64,000 nt of DNA from Parvularia atlantis (Eukaryota; Opisthokonta; Rotosphaerida): positions 53,670 through 117,669 of the forward strand of contig CALSCO010001030.1 of assembly GCA_943704415.1 (NCBI GenBank). The letters run 5' to 3'. A model generated the notes under the pieces. The model searched no databases. It was given only the letters and a program-made list of their open reading frames with translations, and was not told the origin of the DNA. A program made the position numbers and the translations under genes. Below, piece after piece: positions 1-64,000 of this stretch; position 1 is the first letter of the stretch, and each line of letters opens with the position of its first letter.

Positions 1-963
1 TCATCGAGGAGGACAGCGAGCCGCGCGACAAGATCCTGCTCTGGCGCAAGCAGAACCGCAAGCATGTCGCCTTCTCGGTCGTGGGCACGAACAACTACAT
101 CGCACCCGAGGTCCTGCTGCAGGTGCGTGGCGAGGCGCGTGGCCTGTCGTCGCGTGTGCACCGACCCACTCGCGCAGGCCGGCTACACGGGCCAGTGCGA
201 CTGGTGGTCGCTGGGCGTGATCCTGTTTGAGATGCTTTGCGGCTACCCGCCGTTCTGCTCCGACTCGCGACAGAACACGAAGCTGCGCATCGTCAACTGG
301 CGCCAGGTGCCGTGCGCGCGCGCCGGCGCAGACGTCGCCGTGCCAACGCACTCCGTAGACGCTGCGCTTCCCACCAAAGCCCAAGATCTCGCCCGAGGCG
401 CGCGACCTGATCGAACGGCTGATCTGCGACCACCGCGACCGCATCGGCAACAACGGCGTTGAGGAGATCAAGGCGCGCGCGCGTGCACGCGCGCGCGGTG
501 GCGCACGGGTGCTGACTGCGCCGCGCGCAGAACCACCCGTTCTTTAGCGGCATCGACTGGGAGCGGCTGACGTCGTCGCAGCCGCCGTGGAAGCCGCTGC
601 TCGCGTCGCCGACGGACACGTCGTGCTTCGAGGACATCGCGCCCAACAAGGCCGTGCCGGGGGCCGCGGGTGCGTGCGCCGGGGCAGCCGACCGACCGAC
701 GCGCTGCTCACGTGCACACACCAGGCGCGCCGCTGCCGGACGCCCCGCGCAGCACGGGCACGGCCGAGGAGGTCGCCGAGGACGAGTACACGTTCTACGG
801 GTTCACCTACCGCGGCTTTTACAACGTCACGCGCGAGCGGCCCGCACCCGGCAAGATGGACCCGCTGCAGGCCGCCGTGCTGCAAAAGCTGCAGGACGAG
901 GCCGACGAGGCCGAGCGCGCCAGTGCGAGCGCGGAGCACAACCGCCGCACGTCATCATTCTAG
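1..963 (+). CDS. NDR/LATS-family AGC protein kinase, C-terminal part (5' end outside window)
   Basis: Ser/Thr kinase of the NDR/LATS (Cbk1/Dbf2) group, which acts in Hippo/MOR signalling controlling morphogenesis and mitotic exit. Five exons are read: 1-122, 178-306, 359-472, 531-669 and 725-963. The encoded part starts in the activation segment (GTNNYIAPEV), continues with the kinase lobe motif CDWWSLGVILFEML and GYPPF, then RIGNNGVEEIK and HPFF, and ends with the AGC C-terminal tail. The tail carries FYGFTYRGF, the NDR-type hydrophobic motif whose Thr is the MST/Hippo-kinase site in this family. The catalytic HRD/DFG region and the N-terminal MOB-binding segment lie upstream of the window. 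The third intron begins GC rather than GT. Stop is TAG. The family assignment is secure; NDR versus LATS is not resolved. Confidence 0.9.
473..530 (+). other. GC-AG intron in the NDR-type kinase gene
   Basis: A 58-nt intron whose removal joins EEIK to NHPFF, the order conserved in NDR kinases. No GT lies at a position that would keep this frame; the exon ends AAG and the intron starts GCGCGC. It has the usual CTGAC branch-like motif before the CAG acceptor. Confidence 0.7.
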
Positions 964-981
964 TTTCGAGAGCAGCCACAC

Positions 982-986
982 TGTAA
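982..986 (+). terminator. Possible TGTAA poly(A) signal after the kinase gene
   Basis: TGTAA lies 19 nt beyond the kinase stop codon. The same pentamer follows the MED23 stop (7960-7964), the stop of the membrane protein at 44037-44041, and, on the minus strand, the HERPUD-like stop (57255-57259). TGTAA is the usual poly(A) signal in green algae and some other protists; its use here is inferred from position only. Confidence 0.3.
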
Positions 987-1000
987 CGCGCCGCTTGCGG

Positions 1001-4000
1001 ATGCCACCGACGGTGATGGCGGCGAAGAGCCGTGCGGCATCCTCGCGCACGGTCGTCTCACGCGCCTGCCGTCGCGGCTGCTGCTCGCAGGCCAAGCGGC
1101 GCCGCAGCACATCCAACGCGGCCATGCCGGCCACATCGATGATGGTGGCGCCCGTCGCGACGCCGCCGCCGCCCGCGCCGCAGCCGGCCGAGCCGATGGC
1201 GACCGAGGGCGCGACGGACGGCGAGCGTGTGCCGCCCGAGCGTGCGCTGCCTTGGGCCCCGCGTGCGAGGGCGTGCGGCGGCTGATGCGGCGCGGTGGCG
1301 CACAGGAGCGCTGATCGCGTCGCTCGCGCGGCTGCTGGAGGCGCTCGGCAGCACGCTCGAGGTGCGCCGCCGCCGCCCCGATGCACGCTCGCGAGCTGAC
1401 AGGTGATACGCAGGACCCGCTGGCGGACGAGGCCGTGCCGATCCCGGCGGTCGACGCCGCGGTGCGCAGTGTGATCGGCCGTGACAGCAGTCGGATGACC
1501 ATCGATGCGGTGCAGCTCGTGCGCTTTGTCGACGACTGCGATGTGGCGCTGCACGACAACACGCCCGGCGTCGTCGCGCTTATGGCGGAGCACGTCCAGA
1601 CCCTAAGCGGTGCGCGCACCGGACCGAACTGCGTCGGCACGGTTGACCGGACGCGCGCAGCACTCGAGGCCGGCGTGCGCGCGCGCCAGCTCGCCGTGCT
1701 GCTGCGCCTCGTGCGCGTGCTGCAGCGGCGCTTCGGCGAGGGTGCGGTCAGCCTCGAGCCGCTGCTGTCGACCGTGCGTCAGCCGGCACGAGCCCGATGC
1801 GGCTCATTTGTGGCGCGCGCAGGGTATCCCGCTGCTCGCGAGCGAGGACCCTTGGCCATTCATGCTCCTGTGCCGCATTATCACGGCCCTGCTGCGCAGC
1901 TGCAGCGTGCGCACACGCAGGCACGCACACACACTGGCCGTGCTGCTGCTGATCGTCTGTTACGCAGTGAGGTGTTTGCCAACTTTGTGCGGACCTCGGC
2001 CGACCTGCCCGCGCGCATCGCGTGGCCGCAGGCGCAGCTGCTGCAGGCCACCGCGGCGACTCTCGTTGACCTCGTGGACGGCCTGGACCCGGTGCTGCCG
2101 ATTGTGGTGATCGCGGGGCAGGTGCGCGTCGACTGCGGCCCTCGTGCAATCGCCCACATGCACGTGCGACACAGCTCCAGGCCATCGAGGGCAGCTGGGC
2201 GCTGCAGCCGCTCAGAGACGCCGTAGCCGCGCGCCACGCAGCCGTGGGCCGGCTCGTGAACGTGCTCGGTGCAACGCCGAGCCGAATGCTGCGGCGCTGC
2301 TCACCGCGCGCGCGCCACGGCGGCAGCGCTCGACAAGATGTGCATGTTCACCGTCAACTCGACCGCGACGTGGGAGATTGTGGCGTCTCTGGGCGACCGC
2401 GTGCGTGCTTGGCCTTCCTCTCGCATTGCTGCGCGCCTAAATGTGAGCGCTCCAGGAGCAGCTGCACAACTTTCGCCTCGCGTGCTGTCTCGGCGTCGTA
2501 CTGCAGAACGCGTCCGACCTTGCCAGCCGCCGCCTGCAGCTGGCCGCGGCTACCGACAGCACCGGGCCCGGCCAGGTGCTGATGCGCTGGCTCCACGCCG
2601 CACCCGGCGCGCTCACGTGCTCGTTGCAGGTGCCGCCCAAGCACACGCAGCCCGCGGTCGCCTCGGCCGAGTACGCGCGCATGTTTGTGCTCGAGCTGTC
2701 GTGGCGGCACAAGCGCGGGCAGCGTGCGTCACGTGCTGTGCGCACGACTGTGGCAGCGCTGGGCCATGACTCGCGGCTGCACAGAGCAAGGAGTGCCTTA
2801 CAACCCGCTGGACGACCCGATCATGCTCCTGCGCTGGAACCAGGCCGCCGAGCTGCTACTGATGAGCGTGCAGGCGCCGTGCGTTTCTGCCGCGTGCAAG
2901 CCACAACACGCACATGACTCGCGGTGCGCCGGCGCAGCCTTCTCGGGCAGGCGAACGCAATGGACGTGCGGGCGCTGGTGCAGTACCAGCACTTTCTGCA
3001 GACGATCGCCGAGCTGGCCAAGCAGCACGGTGCGCAAGCGGCAGGGCGCGCGTGCCACACCGGCTTGCTCACGACAGCGATGTGCCCAGGCGCGGTCGAC
3101 AGCGTCCGGCTGATGCTGCTGTGGCTGCTTTTGCAGGTGCTCGAGTACTTTGTCAGGCTGGTGCGCCCTGCGGCTCGTGTGCGCGCTGGCTTGCTCACGT
3201 GGCGAGCCAGGTGTCTGTGGCCAACAACGCTGAGCTGAACGCGCTGATCATGGCGGCCGTGAACGCGGTCGTCGTCGACACGCGCAGCACAGGGCCTGCC
3301 GCGCCGGTCGACCCAGAGCACACCTCGCTGCTGCACGTGGGCGGCGTCTTTCTGGTACGCCTGCGTCTGCCGTCGGCGGACGCTTGCCCCCAGTCTGAAC
3401 CGCGCGGCAGAGCGACATGGTGCAGCCGGTCGAGCTCATCCGCAGCGCGCTGGCCGACAAGGTCATGATCATTGAGTCGCAGCGCCCGCTTGAACGGCGC
3501 ATGACCGAGGCCTACCGCGCCATGGTGGCCGGGCTGAAGGGTGCGTGCACGTGTGCGTGCACAGAGGCGCAGCGTGACAGCAATGCGCACGTGCAGGCTC
3601 AAGCGCGCTGCTGGCCCAGCACGGGCTGGAGCAGCACATGCGTGCGCTGTGGATGCACTCGATGACGTCTGCCGGCCGAGAGGTGCGCCGCTGCCGCTGC
3701 ACGTCGTTACCTGCGCGCAAGCCGAACGTCGACGCGCCGCGCAGACCGTGCCGGTGATGTTGCAGATCGTCGTCTTTGGCGCCGGGGCGGTGCGACCACC
3801 TGCTTCGACGCACGCGAGAGTCACCTGACACGCCTTGCTGCAGGGCGACGAGGTGACCACCCTGCCAAACACGACGCTCAAGTGCCGCCGTGTCGCTGCC
3901 CTTGATCCGTCGCTGTACATGCACCTGCAGATCAGCGTCAGGCTGCAGTGCGTGACGGCCGAGAGCTTTGGGCTGCGCGCGCTAGACGCACGTCACGCCT

Positions 4001-7000
4001 GCAGGCTCATCGGGCAGATTGTCGAGCTCATCTCCAAGGGCGCTTCGGGTCTGAGTGGCGCCGACGGAGCAGGCGCGGGTGCGGTCGACGTGAGCAGCCC
4101 GACCACGTTGGACCACATCGCGACCGTCTGCCACTCGCTGCAGATGTTGTGCGTGCGGGTGGCGTAGTCGTGGCCGTGCACTCGTGCTGACACGCAGTCG
4201 CGCGCAGCTACACCACGCCTCTGCAGAAGATCATCACATCTAAGATGCTCACCTTTGCCGCGATCATCTCGGAGCGCCCGGACGGCGCGGCCGCCCCCGC
4301 CCCGGCCATCTCCGCCACCGATCACGCGCACGCTTCGCGCGCCTTGCAGACTTTCGTTGAGCTGGTGCTTTACCGGCTCGTCACGCTCGCCAGGTGTGCA
4401 CTTGCAGAAGCTGCACGCGGTGCTCAGTGCCGCGCGCGCCCCTCGATTAGCGCGCCCGCAAGCTCGCTGGCCGTCACGATCCTCAGCAACTTGCTCCCGA
4501 CCCTGCTCAAGATCCGCCGGTGGCAGCTCTTTCTGAGTAGCGAGCTCCTGGGCGTGACGATCCTGCAGCTGCCGCTCGATGCGATGGCCATTCTCAAGAT
4601 CTTCCCGAAGCAGGTGCGCGCCGAATGCGTCGCGTGCCCGCGCTCAAGTCTGCGCTGCAGGAGGCGCGCGAGGCCGGTGCGCCGCCGACGACGCAAGGCG
4701 AGATTGTCAAAGCGATCGCGACGCTGCTCGGCCCGTCGCTGTGGATCCGCCGCAGCTACGTTGTGGCGCTGGCTCGCATGCTCAGCCTGCGGTGCGCTTG
4801 CGCTGCCGACGGCAAACGCGAGCGCGCCTGACACATGTGTGCGTGCGGGTGCAGCGGGCCGGGCGACGCTGTTGAGGAGCGCATTGTCGCACTGCTCGAC
4901 GCCATCCACGCGCTCGACGTCCCCGACGCACTCACGTGGAGCCCGCAAGCGCGCGAGTACTTCCCGCCACTGCTGCGCCGGTAGGGCCTGCCGCCGCCGC
5001 GGTGCAGCGCGTCCTGATGCTCGTCTGCGTGCTCGCAGGTACTACGATGCGCGCGACAACACGCTGCGCCAGCACGCGATCGACCAGCAGATCACGAGCT
5101 TCATCGCCACAGACCTGCACAACCCGCTCATCCTCAACGCGCCGTCGGCGCCGGCGATCGACCCGCTGCCCAAGGTGCGCGTGCTCGCCCCGTGCGTGCG
5201 CTGCAGCGATTGAGGGCAACACGCACCTTCGTGTGCCGCCGCAGCTCATCCAGCACTACATGCTCCCGGACTACAAGCGCTTCTTCTTGTGCGTGATCTG
5301 GAGCTTCATGACGTATGAGGAGGGACACATCGACCTCGACTTCAAGAGTGCGGCGCGGGGCTGCAAGGCTCTGAACTTCCTGACGTGCGTGACCGTGCGC
5401 CAGACGTCGGCAAGGTCATGCTGGCGATCGGGACGGACCAGCGCGCTGCGTGCACGTGGTTCTTGCTGGACTACATCGTGCAGAAGCACGAGAATAAGGG
5501 CACGGTGCGTGCGAGGACGCGTGTGCACGCACGTCGCTGCTGAGCACAGACTGCGTGTAGGTCCAAAAGCTGCGGCTGGACGCGCTCGAGGACATGATCT
5601 TCATGCACCGCCTGCTCTCGCTCGAACACGTCCTGGCCGGCCTGAGCCGCGGCCATCTCGAGCGCACGGAGGTGACGTTCCGCATCCTGCGGTGCGTGCG
5701 CGTGTGCGGCCGGCCGCCGTGACGCTGCACTGATGCGAGGTCGACGCGACGTGCAGCTTCCTCTTGCTGCAGTCTACCCAGTGGACACGGCGCTTGAATA
5801 CCTTCCTGGAGGCTGGCCTGAACCCGGCGCGCTGGCGCGAGCGCGACCACCTGAGCAAGCTGCGCGCCTACTACCAGGCGTGCGTGCACACGGGCGCGAG
5901 ATGCGCGGGCAGACTGCTCACGGCCCCGCCGCGCAGCTTCCCCGAGACCTTTGAGCCCGAGCAGATCGGTGGTCTGCTGAACCCGTGCGCGCACCCGCAT
6001 GCTTGTCGTTGCGCCGAGCGCCAACGCATCTGCCCGCCCGCTCGCGCGCAGGCTCACCGATCTGACGGCGCACCTGCAGCACAATCTGCCGGTGTACTAC
6101 GGCGTGCTGCCCGTGCGGTGTGTGCCGAGCGGCGTTGCACGCGCGGCCTGCCTCACGCGCGTGGCAGCGTCCTCCCGGCGCTCGCGTGGGTCATCCACCG
6201 ATGCCTCGAGCACGACGAGGAGGCGCTGCTGCTGGACCTGCTGCCGTCGTGCGCACTTCGATGCGCCGCACACGGTCCGCCGCACTAATCGGCGCGCTGC
6301 CCAGGCTGCGCCCGCTCTACGCGTACCATTCCACGCCGGTGCTCTTCTTGCATGAGCTCTTCTCCGTCTACGCCGCCTGCCCGCTCCTGAAGCGCAGTGC
6401 GGCCGCGCGCCGTGGGCTCCTGCTGCTTCTGCCCGGTCTGTGGCGCACACATGTCGCGCTCGCGGGACATTCTCTGAGCCGCGCGGCAGACAACGTGGCG
6501 GTTGAGCTGTCGGCCGAGACGCGCAGCTTCTGCGCCGACGTGCGCGCCGGTCCGCCGTACGGCTCGCCCGAGCACTTCTGGCGCTTTGTTGAGCGCCTCG
6601 CGGACGGTGCGCGTCGTGTGTGCGCCCACCTCGCAGCGTTTTGACGAAGCCGGCGCAGTGACCACGAGCACGATGCCGTACGAGGGCGAGATGAACACCG
6701 ACAGCCTGCACGACCGGCAGCACATGGAGCTGCGCAGCCCGAGCGCGCGCGTGCTGCGGCTGGCGAGCATCGAGGGTACGCTGCATGTAGCGTTACGGAT
6801 CAGCTCACACCTTCCTGCACAGTTTTGGCCTGCCCCAGCTTTGCGCCGCAGCACGCTGCGGAGCTGCTGGCGTGGAGCATGCACAGACCCGCGCGCACGA
6901 CCGTCGCGCACATGGTCGCGCTGGCGCAGCTCGTTCTTGCGCTTCCGTCGCCGTATACGCACGCCTTTACGGACGCGGCCCAGGCGCTCGTGCGTGACAT

Positions 7001-7956
7001 GGACTGGGGACCGTCGCGCGCACCGCCCGCCGAGGGTCTCGTGCGTGATCCTTGCGGGGCCGTCTGCTGCTGCTCGAGAGCTGACACTGCACCTCGCAAC
7101 GCCAGCCCGTGTCTGCCGGGCTCTTGTTCAACCAGCTGGCGTGGTACGAGATGGACACGGCGTTTGACGGCAGCGAGGTGCGCGCGCTGGAACGACAAAT
7201 TGGCGCCGCTTATGCCGCCGCGCAGGCGCTGGCGTGCGGCACGTCGCTGTTCCTGGAGCCGCTGGCGGACGAGAGCGACGCGCGCCGCGGGCTCAACAAT
7301 GTAGCGCATCGCCTGCTCGTGTTCATGCAAGGCCGTGCGTGGCGTGCGCGCGCGTGCTCGCGTGCTCACGGCGACGCCTCCCAGTGCTGCGCTTCGGTGG
7401 CGGCGACGTCCTGCGCCGGTTGTCGGCGGTGTTGCGCGAGGCCGGCGGGACAGAGCACTTTGAGTTTGTGGTGCGCGTCGTGGCGCCGACGCTGCACCGC
7501 CTGCGCGACAGCCGTGTGCAAGACGCGCTGTTCACGACAGTGCGCGCGCGCGTGGCCTGCCTCCCTCGCTCCGTTGACTCTTGTGCCGTGCCAGGTGATC
7601 GTGGACCTGCTGCTGCTGTTTTCGCCCGTGGTTCAGCGCGCAACCACCGCGGGCAAGCTTGCGTGCTCGCTAACTGTGCAAACGACACTCGACCTCGTGT
7701 ACGCGTGCGCTGCGCGTGCTGCGCATGAGCGAGCGGCGGCTTACCACCCATCGACACGCACAGTGACCTGCTCAAGCGCGACGCCGGGCTACCGGCCGAC
7801 GCGATCGCCCGGCTGAGTACAGCGTTTGCCCCGTGTGACGCCAGGCACGTGCGCGGTCCTCGCGCCCGCTCGCAAGCTGACCCGGTCGCCCAGGGTGCGA
7901 GCAAGGCTCGAGCGCTGGTGGACGCCAGCGACCGCGGCTGCAAAGTGATCGCTTGA
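1001..7956 (+). CDS. MED23: Mediator complex subunit 23-like protein
   Basis: Large alpha-helical protein of roughly 1,850 residues assembled from about 30 exons separated by ~50-75 nt introns. The second half aligns with MED23 as I know it: FFLCVIWSF matches the MED23 LFLCLLWK stretch; LDALEDMIFM followed by a Leu-rich helix matches its EILNDMVW block; LPVYYGVLPVR and ALAWVIHRCLE match LPIYFGNVCLR and FDIVIHRFLE; and YAYHSTPVLFLHEL precedes a conserved LLKR. MED23 is a tail-module subunit of Mediator that links activators to RNA polymerase II. The N-terminal half is Leu/Ala-rich and less recognisable. The start is uncertain: in-frame ATGs lie at 1001, 1016 and 1123. Human MED23 is ~1,370 residues, so this copy is long, and a merged upstream gene cannot be excluded, although no gap larger than an intron interrupts it. 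It ends TGA and a TGTAA follows at 7960. Confidence 0.78.
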
Positions 7957-7959
7957 ACA

Positions 7960-7964
7960 TGTAA
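7960..7964 (+). terminator. Possible TGTAA poly(A) signal after MED23
   Basis: TGTAA immediately follows the MED23 stop codon, inside the 27-nt gap to the convergent transporter gene. Inference from position and recurrence only. Confidence 0.3.
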
Positions 7965-7983
7965 GGAAAACGTGCTTTAGACC

Positions 7984-10248
7984 TCACTCTTCGATCGCGC
8001 GCGCGGCGCTGGCAGACCCGGAGCTGTCGTCGGCCAGGACGTCGCGACGTGCAGGCGCCATCGCTACGCCCTCGGGTGGTGTGTCTTGCTGCGCCGGCGC
8101 CGCCGCGAGGTCGGGCTTGGCTGCTGCCGCCGCTGGTGCGTCAGCACTCTGGCTGCCGTGCTGCTCGACTGGCCCGTCCGCTCGTGCAGGCAGCGTGGTG
8201 GCGGCTGCAGGCGGGGGCTGCTTGTCCGCTGGCCCGTGCTCAAGCAGCACGTCCGGCGGTGGTGGCACGGTTGCGCGCACGGGCGCGGCGGTCACGGTCG
8301 GCAGCGGCCCATTCAGCCCTGTCGCGACCTCGGCCAGCGGCTTGTCGTCTGCCGTGACGCTCGATCTGCGCGCACGCACAACGCACGCGATCGGTGATCC
8401 CTAGTCGGTTTGCCCAGGCACACGCACATCATCAAGCTCGTGGTGCAGCTGAGGGCCAGGAATCCGGCAATCAGCAGCGCGGCCTGCGCGTAGCGGCGGC
8501 GCTGGTCGTTCTTGTTGTACACCCGGAGGAAGAACAGCGACGGCAGGATGTAGGCCACTGTGAAGCCCGCGGTTGCGCCCGTCATCGACACAACCTGGCC
8601 GCCGCGCGTAAGGCCGGGCGGCGCCACAGCAGCACACGGCGCCGCGCGCGCACCGTCTCGACCGACGGCACCATCACGCACGTGTAGCCCGCCAGCGCGA
8701 GCACAAACAGGCTCTCGACCGCGTGCCGTGCCCACTGCCGCGGCCTCAGCGTGCGCGGCTCACCTGTCCCAGCGCGGCTGCGCACCGGCGTCTTCATCAC
8801 GCTGCTGTCGTGCAGACCGACGGCGCTGCGGCGCACGTACAGGAACGAGTCGAGCGACTGCCCCGCGAGGCGTGCGTACGTAAGCGAGGGCCGCCAAACC
8901 CAGCCAGCGGCGCGCACCTGGCAGCACGGCAGGAGCGCGAGCGGGAAGAGGAGGATGGTTGAGCACGCAAAGGCGATCTGGATCAGCGCGGTGAGGAGCG
9001 GCATGGCCGCAGCGAGCGTTGGCCAGATCGGGTAGATGACCTGCGCGCCGAGCACGAAAAAGCCCGCAAAGCCAAACTGCGCGCACCCGTCTAAGCGCTC
9101 CACTCGCACGCACGCGCGCGCGCGCGGAGTCGGGCGCACCAGGCTGTACATGATCGACGCGAGGTTGACGGAGCGGTACATTGTGTCCATGGTGTTGTGC
9201 AGGTTGGGCACGTCCACGCTAAGGTCAAACATGTCGCTGCGCCACACGCATCAGCCAGCGGGGGCACGCGCGGTACCGCGCACGCACAACTGGCAGGTGT
9301 ACGCCTGGCAGACGATCGGCACAGCCTTCATGACGTGGCGGAAGTCGAGGTGCGCAAACGTGAATGCCGTGCCAAACGTCAGCGCGGCCGGGTCGAGCTC
9401 GTTTGGCGGCTACGCAGGCCGCCCGAGCGTGAGGCAGCGGCGACACGAGCGGGCGCGGACGCACCTCGGCGATCAGCTTGCGCTGCCCGAGCCACACGCT
9501 GAACGAGTATGACAGCAGCGCCATGAACATGAGCACGACGAGGCCGACGTCGACGATCACGGCAGCCTCGCACGCGCGCTGCGCGAGGGGGCCGGTGAGG
9601 GCAGCTCGCACGCGCAAAGTGGCACGCACCTGCAGCTGGCGCGTGTCGCGCAGGAGCGCGAGCGGCACCAGCCCGACGATGACCGCGCCGTTGACAAGCC
9701 GGCTGAGCGGGCTGTCGGCGCCCCCGAGGTAGAGCTGCTCAAAGGCGACGAGCACCTCCTGCAGGATGAGCAAGTAGGCTGTGCGCCGGTTGAGCGTGCA
9801 GGCCCCGGCCGGCGCGGGCGCACGCACTGACAGACGTGCCAAACTGCAGCACGGCGCTCCCGAGCTCCACGGCCATCGAGCCCGGGTAGCCGAAGAGGTA
9901 GAAGCCGAGCATCTCATAGCTGCGCGTGCCGCACTCCCTGCTCGCGAACTGGAGCATCTCGAGCGAGAACTTGGTGCCCTGCGCACGCGCACGTCACCAG
10001 CGCCGCTCGCCAACGGCCGCCCAAACGCGACCTGGTGCGCGAGCCAGGTGCACGCGAGCCCGAGCAGCAGGCCCGTCTTGCCGTAAAAATACACGATCGA
10101 CAGCAGGCTCGAGCCGACCATCGCCGCCGTCACGAGTGCGACGCCCTGGCGCTCGAGCTGGGCGCGCACACACCAGGCGGAGCGTGAAGAGGCGCGACAC
10201 GGCCTCGCGGGCATCACGCACGCTGCGCTGGTCCCGCGCGAGGTCCAT
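7984..10248 (-). CDS. SLC38/AAAP-type amino-acid transporter
   Basis: Polytopic membrane protein of the amino acid/auxin permease family, predicted to carry neutral amino acids with H+ or Na+. Exons read from 10248 downwards give about ten hydrophobic segments. Diagnostic pieces are the early helix pair SSLLSIVYFYGKTGLLLGL, AVPIVCQAYTC (equivalent of the SLC38 VCFAFTCHP helix), NLHNTMDTMYRSV, and near the end SMTGATAGFTVAYILPSLFF, the typical last-but-one AAAP helix. A ~120-residue Ala/Pro-rich cytosolic tail follows the last helix, joined through an intron that starts GTGCGTGTGC. The chosen ATG gives MDLARDQRS before the first intron; a longer frame upstream begins only with TTG. Divergent from METTL6 with 32 bp between start codons; convergent with MED23 (27 nt). 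Confidence 0.8.
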
Positions 10249-10280
10249 GGCCGCGGGCGGGTCACACAATCGAGCGTCGA

Positions 10281-11340
10281 ATGGGCACGCGTCTCCTGCT
10301 GCGCGGGCCGGACGCGGCGGCGTGGGTGGCGGCGCGCGGCGCGGCGGCGCAGGCGCAGCTGGACGCGGGCGCGGCGCAGACCAAGCCGATGGCGCCGTTC
10401 TGGATCGGCAAGTATAAGCGCGAGGTGCGCATCTCTCTGTCTAGCGCATTGCATACTGAACATCGCACTGCAGGTCGCGCGCAACTGGGACCAGTTCTAC
10501 CGACGCAATGAGACGCGCTTCTTCAAGGACCGCCACTGGCTGCGCACCGAGTTCCCCGAGCTCTTCGCAGCCGCAGACGCAACGGACGCCGATACGCCGC
10601 GCCGCACGCTGCTCGAGGTCGGCTGCGGCGTCGGCAACATGCTCTTCCCGCTGCTCGACGAGACGCGCGACGCGGGCCTGTTTGTCTACGCCTGCGACTT
10701 TTCGCGGCGCGCGATCGACCTCGTCAAGGCGCGCACTCCCGGCCACGGCACGACGCACGGCGGCTGACACGCGTCGCGCGCGCAAAGGCCGGCGCGGCGT
10801 ACGACCCCGCGCGCTGTCTCGCCTTCGTGGCCGACATCGTCCGCGACGACCTCGCCGCAAACGTGCCGCAGCCCGTCGACCTGGCCACGATGATCTTCGT
10901 GCTCTCGGCCGTCCCGCCCGAGCACATGGGCGACGCCGTACGCACGCTCGCGAGGTGCGCCCTCGCTGCTCGCGCCGCTGCACGCTCCGTGACACCTAGC
11001 AGGAGCGTGCGCGCGGGCGGGACCGTGTTCTTCCGCGACTACGGCCTGTACGACCAGGCGCAGCTGCGCTTCCAGCCAAGCAGCCGCCTCGACGAGCGCT
11101 GCTACGTGCGCCAGGACGGCACGCTGTCGTACTACTTCTCGCTGGGTGCGCCGCCGACGCGACCGCGCGTAGCTGCGCTCACGGCTGCGCGGGGCAGACG
11201 TCGTGCGTGACCTGTTTGACCGCGCGGGCTTTGACGTCGTCGCGCTCGAGTACACGGTGCACCAGACGACCAACGTCAAGCAGGGCGTGACGTTTGACCG
11301 CGTCTTTGTGCAGGGGCGGTTCACGCGCCGTCCTGGGTGA
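10281..11340 (+). CDS. METTL6: tRNA N3-methylcytidine methyltransferase, METTL6-like
   Basis: SAM-dependent class I methyltransferase that makes m3C32 in the anticodon loop of tRNA(Ser). Five exons (10281-10424, 10474-10728, 10788-10954, 11003-11145, 11198-11340) give 283 residues, the size of human METTL6. Motifs in order: WDQFYRRN and FFKDRHWL (tRNA-binding entry), LLEVGCGVGN (SAM loop), YACDFSRRAIDLVK, IFVLSAVPPEHM, FFRDYGLYDQAQLRF and CYVRQDGTLSYYF. All are near-identical in position to the METTL2/6/8 family, and the C-terminus resembles METTL6 more than METTL2. Intron 2 (10729-10787) is a GC-AG intron. A short N-terminal Ala-rich leader precedes the domain. Start ATG lies 32 bp from the divergent transporter. 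Confidence 0.92.
10729..10787 (+). other. GC-AG intron in METTL6
   Basis: 59-nt intron after ...AIDLVK; the exon ends AAG and the intron starts GCGCGC, exactly as in the kinase gene at 473. The only alternative, a GT donor 6 nt earlier, would delete the conserved VK. CTGAC precedes the AAAG acceptor. Confidence 0.65.
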
Positions 11341-11418
11341 CCACGCGTGAACGCATGACAGAAACGAATGCACAAGATGCGGCGCACACATACGCGTGCG
11401 CGCGCGCGGTGCCACGGC

Positions 11419-14400
11419 TCACGACAGGTGGAACGAGCCCTGGCCCTCGGTCATGGCCACCAGCAGCTTGCCACGGAGCACGGCCTCGCTCGTGTACTCG
11501 GGCAGCTTGAGGTAGTTGGCGCTGCTGCTGCGTCAGCCAAGCGGCTCGCAGTCGGCGCCCGCGCACGCACCAGGTCATCGCCGACGGCAGGTAGTCGTCC
11601 GACGTCAGCGGCGGCTCGCTCACCTTGCGCACGACCGTGAGCGGCGGGTGCAGATTGCGCAGGCCTGCCGGGCGCAGCACGTGAGCGACGCGCGTTTTGT
11701 CCGTGCAAGCGCGCACCGCCGATGGGCAGACGCGGGCTGCCGGTGACAAACTGCAGGAACTGGCGCTGCTCGGTCGGCGTAAAGGCGGCGAGCACGTTGA
11801 CCAGGTGGCGGATCGCGAGGCTCTCGGTCGAGTAGCCGTGGTCGGCGCGGATGCACTCGAGCAGGGCTGGCGCATGCGCCCGTCAGTACCCACCCCGGCG
11901 TGGCAACGCCAGCGTGCGCGCGCACTCTGCGGCTCCCACAGCTCCTCCGCGCCGTTCATCAGCGTGTCGAGCTCGGCCGGGCTGAACATGACCACGTCGT
12001 CCAGGTTGAGCACGGTCGAGAAGCCCGCACGGAGCGCGTCCATCTGCGCCGCGACGCCCTGCACCAGCATCACGTCGACCACGCGCTGCACAAACTCGTC
12101 CACATTGTCGACGGTCAAGTCCACGTCCGCGCCGCCGGCCTGCGCGCACGCAACGCGGTGAGCGCTTAAGCGTCAACCGCGCGCACACGATAAGGGCGCC
12201 GCACCTTGAGCTCAAAGTGCGCGTAGCCCGGCAGCGTGAAGTTGAAGCTCAGGCCCTCGACGCCGAGCGCGGCCAGCTGGTGCCTGCGGGCGGCCTCGTC
12301 CTGGGCGTGCGTGCAGATCGTAAGCACACGCGCTCGGTCGCCGAGGGGACCGCGTCTCCGCACCAGGCCGCTCGTCGCGAGGATGCGACGCTTCAGCTCC
12401 ACCTTGTGCGCCAGGTCGTCGATCGCCTTGGCCACGGGCGGGTCGACGTCGTGCAGGTCCGTGCGCGACAGGTGCCGCTCCTGCCGCAGCAGCCAGCGGT
12501 AGAAGACGGAGCTAAACGGGATGTCGATCGTGCGGCTGTCGAGCAGCGCCTTTGCGATAAACTGGCCGAGCACGCGGAAGTGGCCCAGCACGCGCCTGCG
12601 CGAGGCCGAGGTTAGCAAAACGCGCGAGCACAGCCCGGCACAAATGCGCACACCGGCCCGCGTCGCTCTGCAGCTCGGCGGGCGTCATCGGCCGCGGGTA
12701 CAGGCCGCAGGGCGAGAACACAAGCGCGCTGTCGCCCTTGCCCGGCGCGGCGCCGTCCGAGTGCGTGTCGCGCCACAGACGCAGGTCCTTGCGGCAAAAG
12801 TCGTGCGAGACAAGCGTGTAGAACTCGAGCGTAGGGCCCTGGGCAAGCGCGGCGCGGTGCGGCGTCAGCGCGGCGAGGAGCGGTGTGTGGGAGCAGGCGC
12901 ACCAGGCCGACACCGACTTCATCGTAGTACTCAATCTCGAGCACGGACCGGTTCGAGCCGTACATGTCGAGCACCTTGCTCGCATACTGCAGGATGTTGT
13001 TGCGCTGGATGCGCACCTGGGCACGCCGCCGCCTGTCAGCGGTGGGCGCGGCTGCGAGGTGCGGTGCGACGCGCCTTTTGCCGCTGCAGCCGGCCCACGC
13101 GGAACCCCTGCGACGTGTCCTCGGGCACGCCGCCAGACTGCGTCGTGCGCTCCTGCAGGCGCTGAACGGGATGTCAGCGCACAGCCCGCGGGCCGGGCCT
13201 GCACATGCGCACCATCATTGCGCGCGCAGCACCAAACGCCGTCGACTGCATATAGAGCGCGCGGCAGTCGAACGTGAACAGGAACGGACACGTCGTCTGC
13301 AGCTGGCGGCACCAGTCGGGCAGGTTACCGCTGCGCGGCGCACACGGGGCTGCGTCAGTGTCCTCGCACTGCACAAAGTGATCCTCGTCACGCACGTGCA
13401 CAGCGCGAGCGGGTCCTGCAGCTGCCGCATCAGCTTGGCCGTCAGCTTGTTGTTGACAAAGTCGAGCGGCGAGGCCGTGGCGATGGTGCCCGAGGGCGCC
13501 TGCATGTGCCGCGCGCGCGCATCAGTGCCATGCTTGCAAGTCGGCAGTGCGCCGGCGCACCACGATGAACAGGTAGCGCCAGTGCTGGTTGATTGTGTGC
13601 AGCGCGCGCAGCAGGCACAGCGTCGGGTAGACCGTCTCCGTGGGCGACATGACGCACGGCAGCTTGCGGTCGAGCGCCGCGACGAGCAGGTTGCTGCCGG
13701 TGCCGCCGCTCCCGCTGTCCTTGCTCCGCGTCGCGCTGCTCGTGCTCGCGCCGCCGCTGCTGCGCTCACTCGCCGTCTCGTTCTCGCCCGGGCGCTCGAG
13801 CTTGTACGTGATCGTGTGGCTCTTGACCCATAGCAGCATCGTCCGCGTCACGTTGGCGTCGCGCGCCTCTGCCGCGGCCGCCACGCGTCAGCGCGCGCAG
13901 AAGACCAGTCAGTGCACGGCGACGTGCCAATGTTGCTGTAGCGGTCGATCGCCTGCAGGATGGACATGTTGGGGTTGAGCGCCACGCCGTTGAGGTACAG
14001 CCGCAGGCGCGGCTTGTTCTCGGCCGCGCTGCTGGCTGCCGTAGGCACCGCCGCTGACGACGATGACGCACTGGACGCCGCGCTCGGCGCAGCTGCTGGC
14101 CCGCGGGAGGCGCGGCGATGTGCGCTGTGCTCCTTGGCAGCGTCACCTGAGGCCGGAGGGTAAGCCCGCACTACCGCCACCGTGCACGGGCCGCACCAGT
14201 CGAGGCCGACATGTCCGACGGGTTGTTGACGACGACGTTGTGCACCTCGCTGTCGTTGCGCGTGCGAGTCGCGGCCGTTGAGCGCGAGAACAGCACACTG
14301 GCGCTCTCGCTGTCATCGTGGTGGCCCTGCGCGCGTCGCTTGCTCAAGACGCGTCTGCTGCAGCAAGCGGGCGCGCACCTCGTCGTCCTCGTCGCCCTCG

Positions 14401-17400
14401 CCCTCGTACTCGTCCTGCATCGCCTCGAGATCCTCGAGCGAGTAGTCCTCGGCGTCCGCCTGCTCCTCCGAGTCCTTGGCCGAACCGGACGACGGCTGCT
14501 CCGCCGGCTTGTCCGCGTCCATCGCGCTCTCGTCGTTCTCGGCGCCGGGCTCGTCGCGGCCGCGGCCGCGGCGGCGCTGCGAGCGCGTGACCGGCCGCGT
14601 GGCTTCGGGTTTGGCAGCCTTCTTCGCCTCCTCGGCCGGCTTGGGCGACTGCGACGGCGACCGGCTGCCCTTGCGACCCTGGCCCGCGTTGTCAGCGGCA
14701 TTGACACGGCCGGCCGCACGCACCGGTCTCGACGGCTCGGGTGCGGCCACGGGCGGCTCGGTCGGCGGCAGGGTTTTGATGACCTTGGGCGTGAGGAACT
14801 CCTCGATCGCACGGACGGTGGCGAGCGGGTCGATCATGACCGTGTTACCTGTGCGCCGAGTGCGCGTCACACGCGTGACGGGCGCGGGGTGCCGGCTGCG
14901 CACCCGCGTAGTCCTTCAGGTACTTGACGGGGGCGTCCTCCGTCTCTCCCGAGCGCAGCTGCAGCTTGAACGGCTGCGCCAGCGCGCGCAGACCGCTCAT
15001 GCCGGTGCGGCCCTCGCGTCCCGACGGCTCGTTGACGACGACGGCAAACTGCTCCTGCTTGCTGACGATCTGCGCGCGCATTGCTCAGCATCGGTCTAAG
15101 CGGGAAGAGCAGGCAGTGGCACACCTCGTTCAGCCGGCGCACGAGCGGCGCAAAGCTGGCCTGCTCGGCCGCGGCAGTCGCGAGCGCCGCGTTGTCGTCT
15201 GCCTGTCCGGGCGCGCGCAGGTGCTGCGGCAGCGGCGCGCCCATGAAAACGTGCAGAAAGAGATGCAGCCGGTCGATCAGCGGCACGGCAAACTCCTTGC
15301 CCGGGTCGGTCAGGAACTGCAGGAGGCTGCAGCGGGCGGTCGCGTGTCAGCGCAGGCACACAGCGGCACACGAGCGCACGCTAACCGGTCTACAAGGCCG
15401 CTGTTGAACAGCTCGAACGACGACACGCCCTCGCTGTTGACGGGCGACAGCAGCGCCGCGAGGTCGCGCAGGATCGAGAGGTCGTCCAGGACGCCGTTGG
15501 CGTGCGCGAGAAGCTCGCTGCCGTAGCTGGCAATCTTGTCCGCGACCGAGTTGAGCGCGTTCTCCTTGGCGTGCGTGGCGAGCGACGCGCGCAGCTGCTG
15601 CGCCTGCGTCCCGATCCACAGCCGCACTTCCTCGTCCACTGGTGCACGCAGATGGTCGTCAGCCGCGCGTGAACGCCGGCGACATGGCGGGCCCGCGCAC
15701 CCTCCGAGGACGGCGACGGGGTGCCGGCGCCGCGGATCGGCGTCAGCGTGTCGCCACTACCACCGCCGCCGGTTGCTGCGCTGTGGCGGTCGCGCGCGCG
15801 CCGCAGCAGGTCCGACAGCCTGGCCAGGCGCAAGGGCGAGCGCTGGTGAGCACGTGCACACGGCACGAGACACGCACACACGCACGTTCGCGCGGGCGAG
15901 TCGTCGGTCGTGGGCGAGGTGGCCGCGGCGACGTTGGTGGCGCTCGACGAGGCCGACGCGATCCCGGACGTCGCGTGCTCTAGCGAGGCCACGGCCGCCG
16001 GCGCGCTGGCGAGGCGGTCGAGCTCGTGCAGCACGCCTGCACGCGAGCGGTGAGCAAAAGTCGCGTAGCACAGGCGTCGCCGTGCCTTCGCGCGCAAAGT
16101 AGCCCAAGAAGATCGCCGGCAGCTTGTCCGAGCACAGGTGCACGAGTTGCAGCGCACCAACGACGAGGGCGAGGTCGCGCGTGGCGAGCCTGGGCACGGT
16201 TGAGCACCGTGCTCGCGCGCGGTGCGTGGTGACGCACACGCCCGCGAGGAACGACGAGAACGGGATGTCGCGCATGGTCTCGGTGAGCGCCTCGGGCGCC
16301 GAAAAGAAGACGATCTTGAGCAGCGTGCAGACACACTGCTGGCGCACGCGCGGACTGACCGTGGTCGAGTACACGTCGAGCAGCTGCGGCAAGTGGGGGC
16401 GGCCGCGCTCAGACCCCCCGCGACGCTGTGCAACCGCCTCACCGTGCCCAGCAGCCGGTCGCCCATGCGAACCATCTGCTCGGGGTGCGCGGCCAGGAAC
16501 GGCAGGCGCGTGTCGGCGCGCTTGCGCATGCTCTGCTGCCGCTCACTCTGGCGCTCGCTTTGCTGCCGCTCATCGCCGGCGTCGTTCTTGGCTTTGTACA
16601 CTGGGCGAGCGCGCGCGACCGGGTATCAGCTCGCGCCGATGATTGCCAGCATGTCGTGTGCGCGGGCGCACTCTGCAGCGGCAGACGCGAGCTCTGAATG
16701 CCCATTGCGTTGGACGACGACATGGGGACATGCGACGCGATCTAGTGACGGCCCGGTCAGTGCAACCACGACGGCGGCGCGCCCGCGTACCTGGATCGAG
16801 AAGATGCCCTCGCGCGGCAGGTCCGGCAGCGTGGCGCAGGTCAGCGCCAACAGCTCAAACAGCTGCTCGCTCGGGCGAGCGATCGTGCTCGGCGACGCGC
16901 CGGTGATCACGTCGGACGACGACGGCTGGCGGTTGACGGCGGTGTCGGGCGCGATGCCGGCGAGGGCGTCGTGCAAGACTGCGCGGGGGTGGCGGTGAGC
17001 TTCCATACGCCAGGGAGCTCGAGAGCACGCGCGCACCGCCAGCAACGTCGACCTCGAGCAGCTCGATGGCGAGCGAGGGACACCCGTTGCAGAGCATGGT
17101 CAGCGCGCGCACGGCCATGGTGTACGTGGGCCCGCCGAGCGTGAGGCCACCGGGCGTGATGAGGTCGAGCTGGGGCGGCGCGTGGTGAGCGCTGCTGCTG
17201 TTGCGCCATCGCATCACCGTGCACCATGTTCTTTGTCAGGCCGTGCGCCGACAGCTGCAGCAGGATGTCGGTGCTCATGTAGAAGTTGTCGATGAGCCTG
17301 CGCACGCCCGCACAAGCGTGAGTGCCTCGTCCATGCGGTCGGCCCCACGCACCGCGCAAAGCACAGCACGGCCTTGTCGACGACCTTAAGGTCCGAGTAC

Positions 17401-19388
17401 TTGAGCAGGCCGGTAAGCGTCGGCAGCGAGTCGGACACGTTTGCAAACAGGTCGCGCGGCACCCGCTGACGCCAAGCTTATCCCGTCAGCGTCGCACTCG
17501 CGGCCGTCGGGCGCGCACACGCCGCACCCGGCACAGATTGGACGCCGTCGTCACGGCCGACCGCTGCACGGCGGACGAGAAAAAGTCGAGGTACGACAGC
17601 ACGGCCGAGAGCCCTAATTGCCGGCAGCCGCGTGTCAGTAACGGCACGGCGCGGCAGGCACGGTCGCAGCGTGAACGTACCGCCGGCCTTGAGGATGGGC
17701 ACCGAGTACTCGATCGACAGCTTCTCAAGCGTCGTCAGGCACTGCTCGGCCAGGTCGATGTACTCGATCGAGAGCAGCTTGGAGATGATCACGGGCACGA
17801 CGCCGCTCTCGACGATGACGTGCCCCGTGCCGGGCAGCGCTGCGAGGACGGGGCACGGTTTAGGTGCTTAGCCCCTTCGCGCGCCGCGCGGCGCACCTTC
17901 GACCATGTTGGCAAAGCAGCGGCACGCGAGGATCATGATCTCGGGGTTGAAGTCCATGCGCAGAAGCTCCAACAGCTGCGCGGCGCGCGTCGTCAGCCCT
18001 TGCGCGCGCTCCATCATGCTGTACGCACCGGCGGGACAAAGTCCTGCGCGCTGAAGCCGCCTAGCGTCTCCTCTGTGCCGATCGACAGCGTCTCGCACAG
18101 CTCCTGCACGCTCATGAACTGGCGGTCGATGGCTAGCGCGGCATCGTAAGCGTCCGGTGCCATCACGGCCCACTCGAGCGCACGCACCGCCCATGGCCGA
18201 GATGCCCGCGAGCATGCCGCGGTACCGGCTGCTGCTCGCTGGGCCGCCCGAACCGCCGCTGCCCGAGCCGCCGCCGCTGCCGGCCTGCATCATTGACTCG
18301 AGGCCGGCGCCGAGCTTGCGCAGAAGGCCCTGATGCGCGCCGCAAGCGTTGTCAGCAGCCGCGCGGCGCGCTGCAGCGCAACGATGCGACCTGGAACGCG
18401 CGCGTGTTCATCGCTGACGGCTCCGACTCGTTCTCGTCGCTGCCGCCCGGCTCATTGCTGTTGCTGTTGCTGTTGCCGCTGCTGTCGCTGCGGTCGCCGC
18501 GGCTGTTGACGTGGGCGCGCGGTCAGGCCGACAGAGAGAGCGAGGGCAAGCGTGCCTGGCCATCGTGCTGGGCGCGGTGGGTGCACTGGCGATGTCCCTG
18601 CGACGCAAGGCGTCAGATCAAGAGCGTGCGATTGAGCGAGCGACAGGTGGCGCACGACGAGGGCTCGAGGCGTCGACGGGCGCGCTTGACGGCCGGCTCG
18701 GTCGACGGCGACGAGGGCGCGCTGAGCTCGCTGTTCGCGCGCTTGGTGCGGCTGCCGCGGTGGCCGGGGCTGAAGGCTGGCGGTGTGACGTCGACCTCGC
18801 GGCTGAGCGCACCGCGTGTGTGTCGTTGGCGGGCACGGCCACGGCCACGACCGCGCACCGGGCGCACAGCGCGCACCGGAGACGCTGCGAGGCGCGGCGC
18901 GGGCTGAGCTCGACGAGGGCGGTGCTGCTGGTCGCCGCTGCTGCAGCGTACGCGGTGCCGCTGTGGGCGCGCCCGGTGCCGTTCACGTCACCGGCGGCAT
19001 CGGCGGGCGAGCGACACGCGACGCACCGGCGCGTGCGCGAGGCGGCGAAGGGCGACGCGGGCGGCGACGACGCGGCTGACGAGGCGGGCGACGATGCCGC
19101 TGCTGCTGCTGTTGTTGCTGCTCCTGCTGCTGCTGCTGCTGCTGCTGCTGTGCCCGGTGACGCGGCGGCAGCGGGGGAAGCGAGGCCGCTGCGGCCGCGG
19201 CGGCGCGGGCTGGCGGCGGGGCTGCTGCTGGTGCTGCTGCCACCTCCTGCGACGGCGGCGGCGGCGGGGGCGCTGCGGCGGCGGGTGAAGCGCGGCGGGC
19301 TGATGAGGTCGCTGGCGGCGAGACGCGGGGCGTCGGCGGCAGCGGCGGCGGCGTCGGTGTTCGGGCTGCCGGCGGCACCACGCTTCAT
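11419..19388 (-). CDS. HECT E3 ubiquitin ligase of the UFD4/TRIP12/UPL3 family
   Basis: Ligase of the ubiquitin-fusion-degradation and N-degron pathways, about 2,000 residues in more than 20 exons. The N-terminal ~350 residues from ATG 19388 are low-complexity Ser/Ala/Pro/Arg with a nuclear-signal-like VKRARRR. Next come [15 protein letters not shown] and armadillo-like repeats ([20 protein letters not shown]; a segment reading [38 protein letters not shown]), matching TRIP12. The C-terminal HECT domain has [58 protein letters not shown] with the catalytic Cys, and the family ending QGSFHLS. The catalytic Cys codon is split by an intron (11522-11570). A CTG/CAG-type triplet run encodes polyalanine near 19096. 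The gene start is chosen as the first ATG of the low-complexity frame and could lie further in. Confidence 0.9.
11522..11570 (-). other. Intron splitting the catalytic cysteine codon of the HECT ligase
   Basis: A 49-nt phase-2 intron (GTGCGTGCG...CAGCAG on the minus strand) separates TG from C of the Cys codon in LPSAMTC. Splicing restores the conserved MTCANYLKLP. Confidence 0.85.
19096..19150 (-). repeat. CTG/CAG triplet run encoding polyalanine
   Basis: Near-perfect CTG triplets on the plus strand read as GCA/GCG-type alanine codons in the HECT-ligase frame on the minus strand. The run is interrupted by GTTGTTG and CTC. It lies in the low-complexity N-terminus and is a likely site of length variation. 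Confidence 0.8.
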
Positions 19389-19573
19389 TCGGCCCGTCCG
19401 GCGCGGCGCGGGCAGCGGGGGGGCGTGCGGCGGCGGGCGCGCGCGCGTGGGTGGGCAGCAGGCGGCGGGGGTGGCGAGCTGGGGGTCGCGCTCGCTGGCT
19501 GCTGGCACGACTCTGAGCGCGATTGCAAGTCGGCATACAGCTGTCCGTACGTTGCCTGACACACACCCCTCCG

Positions 19574-22500
19574 TCACTCCGGGCGCGTGAAGAGCCGCTT
19601 GATCGTCGACTCAAAGTACAGCGGGACGCCCGTCGCACCCGCTGTGCCGCGCGCAGAGTGAGCCGATGCGCGCACAGCAGGGCCGGGTGGCTGGGCGGCG
19701 TACGCGCGTGCGTGACCGTGTGGAAGTAGTGCCGGTAGATGTCGCCGTCGAAGCGGCCGAGCGGCGAGCCGACGACAAAGTCGGTGTAGTTGAACGCGTC
19801 CGTGAGCGGCACGCAGTCGTTGCGCACGAGCTTGCACATCTCAAACACCTGCCGCCGTTGTCAGCCGCCCGCCGTCAGCCTGCCCACCCCAGACCGCACC
19901 TCCTGGCGGACGAGGTCAAACTGCGCCGGCGACAGCACCGTGTACTGCAGCGCAAACGTGCCCAGGCGCTCCTGGATCGTGTACAGCGCGTACAGCAGAC
20001 AGACCTGCGCAGCGGTGAGGTGAGGGGCGCGCGGGAGGCACGCGGGAGGCGCACCTGCGTCAGCGACTTGACGACGGCCGGGTGCGCCACACTGATCGCG
20101 TCGACAAAGCGCCGCAGGAGGATGCTGTAGCAGTGCGCGCGTGCGCACGCCAGCAAGCTCACGGCTGCGTGGGCGTGCGTGTGAGCGCAGCCCGGTCACC
20201 ACGCGGACAGGTGAACGCGCACCGCCCTCCTCGTACGCGACCTCGGCCTCGACGCCGCGCGCCACCAGCCGCTCAAACTGCTCGCCGGCGGCGTTGGCCA
20301 GCTGCGCGCAGACGATGTCAAAGATCTCGACGAGGTTCCTGAGGTTGAGCAGGCTCTGGCGGGGCAGGGTCAGCGCACGAGCAAACACGCGGCGCGGCGG
20401 CGCACCTCGCGGTCGGTCACGCCGCTGTGGCGGCCTTTGAGCGCGTTGACCATGTTAAGGTAGCCGACGACGGGCGGCTGCGTGATGCCGCGCTTGGCCT
20501 CGCGGTAGCAATTGATCAGGAAGCGGCCGTTCTGGAGCATCATGATCGTGTTGTCGCCCTGCACCACACGCGCACGCGCCTCCTCAGCACCGGGAGACGC
20601 AGGTAGCGTGCGTGCGCACCTCCCACGAGCACTGCACGGCAAAGTCCGCGTAGAGCGACGCCAGCCCCGCGTAGCTGGAGTAGCCGTGGCCGCCGAGCGC
20701 CTGGCGGCACTGCTCGATCAGGTCGAGCGTGCTCCAGCTGCACGGATCGCCGCTGTGTGAGCCGGGCTGCCGGCCCGCACACGTGTGCGCACGGTACGCA
20801 CGTCGAGAACGCCTTGAGCCCGGCCGAGGTTGCGTGCACGGCCTTGAGCTCGTTGACGATGTCCTTGCTGTCGGGGTCGTCCGGGCCGGCGGTCTGCGGT
20901 GGCGTCACTGTGCACGCCCACACACACACGCCAGCGGTCACGCACGTCCAGCCGCTCCATCAGCGCGAGGTACTGCTTGTTGGTCTCCATGCCGCCAAAG
21001 TGCATCGCGTAGGTGAGCGCGAGCAGCGGCATGAGGCGGTACTGGTGCGAGGCGTAGTTGATGATCTGCGGAGTACGTGTGAGCACGCGCACGCGCGCAC
21101 CAGCCGCGACGCGCCGCACCTGCTTCTCCGGCTCGCCCTCCTTGAACGCGAACTGGCGGCGCACGCAGCCGTAGCGCACGGCGATCGTGAGTGCGAGTTT
21201 GGCAATGTTGGCCGAGTCCATCACCTGCGCACTCGTGTCAGCACCACGTCATGCGAACGGCCACCCGCACCATTTGCACGCGGCCGCCGATCAGCGCGCC
21301 GTACGCGAGCTGCTGCAGTTTGGGCTGGTGCACGGTGCCGTCCGCGCCGACCTGCGTGTGGCGCGAGAGCATCCACTCGCGGTTGATGCGCACGTAAGTG
21401 AACTGGATCCAGCCGTTGTCGATACCTGCGCGCACCGTGAGCTCGCCCCGCTGCTGCGCGCAAGCACGCGCACCGTGCCGGCCCATCTTGGCGCCGCAGT
21501 CGCCTATGGTGATGCCCGGGCGCAGGCTGTAATCGCTCGGGTTGCGCAGCTGGACGATGAACGGCTTGACGCCGTACTTCTTGCCGTCGACGATCAGCTG
21601 TGCAAACACGACGCTGCCGATCACGGGTCAGTGCATAGACGGCGCGGGCGTGCACGTCACACGCACGCATGCGTCGCGCTGTGCGCCGCGCCACCGATCC
21701 ACCTACACGCACGCGTGAGCACTTCGCGCAGCCGCACCAGGCCGCACGCGCGCACCACTTGGTCGCGGTGAGCGTGGGCGTGTGGATCACAAACTCGTCC
21801 GAGCGCGGGTCAAACGTGGCGGTCGTCTCGAGGCCGGCGACGTTGGAGCCGTGGCTGCGTTGCACAGTGGTGGCGCTGCGTCAGCCGTGCTGCGCCACAA
21901 GCACGCGCGCCCCGCCGCTGCCGCACCCGAGCTCGGTCATCGCAAAGCAGCCGTACATGCCCTTGAGGCTGAACATGCCCATCTCGACCAGCTTGCCCAT
22001 CTGCTCGCTCGAGGCCTGCGAGCGCACCGTGCCGAAGAACAGGCCAAACTGCGAACACAGGCAGACTGAGTGCCCGCACACGCGTCAGCCAAAGCGGACC
22101 GTACATGCACGCCGATGCGCGTCATGAAGCCCGGGTCGACGAGGCTGAGCACGTCGAAGCGCACGCGCGAGATCGCCTCGCCGTCCGAGAGGATGTGCGG
22201 GATGAGGCCGGCGACCTGCGCTCCGCGCTGAGCTGCAGCATACCGCCGCTGCCGTCTTATTTCACACACCTTGGCCATCGTGCGCTCGCGGGCCTGCGGC
22301 CGCGTCAGGTCGTGCCGATCCTCGTTGTTGAAGACAGGGTCGCGCTCGATCTCGAGCATGATCTTCTCCTTGACCTGCGTGTGCCGTCAGCGCGCAGCCC
22401 GCTGACCGCTGGCCGCGCGCACCGCCGTCCACTCGGCGCCGCCGTCGAGCAGGTGCGTGAGCTCGCGCACGGGGAACGACGCGCGCGCGCGCTCCTCGGC

Positions 22501-22617
22501 CAGCGCGACGCCCGGGCTCGGCGCGGGCGCAAAGCACGGTGCGGGTGCGACGCCCACCGCAACGTGTGCGGCCAGGCGCGCGACCCGTGCGCTCGCGGAC
22601 GGTCCATTCACGGTCAT
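19574..22617 (-). CDS. Acyl-CoA oxidase (peroxisomal)
   Basis: FAD enzyme of the first, H2O2-producing step of peroxisomal beta-oxidation. The protein reads, in order: an acyl-CoA oxidase N-domain ([19 protein letters not shown]), [13 protein letters not shown] (the TELGHGS-type FAD/substrate segment), [82 protein letters not shown] (catalytic-domain signature) and [17 protein letters not shown]. About 12 exons. The true ATG is 22617; the frame is open upstream only from a GTG. Residues 11-19 (RVARLAAHV) closely resemble a PTS2 peroxisomal import signal, while the C-terminus (FTRPE) is not a PTS1. The segment after TELG shows Cys where many homologues have His. Confidence 0.93.
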
Positions 22618-22912
22618 GGTCACGTGCTGAGTGCGTGCAGACTCGGCCGCAGTTCGACTTGGGGTAGTAAAGAGCGCGTACGTAGGCCTATACTCATTCT
22701 ATCATGGCGTACCCTCCTGGCGTGCCAGCATGGCGGGGCGCAGCCGCGACCGCCGCCGTTTCCCGCCCCGCCAACGACAACGGCCAGCAGCCCAAGCGCC
22801 GGCGCCAAGACTGAACCCCAGCCTGCTACCACGTTGGTACGTGGCAGCCCCGGTGTACGTATTTTGAGTTCACCCTCAGTTGACTTGTGACTGCGTCCCG
22901 CGCGTGGTGAGC
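22618..22912. promoter_or_regulatory. Divergent promoter region between acyl-CoA oxidase and the COPI-associated protein gene
   Basis: About 300 nt, one of the longest gene-free stretches here and visibly less GC-rich around 22660-22705. It contains a TATA-like CCTATACTC near 22687. A GTACGT...CACCCTCAG stretch at ~22848-22880 has the shape of an intron and could be a 5'-UTR intron of the plus-strand gene. Two short ATG-started frames (from 22704 and 22730) have no recognisable product. Confidence 0.35.
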
Positions 22913-23697
22913 ATGGCCGCTATTGCCGAGAATGCAACGGCGCTGACCGCGTGCGCACGTTCGCCCGCCTGCCCCGCAGCACAGCCAGCCATGTCGGGGG
23001 GACAGGTGTTCCGCGTGATCGTCAAGTTCATCCTGCTGCCGCTCGCGCTCATCGCCTGGTGCGCCGCCGTCCGCGCTGCTGCGCCGAATCCGCACGTTGC
23101 GCCAATGAACCTCCACGCAGCCTGCTGCTCGTCGTGGCCAACATCCTCGTCCTCATCCGCATCTCCCCGGGCGCCAACACGGTCGACCAGGTCATGCAGA
23201 TCATTTTGCGTACGCGCGGTGGTGCTGCGGACGCTGTGTCCGTTAACGCGGACGCAAATAGGCATCTACAACATCGGCTTTGCGCTTGTCCTCGCCGTCG
23301 CCGTCTTCGAGAACCAGTTTGTCGTGCGCAACATCCAGTTCCTCGGCGACTGGATCGGCTTTGGCTTCTCGCTCATCTTGTGCGTGGCCGGTGCACGCCG
23401 CGCCCAGACCGGCCTCACAGGTCGCCGGCGGCGGCGCAGCCTCGGTGTGCTCACGCTCGCCTCGGTCGGCGCCACAACGCTCGACACGAGCGACTACACC
23501 GCCATCATCCGCCTCATCGCCGGCTGGATGGCCGTCGGCATGGGCGTGATCTTCTTTCTGCTGGTGCGCCTCGCGCTGCCGTGCGCGCCGTGCACACGCC
23601 GCTCAGCGCGGGCCCGGCGCAGGGCTGCTTCGGCTTCCGCAAGTACTACAAGGAGCAGGAGGCCGCGGCCAAGGCCGCGAGCGCTGCCAAGGCGTGA
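22913..23697 (+). CDS. COPI-associated (TVP15-like) four-helix membrane protein
   Basis: Small tetraspan protein that resembles the COPI-associated family (yeast Tvp15), found in Golgi and vesicle membranes. Five exons give four hydrophobic helices: VIVKFILLPLALIA, LLLVVANILVLIRI, IGFALVLAVAVFE followed by a conserved-looking NQFVVRNIQFLGDWIGFGF, and IRLIAGWMAVGMGVIFFLL. A short charged Ala/Lys-rich cytosolic tail (KYYKEQEAAAKAA) ends the protein. Two in-frame starts are possible, 22913 and 22991; the second places the first helix closer to the N-terminus, as in the family. The intron at 23380-23439 uses the second AG after the branch motif. The family call rests on topology and the FENQ...NIQFL pattern. 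Confidence 0.6.
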
Positions 23698-23736
23698 TGC
23701 GTGCGCGACCGCTATATGTTCGTCAGTGCCGCATGA

Positions 23737-24590
23737 TCAGTTCTGCCTTCCGCGAACGAGCGCGAGCGTTTCGCCGTGCTGCAGCCCGGCCTCGCGCAGC
23801 GTCCTGCTCGGCTCGAGGCGCTCGTGCGTGTCGCCGTGTGCGAGCGAGAGCTGCCGCGGCCGCGCGCCGATGTCAGGGCGACGGACACATGCGAGCCCGG
23901 GCAGCGCACCAGGCGCTCCGGCGGCGCCGACCCGCGGTTGTTGACGTTGTCGACGCCCAGCGCGGCGGCGGCGCGGTCGAGCACGCGGCCGGCCGTAGCA
24001 TCCTGCGCGTCGTGTGTAAGAGCGCGTGGCGTGCGGCGCAAGAGCGCGCGCACCAGGTCGAAGAACATCGGCAGGCTGGCAGACGCAGGCGCAGGCGCGC
24101 GCATGTGCACGTACACGCGCCGCTCCATCGGCACACTCGCCTCGCCTTGCGCACGCGCCTTGATCTTCATGAGCTCGAGCTGCGGCGACCGCTTCTTGGC
24201 CGCGGGCGCCGCAGCAGCCGCTGCTGCCTGACGCTCGACCGCCGCTGCTGCCCCAGGCACGAGCACCTCGCCGCGGCCGTACTGCAGCTGCGGCGCGGGC
24301 CGGTCGGGGTGCAGCACCTCGTGAACCGTGCGGCCGTCGCCCGATGCGACAGGCACCGGCGCGGCGTGCCCGTCAGCGGCCGTGCACGCGTGCGCACTGA
24401 TCGACCGGTGATCTGCGCAGAACGTGCGGCCGCAGCGCGAGCAGCGGTTCGGCAGGAAGTCTGCGAGGGTGTGCGTGCGTGCGCGCGTGAGCGCGGGTCG
24501 ATCGGCCCGGGGGCCCTGCGCACCGAGCTGACCGCAGTCCGCGTACTCACAGTGCCGGCCGACGTGCTCAGCCGCCCGGTCACTTTGCAT
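23737..24590 (-). CDS. AN1-type zinc finger protein with C-terminal ubiquitin-like domain (ZFAND1/Cuz1-like)
   Basis: Predicted stress-response factor that links proteasome and Cdc48/p97, as ZFAND1/Cuz1 do. Three exons (24590-24524, 24460-23910, 23850-23737) give 243 residues. The AN1 finger starts at about residue 12: HCEYADCGQLDFLP, NRCSRCGRTFCADHR, SISAHAC, with all zinc-binding Cys and His present. A 100-residue Ala/Pro linker containing AAKKRSPQLELMKIK follows. The C-terminus has a beta-grasp ubiquitin-like ending (LSLAHGDTHERLEPSRTLRE, then HGETLALVRG). ZFAND1 usually has two AN1 fingers; only one is visible here. The start codon lies 15 bp from that of the divergent LETM1-domain gene. 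Confidence 0.83.
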
Positions 24591-24605
24591 CAGCAGCCAG
24601 TCAGG
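24591..24605. promoter_or_regulatory. 15-bp spacer between divergent start codons (AN1 protein / LETM1 protein)
   Basis: The two ATGs point away from each other with only CAGCAGCCAGTCAGG between them, so both 5' UTRs and promoters must overlap the opposite gene's coding sequence, unless one true start is further inside. Confidence 0.5.
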
Positions 24606-25795
24606 ATGACAGCAGAACTTTGGCGCTTGGGCCGCGCCCTGATCGACACGTGCGTGCGCGCGTCGATGCGCCGTTCGCGCGCAGGGAGGCTGACCGGGTG
24701 GGCGCAGCACACGCGAGACCGTGCGGCGGCTGGTCGCGGGCAGCAAGCAGTTTGTGGCCAACGAGCGGCACGCGCGCGAGCTGAAGTCTGTAGCGCGTCC
24801 GCTCACGCGCTCGGAGCGGCTGCTGGTGCGCGCGCGCCCATCGGGACATGCGGCGCAGCGGCTGAGCACGGTGCGGCGCCCGAGCAGCTGCTGCAGGTCA
24901 GCCGCGACCGCTGGAAGGCCGTGCCGTTCGTGCCGATCGCCGTCCTGTTCCCGAGCAGCCTGCCGTTCCTCGCCGTGCTCACGCCGGGCCTGCTCCCGAG
25001 CACGTTTATCGACGACGCGATGCGCGTGCGTGGCGTCGCTAGCGCGTGCGCCTCTGGTGGGGTGTGACGCGCCGTCGCCGACGCCGCAGGAGCGCCAGCG
25101 CGCCAAGCTGTTTGCGACGCGCGTGCGCCTGTCGAGCCGGCTCGAGGACGCGCTGCAGCGCACCGTGGCGGTGTGCGGCCTGGGTGGCGCGCGTGTGGCA
25201 GCCGGCTGAGTGTTGCGTGGTGCGAGCAGGCGATGCGCCAGAGCAACGCCAAGACGGCCGCGTTCCGCCCGCGCGACCTCGCGACGGCGGACGGCGTGCT
25301 CGGCTTCGCGCACAGCAACCCGGGCGCGTTCGAGCTGGACGCGTTCGAGAGCGGCGCGCTGCGCCTGGTGGCCGAGTACATGGGCGTGGGGCGGCGCGCG
25401 CCGACGCCGTTCCTGCGCTGGCGGCTGCGCCGGATGCACGCGCAGCTGCAGGAGGAGGACCGGGTGCGGCCGTCGCTTGCCTGAGCGCCCGTGCTGAGCG
25501 TGCTGCGCGCGCGGGGAGCAGATCGTGGTGAGCGAGCCGCTGGGGTCGCTGAGCGGCACCGAGCTCGCGGTGCTGCTGTCGGCGCGGGGCATGTGCGTGA
25601 GGCGCTGGGCGGCGGCACACCCGAACGACTGACACACCGCCACGCAGGCGGTATGACATGAAGCGCTCCGACAGCGAGGCGGCGCTACGCGACTGGCTGC
25701 GGCTCGTCGCGGCCGAGCGCGGCGGCGCTGTCTCGCCGGGGTTGCTGTTCTTCAGCCGCCCGATCGTGTTCCGCACGCAGCGGCCGTCGCTGTGA
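24606..25795 (+). CDS. LETM1-domain mitochondrial inner-membrane protein
   Basis: Member of the LETM1/Mdm38 family, which supports K+/H+ (and Ca2+/H+) exchange and membrane insertion in mitochondria. Exons give an Arg-rich, transit-peptide-like start (MTAELWRLGRALIDTCVRAS), a basic helix region, and the signature membrane segment VPFVPIAVLFPSSLPFLAVL followed by LLPSTF, which matches the LETM1 'FPNMLPSTF' region. The ribosome-binding-like domain contains FLRWRLRRMHAQLQEED, LSGTELAVLLSARGM and a final LRDWLRL with SPGLLFFSRPIVF. All are in the family order. It is shorter than LETM1, without the long C-terminal coiled coil, so closer to LETMD1 or Mdm38 in size. Stop TGA at 25793. Confidence 0.85.
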
Positions 25796-25827
25796 CGCGC
25801 CAGTGCACAGCAACACACGTGTCGCGC

Positions 25828-26583
25828 TCAGATCTTGAACTGCACGAGCTCGTGCAGCATCAGCGACGCGCTGTAGTAGATCGTCTGCAGGATCGTGATC
25901 GGGTCGATCGTGCTCAGCACCGAGTCGGCCAGGCCGAACGGGAACATGCTGACGATGTCACCGCGGGCGTACTCGAGCGCCCACGTCGCACCGGGCATCT
26001 TGTACTGCTTGGCGACGCCGCGGCGCATCAGATGCAAGTCGCCGGGCCTGTAGATCTGTGCCGACATCGGGCGTCAGCGGTGCGCGCACGAGGGATGCAG
26101 GGAGCGCGTGCCTCGGGCAGCAGCTTGCCGGGCGCGGCCGCGTGCTGCTCGCCGTAGAGGATGTGGAAGTAGTCGTCGGCCAGGTGGCGCCCGCTGTGGC
26201 CCTCGGTGCCCGTGGGCGAGCCGAAGATGATGATGTACTCGCTCAGGGAGCAGTGCAGGATCTTCATCGCGCCCATCGCGCCGCCGGCCACGTTGAGAAT
26301 GTATGGCGTGCCAGTAACGATGTGGTCCTGTGCAGCGCGCGCCACGACGCGTCAGCACCGCGCACGGCGCGCACGCTCGCACCGGATACGTCTTCTTGAG
26401 CTGCGCCACGACGTCGGCGATGACCGCGTCGGGGCCCTGGTCCTCGTTCGCGGCAACGGCCTTGCGCACGATCGCGTGCAGCGTCTCGGGCTTGAACACG
26501 TGCGTCGCAAACTGCTCGACGGCGTAGTGCGCGAGAACGAGCCCCAGCGCGACGAGCGCGACGGTCGCAACGGTGGCGCGCAT
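25828..26583 (-). CDS. ERG2 / sigma-1 receptor-type C-8 sterol isomerase
   Basis: ER membrane enzyme moving the sterol double bond from C8 to C7 (yeast Erg2), homologous to the sigma-1 receptor. Three exons (26583-26383, 26327-26112, 26055-25828) give 214 residues, close to the 222-223 of Erg2 and SIGMAR1. A single N-terminal transmembrane helix ([19 protein letters not shown]) is followed by the cupin-like domain: [45 protein letters not shown], and finally [11 protein letters not shown] and [19 protein letters not shown]. The acidic ligand-binding residue of the family corresponds to the Glu in ALEYARG. Intron 2 (26056-26111) is GC-AG. Divergent from SARAF with 60 bp between start codons. 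Confidence 0.93.
26056..26111 (-). other. GC-AG intron in the sterol isomerase gene
   Basis: 56-nt phase-0 intron between LLPE and IYRPGD; on the minus strand it starts GCACGC directly after GAG and ends CACAG. The GTGCGC inside it would break the frame. CTGAC lies 18-22 nt before the acceptor. Confidence 0.65.
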
Positions 26584-26643
26584 CGCCGTTTGTGGTGCCA
26601 CTCACAAAAAAGACCACGTCGATCACGGTTTCCCTGTGACGTC

Positions 26644-27834
26644 ATGCGCGTGCTCAACGTCATCGTCGCTCTTGCTCTTGTCGCGCTCGTGCCCTCGGCG
26701 GCCTGGGCGTGGGGCGCGGAGAAGGTGCTGCTGAAGGACGTCAAGGTGCGCGGGCGTGCTGCGGCTCCACCGTCGCGGGACTGACGCACATAGCAGGCCC
26801 TCACGCTGCAGCGCGGCTTGATGACCCGCGGCCGCCGCTCGGCGCCCGTGCCCCAGATGCTGTGCGTCGGCGGATCGGCGTGCGGCGTGGCCGGGGCGGA
26901 GCCGGAGGTGATGCAGTGCGTCAACGTGGGCTGGGACGGCTCGGACGTGCAGTGGAAGTGCGAGGCCGAGCTCGACCAACGTGCGCGCGCGGGCGACGTG
27001 TTTGCCGCGCCGGGCTGACGCACGGCCGTGCGCACAGGCTTCCGCCTCGGCACGACCACCGTCTCGTGCGAGGGCTACGCGTACCCGGACGACCCCTACG
27101 TGCTCACGGGCAGCTGCGGCGTCGAGTACACGCTCCTGCACACCAACGCCCAACCGCACAGCAGCTACGACAGCTTTTACGGTCGCGGCGGCAGCTACGC
27201 GTACGGCGGCGGCGGCAGCAGCAGCGGCAGCCTCGCGTCGGTGCTCTGGCTCGTGCTCGTCGGCCTGATCGTCTACGCCATCTGGACCAGCTACCGCGAC
27301 AGCGTGCGTTCGCATCCTCTTCTGCTTGACACACGCGCGCACATCTCATCGCGGCCGCGCAGCGTCGAGGCTACGGAGGCGGCGGCGGCACAGGCGGCGG
27401 CTCCTACGGCGGCGGCTACGACAACGGCCCGGGTTTCCCGGGCGGCGGCGGCGGCGGCGGCGGCCCGCTGCCGAGTGGTGCGTGCCCGCCTGCCGCGTGT
27501 AGCGACGCGCGGACTGACGTGCATGCGTGGCGAGTAGTGGGCATGCGCGGCGCCGGTACGGGCTGGTGGGGCGGCTTCACGGCGGGCGGGCTGCTCGGCT
27601 ACCTGCTCGGCGGCTGGAACCGGCCGCGGTACAACTGTGCGCGCGACGCGACACGCAGTGCCGCATGCCGTGCTGACGTCCGCGCACGCAGACGGCTACG
27701 GCGGCGGCTACGGCTACGCGGCCATGCCGCGTCTTGGTGGCTTTGGCAGCGGCGGCGGCGGCGGCGGCTTTCGCAGCAGCGGCGGATCGACCACGCGCAC
27801 GTCTGCGGGCTTTGGCGGCACGCGCCGTCGTTGA
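26644..27834 (+). CDS. SARAF: SARAF (store-operated Ca2+ entry-associated regulatory factor)
   Basis: ER membrane protein which in animals senses luminal Ca2+ and inactivates STIM-controlled Ca2+ entry. Six exons (26644-26745, 26797-26980, 27038-27303, 27363-27477, 27538-27636, 27692-27834) give 302 residues, against 339 in human. A signal peptide (VIVALALVALVPSAAWA) precedes VLLKDVKALTLQRG, RSAPVPQMLCVGGSA, VQWKCEAELD, TVSCEGYAYPDDPYVL and GSCGVEYTL, the conserved Cys-rich luminal domain. One transmembrane helix (LASVLWLVLVGLIVYAIW) leads to a Gly/Ser/Tyr/Pro-rich cytosolic tail with TGWWGGFTAGGLLGYLLG and the terminal GGTRRR, both present in animal SARAF. All introns are 50-60 nt. Confidence 0.95.
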
Positions 27835-27873
27835 TGTTGCCGAATCAAAAACCCATCTGTACGCCCAGTTGCC

Positions 27874-29145
27874 ATGCGTCACGTGCGGCGCTCCGTCGTC
27901 CTTGTGGCGGTCGGCGCGCTCGCGCTCGCGGCGTGGTCGCTGTCGGGCGCGCCGTGGACGGCGCCTCTGCCGGCCGCCGAGGCCGAGGCCGACGCCGGTG
28001 CGGTGGTGGTGCGGGTGGCGGAGCCCGTCGTGGTCGCAACCACGCCGCCGCCTCTGCCGACCACGCCTGCGCCACCAACAACGCCGCCTGCGCCGACCGG
28101 GCCGCGCAACCTGCGCGTGTGCACGCTCGTGCGCAACGTCGTGCCGTTCGTGCACGAGTGGATCGCCTTCCACCGGCTGCAGGGCTTTGACCGGTTCGTG
28201 ATCTACGACGACCGCAGCACCGACGGGCTCGACGCGGCCCTCGCGCCGTACGTGGCCACGGGCGTGGTGCAGCTGCTCAAGCTGGACGGGCTGCAGCGCG
28301 AGACGCTGCCGTACATGCACCTGGAGCATGGGCCAGGCCTGGCCGACGGCATCCGCGCGTGCCAGCAGGACCACCGCCAGCATGGGCACTCGATGATGTA
28401 CTGCCAGCTGGCCGTGTTCAACGACTGCTTCGCGCGGGCGCAGCTCGACGGCGACCGCTGGACGGCCGTGTTTGACGTGGACGAGTTCTTCTTCCGCCCG
28501 CTCGTCGACACGCCCGACGGGTTGTGCTCGCCCGGCACGCTCTGGGAGTACCTCGACGGCCTCCCCGGCGAGATGAGCCTGCTCATGCTCAAGGGCATCG
28601 TCTTCGGGCCGGCGTACGAGTACTCCAACTGGACCGGCCCCGTCACGACCACGCACGTCGTTCGCCCGCCCGTCGACCCGGCCACGTACGACTTTGTCAT
28701 CCCCGACAACGCGCGGTCGTGGTCCCTCTGCGTGCCCGAGTACTGCAGCGACGGCACGGTCGAGCTGCCCATCCTGGCCAAGGCGGAGAAGTCGTTCCAC
28801 CGCACGAGCTGCCTCAAGATAGGCGGCGCGGGCGTGCACTTCTCGCACACGAGCTGCGGCGTGTGGTGGCACGGCTGGGGCCGCCCGCCCGCCGAGGTCC
28901 GCCTGCACCACTACCAGACCCTGTCCAAGCAGGAGGCGCTCGAGAAGCGCACGATCAACCGCAACGAGAAGTACGCCTTCTACGATGACGCGCGCGTGCT
29001 CGGCTGGCTCAACGCGGTCGAGGACCGCTCCGCCGCCGCCTTCTTCCGCTGGGTCGAGCCGTGCATGCGCCGCTCGGCCGATGACATGTTTGACGCGGCG
29101 TGTGTGGCGCTGCCAAAGGCGCCGCCGCCGCCGCTGGCTGCCTGA
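27874..29145 (+). CDS. GT92 (DUF23) family glycosyltransferase, type II membrane protein
   Basis: Intronless gene, 423 residues. An N-terminal signal anchor (VVLVAVGALALAAWSL) and a Pro/Ala/Thr stem (residues ~28-85) lead into the GT92 catalytic domain: VCTLVRNVVPFVHEWIAFHR, GFDRFVIYDDRSTDGL, YCQLAVFNDCF, and AVFDVDEFFF with the metal-binding DxD. A later HRTSCLK and LHHYQTLSK complete the family pattern. GT92 enzymes transfer galactose in the Golgi in animals and plants; the acceptor here is unknown. The lack of introns contrasts with all multi-intron neighbours and may mean retroposition or late arrival, but codon use looks the same as next door. It begins 39 nt after the SARAF stop on the same strand. 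Confidence 0.87.
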   Translation: MRHVRRSVVLVAVGALALAAWSLSGAPWTAPLPAAEAEADAGAVVVRVAEPVVVATTPPPLPTTPAPPTTPPAPTGPRNLRVCTLVRNVVPFVHEWIAFHRLQGFDRFVIYDDRSTDGLDAALAPYVATGVVQLLKLDGLQRETLPYMHLEHGPGLADGIRACQQDHRQHGHSMMYCQLAVFNDCFARAQLDGDRWTAVFDVDEFFFRPLVDTPDGLCSPGTLWEYLDGLPGEMSLLMLKGIVFGPAYEYSNWTGPVTTTHVVRPPVDPATYDFVIPDNARSWSLCVPEYCSDGTVELPILAKAEKSFHRTSCLKIGGAGVHFSHTSCGVWWHGWGRPPAEVRLHHYQTLSKQEALEKRTINRNEKYAFYDDARVLGWLNAVEDRSAAAFFRWVEPCMRRSADDMFDAACVALPKAPPPPLAA

Positions 29146-29198
29146 CCCCCCTGCACCATTGTTGTACATGTGCAAAGAAAAAACAAAAGGCTGCTGCA

Positions 29199-31308
29199 CT
29201 ACTGTGCCCGCGCCCGCCCGCGCGCCCGCTCGGGGTCCTCCGCGCCTGCGTTCGAGGCCTCACCGGCGTCGGCCGGCCCGCCCTGGGCCGCGCCCTCGCC
29301 CTGGGCCACGTCGACGTCGCGCCCGGCCACGCCGGCCTCGCGCCGCTGCCGGTCGTCGCGCCGCTGCTGGCGCATCTCCCACGTGAGCAACTCGGCCGCG
29401 GCGTCGCGCGTGTCGCCGTGGCCCGGCCCGAGCGTGCCCTCCCAGATCTCGTGCGCGCGCTTCATGTGCTCGAACGCGCGCGCCTCGTCGCCCATGGTGT
29501 TGTACGTGAGCGCGCAGTTGTAGTGCGAGCGCGCCGTGTCGGGGTGCTCCGCGCCGACCGTGGCCGCCTTGGTCTCGAGCGCCTTCTCGTAGTAGTGCAC
29601 GGCCAGGGCAAAGGCGCGCAGGTCGCAGTAGACATTGGCGATGTTGTTGTACGATGTGGCCGTGTCGGGATGGCACTCGCCCAGGAGCGCCTCACGGATG
29701 CCCAGGGCCTTCTTGTGCACCTGCAGCGCCATCTGGCACCGGTCGGCCAGGTAGTAGATGTTGCCCAGGTTGCCGTACGACAGCGCCGTCGTCACGCTGT
29801 GCTCGCCGTAGAGCGCGCGGTGGATCCCGAGCGCGCGGTGGCCGTAGGCGAGGGCGAGCGAGAACGTGCGCATGCTCAAGTAGACCAGGCTGATGCTGTG
29901 GTAGCACCACGCCGTGTCGCCGTGAACCTCGCCGTGCAGACGCAGGCGCAGGTCGAGCGCGACCCGGTGGAACCGCAGCGCCTCGTCGTACTTCTTCTGG
30001 AACTTGAACAGCCCACCCAGCTGCTGGTACGCCCCAGCCGTGCTCTCGTGCTGCTCGCCGCGCACCTTGCGGCAAATCTCGAGCGAGCGGCCGTAGCAAC
30101 TCAGCGCGCGCTCGTACTGCCCGATGGTGCGGTAGACCAGGCCCATGCTCTCAAAAGTCGACGTCAGCTGCGGGTGCTCCGGCCCGAGCGCACTCGTCTT
30201 GATCGCCAGCGCGCGCTCAAAGTGCACGAGCGCGTCGCCGTACTTGCTCCGCCGCTCAAGCAGCACGCCCAGGTTGTGCAACGACCGCGCCGTGTCCGGG
30301 TGGCCCTCGCCCAGCACCTCGCGGCAGATCTCCAGGTCGGTCTTGAGAAACCGCATCGCCTCCTCAAGCATGCCCAGGCGCCGCAGGACGATGCCGATGC
30401 TGCAGTGGCACATGGCCGTGTCGCGGTGGCGCCCGCGCAGCCGCTGCCGGATCGCCAGCGCCTTCTCGTACACCTCAAGCGCCGAGCGGCGGCTGTTGCA
30501 GTGGTCGAGCGCGTGGCCCTTCCATGAGTACGCGCTGGCCAGCAGCAGCTCGACCGCGGGCTCGCGGCGCTCCTCGGCGCTCATGCTCTCGAGCATCTGC
30601 GCGGGCGTCAGGCGCGCATGAGAACGCTTCACCACGGCGCGCACGCCCACGCACCTCGATCGCTACGTCGCACTGCGTCGGGATGATGGCCCAGGCGACG
30701 ATGCGCGCGCGCTGCGGGATTGTGTGGCCGCGCGGGCCCTCGAGCACGGCGAGCAGACGGCGGAAAAGCTCCTTGAGCTCCTCATCCGTCCACAGCAGCG
30801 CCAGGAACGAGAAGCCGTGCGCGATATTGGCAAACAGCGTCGGCACAGCCTCAGGCTGCAGCTCCTGCACGAGCAGCAGCGCGCGCGCGTGGGCCTGCTC
30901 GCGGCGCAGCGTCCGCAGGGCCCGGGCGTGCTCGGGCGTGCTGTACAGGCGCACGGCCTCGCCCAGCACGACGGCGTAGTGCATTTGGTATCGAACAAGC
31001 GCGGCGCGCCACGCCTCGTCCGCGCCCTCGCCCTCGCACGTCCTGCCGGCCGCATCCCGCGCCTCGCCCGCGTCCGCGCTCAGCTGCAGTCGCTCGCCGC
31101 CGCCGTCGTCGTCATCGCCCGCGTCGTCGTCTTCGCCGTCGTCGACCGCGGCCGACACGGCCACGCACGCGTGCACCACACGCCCCTCGTCCATCAGCCG
31201 CGCCAGCACCGCCTCGTGGCCCGCGCCCAGCACGGCCAGCGCGGCGGCCCGGGAGAAGGAAGCGCCGCGCCCCGCCGCCGCTGTCACGCTAGCCAAGAGC
31301 GCGTCCAT
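29199..31308 (-). CDS. Kinesin light chain-like tetratricopeptide repeat protein
   Basis: Two exons (31308-30655 and 30596-29199) encode 683 residues. The first ~215 residues form an unrecognised helical region with an acidic stretch (DDGEDDDAGDDDDGG). The second exon holds about ten 42-residue TPRs of the kinesin-light-chain type, with repeated patterns such as LGEGHPDTARSLHNLGVLL, LGPEHPQLTSTFESMGLVY and GAEHPDTARSHYNCALTY. The C-terminal ~60 residues are low-complexity and acidic/Ala-rich. This TPR type binds cargo or partner peptides; no kinesin heavy-chain-binding heptad region is obvious, so a role as kinesin light chain is not claimed. Start ATG is 13 bp from that of divergent CENP-K. 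Confidence 0.75.
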
Positions 31309-31321
31309 GATGCGAAATTAG
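31309..31321. promoter_or_regulatory. 13-bp spacer between divergent start codons (TPR protein / CENP-K)
   Basis: Only ATGCGAAATTAG-like sequence, more AT-rich than its surroundings, separates the two ATGs. A shared core promoter would have to lie within one or both coding regions. Confidence 0.5.
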
Positions 31322-32698
31322 ATGGACCTGACGGGGTTGCTGCACCGAGCGCGCGACCTCGCGGCCCGGTCGCGCGCGCACGCGCTGCAGGCGGCGCGGT
31401 GGGAGGCGCTGGACGGCGACGGGCGGGGCGGTGACGACACGGCAGCCGTGGTACGTGCCTGCTTTGCCGTTGCCGTGTCGCAAACCACGCCCGCGGCGGC
31501 AGGACGCGCTGCAACACCGATGCGACGCGCTGTGGGCCGAGCTCGTGGCCGTGCAGGGCGAGATTGCGGCCGCGCACGCGCACGCCCCGCCGCCCGCTGC
31601 GACGCAGCCCGCGCACGTGCAGCAGGCGCTCGCGGTGCGCCTCGAGGCCGAGCTGGGCGCGCTGCGGCTGCGCGACCCGTTTGCGGGTGCGGCGCGGCGC
31701 GTCCGCTTGGCCGTTACAGACGCGCGCGCGCGCGCGCGACGCAGAGCGTCCGGACGCGACCGTGGCGCGGCTCGACATCGAGCAGCAAGTGATGCGGTCG
31801 ATTGCGGAGCTGACGCAGACGCGGGTGCGCACGACGAGCGACACGGGGCGCGGCTGACGCGGCGCGCAGGCGATGCTCCGCGGCGATATCGACGCGCTGC
31901 GGGCCGAGAGCGAGCGGTGCGTGCGCGGACGGCGGCACGGCGCGGCGCGCTGCTTACACGCCGGGACGCTCGCTGCGCAGGCTGCGCACGATCAACGCTG
32001 AGCACGCCGCGACACGGCAGCAGCTGCGCGCGCGGGTCGACGAGCTGCACGGCACCGCGGGACCCGAGACGGCGAGGCACGCACAGCCCGCATGCCAGCG
32101 CGTGGGCGTGACGGTTGGCACGCACGCACACGCAGTGTTGAGCGCGAGCTCACGTTCAAGACCCGCCAAGCCGGCGAGCGCAACGCGGCCCTGCTCAAGC
32201 AGATGGTCCTGTTCATGGACGCGTACTTCCCGAACGTGACTGTGGCCCGCGACGACGGCGCGGTGCGGCGCGCCCAGGGCACGTGTGTTGCTTGCGGGCG
32301 CTCACGGGTGTACACGCGCACGCGCAGACCAAGGCGGCGGCGGCCGCCGCGGCACGAAAGCGGCGAAAGGGCAAGGCGAGCGACCGCGAAGACAACGACG
32401 CAGACGGCGCCGCGCCCGAGCCGGCAGCGCCCGCACCGCCCGCCGTGCCCACGCAGACATTCTCGCTCAAGTCGCTGCTGGAGGTGCGCAGCGCGTGGGC
32501 CGCGATGCGCGGGCAGGCCGCACTCACCGCCGGGCGCAGGACCTGATGAACCTTGCCGTGACGCGACCGACCGACCCGTACCTGGTGCTGCAGAGCAAGC
32601 ACTGGGGCCCGCACGTCGAGATGCTCATCCGCGCCGGGATAGCGGTCAAGCACCCGAAGGACGGCACGCGGCTGCGCCTGGTCGAGTTCCACCTGTGA
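31322..32698 (+). CDS. CENPK: Centromere protein K (CCAN kinetochore subunit)
   Basis: Coiled-coil subunit of the CENP-H/I/K/M group of the constitutive centromere-associated network. About seven exons. The N-terminal two thirds are predicted coiled coil (LLHRARDLAARSRAHALQAA; LRGDIDALRAESERC; RTINAEHAATRQQLRARVDE). Next come ERNAALLKQMVLFMDAYFP, a basic/acidic linker (ARKRRKGKASDREDND) and TFSLKSLLE. The C-terminus, DPYLVLQSKHWGPHVEMLIR followed by AGIAVKHPKDGTRLRLVEFH, matches the CENP-K ending (PHDPYVK...PPYVELLLR, GIALRHPEDPTRIRLEAFH). Codons for that block are split by one intron upstream of DLMNLAV. The match of the terminal 50 residues is specific; the rest is coiled coil. Confidence 0.85.
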
Positions 32699-32741
32699 GG
32701 CCCGTTTCCTTTTGCAAAGTATGCCCACTCGCTCAAAACGC

Positions 32742-35402
32742 TCACGGCGTGAGGCGCTTGGGGTCGCGCGGGAAGAGCGACGTCTTGCGGATGTTCTTGA
32801 GGCCGAGGTAGAGCATGACCACGCGCTCGAGGCCTGCGGCGCACGTCAGCGCGTGTGCACATCACGCGCAACCGGTCCAGAGCGCACCGACACCGCCGCC
32901 AGCGTGAGGCGGCGCGCCGTACTTGAACGAGTCGATGTATGACTGGCCCGCGGCCGCGTCAGCACGTGTGCGAGTGCAGCGCTCGCGGCTGTGCACACCT
33001 GGATTGACTCGGGCGGCACGCCGCACTCGACCGCACGCTTCGTGAGCAGCTCCGGGTCGTGCACACGCTGCGCGCCCGACATGATCTCCTCCCCGCGCAT
33101 GAAAAAGTCGTACGCGTTGGCGTAGCCCTGCGGGAGGCGGGCGATCAGTTGGCCGGCGGCCGGCGGCCGGCGCAGCGTGCGCGCGCGCTCACGCACCTTG
33201 TTGGCCGGGTCCGGCATGGTGTAGAACGGGCGCACGGCGAGCGGGAACTTGTCGAGCATGAAGAAGTCCGTGTGGTACTTGTTCTTGACTAGCACGCCGA
33301 GGCGCTTCTCCTGCGCGGTGCTGGCGCGTGCAGAGCAAGTGCTGAGCGCTTTAAACGGCCGCAGCGGCGGCGGGCGCGGCGCACCTCAGGTCGTCATAGT
33401 CGCCAATCTCAACGCCGTCGTCGCGCAGCATCTTGACGGCCTCGGGGAAGGTCAGGCGCAGCGACGGTTCGAGAAACTGGAAGTCCTGCGCGGGGTGCTG
33501 GCGGTACACTGTGGGCGCCAATCAGCCCCGCCGTGCGCAATGGGAGCGTGCGCACCCGTCGCGATCTCGGACGCGCACTGGTCGCGCAGCTTCTTGAACA
33601 TGTAGACAAAGAGGCCGTCGAGCAGGTCGAGCACCTGCCGGGCACGTCAGCCGGACCGTCTCTTCCTCACGGCGGCGGCGGCGGCGCACCTCGTGGTAGT
33701 GCTCCTTGAACGCCATCTCGAGATCGAGGCCCACGAACTCGGTCAGGTGGCGGTGCGTGTTGGAGTTCTCGGCGCGGAACACTGGCGCGGGCACGCGTAA
33801 GCATCGCGTTGTGGGGCGCAGGCGCAGTGCGCACCGGGCGCAATCTCAAACACGCGCTCAAAGTCGGCGCAGATGGCCATCTGCTTGTACAGCTGCGGCG
33901 ACTGCGCCAAGAACGCCTGGCCTGTGAACGCGTGTGAGCATGCCGCTCGTGCCAGAGAGACTGACACGCGCGCCGCGCACCCTTAAAGTACGACACCTGG
34001 AACACGTTGGCACCGCCCTCGGACGCGCCGCCAATGATCTTCGGGCTGCGCGCGGCCGCAGGCGCTCAGACGGTGGCCCGCCCAGCGGCCTGCCGCACCT
34101 GTGGATCTCGACAAAGTTCTGCGACAGGAGGTAGTCGCGGAAGTACTGGCCGACGGCCGACTGGATGCGGAAGATGGCGTTGTTGGTCGTTGTCTGCGCG
34201 CCCGCGTGAGGCCGCTGCGTGCACGCGGGCGCGCACCGCGCACGCACGCGCAGGTCGATGATGCGGTTGTCGAGGCGCGTGTCGAGGTTGACGCGGATCA
34301 CGGGCTGTCCGCTCGCGTCGACGGCCTCGCCCTTGTCGTTGGCCTTCTCGGCCTCCTCGTCCTGCGACGCGGCGGTCATGGGCTGCGCGTGCGCGTGCTC
34401 TCGCTTTACGCACCTCCGCGTCCGGGCGCTGCGCGTCCTCGAGCTCGAACGGCAGACGCGGCACGGCCTGGCTGACGACGAAGAACTGCGCGCGTGTGCT
34501 CGGCGTCAGCCCGTGCGAGCGCACACGGAGACGGCCGCACGCCTTGGTCACGCGCAGCTCGAACGCTTTGACCGTGCACGACTCGACCAGCGGCGTCACC
34601 GCGCGCACGAGGCCCGACACGTCCACGAACGACTCCTTGGGCACGCTGAAGGCAGCTTAGCAGACGGCGCCACACGGCCGGCAGACGCGCGCGCGCACCC
34701 GGTCGCGAACTTGACCATGGGCTTGCTCACGACCTCGCCCACGTCGAGCACGGCCTGGACCGTGTGGTACTGCTGGCGTAGCACGACGAAGCACAGCTTG
34801 CTCGCTTGCGTGCGCGCGCTCTTGTCAGCACGCACAACCACGCAGCACACGGCGACGCGCACGCACATGGCGCGCGGCTGGCGTGCACGCGGCCGCGCAC
34901 AAGAACCTCCTTGCCCTCGAGCGCCGCGCCAATGTCGGCCACGGGCGTCCACGTGCGCTCTGCGGCCGCGCCGCGCTCGCGTTCAGCACGTGGCCGAGAA
35001 GGATCGCGCACAGGGCACGCACCACTGCGCGTCTGCGACTGGTTGATCGCCTCAACGCCGTAGCGGTCGCGCGCAAAGTCACCCGCGGCCTCCTGTGCGG
35101 TGCGCGTGGGGCGCGGTCACGGCGCGCGCGGCGTGCGGGGCTAGGCGGCCGGGGAAGGGGGGGAAAGGGGCGCACCGCCTCCTCGCGCGCCTTGCGCTCG
35201 GCCTCGAGCCGCGCCGCCTTCTCGGCCTTCTCGGCCTCCTTCTTGCGCTCGGCCTCGGCCTTCTTCTGCGCCTTCTTGGACGTGGTCTGGCCGTCCTCGC
35301 TGCGCCGCGGCGTGAGCGTGCCGACGCGAGCGGGGCGGTTTGAGGCGAGGCGGACCCCTTCACGGTCTCATCGACCACGGCTTCGTTCGCGCTCGAGCTC
35401 AT
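32742..35402 (-). CDS. DARS1: Aspartyl-tRNA synthetase, cytosolic (class II)
   Basis: Charges tRNA(Asp). About 13 exons from ATG 35402. The N-terminus has a Lys/Glu/Ala-rich extension ([20 protein letters not shown]), the eukaryotic tRNA-binding appendix. The anticodon-binding OB fold follows ([34 protein letters not shown]), then class II motifs: motif 1 region ([34 protein letters not shown]), [33 protein letters not shown], motif 2 [20 protein letters not shown], and motif 3 [20 protein letters not shown], ending [12 protein letters not shown], as in cytosolic AspRS of yeast and animals. Convergent with CENP-K, 43 nt between stops. Confidence 0.95.
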
Positions 35403-35452
35403 CGCGCTGACGCAACCAACCAACCAACTGGCCAACAGCTCTGCTCCCTTGC

Positions 35453-36260
35453 TCAGCCCGGCGGCCCGCCCCCGAACGGCGACCCGCCCCCGAACGGCGA
35501 CATCGACCCGAGCCCGAGGCAGATGAAGCAGAACGCCTTGGCGCACGGCCGCCCGTCCGCGCCCTGCGTGCACGTCGGTTCGGGTTGCCCGTCTGGGGTG
35601 GCGGCGCAACGACGCTCAGCACGGCCAGCCAGCCCGGCGGTGGGCGCACCGGACGGCGATGGCCCTGTGCCGTCCATGGCGGCGGCGGGCGCGATGTCGG
35701 CGTCGCGGGCGCTGTTGTTGTAGCGCAGGATGAGCCGTGCCCGCACGCGTCGCGGCGTCGGCGGCCCGGTCGAGGGCGACGACAGCGGCGATCTGCGCAA
35801 AGGCACGGCGTGAGCGACGTGCGTTGGCACACGCGCACGGACGCACCGCCGCCCGAGCGAGCTGCTGCCGGGCGAGCGCGGGGCGCGCGGCGGCGTCGTG
35901 CGCGGCGAGACGTTGCCGGCGCCGTCGACGAGCGAGCGGCGCGTGGGCAGCGAGCGCAGGTGCCCGCGGTCGTGCTCGATCGTCATCGTGTACAGGTCGA
36001 CGATGTCGCCCATGCCGTCGTCGGCCTCGTCGGCCTGGCCGCCGTACTTTGCGATGATCTGCCCATCGAGCGAGCGCGAGTGAGCGCGGAGGCGCGATGC
36101 ACGCAGCGCCACCGCACACCTCCTCCAGGGCCGCCGCGAACTTGCGCTGCGAGTCGGCCCACGTGAAGCCCGCGTCGGCCGTGGCGTCGGCCGCAGCATC
36201 GGCCGCATCCGCCGCATCGCGGCGATCGGTTCGCGCCAGCGTGACCACTCGCCCTTCCAT
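35453..36260 (-). CDS. Scm3/HJURP-like CENP-A histone chaperone
   Basis: Three exons (36260-36120, 36058-35847, 35792-35453) give 230 residues. The N-terminal half carries WADSQRKFAAALEEIIAKYG, then after an acidic stretch GDIVDLYTMTIEHDRGHLRS. This is the Scm3 signature as I know it (a W...II.KY helix, then a D-[IV]-DL-x-T-x-x-I-x-x-D-x-GHL segment) that binds CENP-A/H4. The rest is Ser/Pro/Arg-rich. The C-terminus has five cysteines spaced C-x11-C-x8-C-x4-C-x2-C before a Gly/Pro-rich end (FGGGSPFGGGPPG), possibly a small zinc site not typical of animal HJURP; some fungal Scm3 proteins carry C-terminal fingers. It lies in tandem between caleosin and AspRS. Confidence 0.72.
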
Positions 36261-36293
36261 TCCAATGTGCAACCAACACAACACGACGTAAAC

Positions 36294-37160
36294 TCAGTGC
36301 GTCTTCTTCACGGCGGCACGGCGGCGGTACTTGTCCTCGAGGCGCTCAAAGACGGTGCCGTCGAACGCGCCGCGCACATCGTCCTTGGACAGCTTGCCGT
36401 GCTCGGCCGCCACGTAGTACAGCAGGCCCCACTCGAGGAACGTCGCCTGCCAGCCGAAGATGTCTGCGGTGCGCCCGGCCGGCTCAGCGGGAGCGCGCGC
36501 GCGCATTGCAGCTGACGCACCGAACGAGTCGCGCTCCTCCTTGATGCGCTGCCACAGCGTCGACCAGGTCAGAAAGCCCTTCTTGCTGCGGTCCCACTGC
36601 GCGCGAGCGAGCTCAGCATGGCACGGCACGGCACGCATTGGCGACGCACGCGGTCCCAGAACGCCTCGAAGCGCTCCTCGTTGAAGTTGCCGTCCTTGTC
36701 GTACACCTGCGCGCGCGTGTGGCGTGCTCAGCCCGCTCGTTGGGCGTGCGTTTTTTTGCACCGCGTGCCTGCGAGTCGCTGCCGTGGCGCGAGTATTTGA
36801 TGTTGCGGATGTTGACTGGGCGCGCGGGCGCGGTTCGTGAGCATGGCGTGTGAGCGGGGGCAGGGCGGGAAGCCAGGCGCGCACTCGTCGTCGTCGGGAG
36901 CCACGACGTGCTCGTGGGCCACGCGAGCGAGAAGTTGATGATGATCGCACCGAGGATGCTCAGGAACACGCCGAGGCCGATGGCGCGCATGCCGCGGTAC
37001 GTGTCCAGCAGGGTGACGCTGCACGCCCGCTGTCACGGCCGTGCGCCAGCGCGCGTGCGGGTGCCGGCGCGCACTAGCCGTCGTGGTCGCGGTCGAAGAA
37101 CAGGACGTGCTTCTGCATGGCGTTGCCGGTCGCGGCCAGCTGCGAGTGCAGGTCGGCCAT
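36294..37160 (-). CDS. Caleosin (lipid-droplet Ca2+-binding peroxygenase)
   Basis: Haem-dependent peroxygenase of lipid bodies and ER that oxygenates fatty acids. Exons from ATG 37160 give: MADLHSQLAATGNAMQKHV, the single EF-hand FFDRDHDGYVTLLDTYRG, the membrane hairpin/proline-knot region (AIGLGVFLSILGAIIINFSL), NIRNIKYSRHGSDSQ, VYDKDGNFNEERFEAFW, GFLTWSTLWQRIKEERD, FGWQATFLEWGLLYYVAAEH and GKLSKDDVRGAFDGTVFERL. The conserved His of the EF-hand region (KHV) and the H of SRHGS, proposed haem ligands, are present. The intron at 37019-37074 interrupts the EF-hand and skips an AG next to the branch motif. Size is in the usual 200-250 range. A 359-nt divergent gap separates it from the next gene. 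Confidence 0.93.
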
Positions 37161-37519
37161 GGTCGTCGGGGCGGGCTTGGCGGTCGGGCGGGCCTGGTGT
37201 GCGGCGCAAAGTGCGCGGTGCGCGTGCCTGCCCCCCCGCGTTGACGCGCACTCTGCAGCGCGGCGAGCGCAAGCCCGGTGACGCGTCCGTGACAGCACTG
37301 CGCAGATCAGATCAGACCGGACACTTGGAGCAACACCTCCTGCGGCGCGCGCGTGAATGCCGCCCTGCGAGCACGCGCCTGCACGCACACCGAGGTCACT
37401 CCGGGTCACTTGCACGCGCGCGCGGTGCCCGGCGCCATAAGAGCGCGCCGCGGCCGCCCGAGCCGCCGCCACTCGCCCTCTCCGCCTCGACCGCACCGTC
37501 GTTCTTCGCGTCCGCAAGC
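37161..37519. promoter_or_regulatory. 359-nt divergent intergenic region, caleosin / NTF2-like gene
   Basis: No coding sequence is supported here. It contains a short direct repeat (CAGATCAGATCAGACC near 37303) and two GGTCAC copies near 37392 and 37404. No TATA-like element is evident. It is probably a shared promoter, much longer than the 8-80 bp spacers elsewhere in the window. Confidence 0.3.
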
Positions 37520-38433
37520 ATGAGCCAGAACGAGTCCGACCAGTCGCGCCCGTCCGACAGCGAGCGCATCGAGAAGCACCTGCGCCTGCTCATCCTGGCC
37601 GTGCTCCGGCGCGACGAGACGCTGCACGCCAAGGTCGCGCGCTTGCGTGACGTGCGCGCGCAGGACCGTGACGCTGACCCCGCCGCCGCCGCCGCGCGCC
37701 CTCAGGCCGTCGAGAAGTACTACGCGCCAAACGCCGAGCTGATCCACCCGGTGCGTCCCACGGCCATGCTCACGCTCCCACCGCGCGTACTCACGCGCAG
37801 GGACGCAGCTGCTCGGCCTGCGCCGCGGCCGCCAGGACATCCTCGCGCTCTACCAGTTCTACTCGCGCATCCTGCGCCGCGTGCGTGGCTGCCTGCGTGC
37901 ACAGCCACCCGCGTGCACGGCGCCGCGGCTTGACGTCGCCCACGGCGCAGATCTCGGTCAACGTGCACCAAATCACGATCTCGAACGACCAGAGCGCGGC
38001 CGTCGTCGAGCTGACGCAGCACATCCGCTTCAACCTCTTCCCGTTCATGACGCTGCAGATGCACATGCTCGCGGACCTGCAGCTGACCGACACGGCCGAC
38101 GGCCAGGGCAAGCTGATCGCGCGCCAGCACGTGCGTGGCCCCTCGCCGCGTCTGCGTGCCGGCTCGCTCACGCCCACCGCGCAGGACATCTACCCGGCCG
38201 ACAGCCTCCTGCGCCTGTTCCCAATCGTGCGCCACGTCTACGCGCTGTTCCTGCTGGCCACGACCGTCATCTTCTCGCCCATGCTCATCGCCTTCGTCAA
38301 CCTCGTCAACAGCTTCGGCAAGTTTGCGAGCCATGCCACGGCGCTCGAGGAGACCAACCTCAAGGTTCTGGCCGACCCCACGCCGCACATGGACGCGTAC
38401 GACTACTCGATCAAGCCCACGATGACGACGTGA
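37520..38433 (+). CDS. NTF2-like (SigF-like) domain protein with C-terminal membrane segment
   Basis: Four exons from ATG 37520. The order of pieces is: a charged N-terminus (MSQNESDQSRPSDSERIEKH), VEKYYAPNAELIHP, GRQDILALYQFYSRIL, ISVNVHQITISNDQSAAVVE followed by LTQHIRFNLFPFM, and LIARQHDIYP. These fit a cone-shaped NTF2-like fold, resembling fungal 'SigF-like NTF2-like domain' proteins, whose molecular role is unknown to me. A hydrophobic stretch (YALFLLATTVIFSPMLIAFV) near the C-terminus should anchor it to a membrane. The first intron (37751-37808) uses the second of two AGs after CTCAC. No catalytic residues can be assigned. Confidence 0.6.
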
Positions 38434-38494
38434 GCGGGCAAGACCACCTCCACCCTTGTGTTGTTGTGCCCAACACTCTCAGTTTATGGCTCCG

Positions 38495-41059
38495 TCAGTC
38501 AAGGCGCAGCGGCTCGACGCCCTCGAGGTACGCGGGTGCGCCCCGGCGCTCGAGCATGTCGTAGAACTCGGCCACGAGCGGGTTGGCGTGGATCGCGCGT
38601 GAGACGTCCGCCGGCAGGTCGACCACACGCAGCGACGACGCCGACCGGGCGCGCGACAGCGCCACGTACGCCATGCCGCTGCGCGCGTTTGAGCCCTGCA
38701 CACGCGCCGGCTGCGGGGCGCGCACACCTCGCGAAGACCTTGCCGAGCGACACCACGACGCAGTCGAGCGTCATGCCCTGCGACTTGTGGATGCTCAGGG
38801 CCCACGCGAGGTTGAGCGGGATCTGGCTGCGGTTCTGTGGCGCGCGCGCTGGGGTGAGACGCGGCGGGCGGCTGTTGCTCGCGTGGTCCGCACGGCAATC
38901 TCGTCGTTGCCGCTCTTGAGTGCCCAGCGCTCGCGGCCCACGACCTGCTCGACGCCAGACAGGAAGCGCACGACCGGCAGCCCGACCTCGGAAAAGCGGG
39001 TAATGCGCCCGCGCGCGCCGTTGACGAGCCCGCGGTTCACATCGAGGTTCTGTGCGCGGGCGACGCGCTCAGACGCAGACAAGGGCGCCGCGCGCGACGC
39101 ACCTTGGCCAGGATCACCTGCGCCCCGACCTTGTACTCAGCGCGCCGGCGCACAGGGCACACCTTGTCCAGCTGGTCGCGCACGCCGGGCAGGTCGCTCG
39201 AGTCGCGCGCGTCAAATACGACGCTCTGCCCGTCGAGCGCGCGCAGTCGCGTCGCGTTGACAGTCTCTGCCGCGCCGCACGGTCACACGCTGCACACACA
39301 CACACACACACACCAGCGCGCACGCCACCGACGGCCTCGTTGTGCGAGTGCAGTAGCGTCGGTTCAATGCCCTCGCGCTCGATCACGTTGTGCGCGGTCG
39401 CGCGCAGGAACGCGCCCGTCGCGGGCGAGCAGCGCCCCGTGCGCACCTCGCCGAGCACGCTGATAAAGTCGGACTCCGTCTGCAGCCGCGCACGTCAGCC
39501 GCGCGCACCGCAGCACTCATGCTCACCTGCCGGTGGACCTTCTTGAGTACGACCGTGTGTGTGACGCAGCGCCTCCACGAGCGCGACTGGAAGCACAGCA
39601 CGGTCTGGGCGTCGGCCTCGCCCGGGTTGACCGGTGGCAGCTGGAAAAAGTCGCCGCAGACGATCACCTGAATGCCTACGGCGCCGGCCGATCAGCTGCA
39701 CGAGGCGCGCGGCCCAGGCCACGCACCGCCAAAGGGCGCCTGCGACCGCTTAACGGTGCGCGCCACAACGTCCATCTTGTCGAAGAAGCGCCCGTCGAGC
39801 ATCGAGACCTCGTCGACGATGAGCGCTGCGCGTCCTGGGTGAGCGCGTGTGCGGAGGTGCCACGGGCTGCGCGCACTCTTACACCGCCGCCACAGCTCGG
39901 CGCGCGCCCCCCGCGCAAAGGCGAGCAGCTCGTCGTCCGACGGGATGACAAAGTTCGAGAAGCCCTGCCCCGGCGCGATGAGGTCAGCGGACGGCGACGA
40001 CGGGCCCATTAGCGGCACGCAGGACGCACCGCGAACGAGTGCACGGTCATGCCGCCCACGAGCGACGCAGCGAGCCCCGTCGTCGCCGTCACAAAGGTCG
40101 ACTCGCGCGGGAGGAACGCCAGGATGTGCCGGAGAAGGAACTGCGTGAGTGCGCGCGCGTCGGCATGGGCGGCCGAGGGTGCTCAGCGCGCACACACCGA
40201 CTTGCCCGTGCCCGCCGAGCCCGTGAAGAAGACGTTGCCGCCTTGCGCCACCAGCCGCAGCACTTGCTTCTGCTCCGTGTTGAGCGCCTCGGGCGAGAGC
40301 ATGCTCGGCGCCGTACACGTGGCCGCGGGCCCGGGCGGCGGCAGGGCGGCGCTGCCGTCGTCCGCCGCGCCGCTCGCCGACCTCTGGAACGGGCGCCGGC
40401 GCCGGCGCTGCCCGTCGGTCGACGCTGCGCGCTTGAGCCCTGCCGCCGTCGCGAGCGCGCTGTTCTCCTTGCCGTCGCGGCTGCCGCCGGCCGACGAGCG
40501 CCCTTCTGTGCTCGCGCGATCAGACGGCCACGGAGCGGCCGTTGCTGCGCGCGAACCGGACGCAGAGTCGGAGCAGTTCGGGATGAGCGCGGCGACGAGG
40601 TACTTGAGCTGCACGGACGCGCGTGAGGGCGCGAACGGACAGACGCCGCGAGCACGGGCGCACCGGCTTGGGCGGCGCGTCCGACACGAGCAGGTTGAGC
40701 CGCTGGTCCGGAAACGAGAGCGTGAGGCGGCCCTCGCGCACGAAGCGCCGGCGCACAACGACGCTCTCGTCGAGCTGCGCGCAGTCAGCCGGGCTGTGCA
40801 ACGGCCTCCGCGGCGACGGCACCGCGCACCGCCAGCGCAAACTCGCGGCTGTCCTTGGCCCCCGCGACGACCAGCGTCTCTCCGTCTGCCGCGACGACGA
40901 CGAGGCGACCGTTACGCCGCGGCGCCACCCGTCCCGCCCGCGCGCGTGCGCACCGAGCAGGTGCAGCGTCGCGTCGCGCAGCGCGCAGCGCCGCAGCAGG
41001 CACCCGCTCGCGTCAAAGTGCTCCTGCACGACGTTGCACTTGACCGGCACGACATCCAT
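38495..41059 (-). CDS. PIF1: PIF1-family 5'-3' DNA helicase
   Basis: SF1B helicase of telomere, mitochondrial-DNA and G-quadruplex maintenance. About 11 exons from ATG 41059. The first ~170 residues ([39 protein letters not shown]) resemble the N-terminal domain of animal PIF1. Helicase motifs: [19 protein letters not shown] with Walker [18 protein letters not shown]; motif [17 protein letters not shown]; motif [32 protein letters not shown]; then [18 protein letters not shown] and [12 protein letters not shown] (motifs V and VI). The segment after [10 protein letters not shown] lacks the usual GIG. An intron near 39292 holds a CA dinucleotide run. Whether it is nuclear or mitochondrial is not evident. 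Confidence 0.92.
39292..39313. repeat. CA dinucleotide repeat in a PIF1 intron
   Basis: About 11 CA units inside the intron that separates the exon encoding ...LLHSHN from the one encoding ...[10 protein letters not shown]. It reads as GT repeats on the gene's own strand. Confidence 0.85.
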
Positions 41060-41141
41060 CCCAGCGCGCGTTTGAACGTTGCGCGGCTGCTGCGGTGGGC
41101 GTCACCGTTCTGCTGAGTCAGCTGCACGACGCAGGTCCGAG

Positions 41142-44021
41142 ATGCGCGCAGCGCCACCGGCAGCGCCGCCCGTGATCGACGTGGACGGCGTCGAATTCGT
41201 CATGCTGTCGCGCGGCAGCGACGGGACGCCGGCGGCGGCGGCGGACGAGGCGCGCCCCGCGGCGGCCGGCAACCGCCTGCTGCGCGAGGAGACGCTGTGG
41301 AACGTCATGACCGAGGGCACGGTGCAGCACGACAGCGGTGCGCAGAGCCGCCGTCGTGCCGCGTGGCGACGCGCGCTCACGGGGGGCCGCAGAGACCGTG
41401 TACAAGGCCGAGGCCGAGCTGCGCCAGTACGCCGAGGTGTCGTTCAAGCCGGGCGTGTTTGTGAAGGAGCTCATAGGTGTGCCACCCTGCGAGATCTCGC
41501 TGCTGGCTGACGACCCGACGCGCGCGCCCCCGCCCGCAGCGCACACGTTCAACTCGGTGCCGCTCGTGCTCCTGTTTGACGGCTGGTACGGCGCGATCAA
41601 CCGCCGGTACATCCCGCGGCTCTGGGAGCCGTTCTTGTCGACCTTCTACGGGCAGTGGATCAACTTTCTGTGCTTCGTCGCGATCAACGTGCTGTACTGT
41701 GCGTGCGGCGCGTGGGGCGCGCCTCGACACATGCGCTCACACCCGCAGCGCAGTCCTGTACCGCCCGCCGCACATCGACGTGTGGGAGGTCGTGCTGCTG
41801 GACGTGCTGTGGGTCGCGCGCAACACGGTCGTCGCCACGAAGGTCCGCCGCCAGTCGCGCGCGGGCGCCGTCGCGCTGACGCCGGTCGCGCGCGCGCCCA
41901 GTATGCGTACACGTCGCGCCGCGAGCTAGACGACATGCACCGCAGCGTGCTGCCCGACGAGGTGCGCGCCCCGTCATCGTCGTTGCCGCCTCGTGCGCAC
42001 GCTCACGCACACGCGTACGCAGGTACACGTCAAGCGCCAGGTGCTCACGGGCTGGCTGCAGTTCTCGGACGCGCTCGGCGTGCGCGAGCTCGTCTACGCC
42101 AGTCTGCGCCAGGGCGTGGACCTGCGCGCGCTGCCGATCAAGCTCAACATGCACAAGCACGACTTCCGCGTCCTCTTTGACCTCGCCCTGGCCGACCGCG
42201 AGCGTCGCCCGGGTGAGGCGTACCTGGAGCCGATCGTGATGGATGTGCGTTGTGGCGCCTGACGCCGCCCGCGACGCTTACGCGCGAGCACGGACATCAT
42301 CAGGGCGACACCGTGCGGCAGATCCCGGCCTCGCTCCTGGCCAAGCAGCTGGTTTTCAGCAGGTGAGTGCCCGTGTGCGTGCCTGGGCGCGAGCACTGCT
42401 GACGGGGCACACAGCAAGAAGTACGTGCGCATGCCCTACATCGGCCACTTTGTGCGCTTCCTGGGCGTGCTCCAGGGCTTCCTGCCGGCGATCGTGCGGT
42501 GCGTGCAGCCGTGCCGGCCCGGCTTGCGCGGCGCTGACGCTGTGTGCGGCGCGTGCAGGGCCATCCAGGGCCTGCCGCCGATGGGCGGCACCGAGTGGCC
42601 GGCGTATGTGATCTTTGTGCTGCAGGTGTACCTGATCTTCTTCCTCGACTTTTCCAACTTTATGTTCCTGATCGCGGGCATCGTCGACTTCCGGCGGCGC
42701 CGGTGCGCCTGCGCGGCCCCGCTGCGCCGACCGGGCTGACAGACGTGCGCCGACAGCTACATCCACATGCAGCTGCTGCGCCTGTTTCAGGACGGCTACA
42801 TCCCGCCCAAGCTCGTTCTTGACAACCAAAAGGCGGAGCTGAAGCGGCGGCGTGAGCTGTTCCTCAACTCTCGCTCGGTGCGTCGCGCGCTCGACCGTGC
42901 CCAGCACAGCCGCTGATCGCCCAGCCGCAGCGCCTGAAGACCACGTCCTCGAACGGCTCGGGTGGCTCAAGCGGCTCGGGTAGCAAGGTCAGCCTGCAGC
43001 AGACCATGTCCGGGAGCGAAATGCCGGCGACCGTGATCGACATGAGTGCGTGACCTCGGCCGTTCGCGCGGGAACACACGCCACATGCTCACACGCGCGC
43101 GCCCGGGCAGCCGCTGTGCCGCTGGAGGGCTCCGAGTCGGATGTGCTGCAGAGCGCACACCTGCGTGTGGCGCCGGCGTCGGACGACAACCTGCTCAAGC
43201 GCAGCCCGTCCACCGTGAGCCAGGCCAAGTCGACCACCTCGTTCACGACGCGGCAGATGGACGACCTCGACGGCAGCATCACGCAGGGCCTCACGCTTGA
43301 CTTCACCGTGCCCGAGAATGTGCTGGCGTGGTCGCGGCTGCGTGACACGCTCTCGGTGCGTTGCAGCGCGCGCGCGCGCTCCGGGCGGGTGCCGTGCTGA
43401 CGCGTGCGCGCGTGTGCTCCGCAGGACTTTGGCATCATCTACAGCCGGCGCATCATCATCTACATCGGCCTGTTTCTGCTGGTGATGATCGGCTTTATGA
43501 TCTTCGTGATCGTCCAGGCGATCCTGGGCCTGCCCAACTCAATTTACGTGATCATGACCGTCGTGCTCTACCTGATCGTCATCTTCACTGTCTTCTTTGT
43601 CGTCATCGTCAGCGTCGGCGGCGACAGCAACTATCACCGGCAGTCGCAGGCCGTCGAGTTGCTGAAGCGCAAGGTGCGCTGCCTTTGTGCGCGTGTGCGT
43701 GCCTCCTTGTGTGCTCAGCGCCGCGCGTCAGGCCATGCTCGAGTACATCATCTCGTCGTCGGCTCACCGCCTGCCCGAGGCCACGGTCAACTCGTTTCGC
43801 CTCGCGATCGGGCTCGTCTCCTGCGTCGAGCAGCTCGTGCGCTCAGACAACGAGCTCAACGTGACGCGCATCCTCGGCTTCAACGCAGGCGGGCAGCTGG
43901 GCCGCGCGCTCGTGGTGCTCATTGTGGTGCGCCGCTGGCATGCCTGTTGGACCGTGCCGCTGACCGCGGCTGGCGTACGCCGCAGGGTGCGCTCGGCATC
44001 GCGCTGCGCGCGTACTTTTGA
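41142..44021 (+). CDS. Unrecognised multi-pass membrane protein
   Basis: I do not recognise this family. About 14 exons encode ~700 residues. The N-terminus (residues 1-65) is Ala-rich, followed by a soluble stretch (YKAEAELRQYAEVSFKPGVF, NSVPLVLLFDGWYGAINRRY). Hydrophobic segments: WINFLCFVAINVLYC; a weaker WEVVLLDVLWVARN; WPAYVIFVLQVYLIFFLDF joined to MFLIAGIVDF; IIIYIGLFLLVMIGFMIFVI; and IYVIMTVVLYLIVIFTVFFV. Long charged loops lie between them, including ELVYASLRQGVDLRALPIKL, LRLFQDGYIPPKLVLDNQKA and a Ser/Thr-rich cytosolic region before the last helix pair. The C-terminal domain is helical (SFRLAIGLVSCVEQLVRSDN). Five or six membrane spans are likely. Divergent from PIF1 with 82 bp between start codons. 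A TGTAA follows the stop. Confidence 0.7.
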
Positions 44022-44036
44022 GCCGTCCCTTTCAGT

Positions 44037-44041
44037 TGTAA
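44037..44041 (+). terminator. Possible TGTAA poly(A) signal after the multi-pass membrane protein
   Basis: TGTAA within TTGTAAAATA, a small AT-rich island 16 nt after the stop codon and about 180 nt before the next start on the same strand. Confidence 0.35.
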
Positions 44042-44223
44042 AATACTGAGCTGTGTGTGAGAGTACTGCTTGTTTGACGAAGTTCCACCCGGGTAAGAAT
44101 TGCGTGTCACACACCAAATTTCCCGCTGACCATGAGCGCTGACCAGCCGGTCTTCCACACTGGCACTCACGCGCCGCACGCGCCACACGCGCCGCACAGG
44201 TGCTGCTTGCCTCTCCGCTCCCA

Positions 44224-47200
44224 ATGGACGTGCTCGCCGACGTGCCACTGCTGGCGGGCGTGTCGCGCCAGGTCCTGTTTGCCGTGGCCGTTGCCCTCGC
44301 GAGTCTCGCCTTTGTCGCGGTCGTGTTGAGCCGGGCGTGGCGCCGCCACCGCGCGCGCGTGCAGCTGCGTGAGGAGCTGCGCAGCACGCTGGCCGCCGCG
44401 CCCAAGCCGCGCAAGGAGGCGCCCGCCGCGCCCAAGCCGGCCGTGACGGCCGTGGCGAAGCCGGCCAAGCCGCCCGCGGCCGCCGTGGCGAAGCCGCCCA
44501 AGCCCGAGCCCCCGATGCCTGCCGCGGCCCCCGTGGCCGCCGAGCCGGCGAAGCCGAAGCCGAAGCCGAAGCCCGCCAAGGTCGCCAAGCCCGAGGTGGC
44601 CACCAGTAGCGCCCCCGCGCCCGCAGCCCCCGCCGCGGCCAAGCCCGTCTCGACGGAGGAGACCAAGCCCAAGGAGACCAAGCCCAAGGAGACCAAGCCC
44701 AAGGAGACCAAGCCCAACGGCGTACACGCGCCCGGCAGCGTGGCCGTCATTGTACCGCGCGAGCTCATCAGCATCCTGGAGACGCTCGACGCGGACCAGC
44801 TCGAGGCCGCGCTGAACGAGACGCTCGCGCGGGTGCGTGGCGCCACGCTTGTGCGCCGGTGAGCGCGGCGCTCACGTCGCACGTGCGTGAACCAGATCGA
44901 GGCGCCATCCGACTGGGAGCACGTGAGCAAGGTCAAGGCCGAGCGGGTGCCGTCGGCGCTGCAGGTGCGGAGGCGCGTGCTTGCTGCGTGGACGCGGCTC
45001 AACCGCTCGCCGCAACAGAACAGGCTTAAGGTGGCCGAGGACGAGATCGCCGACCTCAGGAAAGCGGTGGAGCTGTCGCACACGCAGATCGAGGGCTTTA
45101 AGACGCAGAAGGACCGTGCCGAGCGTGACCTGCGCCACCGCGAGGCCGCGTTGCAGGTGCAACGAGCCGCGGCCTGCGCGCGCACTGACCGCCCCGCGCG
45201 CGAGCAGGAGACGGCCAGCAAGCACAGCAGCGAGTTGCAGACGCTCAAGGCGGCCAACGAGACGCTCGCGAAGCAGCTGCGCGAGGTGCATCGGGGTGCA
45301 CCCGACTTGCCGCTACTGGGCGGCTCATGCACTGCACGCAGGCCCTTGCCCCGACCGCGAGCCAGCCATCGCCGGCCGAGCCGTCGGCCAAGCTTGCGAC
45401 GCTGCTTGCCGAGATTGCCAAGCTTGAGGGCCAGAATGCGCAGCTGTTGCGGAACCTCGAGCTGCACGTGCGTGGCGTCCGCGTCGGCACGGTTCGCTGC
45501 CACTGACGCGTTCATGCGGACGTGCGCCAGAACAAGCAGCACGCAGACAGCGTCAAGACGCTGCAGGAGTCAATGGTGCGGCTGCCCGTGACGGCCCGGT
45601 GGCGGTGCCTGACGCCGCGCCCGTGCCCGCAGGAGAACATCGTCAACCAGAACGCAGCCGAGATCGCGCGCATGAAGGCCGCGGTCAAGGATGCGCAGGA
45701 CCGCGCGCAGGGCGTGATGGAGGCCGAGAAGCAGCAGCGCCTAGCGGCCACGGCGGCCAAGGCGGAACTGCATGTGCGCGGGCGCGTCTGGATGCCGGTG
45801 CGACTGACTGTGTTCGCTCTTCGCAGACCGTGCAGGCGCAACTTCAGCAGGTTCAAGCGGCCGTCCAGCAGGCGCACGCGGCAGCGGCGGCGAGCAAGCA
45901 GAGCGAGGATGCGCTCGTGCGCGCGATTGCGGTGCGTGCGCCCATCGAGCACTTGCCGCGTCCGCTCACGCGAGGCATAGACGCTCAAGCAGGAGCTAGC
46001 GGCCAGCGAGACGGCCCTGGCGCAGGCACGCGCGGCGCCCGCGAGTGTGCCCAAAGACATCGCGACTGCGGGTGCGCCGCCAGGCGGCGCGAGGTCCCCG
46101 CAGCCTCACCAAGCCCTCCTTCGCGCAGAGCACCTCGCGCACGCGCAGCAGGAGATCAAGCAGCTGCAGGCTGAGGCCGCGGAGCTGCGGCTGAAGCTGG
46201 CTGACGCGACGCACGCCGCGAGCAAGGCGGCCGCCGCGCCCGCGCCCACGCCTGCGCCTGCCCCTGTCGACGTGCACGCGCTGCCCGAGGTGCAGCAGCT
46301 CAAGCAGGCGCTATCCAAGGCGTCGGTCGATGTCGAGCAGCTGCAGAAGCAGGTCAAGGACGTGACGCAGGCGGCGGCGCAGCGCGCACAGGGCGCCGAG
46401 AAGACGGTGCGTGCAGCGGTGGCGCGTCGCGGTCGCGGGTGGCAGCTCACCGGCGCCGCCAGTCGTACGCGTACACGCAGATGCTGGTCGCCCAGCTCGG
46501 CGACCTGGCCGAGGAGCGCAACGAGCTGCGGCGCACGGTCGAGACGTACGTCAAGGGGCAGCAGCAGGCGGCGGCGGCGGCGAGCGGGCCAGCCAAGGAC
46601 GACGTGAAGAAGAAGTCCACGCCTGCACCGGCCCCGACCGACGCGGGCGTGCGTTGGGCGTGCGCTGCATGGCGCGCGCGGATGGGCGCTGAGAGGCGTG
46701 TGCCGGCCGCAGACGCTGGCCTACATGCAGACGCTCGTGATGCGCGTCGCCGATCTGGACGAGGAGCGCCGCGAGCTGCTGAGGACGATCGACGGCAAGG
46801 GCGCCAAGCCGGGAAAGGCCGTCGCCCCCGCGCCCGCCCCCACACCGACGCCCGCCGCCGCCCCGCTCAGCAAGGAGCACCTTGACCACAACGTGCGGCG
46901 CGCGGGGCACGGGCGCTCCCAGGCGGCTCACGCGCATGCGCCGCGCCGCGCCGCGCCGCACAGCTCTATGTCTATAACCAGCAGCTCATCCTGAAGCTGG
47001 CCGAGTCGCTCGAGGCGCAGCAGCAGCTCGAGGTGACGCTGGCCAGGCGGGGCGAGGCGGCGAGCAAGCGCGCGCCCGCGCCCGCGCAGCTGACGATCGC
47101 CGAGGAGGGCGCGGCCGGCCCGGCTCCCAATGGCACGGCTGCCGAGGAGCACGAGGAGGACTTTGAGCTGTTTGGCGACGACGACGACGACGACGAGGAG

Positions 47201-47785
47201 GTGCGGCGACGGCAGAGGCGTCTGCCCTGCCGCGTTTGACCGCGCGCCTAGGTCGACGTCGAGGCTGAGAAGCTCAAGGCCAAGCGGCTCGAGAAGTACA
47301 ACGCCAAGAAGGCCAATAGTGCGCGGTAGGCGCGCGCGCCGTCCGCTGCATTCACGCGCGCGCGTCTTAGAACCCTTGGTGATCGCCGAGTTGTCGCTCT
47401 TGCTCGACGTCAAGCCGTGGGACGACGAGACCGGTGCGCGGCGCGATGCTTCTGTGCGCGCGCGCGCACGCGCGCAGTGGGCTCATGCACCGGCCGCAGA
47501 TATGAAGGAGCTCGAGGAGGGCGTGCGCGCGATCCAGACCGACGGCCTGCTGTGGGGCCCCTGTTCGTTGTCGTGTCGCGCGATTCCGCGTGAGTGTGCC
47601 GCGCTGACTGCCGCCTTCGCCCCGCCGCAGCCAAGCTTGTGCCGGTCGCGTTCGGCATGAAGAAGCTGCAGATCACGGCCACGGTCGAGGACGGCAAGGT
47701 CTCGACCGACTGGCTCAAGGAGCAGATCACGGCGCTCGAGGACCACGTGCAGTCGATGGACATCGTCGCGTTCGACACGATCTGA
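44224..47785 (+). CDS. Membrane-anchored coiled-coil protein fused to an eEF1B (EF-1 beta/delta) nucleotide-exchange domain
   Basis: About 870 residues in ~16 exons. Residues ~11-32 form a signal-anchor helix ([20 protein letters not shown]) followed by RAWRRHR. Residues ~60-170 are Lys/Pro/Ala-rich and include four KETKP repeats (44656-44715). A long coiled coil follows ([59 protein letters not shown]), with three tandem modules that start [40 protein letters not shown] and [20 protein letters not shown]. After an acidic [15 protein letters not shown] segment comes the complete eEF1B exchange domain: [76 protein letters not shown] and the ending [13 protein letters not shown]. The domain recharges eEF1A with GTP. 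The N-terminal architecture resembles kinectin/p180. No gap exceeds an ordinary intron. Confidence 0.85.
44656..44715 (+). repeat. Four 15-nt tandem repeats encoding (K/E)ETKP
   Basis: Units at 44656, 44671, 44686 and 44701, the last three identical (AAGGAGACCAAGCCC). They lie in the Lys/Pro-rich segment after the membrane anchor; such basic repeats in p180 are associated with ribosome binding, which is only an analogy here. Confidence 0.9.
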
Positions 47786-47837
47786 GCGGGCCAAAAGTAG
47801 TTTGTAGTGCGCTGTGGCAGCATCTGGCACAGATACA

Positions 47838-48126
47838 CTAGCTGCCGCCCTCGCCGGGCGTGGACGCGGCCGCCTGCAGCCGCGCCGCAGCCTCGGCCAT
47901 CTGTGCGTGACGGTGCTTGCGTGAGCGCATCGTCTCTGCCCGCGAGCGCATCCGCGCACACCTTGATGAGGTCGCGCTGCGTCTCGGCGGCCAGCGCCCG
48001 CACGCGCGCCGCCTCCTGCCGCAGCAGCGCGCGCTCGTCGCGCACCTGCTCCAGCACCGCGTCGACCCGCCCGGCCGCGCCGAGCAGCGCGAGCTGCCGC
48101 TGTCGCGCCGCGACAAACTCATCCAT
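47838..48126 (-). CDS. Small coiled-coil protein, unrecognised (75 aa)
   Basis: Two exons (48126-47962 and 47900-47838) joined by a 61-nt GTGTGC...CACAG intron with CTCAC before the acceptor. The product is one amphipathic helix: it begins MDEFVAARQRQLALLGAAG and continues with Arg/Glu/Ala-rich heptads (RDERALLRQEAARVRALAAE) and MAEAAARLQAAAST before a Gly-rich end. It could be a subunit of a small coiled-coil complex (for example BLOC, HAUS or kinetochore), but nothing in it decides. The start lies 28 bp from divergent UTP18, and the intron matches the local consensus, which supports a real gene. Confidence 0.55.
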
Positions 48127-48154
48127 GGCGGCTTGTCACCAATCTGCTTTCGCC

Positions 48155-48460
48155 GCCATGCTGCGCAACGGCCACGTGGCACGCCAGCGTGCAGGAGGCG
48201 ACGCGGCCGCGGCGGCGTGGCTCGAGGCGGCCGTGCTCGGCGTGGACGCGGGCGCGGCGTTGCGGCGCGCCAAGAGCCGGCCGGCCTCATCGTCACGTGC
48301 TGCGGCGGCGGCGGACGACGGCGAGGACGAGCGCGCGCTCGCGGTGGCCGGGTTTGTCGTCGACAAGCGGCCGGCGCGCGGCAACGCGGACGCGGAGGAC
48401 GACGACGGCGAGTCGCCGTTTGCGCACTTTGACCACGCGGCACTCGACGACGACGACGAG

Positions 48461-48496
<36 letters not shown>

Positions 48497-50260
48497 CGCG
48501 CACGACCAGTCAAGCGCCCGCGCGGGCGCGACGAGGCCGATGGAGCGGCCGCCGTGCACGGCTGGGCGGGCGAGCGGCCGCCTGTGTGGGTCGATGAGGA
48601 CGACCGCCGCGTGTCGATCGACATCGCCGCCGTGCGGCGCCTGCGCAAGCTGCGCGCCAATGAGCAGCAGACCGTCGTCAACGGCGTCGAGTACCAGGCC
48701 AAGCTGCGGCAGCAGTGCGTGCGGCAGCGGCGATGGGTGGCAAGCCGGCTCACGTACGACGCAGGCTGGCCAAGCTGCGCTCGCACCAGTGCTGGACCGC
48801 GGCGTTTGAGGCCGCGCGGCAGGAGCGGCTGCGCGAGGGCGCGCAGGACGACGGTGCGCGCAAGCCCGTGCCGGTCGCGCTGCGACGTGCTCACGGCCTC
48901 GCAGAGATCACGGTGCTGCTGTCGCGCGCGGGCAAGCTCACGCGCAAGTCGGCGCTGCTGCCGCAGACGGCGATCGACATTGCGCGCGTGCGCGACCTGA
49001 ACGAGTCGGCGCGCACCGAGGCGTCGATTGAGGCCATACACTTCCACCCGAGCGGCCAGCTCGCCCTCACGGCTGGGCTGGATAAGACGCTGCACCTGTT
49101 CCAGGTACGGGCGCGCGCATCAGCGTCGCACGCACGGCGCTTCTCAGCGGCGGCGTGCAGGTCGACGGCCGCGCCAATGAGCAGGTGCAGAGCGTGCACT
49201 TCCAGGACCTGCCGGTGCACTCGGCCGCGTTCACGCCCGATGGGCGGTACATTTTCGCGTCGGGGCGGCGGCGCTTCTTCTACGCGTACGACGTCGAGGC
49301 GGGCACGGTCGAGCGCGTGCCGTCGATCGCCGGTGCGCGCGCTGTGCCCGCCCCTGTGCGCAGCGGTGACCGTCGTGCGCGCACGCAGGCCACACCGAGA
49401 AGAGCCTCGAGTCGATGGTGGTCTCGCCGTCGGGCGAGTACCTCGCGTTCATGGTGCGTGCGCCGCGCGGGTGAGGTCGCGCCCGCTCACCGCGCTGCAG
49501 GGCAACCAGGGCCTGGTGATGCTCGTGTCGACGCTCACGCGCCAGTGGATCGCCGACCTGCGCATGAACGGCTCGGTGCGGAGCATGGCCTTCTCGCGCG
49601 ACGGGCGGTCGCTCTACACCTTTGGCGGTGCGCGCTGTTGAGGTGGCCGCGCACGGGGCGCTCGCTTACCCTGCCCGGCGCGCGCAGGCGAGGGCGACGT
49701 GTACGTGTGGGACGTCGGGCAGCGGCGGTGCGTGCACAAATTCCACGACGACGGGTGCATCCACGGGACGTCGCTGGCCGTGTCGGCCGACGGGCAGTAC
49801 ATCGCGTGCGGGTGTGTGTGTCGGCTCGCGATGGCCAGTACGGTGCAGCTGACCGCGACACAGCTCCGATACGGGCGTCGTCAACTTGTACACGCACCAG
49901 GCCGCGAGCGCGTCCGACTTGCCCAAGCCCGAGCGCTCGTTCATGAACCTGACGACGAGCGTGAACCTGCTCGGGTTCAACAACGACGAGCAGGTGCTCG
50001 CGATGGGCAGCAAGCAGAAGCGCGACGCGTTCAAGCTGGTGCGGCGCGCGCGCACACGCCACACGCGCACCCCTTGACACGCGCTGCGCGTGCAGGCGCA
50101 CGTGGCCTCGCGCACCGTCTTCGCCAACTGGCCCACGGGCAACACGCCAATCCACCACCCGAGCAGCTTTGCGTTCTCGCCTCACGACGGCTACCTCTGC
50201 GTGGCGAACGACCGCGGGCGCGCCCTGCTGTACCGTGTGAACCACTATGAGACGGCGTGA
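48155..50260 (+). CDS. UTP18: UTP18, WD40 subunit of the U3 snoRNP / SSU processome
   Basis: Nucleolar UTP-B subunit needed for 18S rRNA processing. About nine exons. The N-terminal ~190 residues are charged with a polyaspartate run (48445-48496) and a basic patch (KRPRGRDEA). Then PPVWVDEDDRRVSIDIAAVR, RLRKLRANEQQTVVNGVEYQ, SIEAIHFHPSGQLALTAGLD followed by KTLHLFQ, the WD repeats VQSVHFQDLPVHSAAFTPDG, FFYAYDVEAGTVERVPSIAG, EKSLESMVVSPSGEYLAF, QWIADLRMNGSVRSMAFSRD, GDVYVWDVGQRRCVHKFHDD and GTSLAVSADGQYIACGSDTG, and the family ending FANWPTGNTPI plus SFAFSPHDGYLCVAND. The correspondence with yeast and human UTP18 runs along the whole C-terminal domain. Convergent with the amidohydrolase gene, 25 nt between stops. 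Confidence 0.95.
48445..48496 (+). repeat. GAC triplet run encoding polyaspartate in UTP18
   Basis: About 17 GAC codons interrupted once by GAG. Acidic runs at this place are common in nucleolar WD40 proteins; the near-pure GAC codon use suggests slippage expansion. Confidence 0.9.
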
Positions 50261-50285
50261 GAGGGGAGGTACAACGGCGGCGCGC

Positions 50286-52032
50286 TTAGTGCGGGCACGT
50301 CCGGCGCGGCGTCGCGTTTGACGCGCTGTCGTCGTCGCGGTAGATGCGCCCGCCCTTCATCACAAACTTGACCTGGCGCAGGTCCGCGACGCGCGCGAGC
50401 GGGTCGCCCGCCACGGCGATCAGGTCCGCAGGCGCACCGGCCTCGAGCACGCCCAGACCGGCCGCGGGGTCGACGAGCGCGGCGGCCTTGATCGTCGCGG
50501 ACTGGATGGCCTGGAGCGGCGTCATACCCACGTCGACGTACAGCTGCGGCGCGCGCGCACATGCTCAGCCGAGGCGGTGAAAGGCGTCCCGCGGGGGGCC
50601 GCACCTCGATCTCGCGCACGTTCTCGCCGTTCTCGACGCCGCCGACGTCGCTGCCCGCCACCACCTCGACGCCCAACTCGAGCGCGCGCCGCACCACAGC
50701 CTTCGCCGTCTCGAAGCGCGGGATGTCCTCCGGGTCCCACTGCGACCGCGTGAGCCCGGCGCGACGCACGCGCGTGGGCCGTGTGTGCGCACCGACGCTG
50801 CGGCCTCAAAGATGGCGAGGGTCGGGCACAGGGCGACGTTTTTGTCGCGCATCGCCGTCAGCGCCTCGTCGTTGGCCTGGTCGCCGTGCTCGATGCTGCG
50901 CACGCCCGCCTGCACCGCGCGCAAGATCGCTGCGCCCGGCTCCGCCGTCAGCGCGTGCCACAGCATCGCGAAGCGTCGCGGCGCACCGTCCGGCTTCACG
51001 GCGTGCACGGCGACCTTGGCGCCGACCTCGGCCGCCTCGCTCACCGCCGCTGCCATCTCCTCCACGCTAAAGTTCGGGTAGTACTTGCCCTGGTAGCGGC
51101 TGTAGTCGCCGTAGAGCTGCGTTTTTGGAGGCGCACGGCGTGAGCGAGCAAGAGCGACTGCGTGCGAGCTGACCTTGATCCAGTCGGCCCCGCCGTAGTT
51201 GAGCTGGCGGCGCACGACCTTGCGCATCTCGTCGACGCCGTCGGCTACCTCGGCCCCGACGTACTGGTAGTAGTTGTAGCCTATTTGCGCGTGCGCAACG
51301 TGAGCGCGCGCGTGTGCGGTTTGTTGCGTCACGGCACACGCACCCTTGGGTGGGTATGAGCCCGTGGAGACGATCGCGCGGCTGGCGATATACAGCCGCG
51401 GTCCGTCGACCCAGCCCTCGGCGATGGCGCGCTTCAGGTCCTGGTCGGCGTCCTCGGCGCCCTCCGTGCCGAGGTCGCGCACGGTCGTGAAGCCGCTGAG
51501 GATCGTGCTGGCCGCCCGCGGGTGCGGTGTATCAGCGCGTGCGGCCGGGCGGGGACAAGGGCGCGGCGCGTACCGGCGCGCGTACATGCCGGCGCGGAGC
51601 GTGCGCTGCGGGATGGACTCTTGCGTGACCTGTGTGTGTGGCGCGCGCACGCTTTGCGTTGCAACGCGGGCAGTGCGCGCGCACCTGCGTGTTCCAGTCG
51701 ACGATGTTGTACGGGCGCAGGAAGAGATGCACGTGCGCGTCGATCAGGCCCGGCAGCACAAACGCGTCCGACAGGTCCACGACGTCGCGGCCGGCGCGGC
51801 TGAGCGCGGCGGCGCCGCCCTGGGTGATGCCGGTGATGTTTGCGATGACGCCGTCGACGACGGTGATGACCTGGTCCGTCGCGACGCGGCCCGTGCGCAC
51901 ATCGAGCACGCGGCCGGCGAGCAGCACGGTCTCGGCCGCGGCCGCAGCACTCGCAAGCGCCGCCGCCGCCGCAGCAGCAGCAGCCGCAAACAGGACAACG
52001 GCGGCACGTGACGCGGACATCTTGGATGACAT
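50286..52032 (-). CDS. Secreted metal-dependent amidohydrolase (imidazolonepropionase-like)
   Basis: Amidohydrolase-superfamily hydrolase, substrate unknown. Exons from ATG 52032 give a signal peptide ([20 protein letters not shown]), then TVLLAGRVLDVRTGRV, AFVLPGLIDAHVHLFLRPY (HxH metal ligands), SGFTTVRDLGTEGAEDADQD, QLNYGGADWIK (position of the bridging Lys), a VGAKVAVHA His, AGVRSIEHGDQANDE and GVEVVAGSDVGG (catalytic Asp). It ends ADLIAVAGDPLARVADLRQV followed by VMKGGRIYRDD, the C-terminal beta-sandwich strand of the family. Several members are prolidase- or carboxypeptidase-like, so peptide-like substrates are plausible. Its start codon lies 8 bp from that of the divergent aminopeptidase; an internal ATG at 52020 would widen this to 20 bp. 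Confidence 0.87.
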
Positions 52033-52040
52033 CCGCCGGC
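52033..52040. promoter_or_regulatory. 8-bp spacer between divergent start codons (amidohydrolase / leucine aminopeptidase)
   Basis: CCGCCGGC is all that separates the two outward-facing ATGs. Promoter and 5' UTR elements for each gene must lie inside the other's first exon. Confidence 0.5.
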
Positions 52041-54273
52041 ATGCTTGCGCGCTGTCTGCGTCGCGGCTTTGGAACGCGTCCAGGCGCGGCGGCCGAGCTC
52101 GCGCAGCCCGGGGAGCTCGTCATGGGCGCGCAGACGGACGGTGCGCACGGCGTGGCGCGGCGCGGCGCGTGTGGCTGAGATTGTTGCGGCAGGCGTCATC
52201 GTCGGCGTGGACGAGAAGGGCGAGCTGTGGTGAGCGGCGCCGCTCACGAGGCGCACGAACGGCTGACCGAGCTGCGCTGCCACCAGGCCCGGCAGCGACT
52301 ACGTCAACCGCGCGAGCCAGGGCCGGCTGCAGCGCCTGCTTGGCCTGACGGGCCACACGCACAAGGACGGTGCCGTGCGCGTGCTGCACGACGTCCACGC
52401 GAGCTTCCCGCGCGTCGCCGTCGTGACGTGCCGCCGCGCCGGCTGGACGGGCGATGAAACGCGGCGCGCAGTGCGTCGCGTTGCCGGTGACGGACCGTCT
52501 GTCGCTCACGCGCCGCGCCAGACGGCCATCGCCGCGCGCGCCCTGCGCGACCACGGCGCCAAGCGCGTGCAGGTGGAGCGCCTGGGCAGCTTCCAGGGTG
52601 CGCGCACGCGGGATGCACCATCAGGCCTGCTGAGCGATCGCGCCAGCTGCCGCCGAGGGCATCACCCTCGGCACGTACACTTTTGACCGCTACAAAGCCG
52701 CGAGCTCGCCCGCGCCGTTTGCCGAGCCGCTGTGCTCGGCCGCCGACCGCACCAAGAGCCTGGCCGAGTTTGACCGCGGGACGGTGCTGGCGCAGGCGCA
52801 GAACTGGGCGCGCACGCTGGCCGAGCTGCCGCCGAACGTGCTCACGCCGGCCGAGTTTGCCAAGCAGGCGACGGAGGTGCGGTGACAATGATGCGCATGC
52901 GTCGTCGATCGAGCGCTGAACGGGTGCCCGCGCGCGCCAGACGCTCGAGGCGGGCGCGCGGAAGATGGCCGTGAAGGTGCACAACCAGGACTGGATCGAG
53001 GGCGCGCAGATGAACCTATTCCTGGGCGTGGCGCGCGGTGCGTGCGTGCGAGGCGAGCTGCTGTCCTGGCTGACGCGCCGCGCAGGCTCGGCCAAGCCGC
53101 CGCGGCTGATGGAGGTGCGCTTCGTCAACGGCGACCCGGCGCGGCCGCACGTCGTGCTCGTGGGCAAGGGTGCGCGCCCGCGTGGCCGTGCGGTGCGGTT
53201 CTGACCACTGGCTGTGGCAAAGGCATCACGTTCGACAGCGGCGGCATCTCGATCAAGCCGTCCGCTCACATGGACATGATGAAGGGCGACATGGGCGGCG
53301 CGGCGGCGGTGGTCGCTGCGATCAAGGTGCGCGGGCCGGGGCGCGGAGCGGTACTCGCGGTCTCGCTGAGCGCCAAGCAGGCCATCAGCGACCTCGACCT
53401 GAAGATCAACGTCACGGGCATTGTGCCGCTGTGCGAGAATATGCCGTCGGGCACCGCCATGCGCCCGGGCGACATCATCGAGTCGAGCGGCAAGAGCGTC
53501 GAGGTGCGCCCGGTCTGCAACTGTGCGCGCGCGACCGCTCACTGCCCCGGCATACCAGATCATAAACACGGACGCGGAGGGGCGCCTCATCCTCGGCGAC
53601 GCGCTGTACTACGCCACGGCCAACAAAACGCTGGCGTCGGTGCGCGTGCGCGCGTGTGGGTGGAGGACCGTGCGCGCCTGATGCTCGCTCGCAGTGCGTG
53701 ATCGACGTCGCAACGCTCACGGGCGCGATCGATGTCGCGCTCGGGTATTACGGCTGCGGCCTGTTCACCAACAACATGCCGTGCGTCGGCCGCCCGGTGA
53801 TGCATACGTGGCTTGTGTGCTGAACGCGTGCCGCAGATTCTTCGACAAGGCCGTGCAGGCGGCGCAGCAGGCGACGGGCGAGATCGCGCACCCGTGCGGG
53901 CGCCCCGCGCGTGCCAGCGTCTGCTCACACGCGCGGGCGCAGGATGCCGATCGGCCGCTGGCACCGGCAGCAGATCGAGTCGCGCGTAGCCGACATCAAA
54001 AACTCGACCGAGTCGCGCTCGGGCGGGGCGGCGACGGCGGCCGCGTTCCTGCAGCACTTTGTGACCAACGTGCGTATGGCCCGGCACGCGCGCTTTTTTT
54101 GTGCGTCGTGAGCGCGCGCGGCGCGGCAGGACAAGCCGTGGATGCACCTCGACATGGCGGCCGTGATGCACTCGTCCAAGACGGACGGGTACGACGTGCA
54201 GGGCATGACGGGCCGGCCGACGCGGCTGCTGGTCGAGCTGGCCGAGCGGCTCTTCGCGCAGGGGCAGCAGTGA
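52041..54273 (+). CDS. LAP3: M17 leucyl aminopeptidase (LAP3-like)
   Basis: Hexameric two-metal aminopeptidase removing N-terminal Leu and other residues. About ten exons from ATG 52041. The start [20 protein letters not shown] looks like a mitochondrial transit peptide. The N-terminal domain has [12 protein letters not shown] and ASFPRVAVV; then [20 protein letters not shown], and the catalytic core [14 protein letters not shown] (Lys and Asp metal ligands), [53 protein letters not shown] (NTDAEGRL signature), [29 protein letters not shown] and [16 protein letters not shown], as in mammalian LAP3. Every active-site block is present. It is followed in tandem by ATG7, 31 nt downstream. Confidence 0.94.
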
Positions 54274-54304
54274 TCGCGTTGCGTTGTCATCTGTCATCCG
54301 CTCT

Positions 54305-55357
54305 ATGTCGACGCTGCAGTTCGCGCCGCTGGCGTCGGCCGTCGAGGCCGTGTTCTGGCACGACCTGGGCACGCAGAAGGTGGCCCACGCGGGCGGGTGC
54401 AGCGCAGGCGCGGGTGGGGCGGGCGCTGACTCGGGACGGTGCGGCACGTGGCAGGTGAACCATTACAAGCTCGACGACTCGCCCAAGCCTGTCTTCGGCA
54501 CGTACGCGGCCGGCAGCGACGCGGCTCGCCCGGCGCTGCTGTGCGTTGGCACGGACGCGTTCCGCGCGGACGGCGTGGCGGCGAGGTGCGCGCACGGTGG
54601 ACGTGATGCGCAGCCTAACGACAACGACGCTGCGCCAGCTACGCGCCGCCGTACCACTTCCCCGCGCCGGGCACGCTGCGCAACACCAACACGGCCGAGG
54701 CCTTCCGCGACCTGGACAAGAAGGAGCTGCTGAACGCGGCAGGGCAGGAGGCACGTTGCCCTTGTGCCGTGGTGGTCAGGCTGACGCGACGTGCGCCGCT
54801 CGCAGCTGTGGGACGACATCACGTCCGGCCGCGCGCTCGCACGGCCGTGGCTGCTCGCGCGCTTCCTGCTGCTGACCTTCGCCGACCTTAAGAAGTACAA
54901 GTACAAGTACTGGTTCGCCTTCCCGGCCCTCACGCCCGCCGCGCCCTTCTCCGTCGCCGCCACCACGCCGCTCGCCGCCGTCCTTGCGCACGAGCAGCAG
55001 CACGCCCTCCGCACCGCCTACGCCGCGCTCCGCGGCCTGCCCGACCGCCAGGGCGACCTCGGCGCGGCCGCTGCCGTCACCGTGCGCGTCGATGGCGCGA
55101 CCAAGGCGCTGAGCGTGCACGCCCTGGCCGAGTACGCGAGCACGCCGGCCGGCGCGCAGGCACGCGCGCACTCGCCCCGCTCATCGGTCGCTCACCGATC
55201 CGCCACCACCGTCGGCAGGCATACGTCATGTTTGCCGACGCTGCCGCGCTCCCCACCCACCCGGGCTGGTATCTGCGCAACCTGCTTGTGCTGCTGCGGC
55301 ACCAGCTCAAGCTCGACCGGGTCAAGGTGCGCGCACCGCAGCGGCACGCACCGCGCG

Positions 55358-55402
<45 letters not shown>

Positions 55403-57220
55403 CCGCGCAGGTCATCTGCTACCGCGAGAAGCTCGGCTACGACGACGTGTCGCTGTCGATCGTGCTCGACGCCGACCTGAGCGCGGCGACCGACCTCGAC
55501 GGTGCGCGCAGCCGCTGTGCGCGCGTTTGCGCTTGACACACAGTGTGCGCGACAGACGCCAAGACGTGCCCGAAGGTGGTCGGCTGGGAGAAGAACGAGC
55601 AGGACAAGCTGCAGCCACGCTTCGTCGACCTCGCGGCGATGATGGACCCGAAGCGGTGCGGCGACCGCGCGCGCGGCCGCGGCACGGCTCACACGCGTGC
55701 ACGCAGCCTCGCCGAGACGTCAGCGGACCTCAACTTGAAGCTGATGCGCTGGCGCCAGCTGCCCTCGCTCAACCTCGAGGTCGTGTCGTCGTCCAAGTGC
55801 CTGCTGTTTGGCGCGGGCACGCTCGGGTGCAACGTCGCGCGCACGCTGATGGTGCGCACGCGGAGCTGCCGAGGCGTCGGCGCGGTCTGAAGCGTGCGCA
55901 CCAGGGCTGGGGTGTGCGCCACATCACCTTTGTCGACAACGGCAAAATCTCGTTCTCGAACCCCGTGCGGCAGGTGCGCCGCCATGCCAGGGCAGCAGCA
56001 GCGCGGCAGCTGAAGCTCCCGCTCGCACACCAGTCGCTCTTCAGCTTCGACGACTGCCTGGACGGCGGCAAGGCCAAGGCGCCCGCGGCGGCCGAGGCAC
56101 TCAAGCGCATCTTCCCTAGCATGGTAAGCGTGGTGTGTGGCCGCGCTCGTGTGGCTCACGCGCGTCGGCGCAGGTCACGGTGGGCCACAACATCTCAGTG
56201 CCGATGCCCGGCCACCCCGTCACGTCTGAGACGCAGACGGCGGCCGACGTCGGCCTGATCGAGCGCCTGATCAACGAACACGACGTCGTGTTTCTGCTGA
56301 TGGACACGCGCGAGAGCCGCTGGCTGCCGACGATGCTGTGCGCGGCCAAGAACAAGGTAGCGACGGGGCTGCGGAATTTGCGCGGCCGTGAGCTCACGCG
56401 CGCGCGGGTGCGCTGCGTCAGCTCTGCATCAACGCCGCGCTCGGCTTTGACACGTTCATGGTCATGCGGCACGGCGCCAAGGCCGTCCCGGCCGGCGCGG
56501 ATGCCGCGGACGCCGAGCTGGGTCTCGGGTGCTACTTCTGCAACGACGTCGTCGCGCCGACCGACGTGCGTCCTCGGGGCGCGCGCGGCCGTTTCGCGGG
56601 GGCTGAGACGCGCGCTGCCAGTCGATGTCGGACCGCACGCTCGACCAGCAGTGCACGGTGACGCGCCCGGGCCTGTCGTTTGTGGCGAGCGCACTGGCGG
56701 TCGAGCTGATGGTGGCCCTGCTGCATCACCCGCTGCGGTGTGCCTCGGCGTGCGCCTGTCCTTGCCTGTTGCGACTGATCACATGTGTGCGCGCTGGACA
56801 GGCACGCCGCACCGGCCGACGTGGCGAGACCGACCTCGGCGCCCATCAGCCAGGAGTTGGGCCTGCTGCCGCACCAGGCAAGGGCGCCCCTTTTGTGACA
56901 TGCGGCGTGGCGTGCCTGACGACGCCGTCGCAACAGGTCCGCGGCTTCCTCACGCACTTTGCGAACCTGCTCGTGGTCGGCCAGGCCTACGCCAAGTGCA
57001 CGGCATGCTCGGACGAGGTGCCGGCGTGCCGGCGCTGTTGTACCGCTGACGCGGAATGCTGCAGGTGGTCGGACGGTACCGCGGCGAGGGCCTCGCGTTC
57101 CTGTACAAGGCCTTCAACGACCCCAAGTACCTCGAGGACGTGACGGGCCTGACCAAGCTGCACGCCGACACGGAGACGGCCGTCGAGGCGTGGGAGGGCG
57201 CGGAGGACGACGACTTCTGA
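54305..57220 (+). CDS. ATG7: ATG7, E1-like enzyme of autophagy
   Basis: Activates Atg8 and Atg12 and passes them to Atg3 and Atg10. About 14 exons. The N-terminal domain has [38 protein letters not shown], and [18 protein letters not shown]. The E1 domain follows: [20 protein letters not shown], the ATP-binding loop [70 protein letters not shown], zinc-binding CYFCND, and [20 protein letters not shown] with the catalytic Cys. The ending has CTACSDE and [20 protein letters not shown], as in yeast and human ATG7. The extreme C-terminus is acidic (EGAEDDDF). One intron contains a pure (AC)20 repeat. Confidence 0.96.
55361..55400 (+). repeat. (AC)20 microsatellite inside an ATG7 intron
   Basis: Forty nt of pure AC, starting directly after GCGCTC in the intron before the [10 protein letters not shown] exon. 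It makes this intron about twice the usual length and sits where the branch motif is expected. Confidence 0.95.
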
Positions 57221-57254
57221 GGGCGTTGCGTTGTGTCTGTTCACAGAAGGGGGT

Positions 57255-57259
57255 TACAC
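57255..57259 (-). terminator. Possible TGTAA poly(A) signal after the HERPUD-like gene
   Basis: TTACA on the plus strand, so TGTAA on the gene's strand, 38 nt beyond the stop codon, in the 76-nt convergent gap with ATG7. Confidence 0.3.
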
Positions 57260-57296
57260 GCAGCGAGCGGGCAAGACAAAGCACGGTCAAGTGGGG

Positions 57297-58817
57297 TCAC
57301 AGCGGCGCGACGGCCAGGCCCTCGATCTCCTCGCGGCCGGCGTCGTTCTGCGCGCGGTGGGCGGCGTTGGCCGCGCCGGCCGGGTCCGCGTTGGCGTTGG
57401 CGTTCGCTGCGGCACCCGCGTTGGCGTTGGCGTTCGCGTTGACACCGGCCGCGCCGTTGTTGTTGGCCAGCACAGGCGGCACGTTGCTGCGATGCGCGCA
57501 CGGGTGTCAGCGCTGTCAGCGGCCTCGGCGCGGGCACATACACGGCGGGCAGCGGCGCAAAGTCCGTGACCGGCAGCAGTGATGTGAAAAACGGGACAAC
57601 CACGTCAAGCAGATCCTGCCGCGCCGCGTCAGCCCGCGCGCCACGGCACAGCGAGGCGGCGTGCCTTCCACGGGCCGGCCGGCTCGTCTGGTGCCGGTGT
57701 TGCGTCGGCCGCTAGTGCCGCCGGCTGCTGGGCCTGCGGCTGCTGCTGCGGCGGCGGGTTGCGCGGGCGGCGCCGCTGCGGTGCGGGCAGGCGCATGGCG
57801 AGCTGGACGCTGCGCACACCCCCGGTCCCGTCAGCCGTGCCACGCGCTCGGCGCGGCCCTGCGCGCACATGAAAATGGCCACCGCGGCCGTGATGAGGAC
57901 GGACATGCGCATCCAGCCGCCGCCCTGCGCAAAAACAAACACTGCCGACGCGCTGATCAGCCGGCCGCACAATGAGGGCATGCAAACGTGCGCACCCATG
58001 AACGCCAGCCGCGCCAGCATCGCGAGCACGTCTATGAGCCCGAGCGGCTGCGGCGCGCCGTCGTCTAGCCCGCCCGCGGCCGGTGCTGCCTCTGCCGCTG
58101 CTGCCGGTGCCGCCTCGGCCGGAGCAGGTGCTGGTGCCGGAGCCGCGTCCGCGTCCGCTGCGGCTGCGGGGTCGGCCGGCGGGTCGTCGTGCGCCGGCGC
58201 CGTGTTGGCCGTGGCCGACGCGGCCAGCAGCTGCTCCCACGTGGGAGTTCCCGCGGCGGGCGTGGGGAGTGCGGCGCCGTGCAGCAGCGGCGCGATGAGG
58301 TACGGCCGCCCGCTGTTGTGGCGTTCGCGTCAGCCAAAAGTGCCCACGGCGCGTCATGTGACGCACTTGAGTAGTACGACAGGCAGGCGCGGCGACGCCG
58401 GCACGGCGCTCGCGGGCGCGGTGCCAGCGCCGGTGTCGGGCGTGACAACGAGGTGGATGGACGCGGCGGCGCGGCCATGGAGCGTGACCTGCGTGTGCGC
58501 CGCGGTGAGGGAATCGGCGAGGCGGGCGAGGCGCGCTCCGGTACACGCACGACGGGCGCGAGGACGGCGGCGAGCGCGTCGGCGTCGCGCAGCTCCTTGC
58601 CGGCGAAGATGAGCCGCTGCGCCGCGGGCGCCGGGTGCAGGGGGTGCTCGCGCATGATGAGCGCCTGTCACGCGTCTGTGAGTCGCGACATCGGCCGACC
58701 GCGCACGCACGCGCGCGCGCGCACCTTGAGCTGCCCGACGCTCATGGCGGTGCTGCGCAGCACGAGCTGCAGCGGCGCGTTGTCGGCCGGCGTGAAGACA
58801 GAGAGGACCAAGGCCAT
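57297..58817 (-). CDS. HERPUD-like ubiquitin-like-domain membrane protein
   Basis: Predicted ER membrane adaptor of ER-associated degradation. Exons from ATG 58817 give an N-terminal beta-grasp domain: MALVLSVFTPADNAPLQLVL, AMSVGQLKALIMREHP, QRLIFAGKELRDADALAAVL and a final ASIHLVVTP strand. This matches HERPUD1 (QRLIYSGKLL...LHLVC). An Ala/Pro-rich linker contains GTPTWEQLLAASATAN. A hydrophobic region (IDVLAMLARLAFMGAHVCM, ISASAVFVFAQGGGWMRMSV, LITAAVAIFMCAQG) forms two or three membrane segments. After a Gln/Pro stretch comes LLDVVVPFFTSLLPVTDFAP, and the end is an (Asn-Ala) repeat run followed by REEIEGLAVAPL. Exon joins in the last third are uncertain. A Dsc3-like Golgi protein is the main alternative. 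Confidence 0.62.
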
Positions 58818-58968
58818 GGCGCGGTTGCGGCGTGGCAAGCGCCGATTGGATATAGATATGTATCAAACGTGTTCTCCACTCGATTTTACCCGACAGGCAC
58901 GCCGCGCTGCTAGCCGCGCGTCCAGTGTGGCTGTCGCTCACGTCGCGCTCGCGCTCGGCGCAGCAGCG
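58818..58968. promoter_or_regulatory. 151-bp divergent promoter, HERPUD-like / SCAR-WAVE
   Basis: An inverted CCAAT (ATTGG at 58845-58849) is followed by an AT-rich TATAGATATGTATC block (58851-58864), the clearest TATA-like element in the window; CTCGATTTTACC follows. Function is inferred from composition and position. Confidence 0.4.
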
Positions 58969-60834
58969 ATGCCGCTCGCGCGTCGCATCGTCCACGCGCC
59001 GCCGCTCGAGACCGGCCCGGCGGCCGCACAGGGCCGCCAGCCCGACGAGGTGCTGACGCGCGTGAGCGTGCACCAGTTCAGCCGCGGTGCGCGACGCGCC
59101 CTTTTTGTTGTTGTTTTTCCTGAGCCGTGCGCGCGTCCGCAGCCATCAAGCAGCTGAGCGACCTGTCCAAGTACGCGACCGAGCTGTTTGAGGGTGCGCA
59201 CGGGCACACCGCCGACGCGCTGGTGTGGGCTCACAGGCCGCCGCAGAGCTCATCACCCTCGCGACGCTGTCGTCGGACCGCGTCGTCGCACTGCGCGGCC
59301 GCGTCAACGTCGTGCAGCAGGCCCTGCCGACGCTCGAGTCGCGCATCGTGCGCGCGGCCAACCCCAACACGGTGCAGATCGAGCGCAGCGAGTGGAAGAG
59401 CGCGCTCGCGCTCGACGACCAGCTGTTCACCAAGTCGTCCGAGAACAAGTCGGTCCTCGCCGTCCGCTTCGAGTGCGCCCCGCCGCCCAACCTCAAAATC
59501 CTCGACCAGTACCGCGAGGACAAGCAGCCGTGCATGAAGGTGTGCGGGCGGAATCGCACGTGGAGGGCCGCTCACGCGCAGCGCACAGCTGTACTCGTAC
59601 CCCGAGTTCTTCATCGAGGAGTGGAAGAAGCTCATGGCCAAGGAGGACGAGGAGCGGCGCAAGGCCCGCGCCGAGAAGAAAGCCGAAAAGAAGAAGAAGA
59701 AGGTCGGCAAGGCCGCCGACGATCCCAAGAAGCGCGTCAAGGAGATCGAGGTCAAGCGCTACAACGCCCAGGGCGAGCTGCTCTCGTCCGCGGCCAAGCA
59801 CAGCTCGCAAGACGGCCTCTCGCACATCGCTGCCGGCGCCGCGCCCGCCGCGGGCAAGATCGGCGCGCCACCGCCCTCGTTCGCGCCGCCGCCTCCACCC
59901 TCGTTCGCGCCGCCGCCGCCGCCCTCGTTCGCGCCGCCGCCGCCTCCGGGAGGCGCGCCTCCGCCACCCCCACCGAGCAAGGGCATGCTGCCCCCACCGC
60001 CCGCCGGGGCCATGCCGCCGCCGCCGCCGACCGGCGCGATGCCCCCGCCGCCGCCTGGCCAGTTCAAGCCGCCCGTGCCTGGCGACGTGCCGCTGCCGCC
60101 GCCGCCGCCGCCCTCGTCTGCGATGCCCCCGCCACCGCCGCCGTCGGTGCGTCGCTGCGACCGCACGCGCTTCTGCATCGTCTGTGACGTGTTGAGTCGC
60201 AGAACCCGCCGCCCGGCATGTTTGGTGGCCTTCCGCCGCCGCCGCCGCCACCGCCAAGCGACAGCATGCCGCCGCCGCCGCCACCGGCCGGCCCTGGTCA
60301 CGGGTGCGGCGCGCATGCCGCCACAACGCCGTCCTGACTGCTGCCGAGCGCAGGTTTGGCGCGATGCCGCCGCCGCCGCCCCCGCCGCCCGCGGACGGCA
60401 TGATGGCGATGGGTGCGGGTGCGCCGCCGCCACCGCCGCCGCCGAGCATGGGCTTCAGCGCGCCGCCGCCGCCGCCCTGTGCGTTTCTTTCTCCTCGTCT
60501 GCGGCGCGCCTTGCTCACTCGCCCGCAGCCGCCCCCGCCGCGCCGCCGCCACCGCGCGTGGCCGACCCAGACTCGCTCGAGGCACGCTCGGGCGACCTGC
60601 TGCTGTCGATCCAGCGCGGCGTGCGTTTCTTTTGGCGCGGGCGCTGGTCGCACTCACACACACACCCACGCGGTCGCGCAGGTGCAACTGCGCAAGGTCG
60701 TGGAGCAGCCCAAGAAGCGCGAGACGAACCTGGACAGCGGCAACAACGTCGCGGCGATCCTGGCCCGGCGAATCGCGATGGAGGCGAGCGACTCCGAGTC
60801 GGACGACGACGACGACGACGACGCGTGGAACTAA
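58969..60834 (+). CDS. WASF: SCAR/WAVE actin-nucleation promoting protein
   Basis: Activates the Arp2/3 complex downstream of Rac within the WAVE regulatory complex. About seven exons from ATG 58969. The SCAR-homology domain reads MPLARRIVHAPPLETG, LTRVSVHQFSR, AAIKQLSDLSKYATELFEG, WKSALALDDQLFTKSSENKS, PPPNLKILDQYREDKQPCMK and YSYPEFFIEEWKKLMAKEDE. A basic stretch (RAEKKAEKKKKKVGKAA) leads to ~200 residues of polyproline (repeats of SFAPPPPP, GAMPPPPP). The C-terminal WCA has the WH2 helix SGDLLLSIQRGVQLRKVVEQ, the central helix NNVAAILARRIAMEA, and an acidic tail with the terminal Trp, DDDDDDDAWN. All functional blocks are present, so the organism should make Arp2/3-driven protrusions. Confidence 0.95.
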
Positions 60835-61049
60835 CGGGCGGCGCGCGCCCTTCAGTTGCTTCAGGAGTCTTCTCTCGCTTTCTCCCCCCTCCTCCCGTGT
60901 GTAGGTGCGTTGTTTGGTCCGTCGTTTGGTCAACGAGCAATAAGAACGTGCAAAAGTGGTGGGTGGGGGGTTGGTGCGGCGTGAGGGGGAAAGTGTGCAG
61001 GTGAAGTGCTTGAGGGGGCGCGCGGGGGGAAGCACCCGGAGGTGCCCCG

Positions 61050-61484
61050 TTACTCCTCGGCGATGGGCGCGAGCACGACCGACGAGGCCGAGGACGCGCG
61101 GGGCATGCCCGTGCGCAGCCGCCCGCCCAGGCTGGTCGCGACCTGGTGGTCCCCGCGCGTGTAGCCAGCGGACCCGGGGCTGGTGGGTCTTGAGCCGTCG
61201 GCAAACATCTCGGGCTCGAGCCGCGGCGAAAAAACGTGCCGGGGCGACTGGCGCGGCGAGTGCTGGTGCGAGCCCGCGCTGTCGTCGCCGAGCTGCGCGC
61301 CGTCGCCGGGGCCGAGCGAGAGGCTGCCGCGGCTGCTGGCCATGCTGCTCGCTGTCGAGTTCCCGAGGCTGCTGTCGTCGGCGCCGGTGCTGCGCGGGCT
61401 GCTCGCGCGCCCAAAGAGCTTGAGGACGGAGGCGGCGGCGGCCGAGAGCTCGCTGTCGGACGGGGCGGCGACGGCGGCGGTCAT
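61050..61484 (-). CDS. Ser-rich small protein, unrecognised (144 aa)
   Basis: Intronless frame from ATG to stop without a recognisable domain. The N-terminus has a short predicted helix (DSELSAAAASVLKLFGRAS); the remainder is Ser/Gly/Pro-rich with SP and TSP sites (SPRQSPRHVFSPRLEPEMFA, SRPTSPGSAGY), which look like proline-directed kinase sites. Disordered overall. It is convergent with SCAR/WAVE (215 nt between stops). Since random frames stay open long at this GC level, a non-coding origin is possible; its distinct Ser-rich composition argues mildly for a gene. Confidence 0.4.
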   Translation of the reverse strand: MTAAVAAPSDSELSAAAASVLKLFGRASSPRSTGADDSSLGNSTASSMASSRGSLSLGPGDGAQLGDDSAGSHQHSPRQSPRHVFSPRLEPEMFADGSRPTSPGSAGYTRGDHQVATSLGGRLRTGMPRASSASSVVLAPIAEE

Positions 61485-61890
61485 TTGCGGCGGTCGGGTC
61501 GGGACGGGTCGGGGCGGGACTGGGTTAGGGAAAACGTGCAGTCCACGGGGTCAGGGGTGAGATCGAGGCTTGGAAATCGCCGAAGTGTCTGTTTTCGTGT
61601 TTCATCGCGCGGTTTGCCTCCGCATCGCTGACGATTGAGGCCTCGGCCGCAGTCGGCGAACGGCGCCACGGTCGCAAGGCGCGGTGCACAGCGTGGTGCG
61701 CGGTCGCCGGGCAAGATTGGCCGACGCGCAGATGCGCCCAGGCGCGAGCGCACGAGATCTGCTGCCCACGCAGCCTTGGCCACAATGTCACACGGCCTTG
61801 GCCACAATGCTCATACGTGTGTGGTCTGGGCCATGTGCCCACAGCTGCCTGCCCGGCTGCTGCCCAGGATAGATGCAGGCCACAAAGAGC
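61485..61890. other. 406-nt gap upstream of the Ser-rich gene and downstream of PGAP3
   Basis: No gene is supported. Two copies of CCTTGGCCACAATG occur about 25 nt apart near 61774 and 61797. A single GGGTTAGGG lies near 61531. A region of GGTCGGGACGGGTCGG repeats precedes the Ser-rich start and may be its promoter. No tRNA-like T-arm was found. Confidence 0.4.
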
Positions 61891-63108
61891 TCACTCACCC
61901 TTGCGCAGAAAGTGCCGCGTGTCGTGGTCCTCCTTGAGGAAGCGGTACCAGAGCGGCACCTGCGCGGCGGCGGCGTCACGACAAGCACGCACGCACGCAC
62001 GCGGCACACGAGCAAGCGCACCACGGCAATCGTCCACGCGTGCCACAGCGCGTGCGCGTCCACGGCGAGCGCGATGGGCGGAAAGTCGAGCAGCTCGAGC
62101 GCCATGCCCAGGCTGAACAGCACCACGACGAGCAGGCACCAGCGCGCCTGGGGCGGCCGCTTGGCGACCCACCAGCCGAACCTGCGCGCCGCGGTCAGCC
62201 CGCGAAGCTGCAGGACCAGTGCGCACGCGCGCACCACAGCAGCCCGTGCAGCGCGCCCACAGCCACGTTCACGACCATGTTCCACCCGTAGTCGAACTTG
62301 ACGATGGTCATGTAAGCGACGTGGCTGAAGTAGGCGAGCGCGAACGGCGCGAGGAGCAGCATGCGGCGCATGGGGTCGCGCACCTGCATCGCGGCGTCGG
62401 CAGCGTGAGCACCGCGACGAGCGCGAGCCGGCATGCGCGCACGCACGTCAAAGACGCGCACGGCGGCGAGGTAGCAGCCGGCCACCGTCAGCAGCGTCGC
62501 CGAGAAGTAGTCGAGGCGCTCGGTCCAGGGCAGGTCGCGCGTGTGGAACACGGCCGACCAGACCCACGTGTTGATGCCGATGGCGGTGTAGACGGCGACG
62601 ATCTGGACGTGCGCGCGTGTGCTCAGCCGTGCACGCGCTCGCGCCGGGCCCGCACGCACCCCGTTCATGTGGTCGCCCCGCTCGGCCACGTCGCCAAAGT
62701 AGTGCCGCGCGCACAGGACGTACATGGCCAGGTTGAGCAGCGAGAAGACGACCGAGGCCGGCTCCTGCATCCCGAGCACGCGCACGAACGGCCACTTGCC
62801 GTTGTACTGCAGCAGCGTCGTCCCGCTCGCCTGGTCGGCCGCGACCATGTCGTGCATGCACCCGTACTTGCAGTTGTCGGCCCACGTCCACCCGGTCAGG
62901 TGCAGGTCCCATCTGCGCGCGCCGTTTCGGTCGGACCGCGTGCGCGCGCGCAACACCCGCACCTCAGCGCCGGCCGCGACGCCGTCGGCACCGACATGCA
63001 CTTGACCACGCACTGCTTGAACCGCGGCTCCTGGTCGCCCGCCGACGCCTGCGCGCCGCGCCCCCCGAGCGCCAGCGCCGCGACCGCGAGCACAACCAGC
63101 AGTTGCAT
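61891..63108 (-). CDS. PGAP3: PGAP3/PER1-like GPI-anchor lipid-remodelling phospholipase
   Basis: Multi-pass ER/Golgi membrane protein of the CREST superfamily that removes the sn-2 acyl chain of GPI anchors. About five exons from ATG 63108. A signal peptide ([20 protein letters not shown]) precedes [71 protein letters not shown] (conserved SxxFHxRD with the active-site His), [29 protein letters not shown], and [20 protein letters not shown] with the DAHALWH motif. It ends [16 protein letters not shown]. This order follows human PGAP3. Its start codon is only 11 bp from the stop of the upstream PRP16 gene on the same strand. Confidence 0.95.
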
Positions 63109-63119
63109 GACAACACAGT

Positions 63120-64000
63120 TCACATGCCGACGCGTCTCACTGGTGTCCCGGGCTCGCGCCGGCGCACAGCCGCCCCGCCGCCCCCGCCCCCGCCCGCGCT
63201 CGCGCCCGCCGGCGCGCCCGTTGGCGTGCTCGCGCGCAGGCCCGGCGTGACGATGCGCGAGCGCGACTCGACCTTGACCGTCGCCGTCTGCTGCGCCTCC
63301 TGTTCGCGCTGGCGCTGCTTGAGGGCCTCCTCCAGCTCGAGCTCCATCTTGTTGATCTCGTGCTTGTGCTCCTTGCGCTTGTTCTGCCCACGCGCGCGTC
63401 AGCGCCGCCGCGCCACCAGCCGCGCCGCGCGCCGCCGCACCGCTCGCGAGTAGTCCGACTCCTTGACCGAGAAGAACATCGGCCCGAGCTCGGCCAGCCA
63501 GTGCGCGTCGACCGACGTGACGCACTGCATGTACTCCTTGGACGTCATCACGAGCTCGTTGTACACGACGTAGTCGGGCGAGTCTGCGGCGCGGGCGTGA
63601 GCGTGACACGAACGCCCGCGCCGGTGGCACCGCCCACGCACAGCCCAGGCCGTACAGCGCCGACGTCGGGTGCAGGTGGCACGGCATGCCCGTGCGCAAG
63701 TTGACGTACTCCCCGATGCCCTTCTGCTTGGCCGCCTGATGGAAGTACGCCGAGCAGATCGCCTTGCGCACGACGTCCCTGCCCCCGCGCCGCACCTGTC
63801 AGCGCTCACCTGCTCGCGCGCCCAATAGTGCGCCGCACGAGCGCACCAGTTGGTCCCGCACGACGAGTAGTCCATCTTCTCCGTCTTCATAATGTCGACC
63901 AGCTGCGTCCGCACCTCGCGCGCCTTGCGCATCGCCTTGGCGTGGATAAAGTGCTCGTCGCACCAGTCGTCGCGGTAGCTGCGTGCGCCTTGCTCAGCGT
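63120..64000 (-). CDS. DHX38: PRP16/DHX38-type DEAH splicing helicase, C-terminal part (5' end outside window)
   Basis: Spliceosomal ATPase for the remodelling between the two catalytic steps. The window holds the last exons: [25 protein letters not shown]-like segment (read [20 protein letters not shown]), [74 protein letters not shown], and a C-terminal tail with coiled coil ([20 protein letters not shown]) ending in a Gly-rich TPG...[13 protein letters not shown]. The tail with IVTPGLR and TPVRR parallels the KIYTPG...TPRRTPARFG end of human DHX38, which distinguishes it from PRP22 or PRP2. The RecA domains lie beyond the right edge. Confidence 0.92.

Follow-up and report, generated by a model that had tools for sequence, protein, structure and literature searches.

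A predicted membrane-anchored coiled-coil protein of Parvularia atlantis carries an eEF1B domain altered at its exchange residues

Why part of the elongation machinery resides on the ER is unsettled in the field. In mouse and human cells, a helix encoded by exon 5 of EEF1D binds kinectin and keeps the EEF1B complex on the ER, and EEF1D is reported to co-precipitate kinectin and RRBP1, the latter in an exon 5-dependent way (PMC13231004). When mouse cells and tissues lack this kinectin-binding exon, the EEF1B complex leaves the ER and global translation does not change significantly (PMC13231004), and earlier work cited in that paper found membrane-protein expression to be lower when the kinectin-EEF1D link was disrupted. 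A locus of Parvularia atlantis raises the question of whether such an arrangement can exist within one polypeptide. An initial annotation of the window (the whole stretch of DNA analysed, 64 kb) suggested that the locus may be a natural fusion of a kinectin/p180-like protein with a full eEF1B domain, placing eEF1A recharging on the ER surface. Does one gene encode both parts, where does its eEF1B domain come from, and could the product still recharge eEF1A? The host is a small-genome eukaryote, and the result comes from one assembly.

The exon chain and the parts of the predicted protein

When the exon chain was rebuilt from the window DNA, we obtained a single 17-exon model on the plus strand (44224-47785) encoding 876 amino acids, with phases that match across all joins (Table 1). 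Thus, the single exon series first proposed for this interval stands, with one intron type throughout, and the predicted protein has the same C-terminal ending as written there. The 16 introns are 49-71 nt long; all have an AG acceptor, and their donors read GTGC in 15 cases (GTGCG in 13) and GTTCG in one. Because the window is 70% GC and open frames are therefore cheap, we used a codon score to test the exons, trained on 1076 codons taken from other genes in the same genome; the ordinary eEF1B gene described below was part of this training set, so the score of exons 14-17 is not independent of it. The proposed frame ranked first of six in 16 of the 17 exons, the exception being exon 8, where a minus-strand frame scored higher by a narrow margin (0.11 vs 0.04). 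Introns 2, 3, 6, 9 and 15 (5/16) could each be retained singly without meeting an early stop, so the borders there rely on the local splice pattern. Upstream of the start Met lies an in-frame TGA (44140-44142) with no ATG in between. Since the upstream gene on the same strand stops at 44021 and a small convergent minus-strand reading terminates at 47838, the fusion gene fills its slot, where nothing else was seen, including any intergenic-type gap inside it. The five eEF1B-bearing exons (13-17) are open with in-frame joins, in a model built by requiring openness.

Table 1. Features of the fusion gene, in window positions.
Feature	Position	Strand	Content
Exon 1	44224..44832	+	Start Met; predicted TM anchor at residues 17-35 with a basic flank; residues 61-165, rich in Lys, Pro and Ala; residues 166-203
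Exons 2-4	44896-44964, 45019-45156, 45208-45285	+	Coiled-coil region
Exons 5-7	45342-45467, 45531-45575, 45633-45773	+	Coiled-coil region
Exons 8-10	45827-45931 (weak coding score), 45981-46071, 46129-46406	+	Coiled-coil region
Exons 2-10	44896..46406	+	Pro-poor, heptad-periodic: residues 223-301, 313-456, 521-560 (of 521-602)
Exon 11	46463..46648	+	Helix module copy 1 (SYAYTQMLV..) and linker
Exon 12	46713..46892	+	Helix module copy 2 (TLAYMQTLV..) and Pro/Ala linker
Exon 13	46964..47200	+	Module copy 3 (LYVYNQQLI..), linker, start of eEF1B acidic region; fusion junction inside
Exon 14	47252..47318	+	Remainder of eEF1B acidic region
Exons 15-17	47371-47433, 47500-47562, 47631-47785	+	eEF1B exchange (GNE) domain
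GAG TTG codons	47388..47393	+	Glu-Leu replacing Lys-Ser (yeast K120, S121)
GAC ACG codons	47774..47779	+	Asp-Thr replacing Asn-Lys (Lys = yeast K205)

The N-terminal parts agree with the signal anchor and the Lys/Pro-rich stretch that had been noted earlier. Residues 17-35 are the sole strongly hydrophobic stretch of the protein (mean hydropathy 2.95; the maximum beyond residue 60 is 1.32) and are followed by RAWRRHR. By the positive-inside rule, positive charges after the helix predict that the N-terminus lies outside and the remainder in the cytosol. Pro (28), Ala (27) and Lys (21) are abundant in residues 61-165. Coils are also present, over a shorter length than the ~500 residues first estimated: strong heptad periodicity (p<=0.003; 1000 shuffles each) was found in residues 223-301, 313-456 and 521-602, about 305 residues in total, and the shuffle test found none in residues 462-504.

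How are the coils joined to the eEF1B part? Exons 11, 12 and 13 each open with one helix module followed by a linker, and the three pairwise module scores were each reached by 0 of 2000 shuffles. At the DNA level, exon 12 and exon 11 with its acceptor form a repeat (71% identical over 83 nt). Heptad periodicity is weak in modules 1 and 2 (p 0.034 and 0.043) and absent from module 3 (p 0.585), the least heptad-like of the three, and the best resemblance of exons 11-13 to a solved structure was at chance level (E=0.25). Within exon 13, copy 3 runs into the eEF1B acidic region, and no other feature of the sequence argues as strongly for a genuine fusion as this sharing of one exon. No second copy of the coil part was found in the genome: each of the 17 matches falls either within the fusion locus or on contig C212, where the eEF1B part is matched.

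The eEF1B domain and its ordinary counterpart

The initial annotation had suggested looking for a second, ordinary eEF1B gene, and one is present on C212, a separate contig, as the sole other GNE match in the genome. Its acidic region scores above the Pfam cut-off, its GNE domain ends AAFNKI, and its N-terminus is GST-like by eye and by weak matches to Arc1p_N_like and GST_C_6, both below cut-off. In the fusion, no Pfam match to a GST-like N-terminal region was found at E<=1, so it seems to lack the usual way of joining the eEF1B complex. The same genome carries eEF1A (C464) and eEF1B-gamma (C550). Over the 210 residues that were compared, this eEF1A has no sign of decay (E=1.4e-112 to an EF1A1 chain), and it aligns with the EF1A1 and yeast chains across an insert segment that we take to be typical of opisthokonts. 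A single SSU rRNA pattern match was of bacterial type and is probably mitochondrial. Of the other EF-1alpha-like matches, the two inspected by eye are HBS1-like (C535) and eRF3-like (C397), and an EFL may sit among the weaker ones. In other lineages, replacement of eEF1A by EFL is described as accompanying eEF1B decay (PMC3938643).

The fusion and ordinary genes share their three GNE introns (before exons 15, 16 and 17) at identical positions, the intron before exon 14 being absent from the ordinary gene. DNA identity reaches 56/63 in exon 15, 59/63 in exon 16 and 142/155 in exon 17. Compared with 1000 shuffles, one pair of introns is no more similar than shuffled sequence (236 reach its score), one is slightly (8) and one clearly similar (0). 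In a 39-row tree, from which three chosen rows without the trimming motif had been dropped and in which the yeast row forms a long branch, the two copies are sisters with moderate support (91/75) and stand separate from the presumed EEF1D rows. Their split, again with moderate support, is roughly as deep as those of several environmental eEF1B sequences, the nearest such rows in the tree being P0121, P0122, P0123, P0133 and P0135; among the matches listed, the eEF1B sequences closest to the genome's copies are likewise environmental. The three shared intron positions, the similar exon DNA and the sister placement suggest that the eEF1B domain of the fusion arose by duplication of the ordinary gene's 3' half.

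Has the duplicate kept the residues of an exchange factor? Pfam recognises EF1_GNE in residues 793-874 (E=1.2e-32, 112.3 bits vs a cut-off of 20.8) and, below cut-off, EF-1_beta_acid in residues 751-781 (E=4.1e-5, 24.3 bits vs 25.7). The GNE domains of the fusion and the ordinary copy differ at 14 of 93 positions. We aligned them with 240 listed homologues (the best 120 of 846 and the best 120 of 7728; most come from animals or environmental samples) and took yeast numbering from an alignment to eEF1B-alpha, which ends one residue before K205, so that the last two residues were paired by position. Several replacements in the fusion fall on residues that hardly vary among these listed homologues: (i) Lys to Glu and Ser to Leu at the equivalents of yeast K120 and S121, where Lys and Ser are each present in 240/240; (ii) Glu to Lys at a position where Glu is present in 238/240; and (iii) Asn to Asp at the residue before the K205 equivalent (Asn in 239/240) and Lys to Thr at catalytic K205 itself (Lys in 239/240). 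K120, S121 and K205 are all retained by the ordinary copy. The fusion retains the Phe of its AFGMKKLQ stretch, presumably yeast F163. Conservation reaches 99% or more in 38 columns; the fusion differs in 5 of them and the ordinary copy in none, and only 1 of the 240 homologues differs in more than the fusion does; in the 29 columns conserved at 90-99%, departures are about equal (9 and 8).

Three of these positions have published roles. Yeast K205 enters the Mg2+ site and its mutation is lethal (PMC5806593), and K120-S121-I122 lies at the nucleotide pocket, the KSI mutant being reported as viable with slower growth and protein synthesis and higher fidelity (PMC1885216). Judged by its residues, the GNE domain of the fusion is complete in length and stripped at the sites of exchange chemistry. 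The full eEF1B domain of the initial annotation is thus full in length and not in its catalytic residues (K120 to E, S121 to L, K205 to T). Because these equivalents are replaced, recharging of eEF1A by the fusion protein is unlikely.

Layout compared with kinectin, EEF1D and other eEF1B proteins

Is the fusion protein related to kinectin? By hydropathy and heptad periodicity only, and with a predicted topology, it has the kinectin/p180-type layout of an N-terminal single span followed by coiled coils. Like kinectin (KTN1) and p180/RRBP1, it would combine such a span with cytosolic coils and bring an eEF1B exchange subunit to a membrane. In the kinectin/p180 case, however, separate proteins are linked by non-covalent binding of the helix from EEF1D exon 5, whereas the fusion is one predicted polypeptide, has lost its exchange residues and has no sequence relationship that we could find. 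PF05104, the Lys/Pro-region family, gave no match in the whole protein at E<=1 or in residues 1-272 at E<=10; the best match in the latter search was Rab11-FIP3, on coil residues 223-269 and below cut-off (E=0.0061, 17.3 bits vs 31.9). Of 7995 candidates scored against residues 160-750, none was a homologue at E<=1e-3. The proposal that the gene fuses the two mammalian partners therefore found no backing from PF05104 or from the coil search. No kinectin/p180 match was found in the genome either, by a search that was also silent in its 14 control genomes and is uninformative. The resemblance to kinectin and p180 thus appears to be one of layout alone.

With eEF1B-alpha/beta (EEF1B2-type), the fusion shares the GNE domain and, slightly under the Pfam cut-off, the acidic region, the genome's own copy being its nearest counterpart. 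It differs from this type in its anchor and coils, in the GST-like N-terminus that was not found and in its replaced catalytic lysine. Vertebrate EEF1D and its long isoforms likewise have a long N-terminal extension ahead of the acidic region and GNE domain, and the EEF1D N-terminal region contains a leucine zipper (PMC13231004). Unlike nearly all of the 120 listed long matches, mostly EEF1D, the fusion has a strong N-terminal hydrophobic stretch and has lost NK[IV], and in the tree it groups with its own ordinary copy. Fusions of eEF1B have a precedent in Thecamonas trahens, for which an "apparent eEF1B-kinase protein fusion" is described (PMC3938643). As in that protein, which we compare by its published description only, a protist eEF1B domain is joined to an unrelated part; the partner there is a kinase.

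Among the best 120 of 846 matches to residues 740-876, mostly vertebrate EEF1D, names, Pfam domains and hydropathy scanning revealed no orthologue with this layout; a weaker orthologue may rank below these 120. Near the N-terminus of the 120 listed long matches, hydropathy reached at most 1.92 (P0044), none coming near 2.95, and 119 of the 120 retain NK[IV]. When the fusion was compared with viral contigs, 5 stretches fitted the pattern and none was confirmed; comparison of the ordinary copy with genome contigs gave 230 pattern matches, none of them confirmed. Literature searches, largely of open-access papers, listed no anchored coiled-coil eEF1B protein. Consistent with the initial annotation, which knew of no described protein with this layout, none appeared among the listed long matches, in the coil search or in the literature searches. 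What appears to be new is the layout, in which a known eEF1B domain stands in an unfamiliar context and has probably lost its usual activity.

Candidate roles of the fusion protein

What might such a protein do? The reading that we prefer, while holding it at somewhat less than an even chance, is a membrane-bound, exchange-impaired eEF1A tether, with recharging carried out by the ordinary eEF1B. A copy of the 3' half of the ordinary eEF1B gene, together with its introns, would have been joined to the end of an anchored coiled-coil gene, and the chain would be expressed as a single transcript. In the product, the N-terminal helix would insert in the membrane, leaving the N-terminus outside and the remaining chain cytosolic, the coils would dimerise and extend outward, and the C-terminal GNE domain would meet eEF1A. 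Because the residues that enter the nucleotide/Mg2+ pocket of eEF1A are gone, a useful exchange rate is improbable; the GNE domain may instead act as a tether or reservoir that keeps eEF1A near the membrane, plausibly the ER, and recharging of eEF1A would be left to ordinary eEF1B. The ER is our guess for the membrane, and the more specific proposal of a pseudo-exchange-factor tethering eEF1A to the ER, as a covalent counterpart of mammalian kinectin and EEF1D binding, is put forward tentatively.

The tether reading is favoured by an eEF1A with no sign of decay in the residues compared, by the open, in-frame eEF1B exons and by losses at K120, S121 and K205, residues with published roles. Several observations count against it. 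Where conservation is 95% or higher, the ordinary copy has departures of its own (5 columns vs 11 in the fusion), no orthologue in another species was seen among the matches searched, and the charge reversal at K120 could weaken eEF1A binding besides exchange. The rate of change and the changes in near-invariant columns also fit plain relaxation.

The last point leads to the main rival, which we consider rather unlikely: the anchored coiled-coil protein does the work, and the eEF1B domain that it acquired is a passenger, drifting with no eEF1A-related job. Over 115 codons, fusion and ordinary copy differ with dS 0.20, dN 0.09 and dN/dS 0.47, a ratio that we take as high for so conserved a domain, from the single pair computed. 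The fusion branch in the tree is about four times the ordinary one (0.27 vs 0.065), and near-invariant columns are not spared, the fusion differing there about as often as elsewhere (5 of 14 differences, those columns being 38 of 93). Such a drift would have to be reconciled with a frame that is open and splice sites that are intact in all five eEF1B-bearing exons, and with an acidic region that is still recognisable, if slightly under cut-off. The age of the duplication can be argued both ways: two of the three paired introns are detectably similar, so it need not be very old, whereas the split lies, with the moderate support given above, as deep as several environmental eEF1B sequences. Overall, the substitution pattern could reflect a new function for which exchange was abandoned, or slow decay.

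Could the protein be a working exchange factor, recharging eEF1A at the ER surface in spite of its substitutions, as first suggested? Its GNE domain is full-length, with the low Pfam E-value of 1.2e-32, and keeps the Phe that presumably corresponds to yeast F163. Mammals do position the EEF1B complex on the ER (PMC13231004). With Thr, Glu and Leu at the K205, K120 and S121 equivalents, however, the catalytic lysine and two nucleotide-pocket residues are replaced; a K205 mutation is lethal in yeast (PMC5806593), and the yeast KSI mutant, though alive, is slower in growth and protein synthesis (PMC1885216). We consider this reading, and with it local recharging, improbable. Still less probable is a wrong model, with anchor/coil and eEF1B parts on separate transcripts or an anchor exon from elsewhere, since the five singly retainable introns and the weak coding score of exon 8 are outweighed by module copy 3 and the acidic region sharing exon 13, by similar modules tying exons 11-13 together, by exon 1 leaving in frame through a local-type donor and by a slot in which no intergenic-type gap was seen.

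The preferred tether reading bears on what a membrane location of eEF1B is for. The fusion domain provides a natural set of eEF1B nucleotide-pocket changes. If an eEF1B domain indeed became a covalent part of a membrane protein and the exchange residues were lost afterwards, this would suggest that position or binding, and not local recharging, was what was selected.

Neighbourhood of the fusion gene

The gene encoding the predicted anchored eEF1B fusion is preceded by a membrane-protein gene and faces a small convergent reading, whose end lies 52 bases from its own. The best Pfam match was at E=0.058 for the upstream gene, whose pieces had been put together by eye, and at E=0.15 for the convergent reading. 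The gene downstream carries a long run of Asp codons and, in its later exons, matches to WD40 repeats.

Features in and around the fusion gene
Feature	Coordinates	Strand
Upstream gene, membrane protein with several hydrophobic stretches	43401-44021	
Three tandem helix-plus-linker exons (11-13) of the fusion gene	46463-47200	+
Small convergent reading of two exons (joined by eye, 75 aa)	48126-47838	-
Asp codon run in the downstream gene	48440-48500	

Observations on two other contigs

The organism's ordinary eEF1B gene lies on contig C212. In reverse complement (stretch L001), its start codon appears by eye to be split by an intron between AT and G; its donors are of the GTGC type, and a neighbouring gene resembles, also by eye, an ING-type PHD-finger protein. 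Contig C530 (L011; 13,093 bp) is an AT-rich stretch, against 70% GC in the window, and contains a bacterial-type SSU rRNA and two tRNAs. By eye it looks mitochondrial, with an rps13-like reading.

Predicted joined domains in fish and tandem exons in the fusion

Among the best 120 of 846 matches to fusion residues 740-876, several fish entries (P0089, P0091, P0094, P0101, P0103, P0105, P0108 and P0115) unite an eEF1B domain with phenylalanyl-tRNA synthetase beta domains within a single predicted protein. These may be real proteins or annotation joins.

For exons 11-13 the best PDB match was at E=0.25, and the rest of the genome yielded no further copy of them. As three helix-plus-linker units in tandem, they suggest that the fusion protein grew by exon duplication.
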